Virus record (IMG/VR): IMGVR_UViG_3300033144_004328
Span: 1-52,545 of that record
Length of the DNA stretch: 52,545 bases
DNA from: a virus
Reading direction: 5' to 3' (one strand)
The notes below the pieces were generated by a model. It was not told where the DNA came from and made no database searches. It saw nothing but the letters and a program-made list of their open reading frames with translations. Shown piece after piece: positions 1 through 52,545 of the stretch (the stretch's first letter is position 1; the number at the start of each line of letters is the position of its first letter). Made by a program: the position numbers and the translations under genes.

Positions 1-1175
1 AGCAGCGTGTCGGCAAGGCTCTGACCTCTGATACGGCCAAGGGCGTCGCCCATGCCTTAGCTCGTGCTGGTGTTGGGACTGCGGGCGGTGGGGCAGTGGG
101 CGCTGGAACTGGGGCGTTGGCTGGGGGTGTGAGTGCCGGATACAGGGAGCGAAAGTCCAAGGGGGGTAAGGGCTTCAAGAAGGGCTTTGGCGAGGGTGCT
201 AGGGTCGGCGCCAGAAGTGGTGCGCGATCTGGCGCTGTCATGGGTGGGGTGCTTGGTGCTGGGGCTGGCGGCGTCAAGGCTCTGGAGCGATTTGCGAAGG
301 CCCCAAAGTCCGTGACCATGAGGCATGGTGGGTGGTTTGGGCCTTCGGATTGGGGAGGTACCCTAGGCGGGCTGGCCGGTGGCCATCGTGGGGCGGAGCG
401 TGCTACAGCGGCTAGCCGTGTGAAGAAGCGCGAGGCTAAGCACGAGAAGCAGCCCAGTCCCAAGACAGAGCGCAAGCTCCTCAAGGCGCGGTCCCAGCTC
501 GAGAAAGCGCTGCAGCGTCGCAAGAAGTCCGGCCTTGATCTCGAGGGCAAGAAGGTCAAGAAGGCCGCCGACTTCGCGGGACGGATCATGGCCCACCTCA
601 TGAAGACGGGCGAGAGCGTGAGGTGGCACGACATCAAGGCCAAGGTCCGCAACCCCGTCGACATTCGGAACATGTCCAAGACCCAGAAGGCTACGGCGCG
701 TGCCGGCGGGAAGGTGGGGCGCGCAGGCCGCAAGGCAGTCCTCGCTATCAAGAGCAAGCTGCAGAAGAAGTCCGAGATCACGAAGATCTCTGCGCCTGTA
801 GGACCGGAGGAGCGAGCCCAGCTGATTGCGGGCCATAAGGCCAAGCAGGACAAGCTCGAGAAGCGGTTCGGCTACAGGAGTGCAGCCGATATTGTGGCGC
901 CAAAGGCCTCGAAGCGTGCCCGCTCCAAAGCAAGCCGGAAGGTCAGTACCAGGATCGGTGAGATCGGGCACGATGTATCGAAGGGCGCTCGGAGTTTCGC
1001 ATCTGATGTTGCCAAGGGTTACCGCGGCAAGCAGAAGACCTCGTCCTATGCCTGCGGTAGTTGTGGCAAGATGACGAAGACCTCTGCCCTCGGCAAGTGT
1101 GCGATGTGCGGCTCCAAGCACAAGACGGCCTCGGCTGAGGAGATGCGCGCCTACATGGAGAAGGCTACGCGGTAG
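1..1175 (+). CDS. Gly/Ala-rich basic protein with C-terminal zinc ribbon (5'-partial)
   Basis: The frame is open to the left edge of the window, so the true start lies outside. The visible N-terminal part is a long glycine/alanine run with GxxxG spacing (glycine zipper), suggesting a membrane-associating or aggregating segment. The middle is very rich in Lys and Arg. Near the C-terminus two knuckles, CGSCG and CAMCG, form a zinc ribbon, followed by the tetrapeptide KTAS. It sits just before virion genes, and proteins with the same Gly-zipper character occur at 2069 and 8018. A virion or ejected internal protein is an inference from position only; no family was recognised. Confidence 0.8.
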   Translation, partial: QRVGKALTSDTAKGVAHALARAGVGTAGGGAVGAGTGALAGGVSAGYRERKSKGGKGFKKGFGEGARVGARSGARSGAVMGGVLGAGAGGVKALERFAKAPKSVTMRHGGWFGPSDWGGTLGGLAGGHRGAERATAASRVKKREAKHEKQPSPKTERKLLKARSQLEKALQRRKKSGLDLEGKKVKKAADFAGRIMAHLMKTGESVRWHDIKAKVRNPVDIRNMSKTQKATARAGGKVGRAGRKAVLAIKSKLQKKSEITKISAPVGPEERAQLIAGHKAKQDKLEKRFGYRSAADIVAPKASKRARSKASRKVSTRIGEIGHDVSKGARSFASDVAKGYRGKQKTSSYACGSCGKMTKTSALGKCAMCGSKHKTASAEEMRAYMEKATR

Positions 1176-1178
1176 ACC

Positions 1179-2072
1179 ATGCTCCACGTCACAAACCTCA
1201 AGGTCTTCAGTGTCGAGCTTGATCACCTCGACATGTCGTGGGAGATCGAGAACACGACCGAAGACCCCTGGGACTACACCTTCACCATGGAGCGGAGTGA
1301 GTCAGCCCTTGGCCCATGGGACACGGTAAGCCCTGCGTTCACAGACAAGTACCTGTTCCGCGACGTGGACGTGAATCTCCTCCACAGGTGGCGGAAGTTC
1401 TTCTATAGGATCAAGGTCACGGCAAAGTCCGACTCCTCGACTTGGGACTCGGAGCCAGCGGCCTTGGGGGCGAAGCCAGACCTCATCGCCCTAGAGGTTC
1501 GACGGCAAGAGCTGGTCCTCATGAGAGAGTACATCGGCAGGAGGTGCTGGATCTTCCCGCGCCGCACCTTCGGTCAGAGGTGTACGTGCTACGACCCCGT
1601 GTCCGGACACAGCATCGGGTCTCAGTGCCTGGACTGCTTCGACACCACCTACGTCCGAGGGTACTTGGACCCCATCGAGATGTACGTGCAGTTTGACCCG
1701 TCGTCCAAGCACACCCAGCAGCTACAGATCGGTGAGACTCAGCAAGACAACACCACGGCCCGTCTCATTGACTTCCCACCCTTGAAGCCCAAAGATATAA
1801 TCGTGGAGGCAGAGAACCGAAGGTGGCGCGTGGCGCAGGTCAATACCACAGAGAGGTTGAGGGCGACCTTGCACCAGGAGATCGTGGTTCATGCGGTCCC
1901 GCTGTCGGACATCGAGTTCAAGCTCCCTATCCACATCGCCGACCTCGAGGCGATGCAGCCATCTCCGGAGCGGGCGTTCACGAACCCGCACAACCTCGAG
2001 GGGCACAAGGACGAAGAGTTCTTTGAGGCTGCTGTGGCTGTGTACGGGTACCGCGGAAGGTCAGGACATTGA
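1179..2072 (+). CDS. Virion neck-type structural protein with Cys cluster
   Basis: This is a 297-residue protein. Residues 1-95 look like a beta-sandwich (fibronectin-III-like; Trp, Tyr and alternating hydrophobics). Residues 120-165 hold a CxC...CxxC cluster (C135, C137, C150, C153) followed by a Gly-Tyr-x-x-Pro turn, an arrangement seen in neck or connector proteins of large phages. The rest is mixed alpha/beta. Its place a few genes ahead of the tail sheath fits a head-tail joining role. The ATG follows the previous stop by three bases with only a distant purine stretch, so translation may be coupled. The start is reasonable but not strongly marked; function is by analogy. Confidence 0.7.
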   Translation: MLHVTNLKVFSVELDHLDMSWEIENTTEDPWDYTFTMERSESALGPWDTVSPAFTDKYLFRDVDVNLLHRWRKFFYRIKVTAKSDSSTWDSEPAALGAKPDLIALEVRRQELVLMREYIGRRCWIFPRRTFGQRCTCYDPVSGHSIGSQCLDCFDTTYVRGYLDPIEMYVQFDPSSKHTQQLQIGETQQDNTTARLIDFPPLKPKDIIVEAENRRWRVAQVNTTERLRATLHQEIVVHAVPLSDIEFKLPIHIADLEAMQPSPERAFTNPHNLEGHKDEEFFEAAVAVYGYRGRSGH

Positions 2073-3226
2073 TCAGTACTGACCATATGGATGGCATGGG
2101 CATCGAGCTCATGAAGATCGCCATAGACGAGAAGTCGAAGCGTCGCATGGCGTCCGCTGCCATCACAGGTGGTGCAGTGGCTGGGAGCGGTGCCCTTGGC
2201 GCGGCGCTCACAGACGCGGCTCGGTACGCGCTGGTGCGAAAGGGCATCATCGACAAGCCCAAGGCTCTCAAGATCGGCAGGCTCGCAGGCGGGGCAGCTA
2301 TCGCCTTGCCTCTCAGCCTGGCCACCATGGGCACCGGCTACTTGATGCGGGAGCAACAGGCCAAGCAGCGAGAGAAGATCGAAGCTGCCATGGCGGGCAA
2401 GAAGAAGACAGCATCGGAGACGTTCTGGACTCCCGACCTGCCAAAGGCCGCCCCCGTAACGAGGTCCGACATCTCTAAGTGGGAAGGTCGAATGCGGAAG
2501 GAGCAGCCCCGCGGGCATGGAGCTGGCGGGGCCATCCTTGGCGGAGCAGGTGGACTGATTGGTAGCGCCTTCAGCCGCGAGATGCTGAAGAGGGCTCCGG
2601 GCAAGGCCGGTAAGGTTCTGCCCATCGTCCTACCTGTGGCGGGTGCCGCGGTCGGTGCGGGGCTAGGCTACCGAAAGGGGAAGCGAGTCGCAGAAAAGCA
2701 GATCAAGGGCATGACGCCTGGGAAGTTCCAACTCAGTGCAGATCTTCGGGCGTCTAAAAGGGCTCTTGAAGAGGGCAAGATCGACCAAGCCAAGTTTGAC
2801 AAGGCTTTCCTGAGCTACCTTGACGAGAGGAATCGGCTGGGTCAGGAGGCTTCTAAGCAGAAGACGGCTCTTGCCGCAGCCGCCGTCGGCCGCACACTGG
2901 GTAAGGCCACTGGGCTCACCGGCAAGACACTAAAGGGTGGTGTTGGTGGCGCAGCATTTGGTGGCGCATTGGGTGGCGGCATCGGCGCCGCTACTGCTGG
3001 TGAGGGCAAGAGGCTCGAGGGCCTTACTCGTGGAGCTTTGCTTGGCGCAGCCGCTGGTGGCTTGGGTGGAGCAGTTGGTGCCCACGGCAAGGGCGTAAAG
3101 GGCGCTAAGATCTTCGCTTACGGGGCGCCGGCTACTGGAGCGGCTGGCGGCTTGAGCTCAAGGTTCGGGATGGAGATACCCCGTCGACGGCCTCAGCCCC
3201 AGCAGTACTATAGGGGCAGGGCGTGA
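2069..3226 (+). CDS. Gly-zipper membrane-type virion protein
   Basis: This is a 385-residue protein. I chose a TTG start overlapping the upstream TGA because GGAAGG lies 8 bases ahead; an ATG at 2087 is the alternative. It has repeated Gly/Ala-rich segments with small-xxx-small spacing, near residues 28-50, 70-95, 145-165, 185-205 and 270-345. They could form several short membrane hairpins or an amyloid-like assembly. A KKKTASETF stretch near residue 110 recalls the KTAS of the gene at 1. The C-terminus is Arg/Pro/Gln-rich. It lies between two virion genes and overlaps the next by four bases. An ejected pore-forming or internal head protein is possible but unproven. Confidence 0.72.
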   Translation: MISTDHMDGMGIELMKIAIDEKSKRRMASAAITGGAVAGSGALGAALTDAARYALVRKGIIDKPKALKIGRLAGGAAIALPLSLATMGTGYLMREQQAKQREKIEAAMAGKKKTASETFWTPDLPKAAPVTRSDISKWEGRMRKEQPRGHGAGGAILGGAGGLIGSAFSREMLKRAPGKAGKVLPIVLPVAGAAVGAGLGYRKGKRVAEKQIKGMTPGKFQLSADLRASKRALEEGKIDQAKFDKAFLSYLDERNRLGQEASKQKTALAAAAVGRTLGKATGLTGKTLKGGVGGAAFGGALGGGIGAATAGEGKRLEGLTRGALLGAAAGGLGGAVGAHGKGVKGAKIFAYGAPATGAAGGLSSRFGMEIPRRRPQPQQYYRGRA

Positions 3227-4068
3227 CATCATCTACGGTACAGGTTCGTGCTCCGCTGTTGGGCAGCGACTCGTTCTCGTCGTGGGGTGAGAACCCGCTG
3301 TTCCATGTCACGAGACTGTGCCTGGCTTTTGTGCAGGGCCTGTTCAGCTACGCAGACACTGGGGCCTTCCATTGGGAGGAAGCCCACGAGGACACCGAGA
3401 TCATTATTCAGGATGAGCAGCCAATCCACACCGACGTCGTCGGGAAGAGGCCTGCCATCATCACAGTGCGTAGTCCTGTGGCGTGGGCTGGTATCGCTCT
3501 GGACCAACTCCAGGACTACGACTTCAAGACCGGTGCCCGAACACATACCGACATGCTCTCTGGCAACATGACCTTCAACTGCATGAGCAGGGTCAAGGTA
3601 GAGGCAGAGCTCGTGGCGTGGTTGGTGGCTAGGCACTGTTGGATTCTTCGCAGGATCATGCTGCGGTCTGGCTTTCATGACTTCGGTCAGCGAAACCAGA
3701 TTCTCGCAGCCTCCCCGCCCGGTAGCATCATTACCGGAGCGCAAGAAGCAGAGATCATCAACGTGCCTGTCGTTGTACCGTTCCACTTCCAATGGCAGGA
3801 CCAGATCGAAACCAGGAACCAGGACGTAGTATCCGCTATCGAGAGTAGGATCTGCGCCCTTGGTCCGCAGGAATTTCGCCCAACGCCAGTTGCAGAGGGC
3901 GGCAGCCCTGGTCCCGGCATCAGAGGCACGGGACTGGGAGCCAGGGTCAGCGGTCTACGGAATCTACGGCATCCTTCGATTAGTGGTCGCGTGCTGACGC
4001 TCACTACTCGTACGTTGCCTAATTCCCAACAGCCCGCTGATCCGGTTTGTCAGATCGTAACAACGTAG
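3223..4068 (+). CDS. Virion structural protein upstream of the sheath
   Basis: This is a 281-residue protein with a GTG start overlapping the upstream TGA and a purine-rich AGGGGCAGGGC before it. It looks globular, with alternating hydrophobic strands and few charges, and the C-terminal 60 residues are Gly/Pro/Arg-rich and likely flexible. In contractile phages the slot directly before the sheath is usually a neck, head-completion or tail-terminator protein, so that role is likely. No signature motif was recognised. A gap of ten bases with a strong GGAGG separates it from the sheath gene. Confidence 0.68.
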   Translation: MTSSTVQVRAPLLGSDSFSSWGENPLFHVTRLCLAFVQGLFSYADTGAFHWEEAHEDTEIIIQDEQPIHTDVVGKRPAIITVRSPVAWAGIALDQLQDYDFKTGARTHTDMLSGNMTFNCMSRVKVEAELVAWLVARHCWILRRIMLRSGFHDFGQRNQILAASPPGSIITGAQEAEIINVPVVVPFHFQWQDQIETRNQDVVSAIESRICALGPQEFRPTPVAEGGSPGPGIRGTGLGARVSGLRNLRHPSISGRVLTLTTRTLPNSQQPADPVCQIVTT

Positions 4069-4078
4069 GAGGAATGTC

Positions 4079-7000
4079 ATGGCAGCAGCCGCAGAGCTTC
4101 CGCAGCCCGGAGTAGAGGTCATTCAGCAGCTTCGGACCGTCACGCCAGTGATCGTGGCGCCGACGCTGGCACCTTGCATCATGGGTGTGTGCAAGCAGAT
4201 CCTCGAGGTCCTGGAGGATGATGGGACGGTGAACGCCGATGCCCTGGCCACGGGTCCGGCCGTCGCAACGGCGCCCAACGCCCAGGCCTCGTACGACATC
4301 GACACCGAGACCCTCATCGTCTCCATCGGGGGCGGGCCCAATCAGACCTTCACGTTCTCCGGAAGCGACCCCCTGACGGCGACGGTTGCGGCTGCGAACA
4401 TCAACGCGGCCGCCATCGCTCCCGTGGGGTTCGCGGCCTACGCCTACAACGATGGGTCGAACAACTACCTCCAGCTCCGGACCACGACGTCTGGATCCGG
4501 CGCATCCATCAAGATCATTGGCGGCACGGCGCTGGTCGACCTCGGGTGGGACTCGAACGTCGGGTACACGTACTTCGGCATCGGGACCTACACGAACCGG
4601 AACGAGTTCATCCCGCAAACGTCGCTGCCCGACCCCCGCGGCATCATGGACGAGATCGACGTCGAGGAGGCAACGATTCGGTGCTTCGTGGACGTCGGCT
4701 CCGAGGTTCGTGAGTTCCTCGACACAGAATCCTTCCTTCGGAACGGAACCACGGTCATCACCGTGGACGATGCTGATGGGGACGCAACGACCCCGCTGTT
4801 CCTGCTCGAGTCCGGTGGCGAGAACTTGCTCGGTGCAGCGACTGCCGCTGTCCACACCGGCAACGTTGACCTCACGGTCGCGAAGGCCATCCATGGTCAG
4901 ACCTTGATCATGGGCATTGATGGTGGCGCGAAGCAGACCCTCACCCTCGTGGGTCAGCCTATCGTGTCGATCATCTCCACGACGCCTTGGGACTATGTCG
5001 CCGATCTTCAGAGCAAGGACATCGTCTTCACGGTCAACGGCACCACGGTGACCTGCACGTTCTCAGCTGGGGTGGCCGACATCGATGGGGTAGTCTCTGA
5101 GATCAACGCTGCGGCTGTTGCAGTGCTCGGGGCCGGCACCATCATCGCCTATCGCTGTGACGAGTTCGGTGACGTCAACGCGGCGGGCGACTACATGGGT
5201 ATGTTCTATGGCGGGGCTCCGCCGACCATCGTCGCTAACACCTCAATCATCGTCGAGGACTCGGCTGGGGGCTCCACCGCCGCTACCGTCACGGACCTGT
5301 TCGGCTCCGACACCCACTTCTACCAGAACAACACTGGTGACAAGGCCGACCCGAGTCAGCCCATCGACGACATCGAGGCGCAGATCGACACTCTTTGGGG
5401 CGGCAACGTCGCAGCCATCGACGGGTCGGACTTCCTCGTCCTGACATCGGCCACGGTCGGAGTGGAGTCCAAGATCGACATCGACTCTAACTCTACGTCA
5501 CTGACCAACCTCGGTCTCACGGCAGCCGTCTACAACGGAGTCGCCTTCCCGATCCGAAGTGGGGACGCTTTCTACGCTGATGGCAGCTACATCGGCGACG
5601 TCCTCGAGGTCCATCCCGGTGCGGTCATGGGCCGTATTAGGGTGAGCAGTGAGGTCGCAATCACGTCGACGTACTCGACCTGGTACATCATCTCCAAGAA
5701 CCTCAACACTCTGGATCGAGCCACGGAGTGGGGCATCATCGCTCCCACCGCCGACTTCTGGGTTGACACCCAGGGCGACATCCGTGTGAAGCATGACATC
5801 CTCAGGGACACGGCGGGCGATCCTGTCGCTACGGCGACGGTGAACATGTACTTCGCCTATACCGCCCTCAGGCTGGACGTGAGCCCGGACGCTGAGGAGC
5901 CGGCGCTCCTGGCCTTCGACGACGTCGACGACCTCGACGACGCTCTGGGCCCGCTGACCCCGGCCAACCCCCTGGGGTACGGCCTGAGCCTGGCGCTGCA
6001 GAATGCTGGCGCTGTGCGGGTCTATGGTATCGGTGTCGGCGATGACGCTGCGGACATGCCCTACGGCACCGTCACTGCCTGGCAGGAGGCCTACGACTTC
6101 TTGGAGGCTCAGGGAGTCTATGCTCTGGCCCCCATGACCGATGACTTGGAGTCTGTCCTTCTGGGCCGGACCCATGTTCTCGCCATGTCTCAGCCTGAGG
6201 AAAAGGGCGAGCGCATCCTGATCTGCTACCTGGGTCGGCCAGCTCGGAAGGCGGACACCATCGTGGGTTCTGGGACTGACGGCGACAAGCTGTCGGCCAC
6301 CACCTTCGATACCAAGATCTCGAACCTGTCCCAGCTCCTGCTGGCAGCGGGTGTCGACCCCGGCAGCATCGCAGTGGGCGACGACGTGTTCCTCGACATC
6401 GCCACGGACTCGAAGAACTACAACGTCACGGGTATCAACGGCTCCGTGGTCACGATCAACACCACCTTCACCAGCGTCCAGAACACGGATGGCTTCTACT
6501 CGCTGGCGGACCTCACGACCCTCACCCTCATCTCCGAGACCTTCTCCGTGAAGGTGCGAGGCGCCGCAATCGCCTCAACCTCTGCGGGCAAGAGCGACGA
6601 GATCACCACCATCATCGCGCGCGGTAGCTCCTTCGGGAGCCGGCGCGTGTGGATGCAGCAGCTCGACCAGGCTCGGGCCACTGTGGAGAGTGTCGACTCG
6701 CTGATTCCTGGCTTCTTCGTCTGCGCCGCCAAGGCAGGCATGGTAGCTGGCAACCCGCCGTCGATGCCCTTCACCAACTTCCCGATGACGGGCTTCACTG
6801 GCTTCACGGGGAGCCACGAGATCTACACCACGCGCCAGCTCAACCAAGGTGCGGGTGGCGGGGCGGACTGGGTCGTCCAGACTGCAGAGGGAGTTCCCCT
6901 GGTGTCTCGGCACCAGGTCACCACGGACCTGACCTCGGTGGAGACCACGGAGCAGTCCATCACGAAGGCTTTGGACTACGTGTCCATCTTCATGAGGATC

Positions 7001-7228
7001 GGCCTCCGGAACTTCATCGGCAGGTACAACATCACGGACACCTTCCTGGATACCCTGGCCAGTGTCGTGCAGGGTCAGCTCCAGTGGCTGATGGATCACA
7101 AGATCATCGCCCAGGGAGAGGTCAACAACATCATCCAGGACGCCGACAATCCGACTCGGGTTCTGATCGACTGCACCGTGCAGCCGTACTACCCGTGCAA
7201 CTATATCCGCCTGACGCTCGTGGTCTGA
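4079..7228 (+). CDS. Contractile tail sheath protein with large insertions
   Basis: This is a 1049-residue protein with an ideal AGGAGGAAT site. The N-terminus has the sheath signature: a PGVEV segment followed by TPVIVAPTLAPCIMG. Residues 595-660 (the DDVDDLDDALGPL region, then GLSLALQNAG and a strand) and the C-terminal 150 residues (SVETTEQSITKALDYVS through the closing beta strands) are also sheath-like, the latter being the part that wraps the tube. Between about 60 and 500 lie inserted beta domains of a repeated type: an NG/GG strand pair, an alpha helix with INAAA, then LVLTS-like strands ending at LGL. This resembles the flagellin-hook IN motif. Typical sheaths are 450-700 residues. 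The contractile tail assignment is firm; the identity of the inserts is an inference. Confidence 0.9.
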   Translation: MAAAAELPQPGVEVIQQLRTVTPVIVAPTLAPCIMGVCKQILEVLEDDGTVNADALATGPAVATAPNAQASYDIDTETLIVSIGGGPNQTFTFSGSDPLTATVAAANINAAAIAPVGFAAYAYNDGSNNYLQLRTTTSGSGASIKIIGGTALVDLGWDSNVGYTYFGIGTYTNRNEFIPQTSLPDPRGIMDEIDVEEATIRCFVDVGSEVREFLDTESFLRNGTTVITVDDADGDATTPLFLLESGGENLLGAATAAVHTGNVDLTVAKAIHGQTLIMGIDGGAKQTLTLVGQPIVSIISTTPWDYVADLQSKDIVFTVNGTTVTCTFSAGVADIDGVVSEINAAAVAVLGAGTIIAYRCDEFGDVNAAGDYMGMFYGGAPPTIVANTSIIVEDSAGGSTAATVTDLFGSDTHFYQNNTGDKADPSQPIDDIEAQIDTLWGGNVAAIDGSDFLVLTSATVGVESKIDIDSNSTSLTNLGLTAAVYNGVAFPIRSGDAFYADGSYIGDVLEVHPGAVMGRIRVSSEVAITSTYSTWYIISKNLNTLDRATEWGIIAPTADFWVDTQGDIRVKHDILRDTAGDPVATATVNMYFAYTALRLDVSPDAEEPALLAFDDVDDLDDALGPLTPANPLGYGLSLALQNAGAVRVYGIGVGDDAADMPYGTVTAWQEAYDFLEAQGVYALAPMTDDLESVLLGRTHVLAMSQPEEKGERILICYLGRPARKADTIVGSGTDGDKLSATTFDTKISNLSQLLLAAGVDPGSIAVGDDVFLDIATDSKNYNVTGINGSVVTINTTFTSVQNTDGFYSLADLTTLTLISETFSVKVRGAAIASTSAGKSDEITTIIARGSSFGSRRVWMQQLDQARATVESVDSLIPGFFVCAAKAGMVAGNPPSMPFTNFPMTGFTGFTGSHEIYTTRQLNQGAGGGADWVVQTAEGVPLVSRHQVTTDLTSVETTEQSITKALDYVSIFMRIGLRNFIGRYNITDTFLDTLASVVQGQLQWLMDHKIIAQGEVNNIIQDADNPTRVLIDCTVQPYYPCNYIRLTLVV

Positions 7229-7277
7229 GAGGACAGGGGAACGTGGCGTACTGTAGAATCAACTCGAGGAGGACCTG

Positions 7278-7982
7278 ATGGGCACCTTCGGAACGTGGAA
7301 CCCCTACACCTCTCACGTGCAGGGCGGAATGGCAGACGGCAGGTTCGTCAGTGGTGGGCTCACCCTCATCGCTGCCGGACCTCCGCGTCTCGGCGAGCTC
7401 GGCGGGGCATCGGCCCTAGCTGGACAGCTCAGCTCTGGGGAGAGCGACATCGTCTACCCCATCGCTGCGCTGCAGAACGTCAACATGTCCCAGAACAAGA
7501 CCTTCATGAGGGTCTGGGAGCTGGGATCAGAACGCAGCTACTTCATCGGTGCTCGGACCGTGGGACAGCTCGCCCTTTCGAGGGTGTACTATCACGGTCC
7601 GTCGCTGCTCCGGTGCCTGTACTCGTACTACCAGGACGAGATCGGGCCGGTTCAGGTGCCGTGGGTGTTCCCGAACCCAGGTGCCGCCGCCGTGGCCAAC
7701 CCCCACGACGTGCAGATTCCACCGGGGTACGAGAACCTGTTCTTGAACCTGGCCTCGGACATGTTCAACCAGCCCATCGGCCTGATGATGTACCTCAGGG
7801 ACTCGAACCTCGACACCATCGGGGCGATCTACCTGGAGTCCGTCGTCATCCCGAACCACACCTGGGCGACCGATGCTCAGGGCACCATCGTGCAGGAGAC
7901 CGCCGCCATGCAGTACGAGCGGGTCGTGCCGGTGGCCGTGACGTCGCTGGCTCTAGTGTCTGGGCTCGAGGTAGCGGCATAG
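7278..7982 (+). CDS. Tail tube-like virion protein
   Basis: This is a 234-residue protein with a strong CGAGGAGGACC site 49 bases after the sheath stop. Position directly behind the sheath, size, and beta-rich composition with conserved-looking Tyr/Trp/Asn clusters fit the inner tail tube of a myovirus. A central stretch (MSQNKTFMRVWELGSERSY, near residue 75) begins the likely core. No hydrophobic membrane segment is present. An alternative is another tail structural protein such as a tube initiator. The assignment rests mainly on gene order. Confidence 0.72.
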   Translation: MGTFGTWNPYTSHVQGGMADGRFVSGGLTLIAAGPPRLGELGGASALAGQLSSGESDIVYPIAALQNVNMSQNKTFMRVWELGSERSYFIGARTVGQLALSRVYYHGPSLLRCLYSYYQDEIGPVQVPWVFPNPGAAAVANPHDVQIPPGYENLFLNLASDMFNQPIGLMMYLRDSNLDTIGAIYLESVVIPNHTWATDAQGTIVQETAAMQYERVVPVAVTSLALVSGLEVAA

Positions 7983-8017
7983 TGTAGGTGCATGTGGGGC
8001 CTGCGTAGGCGCCTGAG

Positions 8018-9268
8018 ATGGCCCTGAGCCGGTCTCTGTGGGGCGCTAGCATGAATGACGTAGGTGGAGCCGTTTCCAGCCCTCAGGACGCAGGTGAGGG
8101 CAGTCTCGCACGATCCCTCGCGGGTATGGCCCGTGCTTCGGCCTCGGATTCGACGTCTTGGGCCATAAAGACGGCCGCAGCTGTACGTATGGGTCGTATC
8201 CGCGCCCACACCTCCCCACATGACCTCGAGGTACTCAGCAAGGAGGCTCGGGGCACATCCTTGATCAATACGCTCAGTACAGTGGCTGCTAGGTTGAAGC
8301 CGGCGGCCAAGAGCGTCAGCAAGGCTGTTGAGAACGTCACCCCGAAGCACGTCAGCGCCGTCGAGAGGAGCTTGCAGCGTGCTCCTCGAGAAGAGCTGCT
8401 GGAACGTGTGATCAAGATGTCGCCCAAGCTCGATGAGGGTGGCAGGGCGATGATGGGCAAGCTCACTGACGCCGGCCTGAAGAAGAAGTTGGTTCGGCTC
8501 GAGTCGAAGGCTGGTCGTAACAAGGCCAAGGCCGTCGTACCCAAGGAAGAGGTGGTGGGTAAGGCAGCCCCTGGCAAGATCGACATGAAGAATCTCGACG
8601 TGTCAGCTACTCCGCAGCGAGCCGGAGTGACACCCGCGGTGAAGCCGTCGGTCAATCCCTTGGCGGGTACGCACGCAGCTACACCACCCGTGAGGACGCA
8701 AGCCCCGTCATTTGGTACTGGTGGGACGCCGATTGCCCCAGCTCGTTCTGCTGCACAGGCAGCACCTGCAGGACGGCCTCTTGGCCCACCGTCCATCGGC
8801 ATGGGTGGACCTGCGCCTGTCGGATCCTTGCGAGCTCCTGCCCCAGCCCCAGCAGGGGGCATTACTACACGGCAGGCAATGATAGGTGGGGGCGTGCTAG
8901 GGACTGGTGGGATTGCGGCCGGTACTCTGGCATCTAGGCAGCCACAGCCCCGTCCTATGCGTCCCATGTTGCCTAAGGTCGGCGCTGAGAAGGAAGCCGG
9001 CCTCGTGACTACCGCTGTCCAGGGCATCAAGAATCTGGCTAAGGGCACCAAGGCGGGTGTTGATGCGGCTGCCAAGTCCAAGGCTTTGATCCCATGGGGC
9101 GCTAAGGCAGGCATTGGGGTGGGAGCTCTTGGTCTTGGCGGCGCCGCTCTCTATGGGGGCGTCAAGGGTGTCGGCTACATGAACCGGAAGAAGAAAGAGT
9201 TCCAAACCAGGCCGTACCGGCATGGTGCCATGGGCGTTCAGCCTTGGCAGCGCACACAACAGATGTAG
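8018..9268 (+). CDS. Gly/Ala/Pro-rich protein with two membrane-type hairpins
   Basis: This is a 416-residue protein. The N-terminal 190 residues are helical and Lys/Arg-rich. Residues 195-280 form a Pro/Ala/Thr-rich linker. Two Gly-rich hydrophobic segments follow, near 285-310 and 360-390, and the last 25 residues are basic. This parallels the Gly-zipper proteins at 1 and 2069. The ATG at 8018 lacks a clear ribosome-binding site; a second ATG at 8051 is possible. The stop at 9266-9268 is followed within three bases by a promoter-like motif. It is probably a virion-associated or ejected protein; no family was recognised. Confidence 0.68.
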   Translation: MALSRSLWGASMNDVGGAVSSPQDAGEGSLARSLAGMARASASDSTSWAIKTAAAVRMGRIRAHTSPHDLEVLSKEARGTSLINTLSTVAARLKPAAKSVSKAVENVTPKHVSAVERSLQRAPREELLERVIKMSPKLDEGGRAMMGKLTDAGLKKKLVRLESKAGRNKAKAVVPKEEVVGKAAPGKIDMKNLDVSATPQRAGVTPAVKPSVNPLAGTHAATPPVRTQAPSFGTGGTPIAPARSAAQAAPAGRPLGPPSIGMGGPAPVGSLRAPAPAPAGGITTRQAMIGGGVLGTGGIAAGTLASRQPQPRPMRPMLPKVGAEKEAGLVTTAVQGIKNLAKGTKAGVDAAAKSKALIPWGAKAGIGVGALGLGGAALYGGVKGVGYMNRKKKEFQTRPYRHGAMGVQPWQRTQQM

Positions 9269-9270
9269 TG

Positions 9271-9280
9271 TGGTACAAGA
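9271..9280 (+). promoter_or_regulatory. Promoter-like motif TGGTACAAGA
   Basis: This copy of the repeated phage motif lies 18 bases before the ATG at 9299, with GAGGAGGG between. It marks the end of the structural unit and would transcribe the small ORF and the foldable RNA that follow. Confidence 0.6.
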
Positions 9281-9298
9281 ATATTGAGGAGGGTCGTT

Positions 9299-9493
9299 AT
9301 GATCGTAGAGGTTGTTGCGACGCTCGCTCTCCTGCTACGGCCGCTACCGCTAAGGGTTGACGCGCCCATAAGCGGTTTGATCAGTACCGCGGCAAGTGAC
9401 ATGGCTGGGGCAGCTAAACCGAAGCTAGCCTCAGTTTGCTGTGCTTCTTCGCAGGAGGGAGACGTTGACTCGTGGGGAGTCCGATACCTGTAG
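9299..9493 (+). CDS. Doubtful small protein (64 aa)
   Basis: An ATG with a good GAGGAGGG site directly follows a promoter-like motif. The product would start with a hydrophobic stretch (MIVEVVATLALLL) like a signal or membrane segment, then be polar with two adjacent Cys. Third codon positions are less GC-rich than in neighbouring genes and codon use looks irregular. The stretch could therefore be part of a non-coding transcript rather than a gene. Confidence 0.3.
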   Translation: MIVEVVATLALLLRPLPLRVDAPISGLISTAASDMAGAAKPKLASVCCASSQEGDVDSWGVRYL

Positions 9494-9740
9494 CTGGTTT
9501 GCGGCCGGGATTTTTGAGATGTTTGAGACGCGCCAAAAGGAAGCAGGTACTAGAGCCTTTAGGCACCCGGTAACCGGCATTGCGTCTAGGGTGGGTAAAT
9601 AAGGTCGGACAGTAGTTCCACGGTGGTGGGGCCGTGGCCGTTCTACGTGGCAGTGCCATCACAGAAAGGGGTAAGAGGCGGGTCATGATCTATAAAGGAT
9701 TGTGGCCCGTCTCCCCATGTCCGCTCTCTTTTAGCTACTG
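9494..9740 (+). ncRNA. Candidate structured RNA with a three-way junction
   Basis: No gene fits these bases, but they fold well by eye. AGACGC (9526-9531) pairs with GCGTCT (9582-9587) and closes two hairpins. One is GCCAAAAGG (9532-9540) with CCTTTAGGC (9556-9564), with one A-A mismatch. The other is CCGG (9567-9570) with CCGG (9574-9577). Downstream are CCACGG/CCGTGG near 9620-9640 and an 11-pair stem with G-U pairs near 9685-9713. The motif at 9271 would transcribe it. No known RNA class was recognised and no tRNA or tmRNA signature is visible. Confidence 0.4.
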
Positions 9741-9744
9741 ATCT

Positions 9745-9754
9745 TGGTATAAGA
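9745..9754 (+). promoter_or_regulatory. Promoter-like motif TGGTATAAGA with duplicated leader
   Basis: The motif sits 24 bases before the ATG at 9778. Its surroundings, from TGATCTTG through AATAGCGAAAAGGGGA, are almost the same as at 34709-34745, so the two leaders are copies of one regulatory cassette. Confidence 0.65.
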
Positions 9755-9777
9755 ACAATAGCGAAAAGGGGATTACG

Positions 9778-10143
9778 ATGCACATCATGACCGACAGGCT
9801 CATCGAGCTGCTCCGGGGAAACCCGGATCCGTTCGACGAGAATCCGAACAGTGAGACGACGCTCTCGATCTTCCGCGTCAATGCGGGAGAGAGCATCGTT
9901 CACCTTTGCATCTCAATGGGGCTCCCAGCCCTCTTGTACTACGAGGAGCACCCCAACCGCGGCTCGCTCACCCTGTACCTGAGCGAGGATGCGGCGCGGC
10001 GCATAGTCTCCGCCATCGGACAGGACAGGGACGACGACCAGCCTCGGCGGCACAGTGCTGTCGAGACGCAGATGGAGCATGAGTTCAGGCGACTCGTGCC
10101 TCCGCGGTCGCGTCACTTGGCCGAGCTCGTCTTTGGCGGGTGA
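9778..10143 (+). CDS. Unrecognised acidic phage protein (121 aa)
   Basis: The start follows its own promoter-like motif and a purine-rich AAAAGGGGA. The N-terminal half is a small alpha/beta fold (LSIFRVNAGESIVHLCIS strand-helix-strand), then TLYLSEDAARRIVSAIG, a strand-helix ending, and a charged tail with HEFRRLVPPRSRHL. No family was recognised. It stands alone between a promoter and a strong terminator, so it is a monocistronic unit, the only one in this regulatory stretch. Confidence 0.7.
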   Translation: MHIMTDRLIELLRGNPDPFDENPNSETTLSIFRVNAGESIVHLCISMGLPALLYYEEHPNRGSLTLYLSEDAARRIVSAIGQDRDDDQPRRHSAVETQMEHEFRRLVPPRSRHLAELVFGG

Positions 10144-10175
10144 TCCCACTACAGAAGTAGCCCCTTCGCTAGGGG

Positions 10176-10232
10176 CCACGGGCAGAGGGGTCGGCGAAGT
10201 ATTGCCCCTCCACCCGTGGTCCCTGGTTTTTA
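10176..10232 (+). terminator. Rho-independent terminator
   Basis: CCACGGG pairs with CCCGTGG and, inside it, GAGGGG pairs with CCCCTC, giving a long stem. A TTTTT run follows after seven bases. It ends the unit starting at 9745. A smaller hairpin (GCCCCT/AGGGGC) lies just before it at 10160-10175. Confidence 0.75.
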
Positions 10233-10304
10233 GTGGGTCATTGCCATTGGGCACTCACATGGGTAGAGTTGGGTCGTCACCTCCATCTTGATCCCATGTG
10301 ACGC

Positions 10305-10339
10305 ACCCCTGGGCCTTACGGGTCCAGGGGTATTCTTTT
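10305..10339 (+). terminator. Second plus-strand terminator
   Basis: ACCCCTGG pairs with CCAGGGGT around a short loop, followed by ATTCTTTT. It backs up the terminator 70 bases upstream and protects the convergent minus-strand block from read-through. Confidence 0.75.
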
Positions 10340-10344
10340 GCATA

Positions 10345-10382
10345 GCTAAGCAAAGGGCCCCAGGATAATCATCCCGGGGCCC
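10345..10382 (-). terminator. Minus-strand terminator
   Basis: GGGCCCC (10355-10361) pairs with GGGGCCC (10376-10382) and continues inward with GGAT/ATCC. On the minus strand it is followed by TTTGCTT. It faces the plus-strand terminators, as expected between converging transcription units. Confidence 0.6.
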
Positions 10383-10569
10383 ATCAAACCGAACGTAAGT
10401 ATGCGAGAGTGGTGCTTATGGGTTTATCTAGCACATTGGCTGAGCCCTCCGAGGGTTAGGATCATGAGGTGTTTTTTATCTCGCCCGTGACGGGCGCTGT
10501 CTTGCCGGGCTTTTCCCGGCGCGGAGCATGGTCCACCTCCGTAGTGATGGAACTGCCCAGTTGCATCAT
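10383..10569 (-). other. Gene-free stretch; possible small minus-strand transcript
   Basis: No convincing gene is present. On the minus strand a promoter-like motif at 10570-10579 precedes GGAGGTGGACC and an ATG that opens only a 17-codon basic ORF. Two compact hairpins follow, GCCGGG-AAAA-CCCGGC and GCCCGTCACGGGC, then A-rich sequence and the terminator at 10345. This could be a small RNA or a tiny leader gene. Confidence 0.35.
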
Positions 10570-10579
10570 TCTTGTATCA
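10570..10579 (-). promoter_or_regulatory. Promoter-like motif TGATACAAGA (minus)
   Basis: It matches the repeated phage motif in nine of ten positions and lies immediately after the stop codon of the gene ending at 10577. Its only targets are the short stretch and hairpins down to 10345. Confidence 0.45.
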
Positions 10580-11059
10580 CTTCTTGCGGGGCTTTTCAAA
10601 CCAGAGCGGATCAATGCCGGACTCCAGCTTGTCGGGCAGGAGGACGTCGAGTATCGGCGGCTCGGGGAGACCTGCTGGAGGTATCTCTTCGATGGTGTCC
10701 TCGTCGTCGCGGACCTTGGAGGGAGCGACCTTGACGGGCTTCTCCTTCTTCTCGCCGTGGAGGTAGGCCTCGAGGAGCTCGAGGAGCTGGTGCCAGTCAT
10801 ACTCCCCGCCGCCAGCGACGTACGTCAGGAACTCTGCTTCATGCGGCTCCCACTCCACGCCGGGGTCATTGAGGGCGTGCTCCGCCATTTCGATTGGTGA
10901 CATGTCGCCTAGATACAACTCGAGCTCGTTGAGCCCCGACCCTGGGTCAGGACCCGGCTTCAGGACCTTCAGGACCTGGAACGGGTCAGGCGGTTGAGGC
11001 TTCATGTCCTCGAACACTCTCAGTAGGAGGTCAGGATCAAACTCATCCACTTTGGTCAT
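10577..11059 (-). CDS. Acidic phage protein (160 aa)
   Basis: The ATG overlaps the end of the preceding gene by 17 bases, with CGGAG before it. The protein is acidic and helical in its first 110 residues (DPDLLLRVFEDMKPQPP, then EMAEHALNDPGVEWEPHEAEF), followed by a Lys-rich patch and a Pro-rich tail. No domain was recognised. It is the last gene of the minus-strand operon read from 11900. Confidence 0.7.
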   Translation of the reverse strand: MTKVDEFDPDLLLRVFEDMKPQPPDPFQVLKVLKPGPDPGSGLNELELYLGDMSPIEMAEHALNDPGVEWEPHEAEFLTYVAGGGEYDWHQLLELLEAYLHGEKKEKPVKVAPSKVRDDEDTIEEIPPAGLPEPPILDVLLPDKLESGIDPLWFEKPRKK

Positions 11060-11285
11060 CCCGTTGCTCCGCTAGGTACTTGTAGAACCACGCCACCGAT
11101 TCAGGGTCTTCTGTTGCGAGCTGTGTCATCCTCATCATGTGCAGCTCGATCATGCCCTGAACTATCTCAGTGACAGAGACGTGGGTGTTGAGCTCGCGCT
11201 TCAGGCGCTGCTGCTCTTGATTCAGAAAGCGGGATTGCTCCCTGGTGACGACGACGACAAGCTGCCTGCCGTCAGCTTTTGGCAC
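11043..11285 (-). CDS. Possible ribbon-helix-helix DNA-binding protein (80 aa)
   Basis: It starts with GTG overlapping the previous stop, with TGAGG five bases before. The N-terminus RQLVVVVTREQSRFLNQEQQ reads as a beta strand plus helix. It is followed by VSVTEIVQGMIELHM, the helix-turn-helix spacing typical of CopG/Arc-type ribbon-helix-helix proteins. Such proteins are usually dimeric repressors or antitoxins. No toxin partner is obvious: the neighbours at 10577 and 11272 are unrecognised. It may autoregulate the motif at 11891. Confidence 0.55.
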   Translation of the reverse strand: MPKADGRQLVVVVTREQSRFLNQEQQRLKRELNTHVSVTEIVQGMIELHMMRMTQLATEDPESVAWFYKYLAEQRDDQSG

Positions 11286-11871
11286 GTGGCCTCAGTGGGA
11301 TGACCCCAGGCGGGAACTCACCCATTTTCACGTCAGTCCCCTCAAGAACGATGGTACCCGCATCGATCATGGCTTTGCGGTCACTCTCGATGTCTGCCTT
11401 GAGGTCGGTGATTGCGGTCCAATACATGCCGACATGGTCTGGGTTGTCACGCCCAGCCACGCCGCGTATCAGGAAGTTGTTCTCGACTAGGGCCCGTATC
11501 GCACCGGCTATGCCCAAGGTATCGAACTTCATGCCCTCTGGTAGGGCATTGGCGACGGCTTGGTTCAAGATCGTCGCGGATACGGGACGGCCCGTAACCT
11601 CGAATAGCACATCGCATTCGTCGAGGATGATGCGCTCCAGCTCTGAGAGGCGCTCGGCTCTGGCTAGAAGCTGCTCCTCCACCAGTCGGTGCTTGGCCCA
11701 GAACAGCCCGAGCTGTGTCACAGTGGTCTCGCCGCGAATGTACTCGAGGTTCTCGGCGTCTCCCTTTATGGATTTCTGGAGGTCCTCGGCCATTTTCAAC
11801 AGGTCGCCGTACCTCTTGGACAAAGCATGCAGGCAACAGATCGCTTGTTCTGTCTTGCCGTCGGGTTTCAT
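11272..11871 (-). CDS. Coiled-coil plus winged-helix-like protein (199 aa)
   Basis: The start has GAGGAGAC in front and a promoter-like motif 20 bases upstream. Residues 1-85 are helical and coiled-coil-like with heptads of Leu. Residues 90-150 (VSATILNQAVANALPEGM, then GIAGAIRALVENNFLIRG) resemble a winged helix ending in a YW-containing strand. The tail is acidic then basic. It may bind nucleic acid as a dimer; function is unknown. Confidence 0.65.
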   Translation of the reverse strand: MKPDGKTEQAICCLHALSKRYGDLLKMAEDLQKSIKGDAENLEYIRGETTVTQLGLFWAKHRLVEEQLLARAERLSELERIILDECDVLFEVTGRPVSATILNQAVANALPEGMKFDTLGIAGAIRALVENNFLIRGVAGRDNPDHVGMYWTAITDLKADIESDRKAMIDAGTIVLEGTDVKMGEFPPGVIPLRPRAKS

Positions 11872-11890
11872 GTAAGTCTCCTCTCGGGTT

Positions 11891-11900
11891 TCTTGTACCC
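11891..11900 (-). promoter_or_regulatory. Promoter-like motif GGGTACAAGA (minus)
   Basis: The motif lies 20 bases before the ATG at 11871, with GAGAGGAGAC between. It starts the three-gene run 11871 to 10577. It shows that the motif class serves both strands. Confidence 0.6.
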
Positions 11901-11902
11901 GA

Positions 11903-12466
11903 TCAGAGCTGCTTCCACGCGGAGTATGCCTGCCACACGACTTGCGCCGACGTCCTGGGGTTCCCTTGCTCAGCTTCCTCGATGCGCTTCTCCAGTGTTT
12001 GGAGGATCAGTACCGCGGAGCTGACGCCGTACTTCTTGAACTGGTCGATGCGGCGCTTCATCCATTTCTCATGCCGGGCCCGCTCCGGGAAGCAGAGTAT
12101 CTCAGCCTGCACGGCTTCGGACTCATAGAACATCCGCCAGTTCGGGTTGAAGACATAGCGCAAGGCCATGAGGGGGCCGTGTGATTGCACTGCATGAGCT
12201 AGCTCGTGGACCATGAACGGGGACGGCTCCATGCCCCAGTCCCATCCTGGGTGGTCGTAGATCGTTGTTCCGATGGTGGTGCCGTACCCTCCCATGAATG
12301 ACTCATCCCGCTCCGTGTCGGGGTCGTCCTTGATGTTGGTGATCTTCAGGGCGTTCAGGATGGTGAGACAGAACGCGATGAGCTTCATGAACCACGAGTT
12401 GTCTTTATCAACGAGCCGGATCTTACAGGTCGTCCGGCTGAAGTACGTCAAGAAGGATTCCTTCAT
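11903..12466 (-). CDS. HExxH zincin-like metallopeptidase domain protein
   Basis: This is a 187-residue protein. Residues 86-94 read VHELAHAVQ, the HExxH zinc-binding and catalytic motif (H87, E88, H91), and a glutamate-rich ESEAVQAE at 115-122 could supply the third ligand. A hydrophobic segment at 27-41 may be a membrane anchor or core helix. The region before the motif (FMGGYGTTIGTTIY) would form the edge strand of the active-site cleft. A zinc-dependent protease acting on host or phage proteins is likely from the motif, but related phage proteins are of unknown substrate. The start has AAGGAGATCG before ATG. Confidence 0.7.
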   Translation of the reverse strand: MKESFLTYFSRTTCKIRLVDKDNSWFMKLIAFCLTILNALKITNIKDDPDTERDESFMGGYGTTIGTTIYDHPGWDWGMEPSPFMVHELAHAVQSHGPLMALRYVFNPNWRMFYESEAVQAEILCFPERARHEKWMKRRIDQFKKYGVSSAVLILQTLEKRIEEAEQGNPRTSAQVVWQAYSAWKQL

Positions 12467-12482
12467 AATCGATCTCCTTGGC

Positions 12483-12492
12483 TCTGATACTA
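12483..12492 (-). promoter_or_regulatory. Degenerate promoter-like motif (minus)
   Basis: TAGTATCAGA, preceded by GTTAGTG, resembles the repeated motif with its TTAGTG lead. It lies 17 bases before the ATG at 12466 and directly after a terminator hairpin, the same layout as on the plus strand. Confidence 0.4.
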
Positions 12493-12499
12493 CACTAAC

Positions 12500-12523
12500 G
12501 GAAAGGGCCAGCGAAGCTGACCC
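12500..12523 (-). terminator. Minus-strand terminator
   Basis: On the minus strand GGGTCAGC-TTC-GCTGGCCC forms an eight-pair stem with one G-U pair, followed by TTTCC. It lies just after the gene ending at 12531 and before the next promoter-like motif. Confidence 0.6.
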
Positions 12524-12530
12524 AGTCCTT

Positions 12531-12734
12531 TCACTTCTTGGCGGCTAGCGCCGCCGCGGCTATCTCGTACGCTTGGCGTCCGAGGTTGCTGTCGCACGCC
12601 GGGCAGACCTTCACGTCTACCTCGACACCTGCCTTGGTTTGGTACCCATCACCATCGGCCATGGGGATGCAGAGGTTGCCGCAGCACTCACACACTGTGG
12701 TCATGGCGTCCTCAGGAATTCTTCCTAGTGCCAT
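12531..12734 (-). CDS. Zinc-ribbon protein (67 aa)
   Basis: An AGGAGAGATCA site marks the start. Two Cys pairs (CECCGN near residue 15 and CPAC near 44) form a zinc ribbon; the C-terminus is an Ala-rich helix. It overlaps the preceding gene by 23 bases. Such small ribbons in phages often touch nucleic acid or RNA polymerase, but nothing here is specific. Confidence 0.7.
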   Translation of the reverse strand: MALGRIPEDAMTTVCECCGNLCIPMADGDGYQTKAGVEVDVKVCPACDSNLGRQAYEIAAAALAAKK

Positions 12735-13047
12735 TGATCTCTCCTAGCGTGGCTTTTAGGGGGCCAGCTGATCTGTTCCACCCCATGGCGCATGCGTCTT
12801 CACGTCTGAGGACGGTCATGGCTACGAACTTGTTGGAGTCGAACTTGCCAGCGATGAAGACCGGCGCCTCGAGAGAGTCATGCCTGATCTCCACTAGGAT
12901 GTTCAAGTCCTTGTGGGTCTTGATGCGGGCTCTGCCTTCCTTGAAGCCTGCGTTGATTACTTGCGTGATGATGCTTACGGGGAGCTCTCCACCAACCCTC
13001 TCCTCCCACGACCTCCTGAAGTGCTCCGTCACATTGACGGCGATCAT
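12712..13047 (-). CDS. Unrecognised alpha/beta protein (111 aa)
   Basis: I chose the ATG at 13047 because CCCGGAGACACA precedes it; a GTG at 13071 is also in frame. It begins MIAVNVTEHFRRSWEERVG, then a helix and repeated beta strands (LNILVEIRH, APVFIAGKF, FVAMTVLRR). This resembles the small RNase/toxin-like folds that bear an HFxxSWxxR segment, but no catalytic set is certain. It is the first gene after a possible terminator. Confidence 0.65.
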   Translation of the reverse strand: MIAVNVTEHFRRSWEERVGGELPVSIITQVINAGFKEGRARIKTHKDLNILVEIRHDSLEAPVFIAGKFDSNKFVAMTVLRREDACAMGWNRSAGPLKATLGEINGTRKNS

Positions 13048-13067
13048 TGTGTCTCCGGGGTGATGCC

Positions 13068-13100
13068 ACACGAAAAAGGTTCAGCTTTCGCCTCAACCGC
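13068..13100 (-). terminator. Weak minus-strand hairpin and T run
   Basis: On the minus strand an imperfect GGTT...AACC stem with a GGC-GAAA-GCT tip is followed by TTTTT. It could end the two-gene run from 13878 to 13164. Mismatches make it uncertain. Confidence 0.35.
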
Positions 13101-13163
13101 TCGTCGCGTGAGCTCGGTTACTCACCTGTCTCTAGATACATAGATCTTATGCCTCTTTTTCTT

Positions 13164-13562
13164 TCATTTTTTCACTTTGATCGGGGAGCCGTACTTCACT
13201 GTGGAGCCGGGCTTGTACGAATCGAAATTGTGCTCGGCTTGTGTCGTTGCATCGATCACGGCGTCGACGAACTCGTCGACCCTGTCGAGGTGGATGTTGT
13301 AGCAGCACCCGTAGTGCTCTACCAACAGGAGCGTGATCTCCTGTTCCGTCTCGTTGTAAGAGATTCTGCGGAACACTTCCGCCAACTCAGTACCAGGGGG
13401 CGGTACTGGCCTACCGGCTAGAAGTGCGTCTTTGTAGTCGAGGATCGCTCTACCGATCTTGCTCGCCTCCTCCGCTTTCTCGGCCCTGCTCAGCCTCGGG
13501 TTGTCGAAGAACCTGAACAGGACGCTCGTCCCGCTCGCCGATATCATCTCGTGAAATTTCAT
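13164..13562 (-). CDS. Unrecognised phage protein (132 aa)
   Basis: The ATG has GATGGAGGGGCCGC before it and lies 113 bases inside the preceding gene. The first half is helical and charged, then PPPGTELAEVFRRISYNE and beta strands (EQEITLLLVEHYGCCYNIHL), then a helix DEFVDAVIDATTQA. No family was recognised. The long overlap with the gene ending at 13450 is unusual for this genome. Confidence 0.62.
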   Translation of the reverse strand: MKFHEMISASGTSVLFRFFDNPRLSRAEKAEEASKIGRAILDYKDALLAGRPVPPPGTELAEVFRRISYNETEQEITLLLVEHYGCCYNIHLDRVDEFVDAVIDATTQAEHNFDSYKPGSTVKYGSPIKVKK

Positions 13563-13878
13563 GCGGCCCCTCCATGATGTGGCCCAACTCCTTCATTCTG
13601 CGGAGACCCTTCTGCAATAGGAACGCCGCCTCTTCTATGAGCTCCGTGGATAGCAGCTGGCCGCCGCATAGCACGGATACGATCATCATGTCCATGACAG
13701 ACTCGACGTACTGGGCGTCGCCATCAGTCCCTGGCATGAAATCAGACCAGTCCAGGAAGACGTAGAATTGGAATGTGTCTCCTTTACCGACTGCATCTAT
13801 GGTGATTGGGGGTATACCGTCAGCGCGCCACACTCTTCCTCTGGTGTCCAGGAAAGTGGCGACTTCATCGTAGGTCAC
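13450..13878 (-). CDS. Unrecognised phage protein (142 aa), doubtful C-terminus
   Basis: It starts with GTG after CTAAGGAGGCATC. The first 105 residues look real: beta strands around TFQFYVFLDWSDFM and a hydrophobic helix MDMMIVSVLCGGQLL. The last 38 residues (Arg/Glu/Gln/Gly-rich) have the look of another frame and overlap the downstream gene by 113 bases. The natural stop may have been lost by mutation or a sequence error. It is the first gene of the minus block, served by the divergent motif at 13904. Confidence 0.55.
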   Translation of the reverse strand: MTYDEVATFLDTRGRVWRADGIPPITIDAVGKGDTFQFYVFLDWSDFMPGTDGDAQYVESVMDMMIVSVLCGGQLLSTELIEEAAFLLQKGLRRMKELGHIMEGPHEISRDDIGERDERPVQVLRQPEAEQGRESGGGEQDR

Positions 13879-13903
13879 GATGCCTCCTAAGGGGGTTCGA
13901 GGT

Positions 13904-13913
13904 CCTTATACCA
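13904..13913 (-). promoter_or_regulatory. Promoter-like motif TGGTATAAGG (minus, divergent)
   Basis: It lies 25 bases before the GTG at 13878 and faces away from the plus-strand copy at 13938. The two share an inverted repeat, CCACG and CGTGG, near 13911-13940. Confidence 0.6.
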
Positions 13914-13937
13914 CGGATCGATGAATGGTCTGCTTCG

Positions 13938-13947
13938 TGGTACAAGA
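13938..13947 (+). promoter_or_regulatory. Promoter-like motif TGGTACAAGA (divergent)
   Basis: It is followed by GAATAGCGATCCGATGGAG and the ATG at 13972. The AATAGCGA just after the motif is also found after the copies at 9745 and 34716, suggesting a conserved transcript start region. Confidence 0.65.
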
Positions 13948-13971
13948 GAATAGCGATCCGATGGAGTCCTC

Positions 13972-14433
13972 ATGACTAAGCAAGGCGTGAAGTTCTGTCC
14001 TACATGCGGTCACAACGACGAGCTCGAGAAGGTGTGGCCAAGCTCAGGAGGTGGGCATACAGAAACCTGGAAATGCAAGCACTGTGGCGAGGTCTGGCAC
14101 CACCAGAGGGCGGGAACCCGTCCTGGTGTGGGCCTCAAGGAGAAGTACACCGTCCTCAAGGGGGACGGAGAGCCCATGGAGGGGCCTAGCTTCGTCTTGG
14201 TCCTGACTGATGATGCAGCGAAGGCTGCGCTCAGGGCGTATGCCATGGCTACCCTCAACTCCGACCTGGCGTCCGACATCAGGAACATCTTGGCTGACAT
14301 GTCGAGGCACCCTGATCGGTACCCAGACGCTGGAGACGAGGGTCGGCTCAACGCTGGTGTGAAGTACCGTGCTTTTGAGCAGGGTACAGCCGGCAGTATC
14401 TTCATCATGAAGCCCGGCTTCGAGGAAGATTGA
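13972..14433 (+). CDS. Zinc-ribbon protein (153 aa)
   Basis: The N-terminus has a clear ribbon: CPTCG at about residue 9 and CKHCG at about 35, followed by WHH. Residues 75-110 form a helical domain (DDAAKAALRAYAMATLNSDL) and the tail is polar. It is the first gene of the plus-strand accessory block and shares its stop with the next gene's ATG (TGATG). A nucleic-acid-binding role is plausible from the ribbon only. Confidence 0.72.
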   Translation: MTKQGVKFCPTCGHNDELEKVWPSSGGGHTETWKCKHCGEVWHHQRAGTRPGVGLKEKYTVLKGDGEPMEGPSFVLVLTDDAAKAALRAYAMATLNSDLASDIRNILADMSRHPDRYPDAGDEGRLNAGVKYRAFEQGTAGSIFIMKPGFEED

Positions 14434-14762
14434 TGAACGTCGTCTGCCTAAACTGTGGAGTCCCGATCTACAACTGTACCATCGTTGGAGAGGTATATTC
14501 TGGGACGAAGGTAGAGGCGCACCATTTCGTACCGCTGCGTGATGACGTCCCGCAGCCTACAGACACCCAGGAGATGCGTTGTCCGTTGTGCGGCGAGTTC
14601 TTCTGCAAGATCGGCACCAATGTCAAGGGGGACGGAGCAGTCCTCCTCAAGCTCGAGGGTGGGGCGTGGTGGCCACATCCACCTGTGGAAAAGAGGGTTG
14701 ACCAACGCCCTCGATCTGTTATTCTGAACGATGAACCACGGGATCGATCCAAAGGAGAGTGA
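14433..14762 (+). CDS. Zinc-ribbon protein (109 aa)
   Basis: The ATG overlaps the previous TGA, with CGAGGAAGATTG before it. CLNCG near residue 6 and CPLCGEFFC near 50 form the ribbon; PLRDDVPQP lies between. The tail is Arg-rich and overlaps the promoter and ribosome-binding site of the H1-like gene, so the end of this gene doubles as regulatory DNA. No family was recognised. Confidence 0.65.
   Translation: MNVVCLNCGVPIYNCTIVGEVYSGTKVEAHHFVPLRDDVPQPTDTQEMRCPLCGEFFCKIGTNVKGDGAVLLKLEGGAWWPHPPVEKRVDQRPRSVILNDEPRDRSKGE
14698..14726 (+). promoter_or_regulatory. Possible promoter of the H1-like gene
   Basis: TTGACC followed after 16 bases by TATTCT resembles a sigma-70 promoter. The local GATCTGTTATTCTGAAC also loosely echoes the repeated phage motif GATCTTGGTATAAGAAC. 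Either way the H1-like gene seems to have its own start and a terminator behind it. Confidence 0.4.
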
Positions 14763-14763
14763 C

Positions 14764-15510
14764 ATGGGTACCGCAGCAGACGCGCTACGAGCGCGCAAGA
14801 AGGCTTCGGCCAAGAAGGCCGGGTCGAAGAACAACGGACAGACGTCCCCCGCAAAGGCAGCGCCGAGGAAGGCCAGGAAGGCCACCAAGAAGGCCGCTGC
14901 CAAGCCCAAGGCGAAAGCCGCTTCCAAGAAGGCGGCCAAGAAGACCACCACCAAGACCACCAAGGCGAAAGCCGCCCCCAAGAAGACGGCCCCCAAGAAG
15001 GCCGAAGTCGAGCGCACCTTCGACAGGGACCGCAACGACGGGCTCAGGCCCGTGGAGCGTCAGGTCCTCTCCATCATCGAGAAGGGTGGTGGCGAGATGA
15101 GCATCCTGAACATCGCTGCCAAGCTCTTCAAGAAGAAGGCCGTGGACATCCCTCGAGAGGGCCCTGGCTCGGTGAGGGTGGTGCGCAACGCCATCCGCAA
15201 GCCGGCGGAGTACGGCCTCCTGGACTGGAACCGCAAGGCGGGTCGGGGCATCGTGAAGCTGCTCCCCGCCTTCAAGAAGTCCGGCCTCAAGGCCGCGGAG
15301 CGCTACATGGAGAGGGCTCGCAAGGCTGGCAAGGACGATGAGGCTCCGAAGGCCCCCAAGAAGGCTAAGAAGGCCACGAAGAAGGCGGCCAAGGCTGCCC
15401 CCAAGAAGGCCGCGAAGAGCAAGAAGGCGCCGAAGAAGGGCACCAAGAAGGCCGCTCCCAAGAAGACGGCGCGGAAGAAGCCCGCCAAGAAGGCCAAGGG
15501 GAAGAAGTAG
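14764..15510 (+). CDS. Histone-H1-like DNA-condensing protein with winged-helix core
   Basis: This is a 248-residue protein with an AAAGGAGAGTGAC site. It has three parts. Residues 1-82 are a Lys/Ala/Pro tail of KKAAPKK-type repeats. Residues 90-168 read as a globular winged helix: RPVERQVLSIIEKGGGEMSI, then NIAAKLF, then VRNAIRKPAEYGLLDW and a final strand GRGIVKLLP. Residues 190-248 are a second Lys/Ala/Pro tail. This is the plan of eukaryotic histone H1; bacterial H1-like proteins usually have only the tail or a different core. It should bind and compact DNA, either the phage genome or the host nucleoid. It is transcribed as a single-gene unit. The DNA is built of repeated AAGAAGGCC-type codons. 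Confidence 0.85.
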   Translation: MGTAADALRARKKASAKKAGSKNNGQTSPAKAAPRKARKATKKAAAKPKAKAASKKAAKKTTTKTTKAKAAPKKTAPKKAEVERTFDRDRNDGLRPVERQVLSIIEKGGGEMSILNIAAKLFKKKAVDIPREGPGSVRVVRNAIRKPAEYGLLDWNRKAGRGIVKLLPAFKKSGLKAAERYMERARKAGKDDEAPKAPKKAKKATKKAAKAAPKKAAKSKKAPKKGTKKAAPKKTARKKPAKKAKGKK

Positions 15511-15525
15511 GTACCCCTCCCGGGT

Positions 15526-15566
15526 AGAGGGTCGGCTCGGTTCGTCCGGGTCGGCCCTCTTTCTTT
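15526..15566 (+). terminator. Rho-independent terminator after H1-like gene
   Basis: AGAGGG (15526-15531) pairs with CCCTCT (15555-15560), with further CG pairs inside, followed by TTCTTT. It ends ten bases before the next ATG. Confidence 0.7.
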
Positions 15567-15575
15567 GGGATCACT

Positions 15576-15935
15576 ATGACCAAAGACATGAAGCCGTCGC
15601 CACAGCAGGTGAGCGACATTGCCGAGATACTCGGCATCGAGAACTCCGAGTGGGCGAGCCTAGGCGCTGAGGTGGCGACGGTAGTGGACGCGACCAACAC
15701 CGCCTATGGCGACGCCTTCTCAAAGTCAGGCGACTTCCTGAAGCTGCTGTACCCAGATGGGATCAAGCCAGAGCAGTACCAAGACATGCTGGCGCTGGTC
15801 CGGGTCTTCGACAAGCAGATGCGGATCGCCACGAACCCCGGTGCGTTTGGTGAGTCTCCGTTCCGGGACATCGCCGGCTATGGGCTCCTTGGGTACAGGG
15901 AGCACATCCGTGCGGGAAAGGTCCTGGAGCCCTGA
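15576..15935 (+). CDS. Conserved phage protein, DUF1599/MazG-like context (119 aa)
   Basis: The core reads AYGDAFSKSGDFLKLLYPDG, then QYQDMLALVRVFDKQMRIA, then ESPFRDIAGYGLLG. This helix pattern (GD...LYPDGI...VR..DK..RIA...DIAGY) is shared by many phage proteins and recalls the helical nucleotide-handling families around DUF1599. It is all-helical with conserved Asp and Glu that could hold metal. The ribosome-binding site is weak (TTTGGGAT). Function is inferred from pattern memory, not a search. Confidence 0.6.
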   Translation: MTKDMKPSPQQVSDIAEILGIENSEWASLGAEVATVVDATNTAYGDAFSKSGDFLKLLYPDGIKPEQYQDMLALVRVFDKQMRIATNPGAFGESPFRDIAGYGLLGYREHIRAGKVLEP

Positions 15936-16342
15936 TGCCCTTTCCTGGAGCTCCTCGAGGATTCGTATGCAACGTATCGAAGACCCACGACTCAAAGGCG
16001 GAGACCTGTACGTGCTCGGCTTGTGCCCGGCTTGGTCGGCCGGGGCTGATAGAGGGCAAGTCAGTGCGCATCCACCCCAAGTTCCCTGTGGATCATCTCG
16101 TGGGTTTGTACAAGGTGGAGGAAGTAGACCCGCAGAACAACGAGCCACACGCGAAGACCTGCGCGGTGAAAGACCCCGAGACTGATGAGGCGTGCGGGGA
16201 GCAAGTAGAGTGGAACGTCTGGCACGACAACCCCGGCACTGCCCCAGAGGGTGTAGTGGTTCAGGTGTGCGATGATCACCTGTCGCTGGTGTTGTCCACC
16301 GAGGGACGTAATGTCGTCTGGGCAGAACCGCCCAACAAGTGA
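15935..16342 (+). CDS. Cys-rich phage protein (135 aa)
   Basis: The ATG overlaps the previous TGA with CTGGAGC before it. Cys residues occur as CTCSAC near residue 25 and singly near 76, 87 and 111, enough for one or two zinc sites. The middle (SVRIHPKFPVDHLVGLYKV) is beta-like. No family was recognised. It overlaps the next gene by 32 bases. Confidence 0.62.
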   Translation: MPFPGAPRGFVCNVSKTHDSKAETCTCSACARLGRPGLIEGKSVRIHPKFPVDHLVGLYKVEEVDPQNNEPHAKTCAVKDPETDEACGEQVEWNVWHDNPGTAPEGVVVQVCDDHLSLVLSTEGRNVVWAEPPNK

Positions 16343-16595
16343 GACGTACTGCGAGACCATCGCAGCGTATCAATGGCACATTCGTGAGGTAGGACCGGAG
16401 GGCGTCCTTTGCCACGGGAATCCCCGTCGCAGTAGGACGCTCTGCGGTCTGCCTTCGTCCTGGGACATCAATGTTCCAGTAAGTGACAAGATCAACGAGT
16501 CAACACGCAACGATTGGGGCACAGGGATCTGTTCCAAGTGCGTTTCGATTTACAACGGGATCAGGAGGAGGCGAGATGGGAGTACGAAAATGTGA
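16311..16595 (+). CDS. Small Cys-containing protein (94 aa)
   Basis: I chose the ATG at 16311 because GAGGGACGTA precedes it. It contains single Cys near residues 13, 34 and 43 and a CSKC pair near 77, followed by IYNGIRRRR, probably one zinc site. The pattern C...H-GN...CG...W...C..C resembles small phage proteins that bind one zinc. Its end overlaps the next gene by 20 bases. Confidence 0.55.
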   Translation: MSSGQNRPTSETYCETIAAYQWHIREVGPEGVLCHGNPRRSRTLCGLPSSWDINVPVSDKINESTRNDWGTGICSKCVSIYNGIRRRRDGSTKM

Positions 16596-17238
16596 TGTAT
16601 GTGGGGTGAGCCTACCCGACGACAACCCCGAGAGAATGCACTTCATCGGGAGCGCGGATAAGCACGCTTGTCTGGCTTGTGTTGACCAAGCCGGCCTGTC
16701 CGCACTGAAATCATTCTTCCTAGACGGATCAACTACTGGTGAAATCGGTAGTAGAGTGTGTGAGGCCGTAGGGAGAATCCGTTCCGCGGCCGCGGCCGCT
16801 AAGGTCAGCCCAGACAAGCCTGAGCCCGCTCGCAAAGCAAACAGTGTTGTGGTCGGTGACAAAACCCTAGCCACCATCGACGGCGAGGTGCTGTGGATGG
16901 ATGAGGACACCGGTTCCTGGCACCCTCTGCGGATCAATGAGGGTCTTTTGGGTAGGGTCCTCGACATGGAGAAGAGGTTCGTGGCCCAGGGCGGTGACGT
17001 CTGTAGCAGGGTCAGTGAGTTGGGTCGGCGCATCGACAATCATGATGGCTTGGAGTACAAGATCAACGGCGTAGCCACTGCGCATAAGAAGCTCGAGAAG
17101 GAGTTCAACGATGTAGCCAACCACCTAGGCGACGTCACGCGCAGAGTCGAGAGTTTGGAGCGCACCGTCAAGAAGAACAGTGACTACATCGCCATCTTGG
17201 AACTCGCAGAGGAGCTCGATGAACAAGAAACAACGTGA
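16576..17238 (+). CDS. Zinc-finger and coiled-coil protein (220 aa)
   Basis: AGGAGGCGAG precedes the ATG. The N-terminus has CDVCG and, 25 residues on, CLAC, a zinc site. An Ala-rich stretch follows, then a beta segment (KTLATIDGEVLWMDEDTG). Residues 130-215 form a coiled coil (heptads around LDMEKRF, RVSELGRRID and RRVESLERTVKK). It may form an oligomer that presents the finger domain. The tail overlaps the next gene by 20 bases. Confidence 0.65.
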   Translation: MGVRKCDVCGVSLPDDNPERMHFIGSADKHACLACVDQAGLSALKSFFLDGSTTGEIGSRVCEAVGRIRSAAAAAKVSPDKPEPARKANSVVVGDKTLATIDGEVLWMDEDTGSWHPLRINEGLLGRVLDMEKRFVAQGGDVCSRVSELGRRIDNHDGLEYKINGVATAHKKLEKEFNDVANHLGDVTRRVESLERTVKKNSDYIAILELAEELDEQETT

Positions 17239-17611
17239 GCAGGTAGGCGATCTGCTGAACAAGGCCATGGAACGATTCGATGATGTCCAACTCGATTGTC
17301 AAGGGAAGCAGGAGCACGGCCGTATCGTTGTGTGGATGCAGGCGATGTGGGGTCTTTGCAGCGCGGCACGAGACATCGTGAACCATCCCCGCCCTCCCAA
17401 GATGACGCAGCGGCAAGTCATCCTTATGGCCGACGCCTTTGCTTACCTACTCGATGCCAAGGCGCATATTCCTGGGAGTGACGTTGTCAAGGACTATGAT
17501 CTTTCTGCCTTTTTGATCAGGGCTTGGACCGTACACCTGCCCTTCCTCGACAAGTTCCGCGGCATCGGCCACCCTTCCGACGTAGTAAAGAGGGGACTGA
17601 GGATCGAATGA
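17219..17611 (+). CDS. Paralogue A flanking the SLOG gene (130 aa)
   Basis: This helical protein starts MNKKQREQV. It shares with the gene at 18168 the start, the HPRPPK..R.QV.LMA segment near residues 60-75, a YL.DA stretch, and the ending W..HLPFLD.FRG.GHP. The two are clear duplicates that sandwich the SLOG gene. GAGGAGCTCG is the ribosome-binding site. No known family was recognised. The context suggests a partner or regulator of the SLOG protein, an inference from gene order. Confidence 0.7.
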   Translation: MNKKQREQVGDLLNKAMERFDDVQLDCQGKQEHGRIVVWMQAMWGLCSAARDIVNHPRPPKMTQRQVILMADAFAYLLDAKAHIPGSDVVKDYDLSAFLIRAWTVHLPFLDKFRGIGHPSDVVKRGLRIE

Positions 17612-18171
17612 GTTATGATCCAGGAGTACACAGGTCGGAGCTGATCATTTGGAGTGGTGGTCAAACCGGTGTCGACCGGGGAGCGTTGGCTGCTGCTCTG
17701 AATGAGCCATATGGCCTCGTTCGTGCTGGTGGGTACTGTCCCAACTCGTGCAAGGCCGAAGACGGCATCATCCCTAGGACGTATCGCAGGGTCCTCAAGC
17801 CGCTGGAGTCGGACAACTACGTCGTCCGTACCGAGAAGAATGCCTTGGAGTCAGATGGCACCGTGGTCCTTATCACGGACACAGCGCAGCTCTATGGCGG
17901 TACTGCAACGACTCTGAAGTACCTCAGAACAGCAAAGCGACCGCACCTGATCCTCCATTGTGAGACCGATATGGAATTCGACTGTGGCACGGAGGTCGAG
18001 CTCCTCAAGAAGTGGGTGGAGTACGTCAGGGCCAAGAAGTTCTTCTACGCGGATGGTGTGTTCACGGACCTGAAGATCAACTTCGCCGGGCCTCGAGAGT
18101 CAAAGGCGCCCGGCATCGAGGAACTGACCCAAGAAGTCCTTGGGTTCTGGCTGGAGGACTTGAGCGCATGA
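17608..18171 (+). CDS. SLOG-superfamily protein (putative molybdenum-carrier type)
   Basis: This is a 187-residue protein. Residues 11-29 carry the phosphate-binding start IIWSGGQTGVDRGALAAA, typical of the family annotated as putative molybdenum cofactor carrier in the SLOG/Rossmann superfamily. Further marks are GYCPNSC near 43, then VLITDTAQLYGGTATTLKY (strand, loop and second Gly-rich turn) and PHLILHC. SLOG proteins bind nucleotides or nucleotide-derived ligands; some sense defence signals. The phage role is unknown. It overlaps its neighbours by four bases on both sides, within a tight operon. Confidence 0.78.
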   Translation: MSYDPGVHRSELIIWSGGQTGVDRGALAAALNEPYGLVRAGGYCPNSCKAEDGIIPRTYRRVLKPLESDNYVVRTEKNALESDGTVVLITDTAQLYGGTATTLKYLRTAKRPHLILHCETDMEFDCGTEVELLKKWVEYVRAKKFFYADGVFTDLKINFAGPRESKAPGIEELTQEVLGFWLEDLSA

Positions 18172-18566
18172 ACAAGAAGCAGAGACAGAAGGTATACGAT
18201 CTTGTCGAGGCGGCTAGGGCACGCTTCATCGAAGTTGGGGATCTGAACAGCGGCTATGGCGCCATGAACTCCCGCCGTGTTGAGGAGTGGATGCGTATGA
18301 TGGAGGAGGCCTGTGTCGTCATCAATGACGCCGTCAGCCACCCTCGGCCCCCAAAGTTCAGCAGGGTACAGGTTGCTTTGATGGCTTCGGGCTTCATGTA
18401 CCTATTCGACGCCCGAAATACCATCAATCGCCATGTGCCGATCAAGGATGCGGCCGTCTCTGACTACATCCTGCGGGTGTGGGGGCTCCACCTTCCCTTC
18501 TTGGATCGATTCAGGGGCAGGGGGCATCCCGATGAAGCGGAGAAGCTGAGGTTGGGCATCACATGA
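18168..18566 (+). CDS. Paralogue B flanking the SLOG gene (132 aa)
   Basis: It starts MNKKQRQKVYDL and aligns by eye over its length with the gene at 17219 (VSHPRPPKFSRVQVALMA near 58-75, WGLHLPFLDRFRGRGHP at the end). The N-terminal thirds differ more. The duplicate pair on either side of one gene suggests duplication followed by insertion, or a three-gene module kept together. Confidence 0.7.
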   Translation: MNKKQRQKVYDLVEAARARFIEVGDLNSGYGAMNSRRVEEWMRMMEEACVVINDAVSHPRPPKFSRVQVALMASGFMYLFDARNTINRHVPIKDAAVSDYILRVWGLHLPFLDRFRGRGHPDEAEKLRLGIT

Positions 18567-19120
18567 ACCTTCCAGACAACGTGACGTTGGGCCGGGCTCG
18601 TAGAGCGATGATGAAGGTCATTCGGCAGGACACCAAAACGGACTGTCCTTGCTGCGGCCGCAACGTGCAGAGGTATCGTCGGCACCTCCACAAGGAGCAG
18701 GCCGACTTCATGGTCGAGTTGCTTCGTCATGGTGGGGACAAGCGCTTCATCCAGTCGTCCACTGTGATGGGGCACGATGCCTCCACGACGAAGTCCAGTA
18801 CCGACGCTGCGTACCTGGTGTGGCCAGGCATCGAGCTGCTCGAGGTGGAGGGCAAGGGCCACTACCGCATCACTGGCAAGGGCATGAGATGGCTCAGGGG
18901 CAGGCTCAGGGTGCCGGCGTGGTTCGACACGATGCTGGGTACCGTCATTGGTACTGCACCTGAGAAGGTCACAATCCACGAGGTCCTCGGCACGAAGTTC
19001 AACATCCACAAGGTGCTGCGCCCTCCCCGGAAGGTGCGGTACGATACTCAGACCCGCGGCTACATGGACGTAATCCGCGGCGGTGATCGTCCAGACCGTA
19101 GACGAAAGCAGAGGGGGTGA
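18563..19120 (+). CDS. Zinc-ribbon plus winged-helix DNA-binding protein (185 aa)
   Basis: CPCCG at residues 28-32 with basic residues around it is the ribbon. Residues 42-112 look like a winged helix, ending YLVWPGIELLEVEGKGHYR and an ITGKG turn. The C-terminal part (VTIHEVLGTKFNIHKVLRPP) is typical of a phage family that joins these elements. A DNA-binding regulator is likely. The tail is very basic. Confidence 0.65.
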   Translation: MNLPDNVTLGRARRAMMKVIRQDTKTDCPCCGRNVQRYRRHLHKEQADFMVELLRHGGDKRFIQSSTVMGHDASTTKSSTDAAYLVWPGIELLEVEGKGHYRITGKGMRWLRGRLRVPAWFDTMLGTVIGTAPEKVTIHEVLGTKFNIHKVLRPPRKVRYDTQTRGYMDVIRGGDRPDRRRKQRG

Positions 19121-19121
19121 C

Positions 19122-19466
19122 ATGGCGCGGATCGAGAGAGCATTTGTCAGTGCTGAGCTGGCTGCGGCGTTCATCAGCGGACTGAGCTACGCCAATGACG
19201 GCGACATCACGACTCATGGGTTTCAAGCCCGAGGCCACCTCTTCGTAGCCATCTTCGATGACGATACGCACGTAGAGGATCAGCTATTCAAGGTCGGCGC
19301 GCTGCCTTGCCCAATCGATTCTATCGAGGGGGCGGATGCCGAGTCGGTCAAGTTGGTTCGAGACTTCATGCTTGAGTACTTCAGAGATGCCCCGCCGGGG
19401 GCGATCCCCAACGTTGAGGTTATGATGTCCTTCCTGGACGAGTGCATAGCGTACTGGGCGCAGTGA
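19122..19466 (+). CDS. Unrecognised acidic protein (114 aa)
   Basis: GAGGGGGTGAC precedes the ATG. It folds as strand-helix-strand: IERAFVSAELAAAFISGLSY, then HLFVAIFDDDTHVEDQLF, then a helical acidic half. No Cys cluster. It shares its last base with the next ATG. No family was recognised. Confidence 0.62.
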   Translation: MARIERAFVSAELAAAFISGLSYANDGDITTHGFQARGHLFVAIFDDDTHVEDQLFKVGALPCPIDSIEGADAESVKLVRDFMLEYFRDAPPGAIPNVEVMMSFLDECIAYWAQ

Positions 19467-19651
19467 TGTCACCAGCCTGCAACTATTGCGGCAGGATGCT
19501 GGTCACGGATGCGCAGCTTCAATTTGGATACTGCGGGGCGCGGTGCAAAGACCAACGTCGTGGCACTGAGACATCCCCCGCCAAGATCGAAGCCGAGGTC
19601 CATAGGCTCATGAAGCAGTACGACTCAGGTGGATGGAGGGGGTGGGAATGA
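19466..19651 (+). CDS. Small zinc-finger protein (61 aa)
   Basis: Four Cys arranged CNYCG and, 17 residues later, YCGARC make a compact finger; a basic helix follows. The TGATG junction couples it to the gene before. Confidence 0.6.
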   Translation: MSPACNYCGRMLVTDAQLQFGYCGARCKDQRRGTETSPAKIEAEVHRLMKQYDSGGWRGWE

Positions 19652-19863
19652 AACTCACGACGCTCACGACGTGTAACCAACTCGACGTGTCTCGTGGCGA
19701 CGTCATAGCTACTACCTCAGAGAATGGCGCACACAGCGCCATGGTGGTGCGCGTCCTGGATTCTTCTACGCTCGTGGTCACTGACAAATGGTGGCACAAG
19801 CTCTGGATCAGGACTACGCTCTGGCTCGAGCGCAAGTGGATCATTTGGAAGGTGCGAGCATGA
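19648..19863 (+). CDS. Small beta-barrel-like protein (71 aa)
   Basis: GGAGGGGGTGGGA precedes the ATG. The pattern of short strands (DVIATTSENG, AMVVRVLDSSTLVVTD) and a Trp-rich end (WWHKLWIRTTLWLERKW) looks like a small SH3- or KOW-like barrel. No family was recognised. Confidence 0.58.
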   Translation: MKLTTLTTCNQLDVSRGDVIATTSENGAHSAMVVRVLDSSTLVVTDKWWHKLWIRTTLWLERKWIIWKVRA

Positions 19864-20132
19864 ACCTGTGGTGTAAGGGGTGCGGCAAGCAGCATGTCGT
19901 GGACTACAACGGCTCCTACACCCTGACCTCGAACAATTCTGCCACGTGTGAGTGCGGCGGCTTCTTGATCACCTCAGACTACCTCCCTGAGGTAGTGCGC
20001 GCCCTTCATGAGCTGCTCACCAACGATCCACTAATCCACTGGACCGATGAACGGAGGATGGAGGTGTTCGGCAACTACTGTGTGGACTGCGGTAGTAATG
20101 ATCCCAAGTGCTGTTGCATGCGAGACGACTAA
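19860..20132 (+). CDS. Double zinc-ribbon protein (90 aa)
   Basis: Three Cys groups are visible: CKGCG, CECGG, and CVDCG...CCC at the end. The spacing suits two zinc sites with a helix between (PEVVRALHELL). It overlaps the upstream gene by four bases. Role unknown. Confidence 0.62.
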   Translation: MNLWCKGCGKQHVVDYNGSYTLTSNNSATCECGGFLITSDYLPEVVRALHELLTNDPLIHWTDERRMEVFGNYCVDCGSNDPKCCCMRDD

Positions 20133-20143
20133 AAGGAGCCGTA

Positions 20144-20548
20144 ATGGGCATAGGAGAGATCCCGGAGGGTGCTTTGTCGGCGAGGCTCGAAACCTACCTC
20201 GACGGTGAGGCACTGTTCAACGACATCTGCTCCTCCGTATCGGAGGCGCAGTTCGCTACGAGCATCGAGGTCGCAGCCCCCGCTGGGCAAGCTATTGCGA
20301 CTTACATCCGAACCCCCGACGGGGACAACTGCACCCCCGACGTCGTGACGTTGGCCACACCCCGCTCATTGCGCTCTGTGCGCGGGGTCGATGTGGTCAC
20401 GACCCCCTCCGTCTCTGGTGATCAAGCTTTCGTGGTCCATACGGAGAAGGCGGAGCACCTCCTGAACGATGTGTGCGTGCTCTTGGGCTGCCAACCCACC
20501 CGTGTGAGCCTGCCCCGCCGGGTAGACGAGCTGATGGCCCATGAGTAG
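20144..20548 (+). CDS. Unrecognised protein (134 aa)
   Basis: AAAAGGAGCCGTA is an excellent site. The product is alpha/beta with a Thr/Val-rich middle (DVVTLATPRSLRSVRGVDVV) and a helical end. No motif was recognised. It overlaps the next gene by eight bases. Confidence 0.62.
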   Translation: MGIGEIPEGALSARLETYLDGEALFNDICSSVSEAQFATSIEVAAPAGQAIATYIRTPDGDNCTPDVVTLATPRSLRSVRGVDVVTTPSVSGDQAFVVHTEKAEHLLNDVCVLLGCQPTRVSLPRRVDELMAHE

Positions 20549-20765
20549 CGACGCACAGATGCGATGCCCCCTGTGCAACGCCACTGGGGAGGTTGAGGGT
20601 GAACTGTGCCCGCTCTGTTGCGATGGGGAGGATGGTCAAGTCGCGGTGGAGAAGGCCGTGCTCGAGCTCTACAAGGCCTTTGACCGTATGAGGGAAGAGC
20701 ATAACACCCTGCGCTGTAACCACGACGCACTCGTACGAAGACTTCGATCCAAGGGGCTGGCATGA
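20541..20765 (+). CDS. Zinc-knuckle coiled-coil protein (74 aa)
   Basis: CPLCNATGEVEGELCPLCC near residues 9-27 resembles the DnaJ-type CxxCxG knuckle. A helix with heptads follows (VEKAVLELYKAFDRMREEH). It resembles the zinc-plus-coil proteins further right in the window. Confidence 0.6.
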   Translation: MSSDAQMRCPLCNATGEVEGELCPLCCDGEDGQVAVEKAVLELYKAFDRMREEHNTLRCNHDALVRRLRSKGLA

Positions 20766-21076
20766 ACATCGATGACACAGTACGAGAAGACGCTGAATCC
20801 GCGGGCTGTGATGAGCTGATCGAGGCCGCAAGGATACTGGATGAGGTCGAGGCCGGTATCCCTCGAGGGTGCAGAGCACGGTCGGCTTTCATCATGGACA
20901 AGGCTCAGGAGCTGAAGGAGACGTTCATCAACGGGAACAAGTCCGACGTGCTGAAGGCGCTTGAGTCCATGCCGAAGACAGTGGCCTTTGCGGTGTTGGC
21001 TACGATCATGGACCTATCAGATGGCAAGGACTGGAAGAACCCAGCCATTGGCAACTACTTCCGGGAGGTGGCATGA
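20762..21076 (+). CDS. Unrecognised helical protein (104 aa)
   Basis: It is all-helical and acidic, with LIEAARILDEVEAGIPRG, then ALESMPKTVAFAVLATIMD. It overlaps neighbours by four bases at each end. No family was recognised. Confidence 0.6.
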   Translation: MNIDDTVREDAESAGCDELIEAARILDEVEAGIPRGCRARSAFIMDKAQELKETFINGNKSDVLKALESMPKTVAFAVLATIMDLSDGKDWKNPAIGNYFREVA

Positions 21077-22044
21077 GTCTCAAGGACCAGCTCGAAGACC
21101 TATCTCCTGAGGACCAGCAACGAGCCCTGCGTATGCTCGATATCTACGGCAACATCTTCCTCATCGAGGAGGTGAGCCGCGACGGCACCAAGACGAGGCG
21201 TCTCCTCGACTCCAAGGACGTGACCTTGATCTCAGTGGAGAGTCGGAACACGTACTTGGTGCGCGGTACCCCGCACCCCAATGACTGGGAGCGCATCGAC
21301 ATGGGCGATCTCGATCCTTCTATGCTTAGGAACGAGATCACGGGGGAGTCATGGTCCGACTCGGTCCAGCATATTGAGGCCATCAAGGCGGAGGTGGAAG
21401 CGACTGGGGAGGGGGTGGTTGTAGCTACGCAACTTCCGGGGCTATGCACGAGGTGCGGGCTGAATCATAGCAGGAAGGGTAGCGCGCTATGCGGGCCGTG
21501 CTGGAATGGCACGCCTAATGTCGACGACATCATCCATGCGGCTGTGGATGTGCCGGATCCTGGTGTGCGTGCAGCGAGACGAGCTCGCATCGCTGAGAAC
21601 AAGGCCAAGTACCCAGGGCCGCCGCCCATCACGCCAGAGGCCATTGCTGAGGCCGTGCAGGAGATGGATGAGGCCCTTGAGGCTGCGTGTGACTGTGGAG
21701 GTCTAGCGATCTTCGACAGTGGCGACATGGCAGAGCTACCAGAGCACTGGGTCCACGTCGAGAAGTGCGATGAGTGTGACGTCTTCGAGAGTGATGGAGA
21801 TGCTGCGCTGGACATAAGCCAAGAAGCTGCGTGGTGGTGCGTGGAGTGCGAAGTGATCGTGGAGAAGGATTACCTCGATGAGCATTGCGCGGACCACCCC
21901 AAGTTCAAGAAGCTCAAAGGCCATAGACTCAGGGCCATCGTGCTCATAACACATGCCCAGGACTATGGGCTGGAGGTGGAGACAGATGGGGGAGATCAGC
22001 ATAAAGAGCCCGAGTCAGGGACTGATGGAGGCGTTCCGGGATAA
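21073..22044 (+). CDS. Multi-zinc-finger protein (323 aa)
   Basis: Residues 1-115 are a mixed fold with a KOW-like strand set (NIFLIEEVSR, VTLISVESRNTYLVRG). Residue 118 onward has CTRCG...CGPCW, then a helix, then CDCGG. Residues 230-300 form a domain HVEKCDECDVFESD...WWCVECEV...H..DH that is repeated in the protein at 32457. The His/Cys spacing suggests several zinc sites. Function unknown; it is one of the largest zinc proteins in this run. Confidence 0.65.
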   Translation: MSLKDQLEDLSPEDQQRALRMLDIYGNIFLIEEVSRDGTKTRRLLDSKDVTLISVESRNTYLVRGTPHPNDWERIDMGDLDPSMLRNEITGESWSDSVQHIEAIKAEVEATGEGVVVATQLPGLCTRCGLNHSRKGSALCGPCWNGTPNVDDIIHAAVDVPDPGVRAARRARIAENKAKYPGPPPITPEAIAEAVQEMDEALEAACDCGGLAIFDSGDMAELPEHWVHVEKCDECDVFESDGDAALDISQEAAWWCVECEVIVEKDYLDEHCADHPKFKKLKGHRLRAIVLITHAQDYGLEVETDGGDQHKEPESGTDGGVPG

Positions 22045-22258
22045 CGCCCTGGAACGGGACAGACCATGCCCGATGAGGTGGTGGGTGATCTGGGTCAACA
22101 ACTACGGTCACTTCATGTTCGCCGGTACTGAGGCTGAGGCCGAGGAGCGCCGCGCCGACAAGTGCAAGTGGGAGGGCGCCATGGGTAGGAAGCGCCCGGC
22201 CACTGACGAAGAGGTGCGCGCCAACAAGGCCCCTGACAGCATGGAGTGGGTGCCATGA
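21986..22258 (+). CDS. Unrecognised small protein (90 aa)
   Basis: GGAGGTGGAGACAG precedes the ATG, inside the end of the upstream gene (59-base overlap). The middle has WWVIWVNNYGHFMFAG, a strand pair, then a charged helix. It may be a small beta-hairpin protein. No family was recognised. Confidence 0.55.
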   Translation: MGEISIKSPSQGLMEAFRDNALERDRPCPMRWWVIWVNNYGHFMFAGTEAEAEERRADKCKWEGAMGRKRPATDEEVRANKAPDSMEWVP

Positions 22259-22740
22259 GCAGGAGTGAGCTCACACTGAATGATATGGTCCACTCCATCC
22301 TTTCCGACAATTCCGTGAAGAACATACGGGAGATCAATGACGTCGAGTTCACGACGCACATCAGGAGGGCTGTGTACGAGCTCGCTGAGAAGAAGCGGGG
22401 CTTGATGCCACATCCCATGGAGCTGGACTGGGACTCGCTCCAAGCCACGAGGTCCAGGGGCTTCCCGGTCTTCAAGGGGGCGGAGAAGGTAGTGGTGGTG
22501 GCGCCAGGGCCCACGTACAGGCCCCATGGCTACACAGCTTCTGATGATAAGGGCGACCTCGAGGAGGGCCTGAATCGGTACTCAGCCTCTGCGGCCGCAG
22601 CAGATGCCAGACTTGAGTCCCCGGAAGGCCTCAGGGAGCAGATCCTCGAGCTCGAGGAGAAGCTGGCCGCTGCAACCAAGGAACGTCGTGTTGACTTCCT
22701 CGGATCGTGGCTCAGCAAGCCCATTGGGGGTGTGTGGTGA
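22255..22740 (+). CDS. Unrecognised helical protein (161 aa)
   Basis: The N-terminal half is helical (DMVHSILSDNSVKNI, then EFTTHIRRAVYELAEKKRG); residues 80-90 form a hydrophobic strand (EKVVVVAPG); a coiled coil lies at 125-150. No motif was recognised. Confidence 0.6.
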   Translation: MSRSELTLNDMVHSILSDNSVKNIREINDVEFTTHIRRAVYELAEKKRGLMPHPMELDWDSLQATRSRGFPVFKGAEKVVVVAPGPTYRPHGYTASDDKGDLEEGLNRYSASAAAADARLESPEGLREQILELEEKLAAATKERRVDFLGSWLSKPIGGVW

Positions 22741-23084
22741 ACGAGAAGCAAGCACACATACACGCCAATGCCTTGGCCAAGAAGCTCAATGCCGCGGTCA
22801 AGAAGCTGGGGATGGTCTGGAAGCCCAGAGTCCACAAGAGCTTGGGGTGGCATGCTTCGGCAATCTCTGAGTGCGAGAGATGGTGCGTGACCTACGACAA
22901 GTACGGTCTGGAACCGGCTTCGTACATGGCCTTTGTCAGCCCTCCTACATTTGGATGTGCTGGTGTCTGGTCTTCTGGGAGGGGTAGTGACCCAGTGGCT
23001 GCCGTTGTCGACGCCAAGGCGAAGGGGCTCAAGGATTTGCAGGGCAAGGCCAAGCTGCTGGACATGGAGGTGGTGCCGAAATGA
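22737..23084 (+). CDS. Unrecognised protein, GTG start (115 aa)
   Basis: GTG overlaps the previous TGA. The start (a helix ending ALAKKLNAAVKKLGM) and a beta middle, then a helical end (AVVDAKAKGLKDLQGKAKLL) parallel the next gene at 23081. The pair may be diverged tandem duplicates. Confidence 0.58.
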   Translation: MNEKQAHIHANALAKKLNAAVKKLGMVWKPRVHKSLGWHASAISECERWCVTYDKYGLEPASYMAFVSPPTFGCAGVWSSGRGSDPVAAVVDAKAKGLKDLQGKAKLLDMEVVPK

Positions 23085-23434
23085 TCAAGAAGGAAGCCGA
23101 CAAGATCGGTAGGCTCATGGCCAAGCAGTTGGGTCAGGCATGGACCATTACCAAGACCAAGCATGGTCGTGGGGACTGGGAAGTCAGTGCCAAGGCGATC
23201 ATCAGCACAGGACGCTGGGATGCGCACTACCACCCCGGTGGGTGTACTGGTTCCCCGGAATCCTACTACGTCACGCTTGGCCCCATTGCGAAGGGGGCCA
23301 GGATATGGACGGTAAGGCGCCCGAACCTGCGTACGGCTGTGCGTGAGCTCAAGAAGCTGGCACTGAACGAAGTCCAGACGCGAGCCAGTCTCCTCAACAT
23401 GCGTTGCTGTTTCAAGGGGGTTAGAAGATCATGA
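23081..23434 (+). CDS. Unrecognised protein, possible paralogue of 22737 (117 aa)
   Basis: It begins with a Lys-rich helix (RLMAKQLGQAWTI), then strands with GRGDWEVSAKAIIS and YYVTLGPIAKGARIW, then a helix with ELKKLALNEVQTRASLL. Length and order of elements match the gene before. No function was recognised. Confidence 0.58.
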   Translation: MIKKEADKIGRLMAKQLGQAWTITKTKHGRGDWEVSAKAIISTGRWDAHYHPGGCTGSPESYYVTLGPIAKGARIWTVRRPNLRTAVRELKKLALNEVQTRASLLNMRCCFKGVRRS

Positions 23435-24504
23435 GCAAGACACTGTGTTTCTTCCACAGCGCAGACAAAGACGGTCATTGTGCCGGTGCCATCGTCCGCA
23501 AGTACTTCGGTGATGATGTCGAGATGATCGGCTGGGACTATGGCGACCCATTCCCATGGGACAAGATCGATGTCCACACCGAGGTGTACATGGTGGACCT
23601 GAGCCTGCAGCCGTGGGAGGACATGGTCCGGCTGAACACCGAGACCAAGAAGTTCGTGTGGATCGACCACCACAAGTCAGCCATCACGGACTACAACGCC
23701 TACGTCGACCACGAGTCGAAGGAGTTCTATGGCGTATGGTCCACGGCCTTCGCTGCTTGTGAGCTGACCTGGCGATATCTGTACCCAGACTTCGAGATGC
23801 CTGAAGCCGTGAAGCTGATCGGCCGATACGACGTTTGGGAGTGGGCTGATACTATAGGCGCCCTTGAGTTCCAGGCCGGTCTAAGGGCCATGGAGACGCT
23901 GCCGACTGATGGCGTCTGGGCCCGCTTGCTCGATGCTAGCTCAGGCTTGTTGGTGCGCAACATCATCGATGATGGTGAAGCGATCATCCGCTACAAGGCG
24001 AAGCAGGATCGTATCCACATCGAGTCCGCTGGCTTCGAGCTGAACTGGGAAGGGCGTACTTGGTTGGCGATCAACGAGATGTTCAACAACTCGAAGCTGT
24101 TCGACTCGATGTTCGATGCCAATGTCTATGCGGGTATGCTGTGCTTCGGCTTCCGCAAAGGGAAGTGGTACGTGAGCCTGTACGCTCCGGACAAGAGTGA
24201 GAGTAGTCTCGACATGGGCGCACTCGCCAAGAAGTACGGAGGCGGCGGCCACCCAGGAGCAGCAGGATTCACTACTCTAGTTCTGCCCTTTCCGCTGGGG
24301 GAGGAGCCGTATTCCTCGGACAAGAAGATCATCGATGGCTCCATCGTTGCTGGTCAGCGCCGTGTCTACGAGAAGCAATACGGCAAGATGGATGAGCTGA
24401 CGCTGTTCAGGCTCAAGCGACTAGCCATAATAGTCGGGCTGAACCCGACGTGCTTGAGCGAGGAAGAGATCATCGCTGGCATCAAGGCATTGGAGGAATC
24501 ATGA
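23431..24504 (+). CDS. DHH/DHHA1-family phosphoesterase (NrnB-like)
   Basis: This is a 357-residue protein. All family marks are visible: H9-S-A-D12-K-D14-G at the N-terminus, VDLSL with D56, IDHH at 78-81, GRYD with D134, and the DHHA1 motif GGGGHPGAAGF at 270-280. DHH proteins bind two manganese ions; the NrnB branch hydrolyses short oligoribonucleotides and some cyclic-nucleotide products. Here it could finish RNA recycling or remove signalling nucleotides; which is an inference. It lies in the accessory operon and overlaps the genes on both sides by four bases. Length fits the family. Confidence 0.85.
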   Translation: MSKTLCFFHSADKDGHCAGAIVRKYFGDDVEMIGWDYGDPFPWDKIDVHTEVYMVDLSLQPWEDMVRLNTETKKFVWIDHHKSAITDYNAYVDHESKEFYGVWSTAFAACELTWRYLYPDFEMPEAVKLIGRYDVWEWADTIGALEFQAGLRAMETLPTDGVWARLLDASSGLLVRNIIDDGEAIIRYKAKQDRIHIESAGFELNWEGRTWLAINEMFNNSKLFDSMFDANVYAGMLCFGFRKGKWYVSLYAPDKSESSLDMGALAKKYGGGGHPGAAGFTTLVLPFPLGEEPYSSDKKIIDGSIVAGQRRVYEKQYGKMDELTLFRLKRLAIIVGLNPTCLSEEEIIAGIKALEES

Positions 24505-24758
24505 TCTGGGTCAGCGCAGTGTTGGGATGGGCGATTTGGATGATTGCCTACAACGCGTTCATGGTGCGCAGGCTCAAAGCCCGCAGACCAAACATGAATG
24601 GTCGGCCTATGGACCATGAGACCTTGGTACAGGTCGCAGACCAGCAAATCGCTATTCACGACAAGGCCAAGAATGTGTGGGTCGGCTGCCTCGTGGCAGC
24701 GGTCTGCGTCATCTACCTGATCCTGGAGGTGAGTCATGATTGCTCGAGCCATAGTTAG
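24501..24758 (+). CDS. Small two-span membrane protein (85 aa)
   Basis: Residues 1-22 and 59-77 are hydrophobic membrane spans, with a basic loop (RRLKARRP) after the first, so the loop likely faces the cytoplasm. GGAGGAATC precedes the ATG. A role in the cell envelope, such as holin-like or superinfection control, is possible; no family was recognised. Confidence 0.65.
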   Translation: MIWVSAVLGWAIWMIAYNAFMVRRLKARRPNMNGRPMDHETLVQVADQQIAIHDKAKNVWVGCLVAAVCVIYLILEVSHDCSSHS

Positions 24759-24939
24759 CTGTACCGTCGAGGTCGAAATCAGCGGGTGGGGTCCGGACGT
24801 TACCTTGGCTCAGATCATGAATCAGGCCTCGAGGAAGGCCGTGGACGTCCTCAGGGAGCACCTCGACGACCCCGGCATCAGGGTAGCGGCCACCAAGAGC
24901 GTGAGGGTCATGATCGTGGAGGACGAGGATGACACCTGA
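24736..24939 (+). CDS. Small beta/alpha protein (67 aa)
   Basis: CTGGAGGTGAGTC marks the start. Strands (ARAIVSCTVEVEISG) flank a helix (LAQIMNQASRKAVDVLREHL), ending in VRVMIVEDEDDT. No family was recognised. Confidence 0.6.
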   Translation: MIARAIVSCTVEVEISGWGPDVTLAQIMNQASRKAVDVLREHLDDPGIRVAATKSVRVMIVEDEDDT

Positions 24940-25153
24940 GGAGTGGTTAGACGATTTGGCCGAGCGCATGGGTGTGGAGCCCCGCAAACCATACCCTGAG
25001 GAGCTGGTGATGATGGTGCGGTTTGGAATCGATGACCCCGAAGTGGACATGGGGTCGGTGGCCCAGAAATTCGTCTGGGGCCGCGAGTCCGAGGACCCGT
25101 GTCATGGGTCGGTGCTGGCTGCGTTGATGGTGGCGAGACTGGAGGGGGAATGA
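24929..25153 (+). CDS. Small acidic protein (74 aa)
   Basis: It is helical (TPEEWLDDLAERMGVEP), with an acidic end. It overlaps both neighbours; GTGGAGGACG lies ahead of the ATG. No family was recognised. Confidence 0.58.
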   Translation: MTPEEWLDDLAERMGVEPRKPYPEELVMMVRFGIDDPEVDMGSVAQKFVWGRESEDPCHGSVLAALMVARLEGE

Positions 25154-25911
25154 CCCAGGGAACCCATGATGTTAGTGAGCTCTGTACGAGATGTGGGCTG
25201 TGCTGTGTAGTACTGCGCGCAACCTGTGAGCTGGAGCAGGCTCAGGCACTAGCTGAATGTGCCGACATCGATGTTCTACGGGTGAGAGATGGTGCGGCAC
25301 CCCACATGGAGGTTGATCCGCCTGAACACGTAGTCATGAGGTTCCCTTGTACCTTCCTCAGGGGCAGAGTCATGAAGGCAGTGAGATGTGCGGCGTATGA
25401 GGGTCCGCGTCCGCCTGTATGTGGATCATACATCTGCAAAGTAGCCTCTAAGTACGCTCTCCGGGAGATCACTCTCGATGAGGGGCTTTCACTCCTTGAT
25501 TTGGCACTGATCCAGAACGATGCCACGATTTTCAATTGGATGGGGACGGAGTCCGAAGCCAAATTGGCTACGAGACACGTCATCCAGAAGCGGATCGAAT
25601 CACTACGGGCTGAGGGCGTCGCTGAAGGACTGGCCCAGTATCTTGTCGCAGCGGCAATGGTGCCTAAGTACGGATTCGCGTCCCAACCCGATCTCGATTT
25701 GATGTGCATGCACCTCAGCAACTACGACGACCGTGAGCAGAGACGCGGAGAGGCGGAGTACGATCCCATCGACGAGGGAGCACTGCCCCTGTACTGTGAC
25801 GAGTCCTTCATACACGAGCTCGACTCCGTGCGTGAGAGGTCCATAGCTTCTACTGCTATAAGATCAGTACTCAAGGAGCTCAGGACGCTGTTCAAGAAGG
25901 AGGACTCATGA
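25150..25911 (+). CDS. YkgJ-like CxxCxxCC metal-binding protein (253 aa)
   Basis: The N-terminus has CTRCGLCC (C12, C15, C18, C19), the hallmark of the YkgJ zinc/iron-chelating family, and further Cys (FPCTF, VRCAAYE, CGSYICK) that complete the site by residue 105. The C-terminal 140 residues are helical and not seen in the basic family. Known members bind Zn or Fe clusters with no firm function. It overlaps the neighbours by four bases. Confidence 0.72.
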   Translation: MTQGTHDVSELCTRCGLCCVVLRATCELEQAQALAECADIDVLRVRDGAAPHMEVDPPEHVVMRFPCTFLRGRVMKAVRCAAYEGPRPPVCGSYICKVASKYALREITLDEGLSLLDLALIQNDATIFNWMGTESEAKLATRHVIQKRIESLRAEGVAEGLAQYLVAAAMVPKYGFASQPDLDLMCMHLSNYDDREQRRGEAEYDPIDEGALPLYCDESFIHELDSVRERSIASTAIRSVLKELRTLFKKEDS

Positions 25912-27161
25912 CGACGTTCAAGACGGCTGATGGCGGCGACACCTGCGCCGGTTACCGACGCATCACACCTATGATCAAGGAGCGGGCCAAGAGCGCATCG
26001 GAGCGTAAGCTGCTCCAGAAGCTCTACACGGCGGTCATGGACTTGAGAGGCGAGCGCACTGAGAGCGCCGACTACGTGTCCTACAGCATGCCGAAGTGGC
26101 TCACCGAGCTCCTCAAGGTCCGTGGCATCAAGGCTGACGGTGAGCACCACGAAGCGGCGATTGTTACCGTCGTGAAGGTGTCGCATTTGATCCGGGAGGT
26201 GCTCGGGGCATTTGATGAGCCCGTGGAGAAGATGGATGGAGACAGGGTGCGCCAGGCTCAAGCCGCAGAGGTCCAGGATGCGGACCTCGAGGGGCTCAGC
26301 CTAGAGCTCGAGGCGAAAAACTGGGAGTTGAGTACGGATCTGCGTCTGGTGCGGGGGCATCGAGAGGAGTATGGAGACATGCTTCGGGGCATGGCTGAGG
26401 GGTTTGGCTGCGCAATCGATGACGTGCCGGATCAAATCGAGAAGTTGAGGACGGAAAGCGGGGATTGGTTCACTGTCTTCAAGCAGATCTGTGAGGAGCT
26501 CGGGCTGGGGGACACGGCTGTCGTGTTCCAGGTCGTGGGTAAGATACAGGCGCTGCGCGGTGCTGAGGAGACATTCAAGGAGGAGAGGGAGGAGAGTGAG
26601 CGCCGACGAAGGTTGATCATCAAGCATAAAGGGGAGGTGGTGACGCAGGGGGCGTTCAATGCGTTGGTTGATGCCTACGACCGTACGCGTGAACAGGTCT
26701 CCGTGAAGTTGGACGCTCTTCTCAAGGGGCAGGCCAACCTCCTCAAGGGACAGATGAACCTCCTCCAGACGCAGCTGTCGCTGCTGGGCGAGTACAAACC
26801 CGCGGCTGAGGTGATGGGTGGGCTCTACCCGTTCTGGGAGGGATGTGTCGTAGCAGCAACTGGTCGGATCACAGAAGGCGGCGCTGGCTTCCCCGGCAGT
26901 GATGAGGCCAAGTTCCCGAAGCCCAACTACCTCCATGCTCGAGTTGGCGACATCGGTGTAGTGGAGGGCGTCGACAAAGATCTCCCCACGGTTCGGTTCT
27001 TCATCTCCGGGACGGCTACCATCGTTGGCAAGGAGGAGGTGATCTTTGCTGCGCCGACCCTGGACATCTACAACCTGCAGGCTGATGCAATGGCCAAGTC
27101 CATGGGCATCGTGAATGGGGCCAAGCCCCTTAGCTTCGAGGAGCCAGATGGGGAGACCTGA
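25908..27161 (+). CDS. Long coiled-coil protein with C-terminal barrel (417 aa)
   Basis: Residues 95-250 are coiled-coil-rich (SLELEAKNWELSTDL, then EETFKEEREESERRRR). Around 270-295 the short repeat LLKGQANLLKGQMNLLQTQ gives a tight heptad stalk. Residues 300-395 form a beta domain (VRFFISGTATIVGKEEVIF). It may be an oligomeric scaffold. No family was recognised. It is the longest protein of the 13.9-36 kb run. Confidence 0.65.
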   Translation: MTTFKTADGGDTCAGYRRITPMIKERAKSASERKLLQKLYTAVMDLRGERTESADYVSYSMPKWLTELLKVRGIKADGEHHEAAIVTVVKVSHLIREVLGAFDEPVEKMDGDRVRQAQAAEVQDADLEGLSLELEAKNWELSTDLRLVRGHREEYGDMLRGMAEGFGCAIDDVPDQIEKLRTESGDWFTVFKQICEELGLGDTAVVFQVVGKIQALRGAEETFKEEREESERRRRLIIKHKGEVVTQGAFNALVDAYDRTREQVSVKLDALLKGQANLLKGQMNLLQTQLSLLGEYKPAAEVMGGLYPFWEGCVVAATGRITEGGAGFPGSDEAKFPKPNYLHARVGDIGVVEGVDKDLPTVRFFISGTATIVGKEEVIFAAPTLDIYNLQADAMAKSMGIVNGAKPLSFEEPDGET

Positions 27162-27369
27162 TTACGTCAAGTGCATCCAGGACAACCGCAAGCAGGAAGA
27201 TGGCCTGACCCATTCGCTTTGTGGCCGCCAGTTGGTCATGGAGTGGGCCTTCATGGATATCAGCCACGCTTTCAACACGTCCCTCTCTGAGGGGCGCTTG
27301 ATGATCTGTCCAGAGTGCTCGGAGGCAGTGCGCTTAGCCATCAGGAAGCAGACCTGGGGGCTCGAGTGA
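27148..27369 (+). CDS. Conserved small zinc protein (73 aa)
   Basis: CGAGGAGCCAG precedes the ATG. The order C...SLCGRQL..EWAFMDISHA...MICPEC is a pattern found in small phage proteins: two Cys before and two after a Trp/His helix, probably one zinc site. It overlaps the next gene by four bases. Confidence 0.6.
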   Translation: MGRPDYVKCIQDNRKQEDGLTHSLCGRQLVMEWAFMDISHAFNTSLSEGRLMICPECSEAVRLAIRKQTWGLE

Positions 27370-27605
27370 TCACGCGGTACTTAGACTCCTTGGCTGAGCC
27401 CGGGGGTGATGGTTCAAAGGCTCATCCCTTTAGGAGCTTTGTTGACGTGAACGCTGCCGTGGCTAAGCTCCGAGCCGCGGGCAATCATGATCAGGTGACG
27501 TGCTACGTCACGTCCGGCGTTTACCTCCGAGGAGACATCGTCTTCAACATCGATGGTGTCTCCTTGGTGGGTAGCGGCGCCAGGCTCACAACGGAGAAGC
27601 CATGA
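27366..27605 (+). CDS. Beta-helix-like fragment (79 aa)
   Basis: GTG start overlapping the previous TGA. The sequence GGDGSKAHPFRSF, then NAAVAKLRAAGN, CYVTSGVYL and VSLVGSGARL matches the opening coil of right-handed parallel beta-helix proteins (pectate lyase or tailspike type). Those proteins are several hundred residues long, so this looks like a truncated remnant or a minimal cap domain. It sits inside a run of non-structural genes, away from the tail region. Confidence 0.55.
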   Translation: MITRYLDSLAEPGGDGSKAHPFRSFVDVNAAVAKLRAAGNHDQVTCYVTSGVYLRGDIVFNIDGVSLVGSGARLTTEKP

Positions 27606-27850
27606 CCAAAGCAGAGAGAGCGGTTTTGTCCGATGCTGCCAGCATCATCAAGCGTGCGCTCGAGGCCCGGGGCGAGGTCAGCATCCGAGGCTTCGGCAAG
27701 TTCTATCGCACTACGATCTACGTCTACGAGGATGTCCAGCCCGCGGCCGATCTCGACGAGTTCTTGCCTTCGAAGCTCAAGTCCCGAATCAGTACGCGGT
27801 TCAGGGCCTACCGCTCCTACTTCAAGCAAGTGAACCCGGAGGCGAAGTGA
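27602..27850 (+). CDS. HU/IHF-like DNA-binding protein (82 aa)
   Basis: Residues 1-24 are a helix (ERAVLSDAASIIKRALEA), followed by VSIRGFGKFYRTT, the strand that in HU reads GFGxF, and a basic C-terminal helix (RAYRSYFKQVN). Length is close to HU (about 90). The DNA-binding arm is short and lacks the usual RNP tip, so it may bend DNA less or bind a specific partner. With the H1-like protein it gives the phage two chromatin-type proteins. Confidence 0.6.
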   Translation: MTKAERAVLSDAASIIKRALEARGEVSIRGFGKFYRTTIYVYEDVQPAADLDEFLPSKLKSRISTRFRAYRSYFKQVNPEAK

Positions 27851-27904
27851 ACCGACGATCTTTCCTGTTCGGAAAAGTAAGTTCAAGCCCTTCGAGGTAT
27901 CGTG

Positions 27905-28099
27905 ATGGGACTTCAGATGCTCGATGTAGAATACGTCCTGCCGCCGGATGCGGAGAGCGTATGGGTCACAGTCGGCAACATCTCTGTGCATGTCGAGCGT
28001 GGTGATGATGGCGTCTCCGTTACTCTGTACCCTGTGGGCAAAGAGACCGAGGCGCTGACGGAGACGCGGGCTACCTATGATGAGGCAAGGAATGTATGA
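27905..28099 (+). CDS. Small beta protein (64 aa)
   Basis: CGAGGTATCGTG precedes the ATG. Strands dominate (DVEYVLPPDAESVWVTVGN, then SVHVERGDDGVSVTLYPVG). It starts after a 54-base gap in an otherwise overlapping run. No family was recognised. Confidence 0.55.
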   Translation: MGLQMLDVEYVLPPDAESVWVTVGNISVHVERGDDGVSVTLYPVGKETEALTETRATYDEARNV

Positions 28100-28346
28100 C
28101 CCCGCTCTAGAAACGTTCTGGCGTGAGGTCCAGAGGATGTCATTCATCGAGCGTCGACTGTGGCCTGCCATCTGGAAGGTGGGCGCAGTCGATGGTCGTA
28201 TGACTCTGGACCCCATCTACACACCGGAGCAACAGCGTCTCTTTGCTATTAGGGATCAATATCTCAAGGAGGTGTATGATCACTTGCACATTGGTACAAG
28301 AGGCGTGACGCCGGGCTGTGAGCATCGGCACAAGGAGGAGGAATGA
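28092..28346 (+). CDS. Unrecognised protein (84 aa)
   Basis: I chose the ATG at 28092, with GAGGCAAGGA ahead; 28077 is also in frame. It is helical and aromatic (ETFWREVQRMSFIERRLWPA) and ends HRHKEEE. The promoter-like motif at 28292 lies inside its end. Confidence 0.55.
   Translation: MYDPALETFWREVQRMSFIERRLWPAIWKVGAVDGRMTLDPIYTPEQQRLFAIRDQYLKEVYDHLHIGTRGVTPGCEHRHKEEE
28292..28301 (+). promoter_or_regulatory. Promoter-like motif TGGTACAAGA inside a gene
   Basis: A perfect copy of the repeated motif lies 41 bases before the ATG at 28343. It may start the 28343-34712 part of the operon independently. Being inside coding sequence, chance cannot be excluded. Confidence 0.4.
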
Positions 28347-28612
28347 GAGTAGGTCTTCACGGATCGGCATGTAGCGACAACTTGATCATATCAGCGGAGA
28401 ATGGAGTCGCTCGCCTCAAGCTGAGGGCGGCGTATCACCGTGCTGGCTTCTCGGCCACGTGCCATGAGGACTGGCTCGACTACTTCGGTGTGTCGCAGAC
28501 TGCTCGTAGGACCAGATACTTCACGACGATCTTCGTCAACTGCTCGGCTCGAGAGTTCGAGGCATTGCTGTGCAACGCCCTAGACCTTGAGAACAAGGAG
28601 GTGCTGAAGTGA
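28343..28612 (+). CDS. Unrecognised protein (89 aa)
   Basis: AAGGAGGAGGA precedes the ATG. It is a mixed fold (DNLIISAENGVARLKLRAAY, DWLDYFGV, YFTTIFVNCSAREFEALL). Single Cys only. No family was recognised. Confidence 0.58.
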   Translation: MRVGLHGSACSDNLIISAENGVARLKLRAAYHRAGFSATCHEDWLDYFGVSQTARRTRYFTTIFVNCSAREFEALLCNALDLENKEVLK

Positions 28613-29088
28613 CGAGGAAGGCTAGCGACATCCCGGTGGTTGAGTTGGTCAAGATGATTGCTAAGCTGCGCGGGATCCTGATAGAGATCAACGAGAAGAT
28701 CTTCCTCATGTTTGCTGACTTGGACCAGCCCGCCGCTACGGTCACCTACAAAGACATCGACCAGCTCCTCAACGAGACCATGTTCGACGACGACCTCCAC
28801 GAGGACTCGGGCCCCGAGGGAGAGCCAGTACTAGGTGAGGCGCTCATCATCGCTGAGAAGATCTTCCTCTCGTTGTTGCCGTATGCCGTATTCCTCGAAG
28901 AGATGAGGGTGCTGGAGAACCTCGGCAAGGGCAGCCTCGTGCTCAAGATCCGGGTCATGCACCATCTCGGGGAAGCGACCAAGAACAGGGTGCCGTGGAC
29001 TAGGGACGTTTGGGGGAAGTTCAAGCCAATTGTCGAGAAGGTAGGAGATCACCACTTCATGATTGGAATCAAGGAGACTGACCGATGA
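28609..29088 (+). CDS. Helical protein, GTG start (159 aa)
   Basis: AAGGAGGTGCTGAA precedes GTG. Almost wholly helical with Leu/Ile heptads (LVKMIAKLRGILIEINEKIF; ALIIAEKIFLSLLPYAVFLE). It is the first of a group of helical and coil proteins running to 34712. Confidence 0.6.
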   Translation: MTRKASDIPVVELVKMIAKLRGILIEINEKIFLMFADLDQPAATVTYKDIDQLLNETMFDDDLHEDSGPEGEPVLGEALIIAEKIFLSLLPYAVFLEEMRVLENLGKGSLVLKIRVMHHLGEATKNRVPWTRDVWGKFKPIVEKVGDHHFMIGIKETDR

Positions 29089-29285
29089 AGGAGAGTGACG
29101 TCGACGCCGTCATGGGCGTCATCCGAGGCTACTTGACGAGCGAGTCGCTCGAAGAGTTCGTCCTCACCGCCAAGACCGTGGGCCCTGGCCCAGTACTGAC
29201 TCGGGGCGCGCTTGTCACGATGACGATTCGCGTCGGAGCAAAGGGGAGCTATGCCTTGGCAGATGCAGATCAATCTAGGCAATGA
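29085..29285 (+). CDS. Small unrecognised protein (66 aa)
   Basis: A short helix (VDAVMGVIRGYLTSESLEEF) is followed by strands (PVLTRGALVTMTIRVGAKG). It overlaps the next gene by 35 bases. No family was recognised. Confidence 0.55.
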   Translation: MKESDVDAVMGVIRGYLTSESLEEFVLTAKTVGPGPVLTRGALVTMTIRVGAKGSYALADADQSRQ

Positions 29286-29892
29286 AGACCCACCGAACTG
29301 GGTCTCTGTGTCACCCTCTGGGAGCAAGACACCCTACGAGTACGACACCAAGCAAGAAGCCGCGCACATGCTTGACACCTGCTATCCTGATCAGTGCAGG
29401 GAAGACAGGCTCGGTGGTGTCCCGAAGCAGACCAGGGTGATTGAGGTCATAGCGCCGAAGCCGAAGTACGCTCATGACTGTGGTGCTTGCACCTTCCTTG
29501 GGCAGAGTTCGATGGGGCTTGATCTCTACCACTGTCTCCAAATGGGCATGCACCCGACTGTGGTTGCAAGGTTTGGTGACGGGCCGGCTGAGTACACCTC
29601 CGGCATCCCCTTCGCTGGGTCCAACCCCGACATCAACGAAGCAGTGGTCAAGGCCAAGGCCCTGGGGCTCGACATAGGCCCTTCCCCAGTCCCTGCAGAT
29701 GTTGAGACCACAGACGTACTCACACCCGAGATCGGTTTCAGTATGGGTGATGCTCCTACAGCAAGTAGCGTCGTCGACATGGTGCTGAAGAAGCTCAATG
29801 ACCTAGGGTTCGTGGCCCCCGAGCTCTGGCACGTCCACATCGATGATCTGAAAGAGACACTACTGGGCATCAAGGAGGAGATTGATGGGTGA
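29251..29892 (+). CDS. Conserved phage protein with HDCGxCxFLG motif (213 aa)
   Basis: AAAGGGGAGCT precedes the ATG. The centre reads HDCGACTFLGQ, then DLYHC, then VVARFGDGPAEYTSG, a combination seen in many phage proteins: a small beta domain with Cys/His that may bind metal. The N-terminal part and helical C-terminus (SVVDMVLKKLNDLGF) are extra. No known activity. Confidence 0.6.
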   Translation: MPWQMQINLGNEDPPNWVSVSPSGSKTPYEYDTKQEAAHMLDTCYPDQCREDRLGGVPKQTRVIEVIAPKPKYAHDCGACTFLGQSSMGLDLYHCLQMGMHPTVVARFGDGPAEYTSGIPFAGSNPDINEAVVKAKALGLDIGPSPVPADVETTDVLTPEIGFSMGDAPTASSVVDMVLKKLNDLGFVAPELWHVHIDDLKETLLGIKEEIDG

Positions 29893-30178
29893 CAAAAAGG
29901 ATCATCTAGTGCGGCATGCTGGGTTGAGTCCCGGGCCCAGCTACCCGCCTCGTGACAAGGGCATGGACGAGCTCAAGAAAGTATACGACGCAGACACAAT
30001 CCTCTTGAGGGACAAGGAGATCGCGCGCCTAACCGCCGAGGTCGAGCTCCTCAAGGAGCGGCGCGACTCAGATCGTGCAGTGGTCTGCACCGCCTGCTAC
30101 AAGCGTATAGAACGCATGGACCGTGCCCGCTACCTGATTCACCTCCGTGTCATGGCGGACAAGTCCGAGGGAGGATAG
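29885..30178 (+). CDS. Coiled-coil plus Cys-pair protein (97 aa)
   Basis: AAGGAGGAGATTG precedes the ATG. A coiled coil (DKEIARLTAEVELLKERRD) is followed by CTAC and a basic helix. It opens the coiled-coil family that continues at 30181, 30806, 31392 and 31631. Confidence 0.6.
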   Translation: MGDKKDHLVRHAGLSPGPSYPPRDKGMDELKKVYDADTILLRDKEIARLTAEVELLKERRDSDRAVVCTACYKRIERMDRARYLIHLRVMADKSEGG

Positions 30179-30180
30179 CC

Positions 30181-30816
30181 ATGAGTGGTCGGCATGACTT
30201 GCCTCGTGGCATGAGAGGCGAGCACTTCGGAGCTGAGGGTGATGGTGAGCGGCCGCCCCCAAGAAAGTCATCGGACACCGATACCGTTGCTCGCCTTCAA
30301 CGGGAGCGAAACGAGTGGGAGAAGGCCGCGAAGAGGTTGGAGTCAGAGAGTGTGACTCACTATGCCGAGTTGAAACAGGCCAAGCTGGCGCGGGACGAGG
30401 CAGTGAAAGAGGCAGACGAATCCGGCGAGGCGTGGCAGAGGCGCGAAGACGAAGCCATGGACTCAATCGATGCCCTTCGTGGACAACGTGACCGCCTACT
30501 CGAAGAGGGTCGCAAGGCGGATACGGAGCGCACCGCCCTCCACTCTGAGATCAAGCGGCTCAAGGCACAGCAGGCTGCCGTTGCGAAGAACCTCGGCACG
30601 ACCCCAAACGACTCCCTGTGGGAGCAGAGTGCCTACATCATGCGCCGTGCAACGAACGCCGAGGCTGAGGTGAAGCACCTACAAGGCTTGCTGACTGCGC
30701 ATCGGCTCCTTTGTCTTCTTGGTCCGTCTGCAGACGATGATGAGCCGTGCTCATCGTTGCGGTGGGACGGCAAGAAGTGGCAGTGCGTCGCATTGGAGGG
30801 GACTGATGTCTGCTGA
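30181..30816 (+). CDS. Coiled-coil protein of an expanded family (211 aa)
   Basis: Residues 38-190 are almost continuous coiled coil (RLQRERNEWEKAAKRLESES; LHSEIKRLKAQQAAVAKNL). The elements LHSEIKRLK and EVKHLQGLL recur in the next three proteins, showing common descent. Likely a structural or tethering protein; function unknown. Confidence 0.62.
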   Translation: MSGRHDLPRGMRGEHFGAEGDGERPPPRKSSDTDTVARLQRERNEWEKAAKRLESESVTHYAELKQAKLARDEAVKEADESGEAWQRREDEAMDSIDALRGQRDRLLEEGRKADTERTALHSEIKRLKAQQAAVAKNLGTTPNDSLWEQSAYIMRRATNAEAEVKHLQGLLTAHRLLCLLGPSADDDEPCSSLRWDGKKWQCVALEGTDVC

Positions 30817-31402
30817 TGATCGTGCCGAGGCCATGTACCGTGCAGTCGTCAAAGCAAAGGGTGCCGAGCTCAACGAGTCTGAGCGTACTCAACTCGTGGC
30901 AGCGATAATCTATGCCGAGGCTGAGTCCGCCCCTGCACGGATCAAATCGCTCGAGGCAGAGGTGGAGCGACAGCGAGGAATCAAGCTCCGCATCGCAGCC
31001 AGATTAGTGTGGGCGAAGGACCTGCTGGAGACGATTCGGTCCGACGGTTACGAACACCGACAAGAAGCGGCGATCCTTATGCACCATGTCCAGCATTGTG
31101 ACGAGGAGGAAGACGACAACGGCATGTGCATGTGCGGACGAGCTATTGCAGAAGCCCTGGGCATGAAGCACCGCGAGATCGCTGCCCTTCGTGCTGAGGT
31201 GAAGCAGTTGGAGTGGGTGGCTGATGCCATTCGGCGATGGCCCAACAACAAACGCCTGGCGAATGAGATCCAGCGGCTGGAGGGGCTGATTGGGCGGTTG
31301 GTGTCGGACATCGGTGAAGTGCTGCCGAGAGAACTAGCTGATCGGATTACGGCTCGCATCCGTGCGGCTACGGTCAAGAAAGGTGGCGGAGATGGCCCAT
31401 GA
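30806..31402 (+). CDS. Coiled-coil protein of an expanded family (198 aa)
   Basis: TGGAGGGGACTG precedes the ATG. Two coil stretches (RIKSLEAEVERQRG; ALRAEVKQLEWVADA) flank a CMCGRAI loop with H-rich surroundings (HHVQHC). The Cys and His may bind metal. It overlaps the next gene by 11 bases. Confidence 0.62.
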   Translation: MSADDRAEAMYRAVVKAKGAELNESERTQLVAAIIYAEAESAPARIKSLEAEVERQRGIKLRIAARLVWAKDLLETIRSDGYEHRQEAAILMHHVQHCDEEEDDNGMCMCGRAIAEALGMKHREIAALRAEVKQLEWVADAIRRWPNNKRLANEIQRLEGLIGRLVSDIGEVLPRELADRITARIRAATVKKGGGDGP

Positions 31403-31631
31403 CGACGAAGCCGGGACTCTTCGAGGGGTTGCTAGGCTCTCTATCGATCTAGCGAGGGACGTGCGGAGGTGCTTCAACGCTCTCCATAGCGAGATCAAGC
31501 AGCTGCGGGGGCTGTTGCGTTGTGCAGTGACGCGCAACTCATGTGGCACTGATACGTGGATGGAGGGTTCAAGCTGCCCTTGTCCATCTTGCCAAGCATG
31601 GCTGTCGAGTGCGAAGGACGGAGGCAAGTGA
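31392..31631 (+). CDS. Short coiled-coil/Cys protein of the family (79 aa)
   Basis: It holds the family element NALHSEIKQLRGLL and a CPCPSC knuckle at the end. It looks like a cut-down copy of its neighbours. GGTGGCGGAG precedes the ATG. Confidence 0.58.
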   Translation: MAHDDEAGTLRGVARLSIDLARDVRRCFNALHSEIKQLRGLLRCAVTRNSCGTDTWMEGSSCPCPSCQAWLSSAKDGGK

Positions 31632-32467
31632 TGGGTGATCTATGTGCTAAATGTGGTGGGATGCGCTGGCCGCCACGGGGTTCTACTGAGTCGTCCTGCT
31701 CCTGCTCGTCGATTCCTCCCTGTGCTGGTTGTGCCACCCTCCGCATCGAGGTGAAGCATGTGGAGCACGCCGCACAGCGTGAACGTGAGCGTCATGCCAA
31801 AGTCTGCGACGACTGTCCAGATCGTGGGAAGTCTTCCGAGGTGGTGCGGTTGCAAGGGCTGCTGGACGAGGAGAAGCAGCGCCGGAACGCTCACGTCTGC
31901 CCTCACTGCAAAGAGCACACGGGGGATGTGGAGCCGGAGTGGAAGGGGCAGCGGCAGACATGCCCAATACACGGCACCGAGGCCCCGTGCCCGGAGTGTC
32001 TTCGCAGGGCGATGCGGGGCGCCCTGGCCGAGGACGGGTTCGCGATGGCTAGGAGGAACTGCCGGAAGTGTGGGGGTGAACTCTGGACCGATCACGAGAG
32101 GGAGAGTGGGTTCTGTCCGATGTGTGACCCGGTTGTGATAGCAGCACGCAAGCGGATAGACGACGCCCTAAAATGTCTTGATGAAAACCCAGCCTTGCAC
32201 GCCGAGCTTGCCACCCTCCGCGCCGCAGCCTTCCCCGGAGACGGGGAGTGGACCAGGAAGCCGGCGCCAGAGGACGGGTGGTATGTAACGAGCTGGACAT
32301 CCGACAGGGAACGGCGCTCCTTGCTGCACTACTGGGAAGATATGCTGCCCCCTGGATCGACCGGTGTCCGTTGGTCCGTCCCTGTCCCTGTCGACAAGCT
32401 GCCGCCCGTGCCGGAGGGATGCCACGAAACAGGTACAAGATTCATGGAGGGAAACCATGGTAAGTGA
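31631..32467 (+). CDS. Multi-zinc-knuckle coiled-coil protein (278 aa)
   Basis: Knuckles occur as CAKCG, CSCS...CAGC, CDDC, CPHC, CPECL, and CRKCG...CPMC, with coil elements (LRIEVKHVEHAAQRER; VVRLQGLLDEEKQ) between. Residues 205-270 form a separate Trp-rich domain (DGWYVTSWTSDRERRSLLHY). It combines the coil family with zinc fingers, perhaps by fusion of smaller neighbours. Confidence 0.62.
   Translation: MGDLCAKCGGMRWPPRGSTESSCSCSSIPPCAGCATLRIEVKHVEHAAQRERERHAKVCDDCPDRGKSSEVVRLQGLLDEEKQRRNAHVCPHCKEHTGDVEPEWKGQRQTCPIHGTEAPCPECLRRAMRGALAEDGFAMARRNCRKCGGELWTDHERESGFCPMCDPVVIAARKRIDDALKCLDENPALHAELATLRAAAFPGDGEWTRKPAPEDGWYVTSWTSDRERRSLLHYWEDMLPPGSTGVRWSVPVPVDKLPPVPEGCHETGTRFMEGNHGK
32431..32440 (+). 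promoter_or_regulatory. Promoter-like motif AGGTACAAGA
   Basis: It lies 17 bases before the ATG at 32457, with ATGGAGGG between, at the very end of the upstream gene. Spacing matches other copies. Confidence 0.5.
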
Positions 32468-33176
32468 AGAGCAGATCGAAAGTCTGGTAGAAGAGCTCCG
32501 CGTCATGATGGCTACGTCTCGTGTGTCCATGGGGACCAGAACTGGCCAGTACGAGAAGCTCTGTACCTTGGCAGGTGTTGAGCCGTCGCTGTTCTCCTGG
32601 AACGAAGTCGTCGTCATGATCGAGCAGAAGCTCATGCCACAACCGAGTCGGACCGTTACGCTATCCGATTACGCGGAAGCCATGCGTAGTCGTGTCTCAG
32701 ACCTCGAGGCGCGTCTCCGGGACCAGGACCAAGACACAGTGACGGAGTCCGCGGACCCCGAAACGAAGGTATTCCGGGCGGTGAGTGATCTCCACCTACT
32801 GGGAATCGTGGTGAAAGACGGTGGTTACGGTTCTGTGTCCTCGATGATCAAGGACGCCGCTGACCTACTGGTAAAGGAGCTGCCATGCTCCCCGGGGTGT
32901 CGAGGCGTGACCGCGTTCGCGACTGAGGTCCCTGCTGGGTTCGTACACGTCAAGCGTTGTGATGCGTGCGATAAGTTCGAGAGCAACGAAGAAGCTGCGG
33001 AATCGATCACCAAGCACGTGTTCCACTACTGCACCGACTGCGGGCGTGTCTCCCTTAGCCCGTGCTCGGAGACAGCCCTCGGGGGGCACATCATTCGTCA
33101 ACATCGAGACAATGTCGTAGTCGTCATCACAGAAGCCGCGGCACGAGAAGCCGGGCTAACGACGGGGAGGGGCTAG
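32457..33176 (+). CDS. Helical protein with C-terminal zinc domain (239 aa)
   Basis: TGGAGGGAAACC precedes the ATG. Residues 1-135 are helical with a coil (RSRVSDLEARLRDQDQD). The C-terminal part has HVKRCDACDKFES, then YCTDCG and HIIRQH, the same domain as at the end of the protein at 21073. Two zinc sites seem likely. Confidence 0.64.
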   Translation: MVSEEQIESLVEELRVMMATSRVSMGTRTGQYEKLCTLAGVEPSLFSWNEVVVMIEQKLMPQPSRTVTLSDYAEAMRSRVSDLEARLRDQDQDTVTESADPETKVFRAVSDLHLLGIVVKDGGYGSVSSMIKDAADLLVKELPCSPGCRGVTAFATEVPAGFVHVKRCDACDKFESNEEAAESITKHVFHYCTDCGRVSLSPCSETALGGHIIRQHRDNVVVVITEAAAREAGLTTGRG

Positions 33177-33178
33177 GA

Positions 33179-33574
33179 ATGAACGGCGATGGACAGACCA
33201 TACCGGGCGCCAAAGCGACCCCGGAAGTCACGCTACCCCTATTGCTGTTCCGGATCGACCAGCTCGTGGAGTATGTCACTGGGCTTGGTGCCTCCTGGAA
33301 GCAGTTCAGCGAGGAGCAGACCCGCAGGTTCGAGGCCCTGATGGAGAACATGCCGAACTTCGGGGCTGAGGCCGTGAAGGAGCAGAACCGCTTCAACGCA
33401 GAAGATCGTATCCGTCAGTACAGGGACAACATGGCCTATGAGTTGTTCAAGACGGCTGTGGAAATGCCGAGCTACGATACCGTGATCGAGAGCCCCAGGG
33501 ACTTGGCCAAGAGGTGCTGGGGCTTGGCTGAGGAGTTCGTGCGTGAGTACCCAGAGGGGGAAAAGGCTACGTGA
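33179..33574 (+). CDS. Helical protein (131 aa)
   Basis: GGGAGGGGCTAGGA precedes the ATG. Amphipathic helices (LLFRIDQLVEYVTGLGASWK; DRIRQYRDNMAYELFKTAVE) make up most of it. No family was recognised. Confidence 0.6.
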   Translation: MNGDGQTIPGAKATPEVTLPLLLFRIDQLVEYVTGLGASWKQFSEEQTRRFEALMENMPNFGAEAVKEQNRFNAEDRIRQYRDNMAYELFKTAVEMPSYDTVIESPRDLAKRCWGLAEEFVREYPEGEKAT

Positions 33575-34176
33575 ACACCCTGATCACCTACCCTCGCACA
33601 GGTACGTACTGGACACGTCACCGCATCCAGATCTTCAGGCAGCTGTACACAGCGGGTGGTAGGGACCGGCCGAATGCGAACTTCTCTCATGGACCTTACC
33701 ATCCTCGGTTCCATGACTGTGACGGCCCAATGGACATCCTGCCCGGCAAGTGGTTCGCCATGATGCGGGATGCTAAGCAGTGTGTGGTGTCGAACTGGCA
33801 TTGGATCAAGACTCGTAGTACGCTCAACCACCCGGACTACGAGACTCTTGAAGCCTATGCAGTCTACGGGGCTAAGAGGTACGCCCACTACCTGAACTGG
33901 CTCGCTGGGTTGGACCTCGAGGACGTGTATGCCTACGAAGATGCTGGGACGGAGCAGTTCGTTCGGACAGAGATACCTAGGCTGTTGGGTATCGACTTCG
34001 AGCCAGATGATGATCTTGTGGCCAAGGTCATGCTTGAGGGCGCTGCAAAGATAAACCTGGTTGGGGCCGATCATGACACTGTCCCAGCGAAGCTCCTCGA
34101 GGTCATCGACGACGTGATCTGGGGTGAGGTGCGTAACAAACGTTACCAGGAACGCTACCTGAAGGAGGGACTATGA
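33571..34176 (+). CDS. Sulfotransferase-like protein (201 aa)
   Basis: It starts with GTG overlapping the previous TGA. Residues 6-14 read TYPRTGTYW, matching the PAPS 5'-phosphosulfate loop (SYPRSGTTW). Residues 66-77, RDAKQCVVSNWH, match the 3'-phosphate-binding motif (RDPxDVxVS). Between them FSHGPYHPRFHD could hold the acceptor-site His. These are the two conserved nucleotide-binding motifs of cytosolic-type sulfotransferases, shortened from the usual 260-300 residues. It would transfer sulfate from PAPS to a sugar, lipid or small molecule; the target is unknown. Confidence 0.72.
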   Translation: MNTLITYPRTGTYWTRHRIQIFRQLYTAGGRDRPNANFSHGPYHPRFHDCDGPMDILPGKWFAMMRDAKQCVVSNWHWIKTRSTLNHPDYETLEAYAVYGAKRYAHYLNWLAGLDLEDVYAYEDAGTEQFVRTEIPRLLGIDFEPDDDLVAKVMLEGAAKINLVGADHDTVPAKLLEVIDDVIWGEVRNKRYQERYLKEGL

Positions 34177-34712
34177 GCGAGCAGAGCCTCTACGAAGAGC
34201 TGATCGAAGCCCGGCAGTGCCACCAAGAGACCTTGCTCCGTGCTCAAGCAGCGGAACGGGATGCGGCTACTGCTAGAGCAGAGAGTCGTAGCGAAGTGCT
34301 GAGGCGAGTGGCCGCTGAAGAACGAGCCGACGATTGGGTTGAGAAGACCCGTGCGGCAGAGAAGAGGTGTGGCGCCCTTCGCATCAAGGTCAATGAGCTC
34401 TCAGCAAAGGGCAACGTCTTGGGGAAGCCTCATGCCCGCGCAGATACCCTCGCTGCTGAGGTTGATGAGCTGCGTGAGAAAGTAGGCATGCTGGGCGAAG
34501 AGATCATGAAGGCAGTAACGTGTCTCGAGGCCCTGGTTGGCTATCACTGCTTGCCCTCTAAGGGCGAGTCGAAGCTGTTGGGGCTAGTGGGCCTCGTCAA
34601 GCTCAAGTATGAACAGGCTATCGAGGATCGCGCCGCGATCCACAAGTCCTTCGGCGTTTGTCCGCACTGCATCAAGGCCATGACGTACTGTAGCTGCGGT
34701 AAGACTCCCTGA
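34173..34712 (+). CDS. Coiled-coil protein with C-terminal Cys knuckle (179 aa)
   Basis: A long coil covers residues 5-120 (RAQAAERDAATARAESRSEV; DTLAAEVDELREKVGML). The end has CPHC...CSCG, a zinc knuckle. GALRIKVNELSAK echoes the coil family to the left. It is the last gene before the copied promoter cassette. Confidence 0.62.
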   Translation: MSEQSLYEELIEARQCHQETLLRAQAAERDAATARAESRSEVLRRVAAEERADDWVEKTRAAEKRCGALRIKVNELSAKGNVLGKPHARADTLAAEVDELREKVGMLGEEIMKAVTCLEALVGYHCLPSKGESKLLGLVGLVKLKYEQAIEDRAAIHKSFGVCPHCIKAMTYCSCGKTP

Positions 34713-34715
34713 TCT

Positions 34716-34725
34716 TGCTATAAGA
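34716..34725 (+). promoter_or_regulatory. Promoter-like motif TGCTATAAGA with duplicated leader
   Basis: The stretch 34709-34745 repeats the leader at 9739-9776 with few changes (AGCAATAGCGAAAGGGGA). It lies 22 bases before the ATG at 34748. Confidence 0.62.
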
Positions 34726-34747
34726 GCAATAGCGAAAGGGGAGTTAC

Positions 34748-35098
34748 ATGATCAACGAGGCCACGATTCTGACTATGTGTTGCGTAGTACTGGAGTCCCG
34801 TCTTCGGACGCTTCACAAAACAGTGAGGTCCTATCAGCGGCAGGGGTATTTCACCACGCTTCGACGTATCGAGGCGGATGGCGGGTGCCTGCACAACTGG
34901 ATTGAGGAGGTCGAGGGGCTGTATCCCCTCGAGGACTTGGACCGCTGGACAAATCTGGTCCACGCCGCAGATAAGTGGCTGGACAAAGTCGCCTACGGGC
35001 TCGTAGACGACAAGGGTGCCAAAGCCCCGGAGTGGGCCCAAGTCCGGAGTGAACTCATGGATCATCACCCCCAAGACCTCTGGGTGGGGGCGTGGTGA
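34748..35098 (+). CDS. Helical protein (116 aa)
   Basis: First gene after the copied leader. All-helical with conserved-looking Trp and His (NWIEEVEGLYPLEDLDRWTN; ADKWLDKVAYGLVDD). No family was recognised. It shares a base with the next start. Confidence 0.62.
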   Translation: MINEATILTMCCVVLESRLRTLHKTVRSYQRQGYFTTLRRIEADGGCLHNWIEEVEGLYPLEDLDRWTNLVHAADKWLDKVAYGLVDDKGAKAPEWAQVRSELMDHHPQDLWVGAW

Positions 35099-35334
35099 TG
35101 GCGAACTCAAGCTATCGGCTCGAGCCCCCTGAGGACCCACGGATCTGCATGGAGATGTGGAGGAGCATCGCCATCCACCGTTTCGGCGTCATTGCTGAGC
35201 GCAGGGAGTGCTTTGACACATCTCCCGTCATGGTGCCGTTCTGGTACTACGCCACTGACCGGATCGAGATGTTCCCGGACTGGCTGGTTCGGGCCGTCTA
35301 CGCGAAGTGGCTGGTGGAGATGCTTGGTTCGTAG
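35098..35334 (+). CDS. Small aromatic-rich protein (78 aa)
   Basis: GGTGGGGGCGTGGTG precedes the ATG. Trp/Tyr/Met-rich (VMVPFWYYATDRIEMFPDWL), probably a compact globular protein. A terminator-like hairpin follows the stop. Confidence 0.58.
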   Translation: MANSSYRLEPPEDPRICMEMWRSIAIHRFGVIAERRECFDTSPVMVPFWYYATDRIEMFPDWLVRAVYAKWLVEMLGS

Positions 35335-35347
35335 CTCTTACCGACAC

Positions 35348-35374
35348 GGCCCCCTCCTGGGGCCCTCTGTCATT
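35348..35374 (+). terminator. Terminator-like hairpin
   Basis: GGCCCC-CTCCT-GGGGCC is followed by CTCTGTCATT. The T run is poor, but its place between a stop codon and a promoter-like motif matches the other cassettes. Confidence 0.5.
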
Positions 35375-35385
35375 AGATCATTATG

Positions 35386-35395
35386 GGGTATAAGA
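35386..35395 (+). promoter_or_regulatory. Promoter-like motif GGGTATAAGA
   Basis: It lies 21 bases before the ATG at 35417, with GAAAGGAGATC between, and is preceded by TTAGATCATT as at other copies. Confidence 0.58.
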
Positions 35396-35416
35396 ACGGT
35401 GAAAGGAGATCATTAT

Positions 35417-35878
35417 ATGCCCAAGAACTATGTGGCCATAAGTGAGCCCGTGTTCAAGGCTCTAGGGGCAGCGGCAGACGACGCCGCCAGCACCATGAGC
35501 GGGCTGTACCAGGGCCGCCTCATGAAGCATATCGAGAAAGTTCGGAACAGTGGGAGAGTGGTGTCGAACGCCGCGTTCGACGCTATGTATTCCATGGACA
35601 ACAACACAGCGCGGGAGAAGCTCGATGGCGTTGAGCAAGCCAAGGCGACCAAGGAGGCCAAGGCCGCGAAGAAGGAGACCAAGGCCGCCACAGAGGCCTC
35701 GATCTACTACAACTACCTTCGTGGTAGGACGGGTACTGACGATCACCTGAGCGGCTCCTCCACTCAGCTGGACTACGCCGTGGCTCGGGCCATCGGTGAG
35801 CGTGATGCCGCCAACGACCACCGGCTCCGTACCAAAGCAGAGGTCGTCAAGGAGGTCAAGCGCCTCCTGGAGGAGTAA
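35417..35878 (+). CDS. Helical Lys/Ala-rich protein (153 aa)
   Basis: The start follows GAAAGGAGATCATTAT. Residues 75-95 form a Lys/Ala/Glu run (AKAAKKETKAA), and the ends are helical. It might bind nucleic acid or be a flexible linker protein. The TAATG junction joins it to the next gene. Confidence 0.6.
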   Translation: MPKNYVAISEPVFKALGAAADDAASTMSGLYQGRLMKHIEKVRNSGRVVSNAAFDAMYSMDNNTAREKLDGVEQAKATKEAKAAKKETKAATEASIYYNYLRGRTGTDDHLSGSSTQLDYAVARAIGERDAANDHRLRTKAEVVKEVKRLLEE

Positions 35879-36159
35879 TGGACTGCAAATGCGGCGCGCC
35901 TATCCAGCTCGGTGAGGCTACATGTCCCCAATGCTTGGACGCTAAGCTCAAGGACATCCAGGACGCCGCTTGCTCCTTCTGTGGAAAGTCTACTCTCGAT
36001 GACGAGCGGTTCGAGCTGATACTGGCGGTGGAGGACATGGAAATCGAGCTGGAGAGGGCTCGGGACACCAAAGACCCTGACCCAGAGAAGGTTGCTGCGG
36101 CGGAGGACGAGCTCGCTCTTCGAGTTCAGAAGCTGGAGGCCCATGAACTGTCACGATGA
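35878..36159 (+). CDS. Zinc-ribbon and coil protein (93 aa)
   Basis: CKCG, CPQC and CSFCG give a ribbon in the first 42 residues; the rest is an acidic helix (ILAVEDMEIELERARD). The CSFCGKS element resembles the ClpX-type zinc-binding start (C-x2-C), but only one such pair fits. Role unknown. Confidence 0.6.
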   Translation: MDCKCGAPIQLGEATCPQCLDAKLKDIQDAACSFCGKSTLDDERFELILAVEDMEIELERARDTKDPDPEKVAAAEDELALRVQKLEAHELSR

Positions 36160-36355
36160 TCCTCGAGCGTGTGAGCGGCTGCGCTCCATGCACCAATGCC
36201 CAAACAACTGCTCCTCCCCGGAGCGGGTCGCACCGACACCGTCGGCACCGCTGACACCGCCACAGAAGAGGCTCAGAGAGCGCGAGGCCCAATCCATATT
36301 GGGCAAGTGGCAGGAGCTCCGAACAATTCCGTGGTTGACTGACGCCGACGAGTAG
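36143..36355 (+). CDS. Small Cys/Pro protein (70 aa)
   Basis: CTGGAGGCCC precedes the ATG. C and H at the N-terminus (NCHDDPRACERL...HQCPNNC) may hold one zinc; a Pro-rich linker and helix follow. It is last in its unit, just before a terminator. Confidence 0.5.
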   Translation: MNCHDDPRACERLRSMHQCPNNCSSPERVAPTPSAPLTPPQKRLREREAQSILGKWQELRTIPWLTDADE

Positions 36356-36368
36356 CTCGAAACATCCC

Positions 36369-36396
36369 AGGCTTCCACTCGGAAGCCTTCTCCTTA
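36369..36396 (+). terminator. Rho-independent terminator
   Basis: AGGCTTCC-ACTC-GGAAGCCT, eight perfect pairs, then TCTCCTT. A promoter-like motif begins four bases later. Confidence 0.7.
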
Positions 36397-36399
36397 GAT

Positions 36400-36409
36400 C
36401 GGTATAAGA
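36400..36409 (+). promoter_or_regulatory. Promoter-like motif CGGTATAAGA
   Basis: Preceded by CCTTAGAT and lying 16 bases before the ATG at 36426 with AGCAAGGAG between. The predicted leader is very short. Confidence 0.62.
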
Positions 36410-36425
36410 CAAGCAAGGAGACCCA

Positions 36426-36683
36426 ATGAAGATCTATACCTATGTTGAACTCCGAGAGAAGGGGTTCAACAACGACTCATGCGTGCGAAATCGACTCTTG
36501 CACTGCATGAGCAAGGGCGACAGGCTCTTCGTGTTCGTGGACCCGTGTAGTGACAGTGGGGCGAGGATCGTCTTCTGGTCGGCGAATGACGATGCGCCTG
36601 TGCTTGGCAAGGAGGACCCGAGATGGGGCACGCTCCTCGGGGAGCTGGACCTCGAGTCCACCAAGAAGTTGCTCTGCGAATAG
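36426..36683 (+). CDS. Unrecognised protein (85 aa)
   Basis: A single-gene unit between two promoter-like motifs. Alpha/beta, with KGDRLFVFVDPCSDSGARIV giving two strands. No family was recognised. Confidence 0.6.
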   Translation: MKIYTYVELREKGFNNDSCVRNRLLHCMSKGDRLFVFVDPCSDSGARIVFWSANDDAPVLGKEDPRWGTLLGELDLESTKKLLCE

Positions 36684-36693
36684 GCCCCAGAGT

Positions 36694-36703
36694 TGGTACA
36701 AGA
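36694..36703 (+). promoter_or_regulatory. Promoter-like motif TGGTACAAGA
   Basis: It lies 41 bases before the start at 36745. Between them GAGCTAGGACCCTAGCTC is a small hairpin, so the leader may be folded. Confidence 0.58.
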
Positions 36704-36744
36704 CCTTCGAGCTAGGACCCTAGCTCAGGAAAGGAGCAGGATGA

Positions 36745-37047
36745 ATGATGGAGCTACGAAGCGTTCCCAGGGAAGAGGCAGAAGCCCACGTCGCAGCTGG
36801 TGGCGGGGCCTTCTTCCTCCTGGACCGGACCGGGGATTCAAAGACGGTCTGGGATCCGACTCGTCCCGCCGAGGTGGAGGCGGCTCAGGCTCAGTTCAAC
36901 AAGCTCGTCACCTGCCCGGCTCCCGGCGAAAAGCCGTACTCCGCGTTCCGGGCCACGGCGGACGGAGAGAAGTCCTCCCAGAAGATGACCAAGTTCGACC
37001 CGAAGGCGGGGGCAGTGATCCTGGTACCACCGATGGCCGGAGGCTGA
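36745..37047 (+). CDS. Small protein ending in Gly-Gly (100 aa)
   Basis: AAAGGAG precedes a cluster of ATGs. It reads MELRSVPREEAEAHVAAGGG, a short beta hairpin with a Gly turn, then strands and a C-terminus FDPKAGAVILVPPMAGG. The FDP...PPMAGG ending occurs in other small phage proteins in my memory. A bare C-terminal Gly-Gly is reminiscent of ubiquitin-like modifiers, but the fold does not clearly match. A second frame stays open across the whole gene and becomes coding just past its end. Confidence 0.65.
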   Translation: MMELRSVPREEAEAHVAAGGGAFFLLDRTGDSKTVWDPTRPAEVEAAQAQFNKLVTCPAPGEKPYSAFRATADGEKSSQKMTKFDPKAGAVILVPPMAGG

Positions 37048-37958
37048 GGACACCAAGCGTCACGGTCTACACGGAGTCGGTATCCACTGATCTGGACGGG
37101 GCATCTCACCACGTCTTCAGGGATCGACACGGCAACACGTACCATGTCGACAACTCGGCGCTGCTCCGGGACTTGAGACAGTTCATCGGCCAACCCCAGA
37201 CACCGGAGGTGCTCGTGGACGTTGAGCGTGTCATTCAGGAACAGATGTGGACGAGCTGGGTGACGGCGGGGTCCGCCAATGGCTTCGTTGTGGATCGCTC
37301 CAGCGTCGATGTGTGGGCGACCTTCTCCAATGGTAGTGCATCGAGCAGCTCAGTCACTCTCAATATTGACGACAGCACGTCCGGCCCCCTGTTCCCCTTG
37401 TTCCAGGCCACATCCGACAACACCCCGCCGTTCTGGCAGGACTGGGCTGCCAACCCTCAGCACATGTCTCATGGTCGTCGTGTCCCGATGGACCCGCCCT
37501 TCCCTTCGTTCTCGGAGACAGAGGAGGAGAAGGCGCAGCGCATCATCCGTCGGCAGCAGGAGCGCGAGCGCTGGGAGATAGAGCGTCTACAGCGGGATGT
37601 CGAGCTCAAGGCCTCCCAGATACAGGCGGCTGCCCTTCTGGACTCGCTTCTGGATGAGGTGCAGCAGGCTTCCTTGCAAGAGGAGGACTGGTTCTTGGTC
37701 ATGGGCAGTTCGGGGAACGTCTACAGGCTGCGTAGGGGACGAATTGGGAACATTGATCTTGTCAGTCCGGAAGGCAAGATCTTGAAGACCTTCTGCGTCC
37801 ACCCGGGTATCCACCTCCCGAACGCTGATGATCTCATTGCTCAGAAGCTGCATCTCGAGACCGATGAGGAATCACTCCTCAAGATCGCCAATCCCCACCA
37901 TGTCTACCATGGCCAGGCTCCGGTCATCGATATCAGGAAGCATCTCAAGGCAGCATAG
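37044..37958 (+). CDS. Conserved-looking phage protein with unclear start (304 aa)
   Basis: Coding sequence begins at or before SVTVYTESVSTDLDG. There is no ATG until 37246 and no proper ribosome-binding site; a CTG at 37044 overlaps the upstream TGA. Alternatives are a -1 frameshift from the gene before, a non-standard start with coupling, or a sequence error. The middle is beta-rich (VDVWATFSNGSASSSSVTLN), followed by a coil (RQQERERWEIERLQRDVELK) and a C-terminal beta domain (DWFLVMGSSGNVYRLRRG). No family was recognised. Confidence 0.6.
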   Translation: MRTPSVTVYTESVSTDLDGASHHVFRDRHGNTYHVDNSALLRDLRQFIGQPQTPEVLVDVERVIQEQMWTSWVTAGSANGFVVDRSSVDVWATFSNGSASSSSVTLNIDDSTSGPLFPLFQATSDNTPPFWQDWAANPQHMSHGRRVPMDPPFPSFSETEEEKAQRIIRRQQERERWEIERLQRDVELKASQIQAAALLDSLLDEVQQASLQEEDWFLVMGSSGNVYRLRRGRIGNIDLVSPEGKILKTFCVHPGIHLPNADDLIAQKLHLETDEESLLKIANPHHVYHGQAPVIDIRKHLKAA

Positions 37959-37973
37959 TCATCCTACCTCTCA

Positions 37974-38000
37974 GGCCCCAGTACGGGGCCATCCCTTTTA
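37974..38000 (+). terminator. Rho-independent terminator
   Basis: GGCCCC-AGTAC-GGGGCC followed by ATCCCTTTTA; the promoter-like motif starts two bases after. Confidence 0.7.
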
Positions 38001-38001
38001 G

Positions 38002-38011
38002 TGGTACAAGA
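38002..38011 (+). promoter_or_regulatory. Promoter-like motif TGGTACAAGA
   Basis: The stretch CCTTTTAGTGGTACAAGATC is identical to the cassettes at 41131 and 46306. It lies 21 bases before the GTG at 38033. Confidence 0.68.
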
Positions 38012-38032
38012 TCTCGGAGGAGGGAGTGTAAC

Positions 38033-38239
38033 GTGCCAAACTGTCCTCATTGCGGTGTCAAAACCAAGCTCACTTCGTGGGGCTCCACGACCTGTATGAG
38101 CTGCCGTCAGAAGCTTGTTCATACTGGCGAGATCAAATGGGAAGACAACAAACACTACTGCGGAACGTGCGGACGCCAATGCGAGACCCAATCCGGGGAG
38201 TGCCACTCCTGCTGGAGGGCTAGGGTCGGCTATGACTGA
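38033..38239 (+). CDS. Double zinc-ribbon protein (68 aa)
   Basis: GTG start with CGGAGGAGGGAG ahead. Eight Cys in four pairs (CPHCG, CMSC, CGTCG, CHSC) form two ribbons in 68 residues. It leads the unit encoding the 676-residue protein. Confidence 0.66.
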   Translation: MPNCPHCGVKTKLTSWGSTTCMSCRQKLVHTGEIKWEDNKHYCGTCGRQCETQSGECHSCWRARVGYD

Positions 38240-38254
38240 GAGGAGGTGAGGGTT

Positions 38255-40285
38255 ATGTTCAAGCAATTCAAAGAGGCAGTTGCCCGCCAGTTCGAGGTGA
38301 TGAAGGGCCATCAGCTCTTCAGGACCGACGTCGAGAAGGAATTGATGTGGCTCACGTACCTCGATAGCTTCCCCGAGGGGAGCAATCCGATGATGCGGGA
38401 GCGGACTGAGCACGACTGCCAAAGCTGCAAGTCCTTCATCCGCGCTGTGGGGAGCATGATCGCCATCATCGATGGGGAGTTGGTATCCCTGTGGGACTGT
38501 GAAGTCGACCACCCCTACGACGTAGTGGCGAAGGAGCTCAGCGAGCTTGTCAAGAGTACGTTGATCAAAAATGTGCTCTTGCATGACCAGACATCGGCAG
38601 GAGTGGACAAGAACCATCAGGACCTTGATGGGGAGGTGCTGACATGGGAGCACTTCCACATCGTCTTGCCGCAGGCCTACGTGAGCCAAGACCGAGGGGC
38701 GGTCTATGGTGAGAAGCAGTCGACGAAGGACGTCTTCGCTCGGGCCCTCAAGGAGATCAGCCTCGACGCCATTGAGACGGTGATCGAGCTCGTCGACCAG
38801 GGCTCGCTCTACCGCGGCGAGGAGCATCTCCATTCGGTGCAGGCGTTCCTCGTACTGAAGAAGTGGTACGACAAGATCGATGATGAAGAGGAGAGGGACG
38901 TCTTCGTCTGGCAGCAGGGTCAGTCGCCGGCGGTCACAAAGATCCGAAGCTCAGCCATCGGCACGTTGCTAGTCGACCTCTCAGAGGGCAAGGGCCTGGA
39001 CGCATCTGTCCGCAGCTTTGAGGCGAAGGTCGCTCCGTCGAACTACAAGAGGCCAAAGGCCCTGGTCACCAAGGCGATGATCGAGAGGGCACGTAAGTTG
39101 GTGGAGGAGTTGGGCTACGGCTCAGCCCTCGGCAGGCGGTTCGCTGTCGTGGAGGACATCACCATCAACAATGTCTTGTTCGCCAATCGGGACGCGCGGC
39201 AGGCCATGAGTGCTGACGTGTTCGACGAGCTCATCTCCAGCACTAGGGATGATCCGAAGAGCCTGGAGAAAGTCGAGAAGGTGCCCATCGAGAAGTTCGT
39301 GGAGGACATCCTCCCGAAGGTGACCTCTATCGAGCTCCTCTTCGAGAACAGGCACGCAGGGAGCCTGGTCAACCTCGTGGCGCCCATGGACCCGGAGGCC
39401 CCTTCGATCTTGAAGTGGGGCAACAACTTCACGTGGAGCTACGCCGGCGATGTCGCTGACTCCATTCGTGAGCGGGTCAAAGCTCGTGGCGGCAGCATCA
39501 CGGGGGAATTCCGGGCCTCGTTGGCTTGGTTCAACTCCGACGACCTCGATCTGCACCTAGTCGAGCCGGGTCCCCGTGGTGGGCGTAGCGGAGAGCACAT
39601 CCACTTCTCGCACAAGAGCTCGATGAGTGGGTCCATGGGTGAGCTCGACGTCGACATGAACGTCGGCACCTCGGGGCCTCAATTCTCCCGCAACGCTGTC
39701 GAGAACATCACCTACCCGCAGCGCAGCCGGATGCTCGAGGGGCCGTACCATCTCTTCGTCAACCAGTACACCCACCGGGAGCACGAGGACGCGGGGTTCG
39801 AGGTCGAGCTTGAGTTCGGCGGTGAGACGATCACCTTTGCCTACGACCGCGAGGTACGGCCCCGCCAGAACGTTACCGTGGCGAAGTTCACCTTCTCCCA
39901 CAAGGAGGGGCTGAAGATCGTCGAGTCGCTTCCCCGCCAAGACGTCTCGAAGACGCTGTGGAACCTGCCGACGCACTCGTTCCATCCAGTCACGCTGGTG
40001 ATGATGAGCCCGAACCACTGGAACGGTAGGCCTGTAGGCAACCGCCACTGGTTCTTCATGCTTCAAGGGTGTACGCGAGAAGGCAGTTCTCGGGGCTTCT
40101 TCAACGAGCAGCTCTCTGATGATCTCCGAGAGCACCGTAAAGTCTTCGAGATCCTTGGTGGGAGGATGAGGACCGCGGATGAGGGAGAGCAGCTCAGCGG
40201 CCTAGGCTTCTCCTCGACACAGCGAAACAACGTGTTCGCCAAGGTCGCGGGCGCGTTCACCAGAACCATCAACATCACGTTCTAG
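38255..40285 (+). CDS. Conserved large phage protein with C-terminal YfaP-like sandwich (676 aa)
   Basis: GGAGG lies eight bases before the ATG. Residues 50-95 hold the strongly patterned ERTEHDCQSCKSFIRAVG and a following strand-turn-strand (IIDGELVSLWDCEV), typical of a protein family widespread in phages of unknown function. Residues 100-430 are helical. Residues 440-545 resemble a YfaP/DUF2135-type beta sandwich: RASLAWFNSDDLDLHLVEP, then GELDVDMN with conserved Asp, then a strand-rich end. The remaining part is a mixed domain. It is the largest non-structural gene of the window and must matter to the phage. Confidence 0.7.
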   Translation: MFKQFKEAVARQFEVMKGHQLFRTDVEKELMWLTYLDSFPEGSNPMMRERTEHDCQSCKSFIRAVGSMIAIIDGELVSLWDCEVDHPYDVVAKELSELVKSTLIKNVLLHDQTSAGVDKNHQDLDGEVLTWEHFHIVLPQAYVSQDRGAVYGEKQSTKDVFARALKEISLDAIETVIELVDQGSLYRGEEHLHSVQAFLVLKKWYDKIDDEEERDVFVWQQGQSPAVTKIRSSAIGTLLVDLSEGKGLDASVRSFEAKVAPSNYKRPKALVTKAMIERARKLVEELGYGSALGRRFAVVEDITINNVLFANRDARQAMSADVFDELISSTRDDPKSLEKVEKVPIEKFVEDILPKVTSIELLFENRHAGSLVNLVAPMDPEAPSILKWGNNFTWSYAGDVADSIRERVKARGGSITGEFRASLAWFNSDDLDLHLVEPGPRGGRSGEHIHFSHKSSMSGSMGELDVDMNVGTSGPQFSRNAVENITYPQRSRMLEGPYHLFVNQYTHREHEDAGFEVELEFGGETITFAYDREVRPRQNVTVAKFTFSHKEGLKIVESLPRQDVSKTLWNLPTHSFHPVTLVMMSPNHWNGRPVGNRHWFFMLQGCTREGSSRGFFNEQLSDDLREHRKVFEILGGRMRTADEGEQLSGLGFSSTQRNNVFAKVAGAFTRTINITF

Positions 40286-40296
40286 AGGGAGTGCGA

Positions 40297-40653
40297 ATGG
40301 GAGACGAGAAGAGTCCGTTGGGTGAGCTGAGGGAGAACATCGTTGCGGCGGCGGCTTCGGCGGTGATCGAAGCGATGACCCCTGCTCAGATGAGGAAGGT
40401 CTCGGAACAGGTCATCGAGCATACCCTCGCAGGTATCTCAACGGATCGTTACAGCAACTTGGGGCGGTTGGTGGAGGTCAAAGCCGAGGAGGTGCTCAAA
40501 GAGTATCTGGGGACTGATGACGTCAAGGCGCAGTTACGTGTGGCAGTTCGTGAGGGAGTGGACGCGGCCATGGTGCAAGTGCCAGAGGAAATCAAGGGCA
40601 AGATCATGGATATGGCCATGAAGGCTATGGTCCAAGCCTTGCCCAGACGATAA
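40297..40653 (+). CDS. Helical protein (118 aa)
   Basis: AGAGGGAGTGCGA precedes the ATG. It is helical with Ala/Val-rich faces (VAAAASAVIEAMTPAQMRKV; VKAEEVLKEYLGTDDVKAQL). Often found in this kind of unit after the large protein; no family named. Confidence 0.6.
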   Translation: MGDEKSPLGELRENIVAAAASAVIEAMTPAQMRKVSEQVIEHTLAGISTDRYSNLGRLVEVKAEEVLKEYLGTDDVKAQLRVAVREGVDAAMVQVPEEIKGKIMDMAMKAMVQALPRR

Positions 40654-40670
40654 CCCGGAGGAGATCTGAC

Positions 40671-41090
40671 ATGGAAATGTTCGAGAAAGCGGTCCGACTC
40701 AAGTTGAGGTTCGATACGCCCCTGGGCAGCTTGCCAGTAGAGGATGTCTGGGACCTGCCCTTGCTACCGGGAAGGGGCAAGAACGGCGGCAGGAAGGGCG
40801 GCAAGGCGTGCCTGGACGATCTGGCCAAGGTGCTCCACAAGGAGCTGCAGAGCGACGACAGCGAGAGTTTCGTCCTCAAGCGGAAGAGGACCAACGACGA
40901 GCTCCAGCTCCGCTTCGACATCGTGAAGCACGTCATCGATGTGCGGCTCGAGGAGAAGGAGAGGGCGGAGAACGTGGCGAAGGCCAAGGAGAAGAAGCAG
41001 CAGATCCTCGCGATCATCTCTGACAAGGAGACCGAGGACTTGAAGGGCAAGAGCCTCGAGGATCTGCGGGCGCTCTGCGACACTCTGTAG
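40671..41090 (+). CDS. Conserved phage protein (139 aa)
   Basis: The start MEMFEKAVRLKLRFDTPLGS, then PVEDVWDLPLL, LDDLAKVLHKEL, and the helix-rich end (FDIVKHVIDVRLEEKE, then KKQQILAIISDKE) match a protein present in many large phages downstream of the 38255-type gene. Function unknown. A terminator follows the stop. Confidence 0.66.
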   Translation: MEMFEKAVRLKLRFDTPLGSLPVEDVWDLPLLPGRGKNGGRKGGKACLDDLAKVLHKELQSDDSESFVLKRKRTNDELQLRFDIVKHVIDVRLEEKERAENVAKAKEKKQQILAIISDKETEDLKGKSLEDLRALCDTL

Positions 41091-41111
41091 GTTCGGAGCG
41101 TCAAGTACTAC

Positions 41112-41139
41112 GGCCCCCGCAAGGGGGCCATTCCTTTTA
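41112..41139 (+). terminator. Rho-independent terminator
   Basis: GGCCCCC-GCAA-GGGGGCC with a GNRA loop, then ATTCCTTTTAG. The promoter-like motif follows immediately. Confidence 0.72.
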
Positions 41140-41140
41140 G

Positions 41141-41150
41141 TGGTACAAGA
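41141..41150 (+). promoter_or_regulatory. Promoter-like motif TGGTACAAGA
   Basis: It lies 15 bases before the ATG at 41166; CAACGGAGGTAGCT is between. If it is a -10 element the leader would be about a dozen bases. Confidence 0.68.
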
Positions 41151-41165
41151 TCAACGGAGGTAGCT

Positions 41166-41600
41166 ATGGAGGTACTTACTGTCAAAGACGTGCTGTGGGC
41201 TGGTCCAGAACGTGGCGCTGACAACCAGCAATTCAATGTTCTGAAACGTGCCCACATCGTGAGGCTCAGTGACTACCGGATTCTCGTCTTTGGGGCAGAA
41301 CCGAAAGACGTGCTTGATGGCTTCCGGGCCCTTCGTGAGAAACGCATGGAAAGGGCCCACTTCTATCGTGGGGAGGTCAGGGCTTTCGAGGCAGCGGCCG
41401 CGGAGATAGACGCACTGATCCAAAGCATCGAAGGGGAGGACGCGCCGAAGAAGCCCTTCACGAGATGCCCCTGCTGCGCGTTGGATGTAGTGTTGGCTAC
41501 TGCTGTCATCTGCAAGGCGTGCGGTAAAGCAGTTCACCAAGAGTGCCAGGGCGAAGACGATCAATGCACCCGATGTGGAGGGGAAAATGAAACAGACTGA
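41166..41600 (+). CDS. Prokaryotic RING-finger protein (144 aa)
   Basis: Residues 1-95 are alpha/beta with a helix (FRALREKRMERAHFYRGEVR). Residues 101-137 carry the full RING-type ligand set: C101, C104, C116, C119, H124, C127, C134, C137 (CPCC..., ICKACGKAVHQEC, CTRCG). This matches the prokaryotic RING families rather than a plain ribbon. Such domains mediate protein contacts; an E3-ligase role would need partners not seen here. It is first in its unit. Confidence 0.68.
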   Translation: MEVLTVKDVLWAGPERGADNQQFNVLKRAHIVRLSDYRILVFGAEPKDVLDGFRALREKRMERAHFYRGEVRAFEAAAAEIDALIQSIEGEDAPKKPFTRCPCCALDVVLATAVICKACGKAVHQECQGEDDQCTRCGGENETD

Positions 41601-42567
41601 GAAAGCACTGCTAAGGGCGCTGGCGATAGGCGAAGACAGCGGCATCCAGGATGCGTACGATGCCATGATGAAAGACCATGACGTCGAGCCGGCGGTGTTC
41701 AGGCACGAGTCCGCGATCACGGGAATCCGCACTGATATCGCGGCCTTAGCGATTGACCTCGAGAAGCTCGAGGGCCGCGTCAAGAGTACGGAGATCACCC
41801 GCATCCGGCTGAAGCGAGTCGACTGGGCCTATGACGTCGTGAGTGATCGCCTCCGCAAGCTGGAGGGGTCCTTGATCCAGAAGAGGCTTGATGGTGAGCC
41901 TTCGATGCGGACCTTGGGCTACCTCAGAAGCACCGGCAAGATGAACAAGAGCGGCGAGGTCGGGTATCTGAACTCAGCCCCGATCCAGTCGAGCTACTGG
42001 GTTGTTAGGGCAGGTGAGCTCCAGCTCAAGGAGCCACTCGTACCCAAGCCCAACGATGTCTTCTTCGTGAAGTGCTTCACCGATGACGGCAAAGTCGTGT
42101 ACTCGAAGGCTTGGATGTTCGATGCCGTAGACTGGCAGAGCACCGATGCACTCCAGACCCGAGACGCGCCCATGGGTGCTAGGTTCATCGAAGGCAAAGA
42201 GCTCATCGACTACGTCATGAACATCGACAAGACCGAGGACACCCACCTCTACGAGCTATTCCGTAGGATCGGTGGCTATATCAGCGATGCCGAAAAGGAA
42301 GGCTCCTTGCTCAACTCCGAGAAGGTGGAGCTTCGCCAAGTATGCGAAGGCGTCTTGGATATCGTCGATCCTGATGCCAAGTCCCGGTACGAGCTGGAGC
42401 GGATCATGGGGAAGGTGACGTGGGACCTTCTTAGCGATCAGAAGGCTGGCTTGGTCGCCATGCGAATGTCCGGGCTCATGGACACCGACTTCCGGGAGAA
42501 GCTCAACGGCATCATCCACCTCATAGACAACCTCGAGGGTTGGTACAAGGAATTTGGAGGTGAGTGA
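41587..42567 (+). CDS. Unrecognised helical/beta protein (326 aa)
   Basis: GTGGAGGGGAAA precedes the ATG. N-terminal helices (ITGIRTDIAALAIDLEKLEG), a beta middle (YWVVRAGELQLKEPLVPKPN; VFFVKCFTDDGKVVYSKAWM), then a long helical end (VELRQVCEGVLDIVDPDAKS). No family was recognised. Confidence 0.62.
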   Translation: MKQTEKALLRALAIGEDSGIQDAYDAMMKDHDVEPAVFRHESAITGIRTDIAALAIDLEKLEGRVKSTEITRIRLKRVDWAYDVVSDRLRKLEGSLIQKRLDGEPSMRTLGYLRSTGKMNKSGEVGYLNSAPIQSSYWVVRAGELQLKEPLVPKPNDVFFVKCFTDDGKVVYSKAWMFDAVDWQSTDALQTRDAPMGARFIEGKELIDYVMNIDKTEDTHLYELFRRIGGYISDAEKEGSLLNSEKVELRQVCEGVLDIVDPDAKSRYELERIMGKVTWDLLSDQKAGLVAMRMSGLMDTDFREKLNGIIHLIDNLEGWYKEFGGE

Positions 42568-42878
42568 TGTCCGCTATGTTCAAGTACCCCCTGGCGCTGA
42601 ACTCCAGGGTGCCCCAGGTCATCGAGATGGTGCTACCCGCGAACGGGCGCCGACTCGGTAAGGACCTCGAGGACAACCCCTGTATCTGGGCCATTGCTGA
42701 GCGCGGCCGCCCGAAGGTCAAGGTGCTGATACACACGATCTGCACGGGGCAGACTATGTCCTTCGACCCTGTCGTCGCTATGTCATACCTAGGTGTCATC
42801 AAGGCGCCGGTCTCTAGCGTGGAGCCGTCCATAAACTTGATCTGGCACGTCTTCGTGGATGAGGTGGTGCCGGAATGA
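42567..42878 (+). CDS. Conserved small phage protein, DUF7352-like (103 aa)
   Basis: TTGGAGGTGAGTG precedes the ATG. It starts MSAMFKYPLAL, then VIEMVLPANGRRLG, CIWAIAE and a Gly-Thr turn, the pattern of small beta proteins common in phages (KYPL...LP.GA...LWA...GTG). Probably a small beta barrel. Function unknown. Confidence 0.6.
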   Translation: MSAMFKYPLALNSRVPQVIEMVLPANGRRLGKDLEDNPCIWAIAERGRPKVKVLIHTICTGQTMSFDPVVAMSYLGVIKAPVSSVEPSINLIWHVFVDEVVPE

Positions 42879-43300
42879 GCCATGAAGGATGCCAAAGGTG
42901 CGGGCAGGAGAACGTTGCCAGCGCCTCAGGGAAGGTCGCGGATGCATTCATCTTGACTTGGCCCGGAGGCAAGACCCAAGAAGGCTACGTCCCGCCCAAT
43001 GGCGTCTGTGGCTTGAGGGCAGGGGACAGCCATGACTACATGGAGCTCGACTACTGCATGGCCTGTGGACAGATCCAGGGCAGTTGGCCTCTGGCCTCTG
43101 TCGTCAAGAACCTGCCGGTGCGGAAGTTCGAGTTCGCGTTGTTGTTCGGCTACGGAGAGTGGCAAACCCTGATGCCGACACAAGCCAAAACGGAGGATGA
43201 GGCTTGGGCCCGGATTCGCAGGATCGTTGAGGGCATGCCCGGTGATGGTGTCGTTGGCATTTGCTTGATGCGAGTCAGCGATGTGGAGGATGAGACATGA
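42875..43300 (+). CDS. Zinc-ribbon protein (141 aa)
   Basis: CQRCG near the N-terminus and CMACG near residue 62 make a ribbon. The second half is a strand-helix-strand (FEFALLFGYGEWQTLMPTQA; EDEAWARIRRIVEGMPG). It overlaps neighbours by four bases. Confidence 0.62.
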   Translation: MSHEGCQRCGQENVASASGKVADAFILTWPGGKTQEGYVPPNGVCGLRAGDSHDYMELDYCMACGQIQGSWPLASVVKNLPVRKFEFALLFGYGEWQTLMPTQAKTEDEAWARIRRIVEGMPGDGVVGICLMRVSDVEDET

Positions 43301-44541
43301 TCAATGGTTGGTGGGTGCTATGTCCCAAGTGCCGGCACACCTGGAAGTGGCGCATCACTGCTGATCGCTACAGGCCCGTGAAGACGAAGTGCCCAAAGTG
43401 CAGAGCCATCATTGAGGAGTTCGTCGAGATCAAGGAGGAGGACGTGAAGTCACACGAAGTCAACATCCAAGAGGTCAGGGTCGTAGCAACCGACTCCAAG
43501 AAGCTGACGTTGGTCATCCAGCTCCAGAAGACCTCAGGCTTCCTGAAGCCGTTCAGGGTCGTCGTGCCCGTGGAGGTTGTGGGCTCTGACCTCCAGGCTC
43601 ATGAGCTTGCGGAGCTCATTGGGGAGGAGGGCATCTTCCACGGCGGCCCTGCTCCCACCAACGCCCCGCCAAACACGTGCATGGTCTGCACAGAGCCCGG
43701 AACCCGCATCATCGATGACGTGCCCCTCTGCAACAAGCACTGGATCAAGCACCACCGCATGCGCTGGAAGGAGTGGCGCTGTGGCAAGTGCTCGCACAAG
43801 CAGGAGCAGGAGCTAGAGCACCGCACCCTTGATGATGCTTTGATGTGCCAGCACTGTGGCGCCGTGATGGGCTACTTCATCAACGACGAAGTCTTGATCA
43901 TGAACGAAAAGGTGCATTCGGTCAGCGATACCGACTCCTGGTTCAAGACCGCCAGGTTCCGTGTTGGGGAGCGGGTCCGACTCGATCCGAAGCGCATTGG
44001 GGCTAAGCTCATCGAGGACAAAGGTCCCGGTGTAGTTGCGGAGATCATGCCGTCATACTCCCCGACCAAGATCGGCGTCAAGTTCGACTCGGAGAAGTAC
44101 ATCGAGACCCCGGAGACGAACCTCATGCCCGAAGCCGGCTGGCCCATGGTCGAGAAGAATTGTGCCTGCGGCGAGCCTGCGGGTAAGGTCCCTGAGGACG
44201 AGGCAGCACAGTGTATGGCCTGTTGGGGTGACTCTGACAGGGTCAAGAGGTCGCGGGAGCTATGCTACGCCCCCATGACCAACGACGAGTTCTTGGATCT
44301 CGTCAACGACGTCGCTGATCGTAACAAGCTAACGGTTGGCGATGAGTTCTGCTGTCGGCTCTACGCCAAGGTGATCGGCGACCCGTCTTCGCTGATATCG
44401 ATGTCTGTCACTGAACGGAACAAGTTCGTACGGTTCGTCATGACCAGTCTGGCGTGGGTAGCATCCGACGAGGGGAAACTGAGAGTTGTGGAGATGGCGT
44501 GGTGGATGTCCACGTACAAGGAGCGGCTCAATGCCCGATAG
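43297..44541 (+). CDS. Multi-zinc-finger protein with KOW-like domain (414 aa)
   Basis: The N-terminus WVLCPKCRHTWKWR...KCPKC is a ribbon. Near 128-190 are CMVC, CNKH, CGKC and CQHCG. Residues 215-265 read FRVGERVRLDPKR...VVAEIMP...GVKFDSEKYIE, a KOW/SH3-like barrel. CACG...CMACW follows near 285. The C-terminal 110 residues are helical. Nucleic-acid or RNA-polymerase contacts are plausible from the folds; unproven. Confidence 0.62.
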   Translation: MINGWWVLCPKCRHTWKWRITADRYRPVKTKCPKCRAIIEEFVEIKEEDVKSHEVNIQEVRVVATDSKKLTLVIQLQKTSGFLKPFRVVVPVEVVGSDLQAHELAELIGEEGIFHGGPAPTNAPPNTCMVCTEPGTRIIDDVPLCNKHWIKHHRMRWKEWRCGKCSHKQEQELEHRTLDDALMCQHCGAVMGYFINDEVLIMNEKVHSVSDTDSWFKTARFRVGERVRLDPKRIGAKLIEDKGPGVVAEIMPSYSPTKIGVKFDSEKYIETPETNLMPEAGWPMVEKNCACGEPAGKVPEDEAAQCMACWGDSDRVKRSRELCYAPMTNDEFLDLVNDVADRNKLTVGDEFCCRLYAKVIGDPSSLISMSVTERNKFVRFVMTSLAWVASDEGKLRVVEMAWWMSTYKERLNAR

Positions 44542-44941
44542 CCGTTTGGTTCTGGCCAAAGCCATCCTGCGATCATACTTCACCCTTGCAGGGGGCGTGG
44601 ATCATGCCGGCATGCAGGGTGTCCGCATCATGAAGGAAGAAGCTCAGAAGCATGCCGACATGGCGGCGGCTCATCGCATCGTTGCTGTCGTCTTGGGGAA
44701 GTGCTCGACTCAAAACGAGGCTTCTGAGTTCCTCGAGAGCTACGTCGCAGAGCCTCAGGGGCCGGATCGACACGTGAACTGGGGCCAGCTCTCCAAGACT
44801 CGGACCATGTCCAAGCTCTTGACGACGTACTGCATGACCGCAGTCCGGGAGTGCAACGAAATAGAGACCGAGGGCTGGTGCCAGTGCGGCCTCTATATCA
44901 GGGCCTTGTTCGAGGAGGTCTTGGGGAAGGCAAAGACATGA
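44531..44941 (+). CDS. Helical protein (136 aa)
   Basis: AAGGAGCGGCTCA precedes the ATG. Helical (RLVLAKAILRSYFTLAGG; AAHRIVAVVLGK) with a CQCG near residue 117. No family was recognised. Confidence 0.58.
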   Translation: MPDSRLVLAKAILRSYFTLAGGVDHAGMQGVRIMKEEAQKHADMAAAHRIVAVVLGKCSTQNEASEFLESYVAEPQGPDRHVNWGQLSKTRTMSKLLTTYCMTAVRECNEIETEGWCQCGLYIRALFEEVLGKAKT

Positions 44942-45231
44942 AACCAGGAGACTGCGTACGGATCGACCACGTCGTGGGGACTCTGTTCGGCAAGGTCCGA
45001 GAGTCCAAGGACGGCAAGAACTGCACCGAGGTCGCTGTGGACCTCAAGAACCACGTTACGATCAGTAGCGTGATAGTCCCGGAGGGCGACATCACGTACC
45101 TCGGCAGCGGATGGTGCTCGGAATGTTCCTGGCACACTGGGCCTATGGGGTGCGAGAACACCCACTCCCCAAAGTGGGGGCAGTTCCTTGGCAGTAAGGG
45201 GAGCTGCGATCAATTTGAGGCAAAGACATGA
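44938..45231 (+). CDS. Cys-containing beta protein (97 aa)
   Basis: Begins MKPGDCVRIDHVVGTLFGKV, an SH3-like strand set, then CSEC...C...C (GSGWCSECSWHTGPMGC), probably one zinc site. It overlaps neighbours by four bases. Confidence 0.6.
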   Translation: MKPGDCVRIDHVVGTLFGKVRESKDGKNCTEVAVDLKNHVTISSVIVPEGDITYLGSGWCSECSWHTGPMGCENTHSPKWGQFLGSKGSCDQFEAKT

Positions 45232-45515
45232 AGCGCCTCGTCATCAGGCCGGAGGGGTGGCCCTGTAAGCTAGGGGAGTGCCCCCCGGGTTTGTTCTTGC
45301 ACGGTGACGGCCTCTGCTTCAAGACGGACTATGCCCCCATCAAGGGCAAAGACGTTGCGGGTAAAGTGACTTGGGAGATGGACCAGTTTGGGATCGATAC
45401 CTACGTAGCTGGAGGTGATTACTTCTGCCCAGTCCTTCCTGTGGCTGTGGACATAACCATCAAGGACCTTGAGGTGCAGCCCTGCGTCTATGAATGGGAG
45501 GAGTACGATGAGTAG
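45228..45515 (+). CDS. Conserved small phage protein (95 aa)
   Basis: The central segment CPPGLFLHGDGLCFKTDY and the later VAGGDYFCPV, VQPCVYEWEE match a small phage protein seen widely. Beta-rich; the Cys may be structural. Function unknown. Confidence 0.62.
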   Translation: MKRLVIRPEGWPCKLGECPPGLFLHGDGLCFKTDYAPIKGKDVAGKVTWEMDQFGIDTYVAGGDYFCPVLPVAVDITIKDLEVQPCVYEWEEYDE

Positions 45516-45753
45516 GAAAGCCTATTTCGTTGCCTTCATCGACTTCAAGCAAGATCCCCCTGTCGTGGTTGGCGCCGGTATCTTCGGGGAGGCGACTCCA
45601 ACATCTCAACACCACACATTCTCATTGATGGATCACACCGCAGACGACTTCGGAAAGGCTGCTCAGGAGCTCCGCGACATACTCATAAAGGGCGGTGAGA
45701 TGAGCATCCCCTACATGAAGTGGTGTGCTCGGCAGGTGGAGCTGGGTCAATGA
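45508..45753 (+). CDS. Small alpha/beta protein (81 aa)
   Basis: GGGAGGAGTACG precedes the ATG. Strands (AYFVAFIDFKQDPPVVVGAG), then a helix (DDFGKAAQELRDILIKGG). No family was recognised. Confidence 0.58.
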   Translation: MSRKAYFVAFIDFKQDPPVVVGAGIFGEATPTSQHHTFSLMDHTADDFGKAAQELRDILIKGGEMSIPYMKWCARQVELGQ

Positions 45754-46292
45754 TCGGCTACTGGTACGCCTACATGCCCAGGGGCGAGAGGCTTGGGTAC
45801 AGCATACCGGGCCTTGGCATGGAGTCAGGCGGCTACATTTACCACAATGGCGGCATCACCTACATGCCGTGGTCCTTGGATCAATTCAGTATCAGGAAGC
45901 GTTACGGCCTCCACAAGGACACGGAGGCCAAGCGCATTACGGCCCTCCTCTTCAAGGACTTCCCTCCCAAGACCGGACCAGCTACCGCCGTGGTCCGCCT
46001 CGGCGCTGCATTCATCAATCCTGAGGGCGACATCTACCCCTGTAGATCATTTGAGCACTCGGTGTTGGCTCGCCGCATCAACATTGTTCTAGAGACAGGG
46101 GACAGGTCGCACATCTTCGGAGATGAAACCCTCATGAAGCGAGGGTGGGTGCGGCTGCAGTACAACGGCCTCCACTGTTATGGAGACCTCACCCAAAGGC
46201 AGATCGATGCGTTGTGGGACATAGCCGTCGCTGCTAAGGGGACCCAGCCTAAGATGGCGACCGCCATCAACGAAAGACTTCGTAGGGAGTAG
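45750..46292 (+). CDS. Unrecognised protein (180 aa)
   Basis: Tyr/Gly-rich N-terminus (GYWYAYMPRGERLGYSIPGL) then alpha/beta with EHSVLARRINIVLE. The layout (short peptide around GAAFINPEGDIYPC...H..L) resembles phage proteins of unknown role. Start overlaps the previous stop. Confidence 0.6.
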   Translation: MIGYWYAYMPRGERLGYSIPGLGMESGGYIYHNGGITYMPWSLDQFSIRKRYGLHKDTEAKRITALLFKDFPPKTGPATAVVRLGAAFINPEGDIYPCRSFEHSVLARRINIVLETGDRSHIFGDETLMKRGWVRLQYNGLHCYGDLTQRQIDALWDIAVAAKGTQPKMATAINERLRRE

Positions 46293-46312
46293 GGCCTCGG
46301 CTCTCTCCTTTT
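46283..46312 (+). terminator. Weak terminator before promoter motif
   Basis: An imperfect GGGC-CTCG-GCTC hairpin and CTCTCCTTTTAG lie between the stop and the motif. The T run is identical to the better cassettes at 37991 and 41131. Confidence 0.4.
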
Positions 46313-46314
46313 AG

Positions 46315-46324
46315 TGGTACAAGA
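46315..46324 (+). promoter_or_regulatory. Promoter-like motif TGGTACAAGA
   Basis: It lies 16 bases before the ATG at 46341 with CCAGGAGGCC between, and shares the 20-base core with 38002 and 41141. Confidence 0.66.
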
Positions 46325-46340
46325 TCCCAGGAGGCCGACT

Positions 46341-46838
46341 ATGTCTAATGATGAGCGAGTGGAGTCCTTGCTTCGAGCACAGGACGAGAAGATCAAAGAG
46401 CTTCAAGCTGAGCGTGAGGTGACGAAGACTGCCGTCCTCGAGTTCCTGGGGTGGTGGGGCACAAACGTGCCAAAGCTCGTTTCGTATGTCCCAGAGGCGA
46501 CGTTCCATACCATTGGGTGGGAGGAGCCATCAGCCCAGCTCAATGCGCTGCGGTTTGCGATTGGAACCTCGGACAGCGCCCCGGTTCCGGCCAAGGAGAC
46601 AGACAGCTTCCTTGTCGAGCTTGCGAAGAGAGCCGAGGCCGCTGCGGACGTCGTGGAGAACAACGTCGCTGTGATGCAGGCCCCTGAGTTCGTGTCCACT
46701 CCGGAGCAGTGGGTGGAGCTTCAGGAGGAGTGCATCATGTTCTGGTCGTATGCTGGGCGGCTCCAGACGAAGCTCGACTTCCTCAGGATCGGCATGGACA
46801 CCTACAACGATTTTGCTGATCAAGGGAGCGAGGAATGA
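46341..46838 (+). CDS. Coiled-coil/helical protein (165 aa)
   Basis: A coil at the N-terminus (LLRAQDEKIKELQAEREV) is followed by helices rich in Trp (WVELQEECIMFWSYAGRLQ). No family was recognised. First gene of the last complete unit. Confidence 0.6.
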   Translation: MSNDERVESLLRAQDEKIKELQAEREVTKTAVLEFLGWWGTNVPKLVSYVPEATFHTIGWEEPSAQLNALRFAIGTSDSAPVPAKETDSFLVELAKRAEAAADVVENNVAVMQAPEFVSTPEQWVELQEECIMFWSYAGRLQTKLDFLRIGMDTYNDFADQGSEE

Positions 46839-47086
46839 GGACGATCTGGGAGGACTTCGTGGTCGCTCTTCAAGAGCAGGGCTTCTACGTTCAGGCCTCT
46901 ACGTATTCCATCAGGGAGGGTGGGGAGAGCTTCATACTTGGGAGTGCGCACATCATGAGGAATGTTGATGGCCCGAAGCCAGTCAGGATCAAGTGCGCTA
47001 AGTGTGATGGATACTACCTAGTTCTCCATGGCACGCCCGTTGAGAACGTAGCCGGACTCTGCTCCGGGTGTGGGGGTGAGGGATGA
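46835..47086 (+). CDS. Zinc-ribbon protein (83 aa)
   Basis: Residues 1-45 are alpha/beta (WEDFVVALQEQGFYVQASTY). CAKC and CSGCG in the last 35 residues form a ribbon. Its TGA overlaps the ATG of a ten-codon ORF. Confidence 0.58.
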   Translation: MRTIWEDFVVALQEQGFYVQASTYSIREGGESFILGSAHIMRNVDGPKPVRIKCAKCDGYYLVLHGTPVENVAGLCSGCGGEG

Positions 47087-47115
47087 CCAAAGCGCAAAAC
47101 AGGAGAAGGTCATGA
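47083..47115 (+). CDS. Ten-codon relay ORF
   Basis: The ATG overlaps the upstream TGA (ATGA) and its own TGA overlaps the next gene's ATG at 47112. The peptide would be MTKAQNRRRS. It contains the AGGAGAAGG ribosome-binding site of the next gene. It may exist only to pass ribosomes on. Confidence 0.35.
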   Translation: MTKAQNRRRS

Positions 47116-47540
47116 GCGTAGAAGATGTAGAGAAGCTGGTCAAGGATATGGGCGGTGAGCTCACTAGCGTCTCCGGGCCGTTGCCCGACGGGAGCGGCTT
47201 CGCCACGGCCAAGTTCCCATTGCCCGAGGACCACTGGCTGTATGCTGACCACGACAACATCCCTCCGATGGGGCTGCGCTGTACCGACCCCCAGCTGCGG
47301 CAAGAGCTGAAGAGGATCATCACGGAGGCGGGCAGGTATGCCTACCGCGGCGCCAGCCTGAACGGGAAGGAGGACGACATCGATCCTGATGCTCTCGTCA
47401 AGAACCTGTGGGTGGGCCTGCTTGGCTACTTCACCCCAGATGCTCTGACTCACGACGCCGCCGAGGATCCGAAGGACCGCTACGAGCCCAATCCTGATCC
47501 CGTGCCGCTCCGAGTCGTCGCTATCGTGAGGGGGACTTGA
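47112..47540 (+). CDS. Conserved phage protein (142 aa)
   Basis: AGGAGAAGGTC precedes the ATG. A helix (VEDVEKLVKDMGGEL), then the conserved-looking segments RYAYRG, EDDIDPDALVKNLWVGLLGY and FTPDAL, seen in many phage hypothetical proteins. Function unknown. Confidence 0.64.
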   Translation: MSVEDVEKLVKDMGGELTSVSGPLPDGSGFATAKFPLPEDHWLYADHDNIPPMGLRCTDPQLRQELKRIITEAGRYAYRGASLNGKEDDIDPDALVKNLWVGLLGYFTPDALTHDAAEDPKDRYEPNPDPVPLRVVAIVRGT

Positions 47541-47923
47541 TGGAGGGCAACAACGACAACTTTCTTCTAGCTGTGTCGCTGAAAGAGATCGGTGCTCTGT
47601 ACGGCGGCTGGCTCGAGGCATTTGAGGACAGCTACGATGAACGGCGGATGACGTCACCAGGGATGTCGGAGCCGCCGGAATTTCCCTTCCTCATCGACGT
47701 GTGGTTCCACCTGCTGGGAGAGGGCGCCGACATTCGAGGGGACGACATCACGAAGAAGTTCGTCCAGGAGTTCGGATCGTGTTGGACCAAGCTCTCGGAT
47801 TGGTTGGCAGAGCCGGCGCATCACTGTGTCGCTTCGGTGCCTGGGCCGGTGCTGGACTATGTTCATAGCTTGACGAAGGGTGCAGAAAATGACGGAAAAC
47901 GAGATCAAGGAGTGGAAGGCTAG
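47540..47923 (+). CDS. Helical protein (127 aa)
   Basis: GAGGGGGACTTG precedes the ATG, which overlaps the previous TGA. Helical and aromatic (EIGALYGGWLEAFEDSYD; FPFLIDVWFHLLGEGAD). No family was recognised. It overlaps the next gene by 35 bases. Confidence 0.6.
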   Translation: MEGNNDNFLLAVSLKEIGALYGGWLEAFEDSYDERRMTSPGMSEPPEFPFLIDVWFHLLGEGADIRGDDITKKFVQEFGSCWTKLSDWLAEPAHHCVASVPGPVLDYVHSLTKGAENDGKRDQGVEG

Positions 47924-48086
47924 GATCGATGGCATGAGCCAGGAGGAGATGTGTAGGAAGTGGAGGTTCACGCCTTCGGGTGATCCGCTCATGTGCGAAC
48001 CCCTGTTCCCGTACTTCAAGGCGCGGCTCAACTCCCTTGGCGGCTTCACGACTGCCATCAGCAAGAAGATTGGATGGGACAAATGA
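47889..48086 (+). CDS. Conserved small phage protein (65 aa)
   Basis: GACGAAGGG lies before the ATG. The order EWKARIDGMSQEEMCRKWRF, PSGDPLM, YFKARLNSLGG and KIGW is a recognisable small phage family of unknown function, present in many lineages. Confidence 0.65.
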   Translation: MTENEIKEWKARIDGMSQEEMCRKWRFTPSGDPLMCEPLFPYFKARLNSLGGFTTAISKKIGWDK

Positions 48087-48466
48087 GTGACGTCGCCCTA
48101 CTAGCAGAGAGGTGCGGTGCTCTGCAGGAAGAGATCAAGACGTGGGAGGCCAAAGTAGACGAGGTCGAGGCGGAGCGCGACTATTTCCGCAGGAGGATGT
48201 GGTGGGAGCGCTGGTGGGTTAGCCTCACGATCTTCGTCGTGGTCTGTTGTGTCTTGGCTGTCGCCGGGTACCCGGCGTATATGGCTCTCACAACATCATC
48301 GACGCCTACACATTGTCGGGTCATCGGCATAACGAGCTACGGCCTTTTCAGGCTTGGGGGTGTTGTACCGTGGGGATCGGACCTGACTTATGGGTACTTC
48401 ACTTCGGTACCCGACGCCATGAGCGCCGCTGAAGAGCTTGGTTGTGAGGTCAGGAGTCAAAGATGA
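48083..48466 (+). CDS. Membrane protein with coiled-coil head (127 aa)
   Basis: Residues 1-35 are a coil (ERCGALQEEIKTWEAKVDEV), 36-46 are Arg/Trp-rich, 47-65 form one membrane span (LTIFVVVCCVLAVAG), and the rest has two Cys and strands. A single-span protein with cytoplasmic coil and external domain, next to a secreted protein at 48492. An envelope or lysis-related role is possible. Confidence 0.62.
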   Translation: MSDVALLAERCGALQEEIKTWEAKVDEVEAERDYFRRRMWWERWWVSLTIFVVVCCVLAVAGYPAYMALTTSSTPTHCRVIGITSYGLFRLGGVVPWGSDLTYGYFTSVPDAMSAAEELGCEVRSQR

Positions 48467-48495
48467 TCAAGCATTGCGTAATGGAGGAGCCATGA
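48463..48495 (+). CDS. Ten-codon relay ORF
   Basis: As at 47083, the ATG overlaps the upstream TGA and the TGA overlaps the next ATG at 48492. The peptide would be MIKHCVMEEP, and the ATGGAGGAGCC inside it is the next gene's ribosome-binding site. Confidence 0.35.
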   Translation: MIKHCVMEEP

Positions 48496-48776
48496 AGGCT
48501 CTCGGGGCCATAGGCCTGTGCCTGCTCATGGTCAGTGTCGTGTGGGCTGATTGTTACATGGAGGCTAAGCAGGAGGCTCAGCGTGCGGCAGAGCTGCAGC
48601 AGTGCTGGGACTACCACCGAGACATCATGGAGCGACTCCGGGAGACTGAGAGCCCCTATGTCATGCCCTGTGTGAACTGCGTGTTGGATCGGAGTGAGAC
48701 GCCGTACTGCAACAACCTCTGTGGGCCGACGCCCTATGAGGGTCTGGATGAGATCCTGACTAGGGGAGGGATGTGA
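48492..48776 (+). CDS. Secreted Cys-rich protein (94 aa)
   Basis: Residues 1-19 are a signal peptide (MKALGAIGLCLLMVSVVWA) with a likely cut before Asp20. The mature part has six or more Cys (CYME, CWDYH, MPCVNCVL, YCNNLC), suggesting disulfides outside the cytoplasm. Phage proteins of this kind can act in the periplasm, for example in lysis or superinfection control; unproven here. Confidence 0.62.
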   Translation: MKALGAIGLCLLMVSVVWADCYMEAKQEAQRAAELQQCWDYHRDIMERLRETESPYVMPCVNCVLDRSETPYCNNLCGPTPYEGLDEILTRGGM

Positions 48777-49120
48777 TGCTGAAGCCAGGGATCGATTTTC
48801 TCAAGGTGAAGCTCAACCGGCTCGTCGAGGAGATGCAGGAACTTCAACAGCATCTCGGGGAGTGGGAGACTGAGGACGTCCACGTGACACCAGCCTCCCA
48901 GGAAAAGGCGATCAAGGCCGAGATAGTGAAGGCTCTCGTCGAGCTCCTCAGCAGTGTCGGGAAGATGACGGATAGCAGCATTGGCTACGCCATCCATCGG
49001 GACGTCAGTCACGGGCCGATTCGTTACACTGGCCCCTACAAAGTCGTCATCGAGATCGTCTACAACGAGCCGGAGCTCAAGCGGATGCGCGCAGCTGGGA
49101 TGCTCAAGGAGAACCCATGA
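48776..49120 (+). CDS. Unrecognised protein (114 aa)
   Basis: GGGGAGGGATGTG precedes the ATG. A coil (KLNRLVEEMQELQQHLGEWE) is followed by a helix (IKAEIVKALVELLSSVGK) and strands (YKVVIEIVYNEPE). No family was recognised. Confidence 0.6.
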   Translation: MLKPGIDFLKVKLNRLVEEMQELQQHLGEWETEDVHVTPASQEKAIKAEIVKALVELLSSVGKMTDSSIGYAIHRDVSHGPIRYTGPYKVVIEIVYNEPELKRMRAAGMLKENP

Positions 49121-49344
49121 CCGACAAGTACCTGGCTATAGGCTTGGTCAACTTCTACACCGAGGAGGCGCCTGCTTGCACCCATCTGATCATCTGTGGG
49201 GTCTGTGGCATGGCTCGAGCATCCTGGGTCGATAAGGGATGCCCACTGTGCTTCGTAGCCGGGACCCTGGACGGCCACGCTGTATCCGCCCGCCTCAGGG
49301 TCGAACTCATGCCACAGCGTAGAGAGGAGGAGGAAGAAGAGTGA
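49117..49344 (+). CDS. Small zinc-ribbon protein (75 aa)
   Basis: CTH...CGVCG...CPLC gives one zinc site; the end is acidic and doubles as the purine-rich site for the next gene. Confidence 0.58.
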   Translation: MTDKYLAIGLVNFYTEEAPACTHLIICGVCGMARASWVDKGCPLCFVAGTLDGHAVSARLRVELMPQRREEEEEE

Positions 49345-50495
49345 TGATCGAGCAACACCAAACCATCTTCGGCGCGCCATTCGGCAACTGCTTCTCCACA
49401 GCGGTCGCTTGCATCTTCGGCGTACCCGTGGAGCAGATGCAGAACTTCATGTTCTACCCTGACGGTGAGTGGTGGGATGCCCTCAAGGCGTGGTGTGCCG
49501 AGAGAGGCTACACTCCGATCTCATTCAAGGTGGGGAGCGAGGACCTCCTGGAGCACTGCCCCGACGTTTTATGCGTCGCATCGGGCCCTTGTGTTCGGGG
49601 CCTGGACCATTCCGTGGTCTGGAAGGGTGCCGAGATGATCTGGGACCCCAACCCCGATGGGACTGGCATCGAGTCCATCAACGACGTCGTCTTCTTTATC
49701 AAGAACGATCCTACACTGACCCCCCTCGCGGATTTCATTGGCTCGCACATCAGGGAGCGCCTCGAGGAGGGCAGCATCATGCGCGCGGCCCTGGAGGAGC
49801 TCGGGTATCTGAAGCCTAAGACCCAGGATTCGGGCCCGGACCACTTCACAGTACCGAAAACAGGCCGTTTTCGTAACACCCCTTCCGTAGAAATTCCGTT
49901 TCGAGTGAAAGGAGGCGATTCCGATGTGCCCACACTGCTTGATGATGATTCTGGTGGGGATAGGCGCTTTAGTGGGGATTCTGCTCCCGTGGATGAAGCC
50001 CAGGATTCAGAGGTGGCTAAGGCGCAGAACATCGCTATGGCCAACGAAATCGTCGACGCCCTCACAGACGCCTGCACCTGCCCCGAGGCCTGTGTCGCAC
50101 ACGACCACCACGACGCCTTCATCAAGTTCCAGATCGAGCCCAAACCAGAACGACTGAGTTGCACCCCCAGCAGCGTAGATTACATGAACAAGGAGACAAG
50201 GGCGCACCTAGCCTCGCTTGGATTGGTCAACCCGTTGGGGGTCGTGACGCCCGACGCTGTCACTGGTTCGGAAGCGGTGCTGAAGATGCTTGGCCCCATT
50301 GATTCGGACAATCCCCTAGCCAAGAAGATCACATCGTTGCGTGACCCCACGAGTACGGCGAAGGCCAATGCTCGAGTTCATCCTCCGGAGGAGGGTATGG
50401 AGGATGTCGTCAAGCGGCTAGTGAAGCCGCCCAAGATCGATGTCCCGTTCCGTCTCATCTCTAGCGACTCTCCTGAGGACGAGAAAGGGGAATGA
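49344..50495 (+). CDS. Papain-fold cysteine-peptidase-like protein (383 aa)
   Basis: GAGGAGGAGGAAGA precedes the ATG. Residues 1-130 look like a C39-type fold: GNCFSTAVACIFGV with C16, WWDALKAWCAERGY, then GLDHSVVW with H89 and MIWDPNPDG with D101, a plausible Cys-His-Asp triad. Related domains in phages are common and uncharacterised. The long C-terminal part is low-complexity and helical, and has two EIPFRVKGGDS / DVPFRLISSDS elements near 185 and 370. Peptide cleavage or transfer is inferred from the fold. Confidence 0.62.
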   Translation: MIEQHQTIFGAPFGNCFSTAVACIFGVPVEQMQNFMFYPDGEWWDALKAWCAERGYTPISFKVGSEDLLEHCPDVLCVASGPCVRGLDHSVVWKGAEMIWDPNPDGTGIESINDVVFFIKNDPTLTPLADFIGSHIRERLEEGSIMRAALEELGYLKPKTQDSGPDHFTVPKTGRFRNTPSVEIPFRVKGGDSDVPTLLDDDSGGDRRFSGDSAPVDEAQDSEVAKAQNIAMANEIVDALTDACTCPEACVAHDHHDAFIKFQIEPKPERLSCTPSSVDYMNKETRAHLASLGLVNPLGVVTPDAVTGSEAVLKMLGPIDSDNPLAKKITSLRDPTSTAKANARVHPPEEGMEDVVKRLVKPPKIDVPFRLISSDSPEDEKGE

Positions 50496-50653
50496 TGATG
50501 GACGATCTTCCGCTGAGCCACTGGACTAGGGCCCAACTCCAGTCGTACCTGGAGAACCGAGGCTTTGCTGTCTATGACAGTGAGCCGACTACAGTGTTGA
50601 TGGAAGCCGTTCGGCTAGACCTAGAGGAGGTAGCGAAAGAAGGAGGGTGCTGA
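50495..50653 (+). CDS. SAP/HeH-like small protein (52 aa)
   Basis: The AAAGGGGA before ATG and the TGATG junction on both sides support a real gene. LPLSHWTRAQLQSYLENRGF, then TVLMEAVRLDLEE fits the two-helix SAP or HeH DNA-binding fold. It may recruit the neighbouring proteins to DNA. Confidence 0.55.
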   Translation: MMDDLPLSHWTRAQLQSYLENRGFAVYDSEPTTVLMEAVRLDLEEVAKEGGC

Positions 50654-50970
50654 TGAAGAACGGGAAGTCTCAGTGCAAGGACATCCCGACCCGCCCCATC
50701 CTAGAGTTCCTTGCGAAGCGCGGCGGCATTGGGTGCGTCTGGTGGGAGCTTTCGTATCCAAGCTTCGCGAGGTCTGTGAGGACTGTCATGCCGCCAGTCC
50801 CAGACAATCTGGCCTTGGCCAAGATGCGGCAGCTCATGCGTAAGGGATTGGTGAGTGGCTGCGGCTGCGGTTGCAGGGGGGATTTTGAGCTTACGGAAAA
50901 GGGGCGCATACGACTAAGGAGATGTGATGGACGCCAAGACGCAGAGTCGGAAGGACACCCAGGAGCATAG
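50653..50970 (+). CDS. Winged-helix-like protein with Cys cluster (105 aa)
   Basis: GAAGGAGGGTGCTG precedes the ATG. Residues 52-85 (LALAKMRQLMRKGLVSGCGC, then GDFELTEKGRIRL) match the recognition helix and wing of a winged helix, with an unusual CGCGC in the wing. A small DNA-binding regulator is likely. The last 15 residues run into the next gene. Confidence 0.6.
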   Translation: MKNGKSQCKDIPTRPILEFLAKRGGIGCVWWELSYPSFARSVRTVMPPVPDNLALAKMRQLMRKGLVSGCGCGCRGDFELTEKGRIRLRRCDGRQDAESEGHPGA

Positions 50971-51394
50971 AGCCTGGGTTGCCAAGTACATCATGATCAT
51001 CGTCACAGACCTCATTGAGAGAGCCCGCCTCCATGATGTCTCGAAGACAGAGGAGCCGGAGCTTTCGATCTTCGCGGAGTGGGGCCCGAAGCTGAAGGAG
51101 ATGGAGTACGGCTCGGTCGCGTACACAGCCGCCTTGAAGGAGATGGGCGTTGCCCTCCAGCACCACTACGAAGTGAACCGTCACCACCCAGAGCACTTCG
51201 CCGCCAATGTTCGGGGCATGAACATCGTCGACTTCGTGGAGATGATCTGTGACTGGAAGGCGGCCTCACTGCGTATGAAGAATGGCGACTTCCAGCAGAG
51301 CCTCGACAAGAACAGCCACCGGTTCCTTCTCAACCCTGGGGTCATTGCCCTCGTCATGAATACTGCGCAGCTCTTCGAGGACGAGGATGAGTGA
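50927..51394 (+). CDS. DUF5662-like HD-type protein (155 aa)
   Basis: AAGGAGATGTG precedes the ATG. Residues 38-45 include LHDVSK, and later HHYEVNRHHPEHF and VDFVEMICDWKAAS, the marks of DUF5662, a helical family in phages that resembles HD-domain phosphohydrolases (His/Asp metal ligands). Activity is not established; nucleotide hydrolysis is a guess from fold. Confidence 0.7.
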   Translation: MDAKTQSRKDTQEHRAWVAKYIMIIVTDLIERARLHDVSKTEEPELSIFAEWGPKLKEMEYGSVAYTAALKEMGVALQHHYEVNRHHPEHFAANVRGMNIVDFVEMICDWKAASLRMKNGDFQQSLDKNSHRFLLNPGVIALVMNTAQLFEDEDE

Positions 51395-51587
51395 CACGTT
51401 CACGTTCGACGAAGTCGATGTCCTGCGTGACACCGGCAAGGCTTTCTTGGTCTGGGTCGATGACTTGGGTGATGAAGTCTGGATACCGAAGGAGGCCATC
51501 GATGACGATGCCAGTGAGGTGCATGAGGAAGGTGACACCGGTGTTCTCGTCGTAGAGGGTTGGTTGGCCCGTAAGGAGGGTTGGTAA
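51387..51587 (+). CDS. Conserved small phage protein (66 aa)
   Basis: FDEVDVLRDTGKAFLVWV, then DEVWIPKEAI and GVLVVEGWLARKEGW match a widespread small phage family of unknown function with an SH3-like beta fold. Confidence 0.64.
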   Translation: MSDTFTFDEVDVLRDTGKAFLVWVDDLGDEVWIPKEAIDDDASEVHEEGDTGVLVVEGWLARKEGW

Positions 51588-52123
51588 TGCGGATCGTTGC
51601 AGAGGATGGAACCGTAGTCACTCAAGTACTCTTCGATGAAGTCATTCGTATGTCCAATTCGGAGCGGGCCGATATGGCTAAGCTCGTGAAGCGGTCCAGG
51701 GAGCTAGAGGCGTCGGCCAAGGCCGTCACCAGGGCCATGCAGGACAGCCTTACCCAAGCCATCAACACGGTTCGCGAGAATTTGGACAAGGCCAGGGCGG
51801 AGGAGAAGTCCATTGACCTAGGTAACTCTCATCCCCTCAAGATCAAGTGGCGGCATCGGCGTAAGGCTTTTCAGGAGGTCCTCCGTCTTCTGGAGGGTGA
51901 GTCCGCGTCGGACCGTATCACTGCTCGGGAGCTCAGGGCCGTTGGGATCGAGGTCGCAGACGACATTCCGGACTGGGCCTGGATCCGTCGAGAAGCCTTC
52001 AGACCCCATGACTGCGAGCTGCACTACCAAGAGGGCGTCGATGTAGGTGTCGTGAAGGGTGTCGTCCTCTTCGACATCATGGAGCCGTTCCAGTGGGAGC
52101 CCTACAGGAAGGGGACGGGATGA
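51587..52123 (+). CDS. Helical protein (178 aa)
   Basis: AAGGAGGGTTGGTA precedes the ATG. Strand start (RIVAEDGTVVTQVLFDEVIR), then long helix/coil (RSRELEASAKAVTRAMQDSL), then a mixed end with PDWAWIRREAFRPHDC. No family was recognised. Confidence 0.6.
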   Translation: MRIVAEDGTVVTQVLFDEVIRMSNSERADMAKLVKRSRELEASAKAVTRAMQDSLTQAINTVRENLDKARAEEKSIDLGNSHPLKIKWRHRRKAFQEVLRLLEGESASDRITARELRAVGIEVADDIPDWAWIRREAFRPHDCELHYQEGVDVGVVKGVVLFDIMEPFQWEPYRKGTG

Positions 52124-52452
52124 AGTGGAACGATGGTGTGAGAGAGACGCATGAGGGTCGACACCTCTTCCTCCGTCGCATGAAGGCGTTCTTGATCGAC
52201 TATCCAGCCCGGGACGAGTGGGGGAACTATGCCGACGGCCGTGCCTCAGCATGGTGCTACGGCTTCGCTCGAGGACTCTACTTCAGGGACGCCGAGCTTC
52301 ATATGGAAGAGGTCCGGCGCCGAGTCGCAGAGGGCCGTCGGAAGTACCCCGGTCTGTTGGAGGCGTTCGAGGAGTACCTAAACTCGCCTGCGATGCACAG
52401 CATGGCTCCTCAAATCCTGCCGCCTAGATGTGTTGACCCTGAGGATACGTAA
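52120..52452 (+). CDS. Helical protein (110 aa)
   Basis: AGGAAGGGGACGGG precedes the ATG. Helical and aromatic (HLFLRRMKAFLIDYP; WCYGFARGLYFRDAELHME), with many Arg. No family was recognised. Last gene before a terminator. Confidence 0.62.
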   Translation: MKWNDGVRETHEGRHLFLRRMKAFLIDYPARDEWGNYADGRASAWCYGFARGLYFRDAELHMEEVRRRVAEGRRKYPGLLEAFEEYLNSPAMHSMAPQILPPRCVDPEDT

Positions 52453-52456
52453 GATC

Positions 52457-52480
52457 AGGAGGCGCAAGCCTCCTTATTAG
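52457..52480 (+). terminator. Rho-independent terminator
   Basis: AGGAGGC-GCAA-GCCTCCT, seven pairs with a GNRA loop, then TATTAG. The promoter-like motif starts three bases later. Confidence 0.7.
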
Positions 52481-52482
52481 AT

Positions 52483-52492
52483 CGGTACAAGA
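52483..52492 (+). promoter_or_regulatory. Promoter-like motif CGGTACAAGA
   Basis: Followed by TCAGTAGCGACGA and, at the window edge, AGAAAGGAG, the ribosome-binding site of a gene that starts outside. GCCC/GGGC near 52511-52525 may fold in the leader. Confidence 0.62.
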
Positions 52493-52545
52493 TCAGTAGC
52501 GACGAATATTGCCCTAATGGTGGGCTGCAGCGTCGCAGAAAGGAG

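Follow-up and report, generated by a model that had tools for sequence, protein, structure and literature searches.

P0001, which is encoded by a large uncultured phage and in which a predicted winged-helix core is flanked by two tails rich in lysine, alanine, and proline, is on balance probably a nucleoid-associated (DNA-architectural) protein that coats, compacts, and locally silences DNA in the infected cell. The winged-helix core would dock on double-stranded DNA, and the unstructured tails would neutralize the phosphate backbone and bridge neighboring duplexes; coating, compaction, and local silencing of the infected-cell DNA would result from this docking together with the charge neutralization and duplex bridging by the tails. 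We infer the DNA binding, compaction, timing, and target (phage DNA or the host nucleoid) of P0001, and broad binding and compaction of double-stranded DNA are suggested by charge and predicted fold only. The charge of the tails, the conservation of the core in the same genomic neighborhood, and the double-stranded-DNA-binding winged-helix proteins at the top of the fold matches were counted in support of an architectural role, whereas the differing tail arrangement of the two known members was counted against it.

The window, that is, the whole stretch of DNA analyzed, spans the entire IMG/VR virus record IMGVR_UViG_3300033144_004328 (52,545 nt), which probably represents part of a larger phage genome; tRNA and Rfam scans of its full length returned no matches. 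The P0001 frame consists of 248 open codons, with an ATG start preceded by GGAGAG (Table 1). Because the low-complexity DNA encoding Lys, Ala, and Pro leaves other frames open across the same interval, independent support for the frame was needed. It was supplied by a homologue: the core is conserved in the same frame in an independent phage (39% identity over 108 columns, E=1e-20), indicating that the P0001 frame is real. P0001 is the most lysine-rich ORF of the window (25% K vs 14% for the runner-up) and carries a net charge of +64 across its 248 residues. A strong intrinsic terminator follows the gene and gives good support to a defined 3′ end, and an equivalent 14-bp hairpin (z -2.4) lies directly 3′ of the homologous gene (L003:8621-8652, see below). 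An earlier, sequence-only reading had assigned P0001 to a phage, which was borne out, and had given the gene a possible terminator and promoter of its own, so that dosage might be set independently. The terminator stood; the promoter match, at 9 of 12 positions, was one of 3 such matches in 13 kb, where shuffled sequences predict 3.6, and at this chance level it lends no support to independent dosage.

Table 1. Features of the P0001 gene and its flanks (window coordinates).
Feature	Position	Strand	Description
Gene P0001, tailed winged-helix protein	14764..15510	+	248 aa, pI 11.1, 26.5 kDa
N-terminal Lys/Ala/Pro tail, residues 1-84	14764..15015	+	net +26
Winged-helix core (predicted), residues 85-170	15016..15273	+	39% identity to L003 core; AF2 on homologue
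Helix 3, putative recognition helix, residues 137-149	15172..15210	+	VRVVRNAIRKPAE; AF2 on homologue
C-terminal helix, ~residues 175-190	15286..15333	+	conserved AERY motif
C-terminal Lys/Ala/Pro tail, residues 191-248	15334..15507	+	net +24; missing from homologue
Intrinsic terminator	15526..15560	+	15-bp stem, then TTCTTT; folding z = -3.7
Sigma-70-like promoter match	14698..14725	+	TTGACC-16-TATTCT; inside end of upstream ORF
Upstream motif GATCGATC	14742..14749		single occurrence in window; CGATCT (14712) 24 bp before

The search for homologues in other phages yielded a single, synteny-matched record, IMGVR_UViG_3300009509_000009 (L003), which encodes a 251-aa relative at L003:7839-8591 and was reached through the neighboring DHH phosphoesterase gene (window 23431-24504). 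No homologue above the cut-off was found among 50,697 phage records, 72,556 plasmids, PHROGs, Pfam, and NCBIfam, and viral and GTDB contigs scanned for patterns from the full protein and its core gave no match, these scans requiring near-exact 8-residue patterns and so reaching close relatives only. Searches by alignment and, separately, by a degenerate DNA motif encoding VRNA[IL]R.P..YG recovered the L003 protein as the sole relative; five further matches to the DNA motif lay in unrelated frames and were rejected. Sequence searches of the PDB returned noise only. A third related contig (L015) carries the structural genes, and the P0001 gene was not found on it before the contig ends.

L003 and the window are syntenic over the structural genes, a leftward block, and the DHH gene, with best-matched genes at about 46-71% identity. 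In both phages the gene sits just right of the switch from leftward to rightward transcription, as the first rightward gene in L003 and the third in the window. The relative thus shares with P0001 a homologous core, a basic N-tail, the genomic place, and a terminator directly after the gene. It differs from P0001 in that its N-terminal 40 residues are acidic (net -5), the basic N-tail that follows is longer (~104 residues, +35), and a basic C-tail is missing. Judged from these two sequences, the basic N-side tail is common to both phages and the C-tail is particular to P0001.

Residues 85-170 of P0001 are of ordinary composition. Folded alone by AF2 from the single sequence, the P0001 core gave an all-helical model of low confidence (pLDDT 58), whereas the L003 core as target, with the P0001 core as second row, was modeled at pLDDT 81 and pTM 0.72. 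The topology of the latter model is H-H-H-β-β, in which the β-hairpin forms the wing of a winged helix-turn-helix, followed by a C-terminal helix. The fold of P0001 was assigned through its 39% identity to this modeled core, and a winged helix is, in this way, supported for P0001 through its homologue. The two proteins agree best over helix 3 with its ends, where 10 of the 18 positions in 135-152 are identical, and the Arg and Asn residues of this helix are among the best conserved parts; the AERY helix is identical at 7 of 14 positions, compared with 3 of 14 for helix 2. Foldseek searches of the PDB with the L003-based model placed MarR-family proteins (MepR, MexR), BlaI, Fur/PerR/Zur, and SSV1 F-93 first, all of them weak matches (best E 0.014, TM ~0.5). 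Matches among viral folds were mostly generic helix-turn-helix proteins, and one BFVD match was labeled ribosomal protein L8.

The tails are free of aromatic residues and contain KKA, APKK, and KKAAK motifs. Lys, Ala, and Pro make up 64% of the N-tail and 83% of the C-tail, the lysine- and alanine-rich low complexity that marks proteins of the Hc1/Hc2 type. Lysine-rich tails are also found on RNA-, ribosome-, and virion-associated proteins. Since a tandem repeat of ~54 bp (14880-15004) lies within the DNA encoding the N-tail, and repeat units at 61-75% identity are common to the DNA of both tails, the tails may grow, move, or vanish through slippage or duplication. The length of Chlamydia Hc2 is also variable, through lysine-rich pentamers (PMC2848022).

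One possibility, which we regard as rather unlikely, is that P0001 is a sequence-specific phage transcription regulator, whose winged helix reads an operator, perhaps at its own promoter, and whose tails raise non-specific affinity or the speed of the search. The nearest solved folds are those of MarR/Fur/BlaI/MecI proteins, the L003 relative has a weak match (E 0.0024) to the "transcriptional regulator" family PHROG 2440, and P0001 weakly matches SgrR_N, below the cut-off (E 0.0065). The predicted core fold is thus like that of MarR/Fur/BlaI-type regulators and PHROG 2440, with negligible sequence similarity. Conservation is highest in helix 3, and the specific residues kept there could just as well reflect recognition of one particular operator. 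The window and L003 each contain a single copy of the arrangement CGATCT-N24/25-GATCGATC, located in both a short way 5′ of the gene for the tailed winged-helix protein, and this arrangement is possibly, on weak evidence, a candidate operator. However, little weight was placed on this motif because it was picked post hoc and because roughly one in three pairs of random 150-bp stretches share an 8-mer. With ~25 net charges on each of its two tails, P0001 moreover goes far beyond what is usual for regulators; those of the MarR/Fur/BlaI type are not known to carry long Lys/Ala/Pro tails.

Among the genes around P0001, those at 1179-7982 encode structural proteins of a large tailed phage; they are conserved in two IMG/VR records (the L003 and L015 contigs) and distantly like those of Salmonella phage Arash and Vibrio phages D69/D148/D181 (180-187 kb). 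In the distant relative D69, a 151-aa lysine-rich protein (21% K; L023:8738-9193) is encoded among the structural genes. Strong hairpins with U-runs face each other at 10305-10331 (+) and 10355-10382 (-), between the rightward structural and the leftward blocks, and are probable convergent terminators. Weak matches to Lar-like restriction alleviation proteins (PHROG 6422) were found at 13972-14433 and 43297-44541, the former also matching PHROG 9572. The ORFs at 17180-17611 and 18012-18566, which flank the ORF at 17524-18171, have in common the stretch MNKKQR..V.DL...A..RF and further similar stretches, and are apparent paralogues. At 38246-40285 lies a 679-aa PHROG 1735 protein of a widespread family without assigned function, with matches in 508 phage records, the best at ~48% to phiCbK-like Caulobacter phages and Serratia phages.

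That P0001 is a virion or packaging protein, with basic tails that condense the phage DNA in the head or enter the cell with it, is improbable. Structural genes similar to those for Salmonella phage Arash structural proteins do lie to its left, near a PAAR spike. However, the gene stands beyond the leftward block and to the right of the strand switch, has its own terminator, and in both phages is found beside small rightward non-structural genes (the DHH phosphoesterase and genes of unknown function), a place that makes a capsid role slightly less likely; P0001 showed no virion motif. Very improbable is an RNA- or ribosome-associated protein, in which the winged helix would bind structured RNA and the basic tails rRNA. 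Ribosomal and RNA-binding proteins can likewise have winged helices and Lys/Ala tails, and the BFVD match to L8 points the same way, but no specific RNA-binding family was matched and most fold matches are DNA-binding regulators.

The sequence-only reading had likened the order of tail, winged helix, and tail to that of the eukaryotic linker histones. H1 is tripartite, with a winged-helix center (PMC3834806). The layout was found in P0001, with both tails present and the core modeled through the homologue, and was not kept in the L003 relative, so that a tripartite plan with a basic C-tail is a property of one of the two proteins and is not conserved. The winged helix itself is a generic fold, and structure prediction upheld it without placing a linker histone in the top 50 of either fold-search list (PDB or viral). 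Like P0001, H1/H5 proteins (PF00538) have a winged-helix center flanked on either side by basic Lys/Ala/Pro tails, and their overall size is similar. P0001 differs from them in its much longer N-tail, in a predicted fold nearer the MarR/Fur types, in the lack of any sequence or profile match, and in having no nucleosome to bind. A profile of the two family members, aligned by hhalign with four H1/H5 globular domains, gave a probability of 0.2%, which carries little weight, the comparison being of low power and a MarR control scoring equally; the H5 sequence used was confirmed against PDB entries. Descent of the core from eukaryotic H1/H5 by gene transfer is scarcely credible: P0001 has the overall H1 plan, but the Linker_histone profile gave no match up to E=10 for P0001, its core, or the L003 relative, the nearest solved folds belong to MarR/Fur/BlaI-type regulators of bacteria and archaea, and the plan is missing from the sole known relative. 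Because the plan is not kept in the relative and Linker_histone, Hc1, and Hc2 are not matched, the likeness to H1 is best read as convergence, with P0001 an independently assembled analogue.

As a probable DNA-architectural protein, P0001 may be compared with prokaryotic and phage proteins of similar composition. The chlamydial Hc1/Hc2 proteins and the H1-like proteins annotated in moraphages, which were assigned to PF07432 (PMC12619734), are likewise rich in Lys and Ala, encoded by prokaryotes or phages, and expected to compact DNA. In contrast to these, P0001 has a predicted winged-helix core, and neither P0001 nor the L003 relative matched the Hc1/Hc2 profiles in Pfam (PF07432, PF07382). 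Mycobacterial MDP1/HupB resembles P0001 in joining a folded DNA-binding domain (predicted in P0001) to a long disordered Lys/Ala tail, whereas its folded domain is HU rather than a winged helix and its tail lies on the C side only. The disordered C-terminal region of MDP1 is required for DNA compaction and growth arrest (PMC5974015), and the tails of H1 act comparably (PMC3834806).

Phage H1-like proteins are thus already known, and P0001 appears, from its sequence, to be a variant with a winged-helix core and two Lys/Ala/Pro tails that falls outside the known families; no winged-helix phage H1-like protein was found in the open-access literature. Few phage-encoded H1-like families have been described, and that of P0001 lies outside PHROGs and Pfam. 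We propose, tentatively and with less than even confidence, that P0001 and its relative represent a new phage chromatin-like family, in which a bacterial-type winged helix with Lys/Ala/Pro tails reorganizes the phage or host nucleoid, a convergent linker-histone design whose tail arrangement is still shifting. If P0001 does compact DNA, the linker-histone layout would have been invented independently, in a phage, from a bacterial-type winged helix. With such a protein one could test directly whether the H1 design owes its effect to the folded core or to charge alone, and whether chromatin of the host or of the phage is remodeled by large phages.

Follow-up and report, generated by a model that had tools for sequence, protein, structure and literature searches.

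The DNA stretch analysed here (the window, 52,545 bases) is the whole IMG/VR virus record IMGVR_UViG_3300033144_004328, which is probably a fragment. All features discussed below as parts of one gene or its direct neighbours lie on the plus strand. At 33571..34176 an open reading frame of 201 codons starts with GTG and stops with TGA at 34174-34176. Its ends overlap the stop of an upstream ORF (33062..33574) and the ATG of a downstream ORF (34173..34712) by 4 bases each. The upstream ORF has no family in Pfam, PHROG or NCBIfam and the downstream ORF no credible one, and a purine-rich, ribosome-binding-like sequence stands before the ATG at 34173. With a codon-use score trained on 17 long ORFs of the window, the frame scores +0.212 per codon, compared with -0.307 and -0.644 in the two remaining forward frames and +0.008 in an antisense ORF that overlaps it (33472-34074). 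Because of this codon use and the short overlaps with both neighbours, 33571-34176 is a genuine gene; a spurious ORF is ruled out by these two observations together with the profile score given below.

The majority of the other window proteins that we searched have no family in Pfam, PHROG or NCBIfam. The clearest family is phrog_1735 at 38246-40285 (865 bits), a conserved protein of 679 aa whose function is not known. Its relatives occur in 508 of 50,697 phage records, all at less than 60% identity, the best being from phiCbK-type Caulobacter phages and from Serratia phages. The window also holds a DHH-family phosphoesterase (23431-24504; phrog_4771, E 3.6e-40), a DUF7352 protein above its Pfam cut-off (42564-42878), a protein (43297-44541) whose YnfU-like zinc-binding and Lar-like matches are weak, and a weak match to a CxxCxxCC zinc- or iron-chelating domain, below the cut-off (25099-25911). 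No APS kinase was found within the 52.5-kb fragment, and the genes around the ORF give no pointer to a sulfate acceptor.

Pfam assigns the 201-aa protein to a single family, Sulfotransfer_1 (PF00685, E 3.8e-4), and at 20.4 bits against a gathering cut-off of 22 bits the protein falls short of membership by the curated score. PHROGs and NCBIfam give no match, and a six-frame PF00685 search of the record returned nothing at 0.001, although hmmscan of the protein itself does match. A phmmer search of PDB sequences returned SULT1C3 in each of its two rows (E 0.065 and 0.067). Independent sulfotransferase (SULT) loci were gathered with PF00685 at 1e-5; such loci are present in 172 genomes of a phylum sample of 299, and in 31 of the 148 genomes of a second sample. 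The SULT profile that we built is iterated and contains 61 ORFs, among them a few duplicate viral ORFs listed under different locus ids. It gives the 201-aa protein 16.9 bits, which corresponds to E 2e-7 when a single comparison is made. The best score was 6.4 bits among the 4,099 shuffles that HMMER reported out of 5,000, the reversed protein reached -0.5 bits, and the next-best ORF of the window 4.8 bits (474 ORFs, 334 reported). A comparison by hhalign with a 23-row SULT alignment gave 95% (E 3.8e-8), and the same alignment gave 0.4% with one unrelated window protein. Judged from sequence, the resemblance to sulfotransferases, including both motifs described below, exceeds chance. The preliminary description, which had called this a sulfotransferase-like gene, is thus borne out by the codon use, the overlaps and the profile score, and the protein is a divergent, unusually short member of the sulfotransferase family, with about 20% identity or less to its aligned relatives.

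The profiles made from viral sulfotransferases alone give the 201-aa protein only 0.9 to 6.3 bits. The highest of these scores comes from a compact viral subgroup (6.3 bits, equalled or exceeded by 4 of 5,000 shuffles), followed by the profile of all 23 viral sulfotransferases (3.4 bits, 23 shuffles) and two other subgroups (1.6 bits, 51 shuffles; 0.9 bits, 162 shuffles). Placement in any viral subgroup fails because these scores are weak and are reached or passed by shuffles.

For the residues of the active site we compared the protein with viral domains, of which 27 are distinct and 24 remained after 3 partial ones were dropped. Alignment A4 joins these 24 to the 201-aa protein (25 rows). 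The preliminary description had reported both PAPS-binding motifs, and both are present. The 5'-phosphosulfate-binding loop YPRTGTYW (residues 7-14, 33589..33612) fits the pattern [YF]P[KR][ST]G[TN]xW, and in A4 its P8 matches 23 of the 24 viral domains and its G11 all 24. The 3'-phosphate-binding motif RDAKQCVVS (residues 66-74, 33766..33792) has R66 and S74 eight residues apart, as in sulfotransferases. The Pro, Arg and second (+4) Asp of the family's RDPRD are changed to A68, K69 and Q70, and RDPRD is invariant in the viral set because the motif scan selected on it. A4 also places a YED at residues 122-124 (33934..33942), whose predicted PAPS-site Tyr we take to be a PAPS contact. The candidate catalytic His stretch, H40...H44...H48 (33688..33714), lies ahead of the 3'-phosphate-binding strand and is ambiguous in the alignments: A4 and A5 set H48 against the conserved His (23 of 24 viral domains in A4), whereas A2 and A3 set H44 against it. 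In all, P8, R9, G11, T12, W14, R66, S74, W110, Y122 and E123 are kept. The PAPS-binding roles of these and of the changed residues are presumably those known from SULT structures.

The third PAPS element, which the preliminary description passes over, is different. In A4 the RKGxxGxW of the family corresponds to a degenerate KINLVGAD (residues 160-167, 34048..34071), in which, along I161-N162-L163-V164-G165-A166-D167, Asn replaces the Gly of RKG and Asp replaces the Trp. No GxxGxW occurs in the last 75 residues of the protein. The degenerate call rests on A4 together with this missing GxxGxW, since A2, A3 and A5 align the C-terminal part differently. A C-terminal G...W element is found in 23 of the 24 viral domains by a loose pattern and in 18 by a strict one. 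Loss of the PAPS pocket had been named in the preliminary description as an outcome that would speak against it; the 5' and 3' motifs are in place and the RKGxxGxW element is degenerate, so the pocket appears to be lost in part.

This degenerate element makes a SULT-fold protein without catalysis the main rival explanation. Such a protein might bind PAP, PAPS or another nucleotide, or have a structural or inhibitory role. The glutamine at the +4 position and the ambiguous catalytic His are likewise consistent with lost catalysis, as is the length of the protein, which was already described as shortened and which at 201 aa lies below the 213-279 aa of the 24 full-coverage viral domains. The 5' loop, the R66/S74 pair, W110 and Y122 are nevertheless all kept, and sulfotransferase families other than the cytosolic SULTs manage without RKG. 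We regard lost catalysis as a real although unlikely possibility, and sulfotransferase activity as plausible from the residues present. A more far-reaching idea is that a SULT fold stripped of its 3'-phosphate cap has been reused non-enzymatically by the phage, as a binder of nucleotides or PAP that would act as a sponge for, or an inhibitor of, a nucleotide pathway or defence signal of the host; this seems to us very unlikely.

A model of the 201-aa protein from its single sequence was uninformative (pLDDT 36.7). AlphaFold2 with alignment A4 gave pLDDT 76.4 and pTM 0.70, with the lowest confidence in residues 31-50. In a Foldseek search of the PDB, ranks 1-44 all have the sulfotransferase fold. 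SULT2A1 is first (E 1.8e-4), and rank 40 is retinol dehydratase, which shares this fold. VIA-align superposes the model on SULT2A1 over 191 residues (Z 14.2, rmsd 2.9). A different fold, which the preliminary description had given as grounds for rejection, did not emerge from the prediction and is ruled out by these ranks and this Z-score. By homology and model together, the protein is predicted to have the SULT fold, and this call depends on the homology call because the alignment behind the model consists of sulfotransferases. Against BFVD, the best row is an unnamed protein of 215 aa (E 7.9e-5), and among the named rows, at weak E-values, are sulfotransferases from uncultured Caudovirales phages, from a Synechococcus phage and from several viruses of eukaryotes. 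Weak BFVD rows for kinases, such as thymidylate kinase (prob 0.16), could point to a different P-loop enzyme, for example a nucleotide kinase, or to chance resemblance. This explanation is hardly credible in the face of the sulfotransferase fold in PDB rows 1-44, the Z-score, the 3'-phosphate-binding and YED motifs, and the shuffle control.

The search for close relatives covered phages, plasmids, and viral and genome contigs, and found none that would show selection keeping the 201-aa gene. There is no relative among INPHARED phages at E<=1, and the only three rows, at E 4-6, have capsid or head protease annotations. A plasmid search and pattern scans of viral and genome contigs returned no close relative. 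Of 398 genomes of one phylum, 14 gave a match at E<=0.1, the best of them at 0.0045, where chance alone would give about 40. Two motif scans gave three stretches each, with the motif in an ORF in 2 of the 3, neither of them SULT-like, and no ORF seen in the third; two further scans gave three stretches in all, none a sulfotransferase. Another scan gave 18 stretches, of which only that in L021 (IMGVR_UViG_3300033150_000473) proved by profile to carry a SULT ORF. For a second protein of the window (36693-37955) no relative was found either, and one related record reached via the phrog_1735 protein has no PF00685 match.

The preliminary description had considered a phage sulfotransferase unusual. 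This view is not supported, as phage sulfotransferases are an already known kind of gene, given published reports, the named BFVD entries and our own scan. The interpretation in the preliminary description is thereby supported in part, for the fold and the two motifs. Using one narrow back-translated motif, the IMG/VR scan returned 27 contigs, each with at least one SULT ORF (27/27), and 29 such ORFs in all, 2 of which repeat others. In a light check of whether these contigs are all from phages, one flanking protein was taken from each of 10 of the 27, and 3 of the 10 matched a PHROG at 1e-5. For the viral sulfotransferases themselves, 0 of 10 matched a PHROG, and tblastn of two of them against INPHARED gave no match. 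The 75-kb viral record L021 carries adjacent SULT genes (644-2176 and 2172-2879), the first encoding 511 aa with a SULT domain followed by about 270 residues of no assigned identity. A compact viral group with domains of about 213-244 aa (L097, L098, L099, L102, L103, L105, L112 and L021) has a common pattern from the loop to the C-terminus, and 0 of 7 members compared with PHROGs (all except L102) match.

In passages of the published work, sulfotransferases with a Synechococcus-phage relative are described from genomes of OM43 phages, and the role of such genes in phages is called unclear (PMC10580990). Sulfotransferases are also mentioned in passages on a virus that is associated with coral and integrated into the genome of a bacterium (PMC11309003), on glacier-ice viruses, where the gene is described as previously reported (PMC8290583), on viruses of an underground estuary (PMC10829341) and on Patescibacteria viruses (PMC12285232). 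One of these passages proposes a role for viral sulfotransferases in modifying nucleotides or proteins (PMC10829341). This proposal lends itself to the explanation that the protein is an active sulfotransferase which modifies the phage's own virion protein, or its DNA bases or nucleotides, and not the host surface. No adjoining modification gene was recognised, which is a weak point against it as most window genes have no known function, and we judge self-modification to be quite unlikely.

The reading that we favour is that 33571-34176 probably encodes a tailed-phage sulfotransferase of the cytosolic type, divergent and compact, that uses host PAPS. The gene would be expressed as one in a series of closely packed accessory genes, and its product would bind PAPS made by the host, which is suggested as the source because the fragment yielded no APS kinase. 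The His at residue 44 or 48 might act as the base, and the sulfate would be passed to a hydroxyl group on an acceptor in the host. Our first guess for this acceptor is a cell-envelope saccharide or its precursor; sulfation of the envelope could then alter the adsorption of competing phages. With the RKGxxGxW cap lost, the protein is predicted to bind PAPS weakly or to have another contact in place of the cap.

Phage sulfotransferases are frequently listed as auxiliary genes, and a single gene by itself leaves the overall picture unchanged. A 201-aa member that retains the 5' loop together with R66 and S74 and is without the usual C-terminal cap would help to define a minimal SULT for the use of PAPS, or alternatively would show the SULT fold reused without catalysis.

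Among known systems, the bacterial glycopeptide sulfotransferases Teg12 and Teg14 share their fold with the 201-aa protein (Foldseek ranks 22, 23 and 32), but they are missing from its phmmer rows and provide no link to its acceptor. The cytosolic sulfotransferases (PF00685; SULT2A1, SULT1E1, SULT1C3) have a fold in common with it along almost its full length (Z about 14), as well as the YPxxGTxW loop, the R..S motif and the YED. Their chains of about 220-294 residues are longer, identity in the structural rows is 13-18%, and the 201-aa protein differs from them in its degenerate RKGxxGxW and in the Gln in place of the +4 Asp. The viral sulfotransferases of the IMG/VR set are likewise virus-borne, and all 25 rows of A4, including the 201-aa protein, match PF00685 at E<=0.001; the protein is without the C-terminal G...W element of 23 of these 24 domains and without their RDPRD, on which the scan selected. 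The BFVD entries named 'Sulfotransferase family', from uncultured Caudovirales phages and Synechococcus phage ACG-2014f, are likewise SULT genes carried by viruses.
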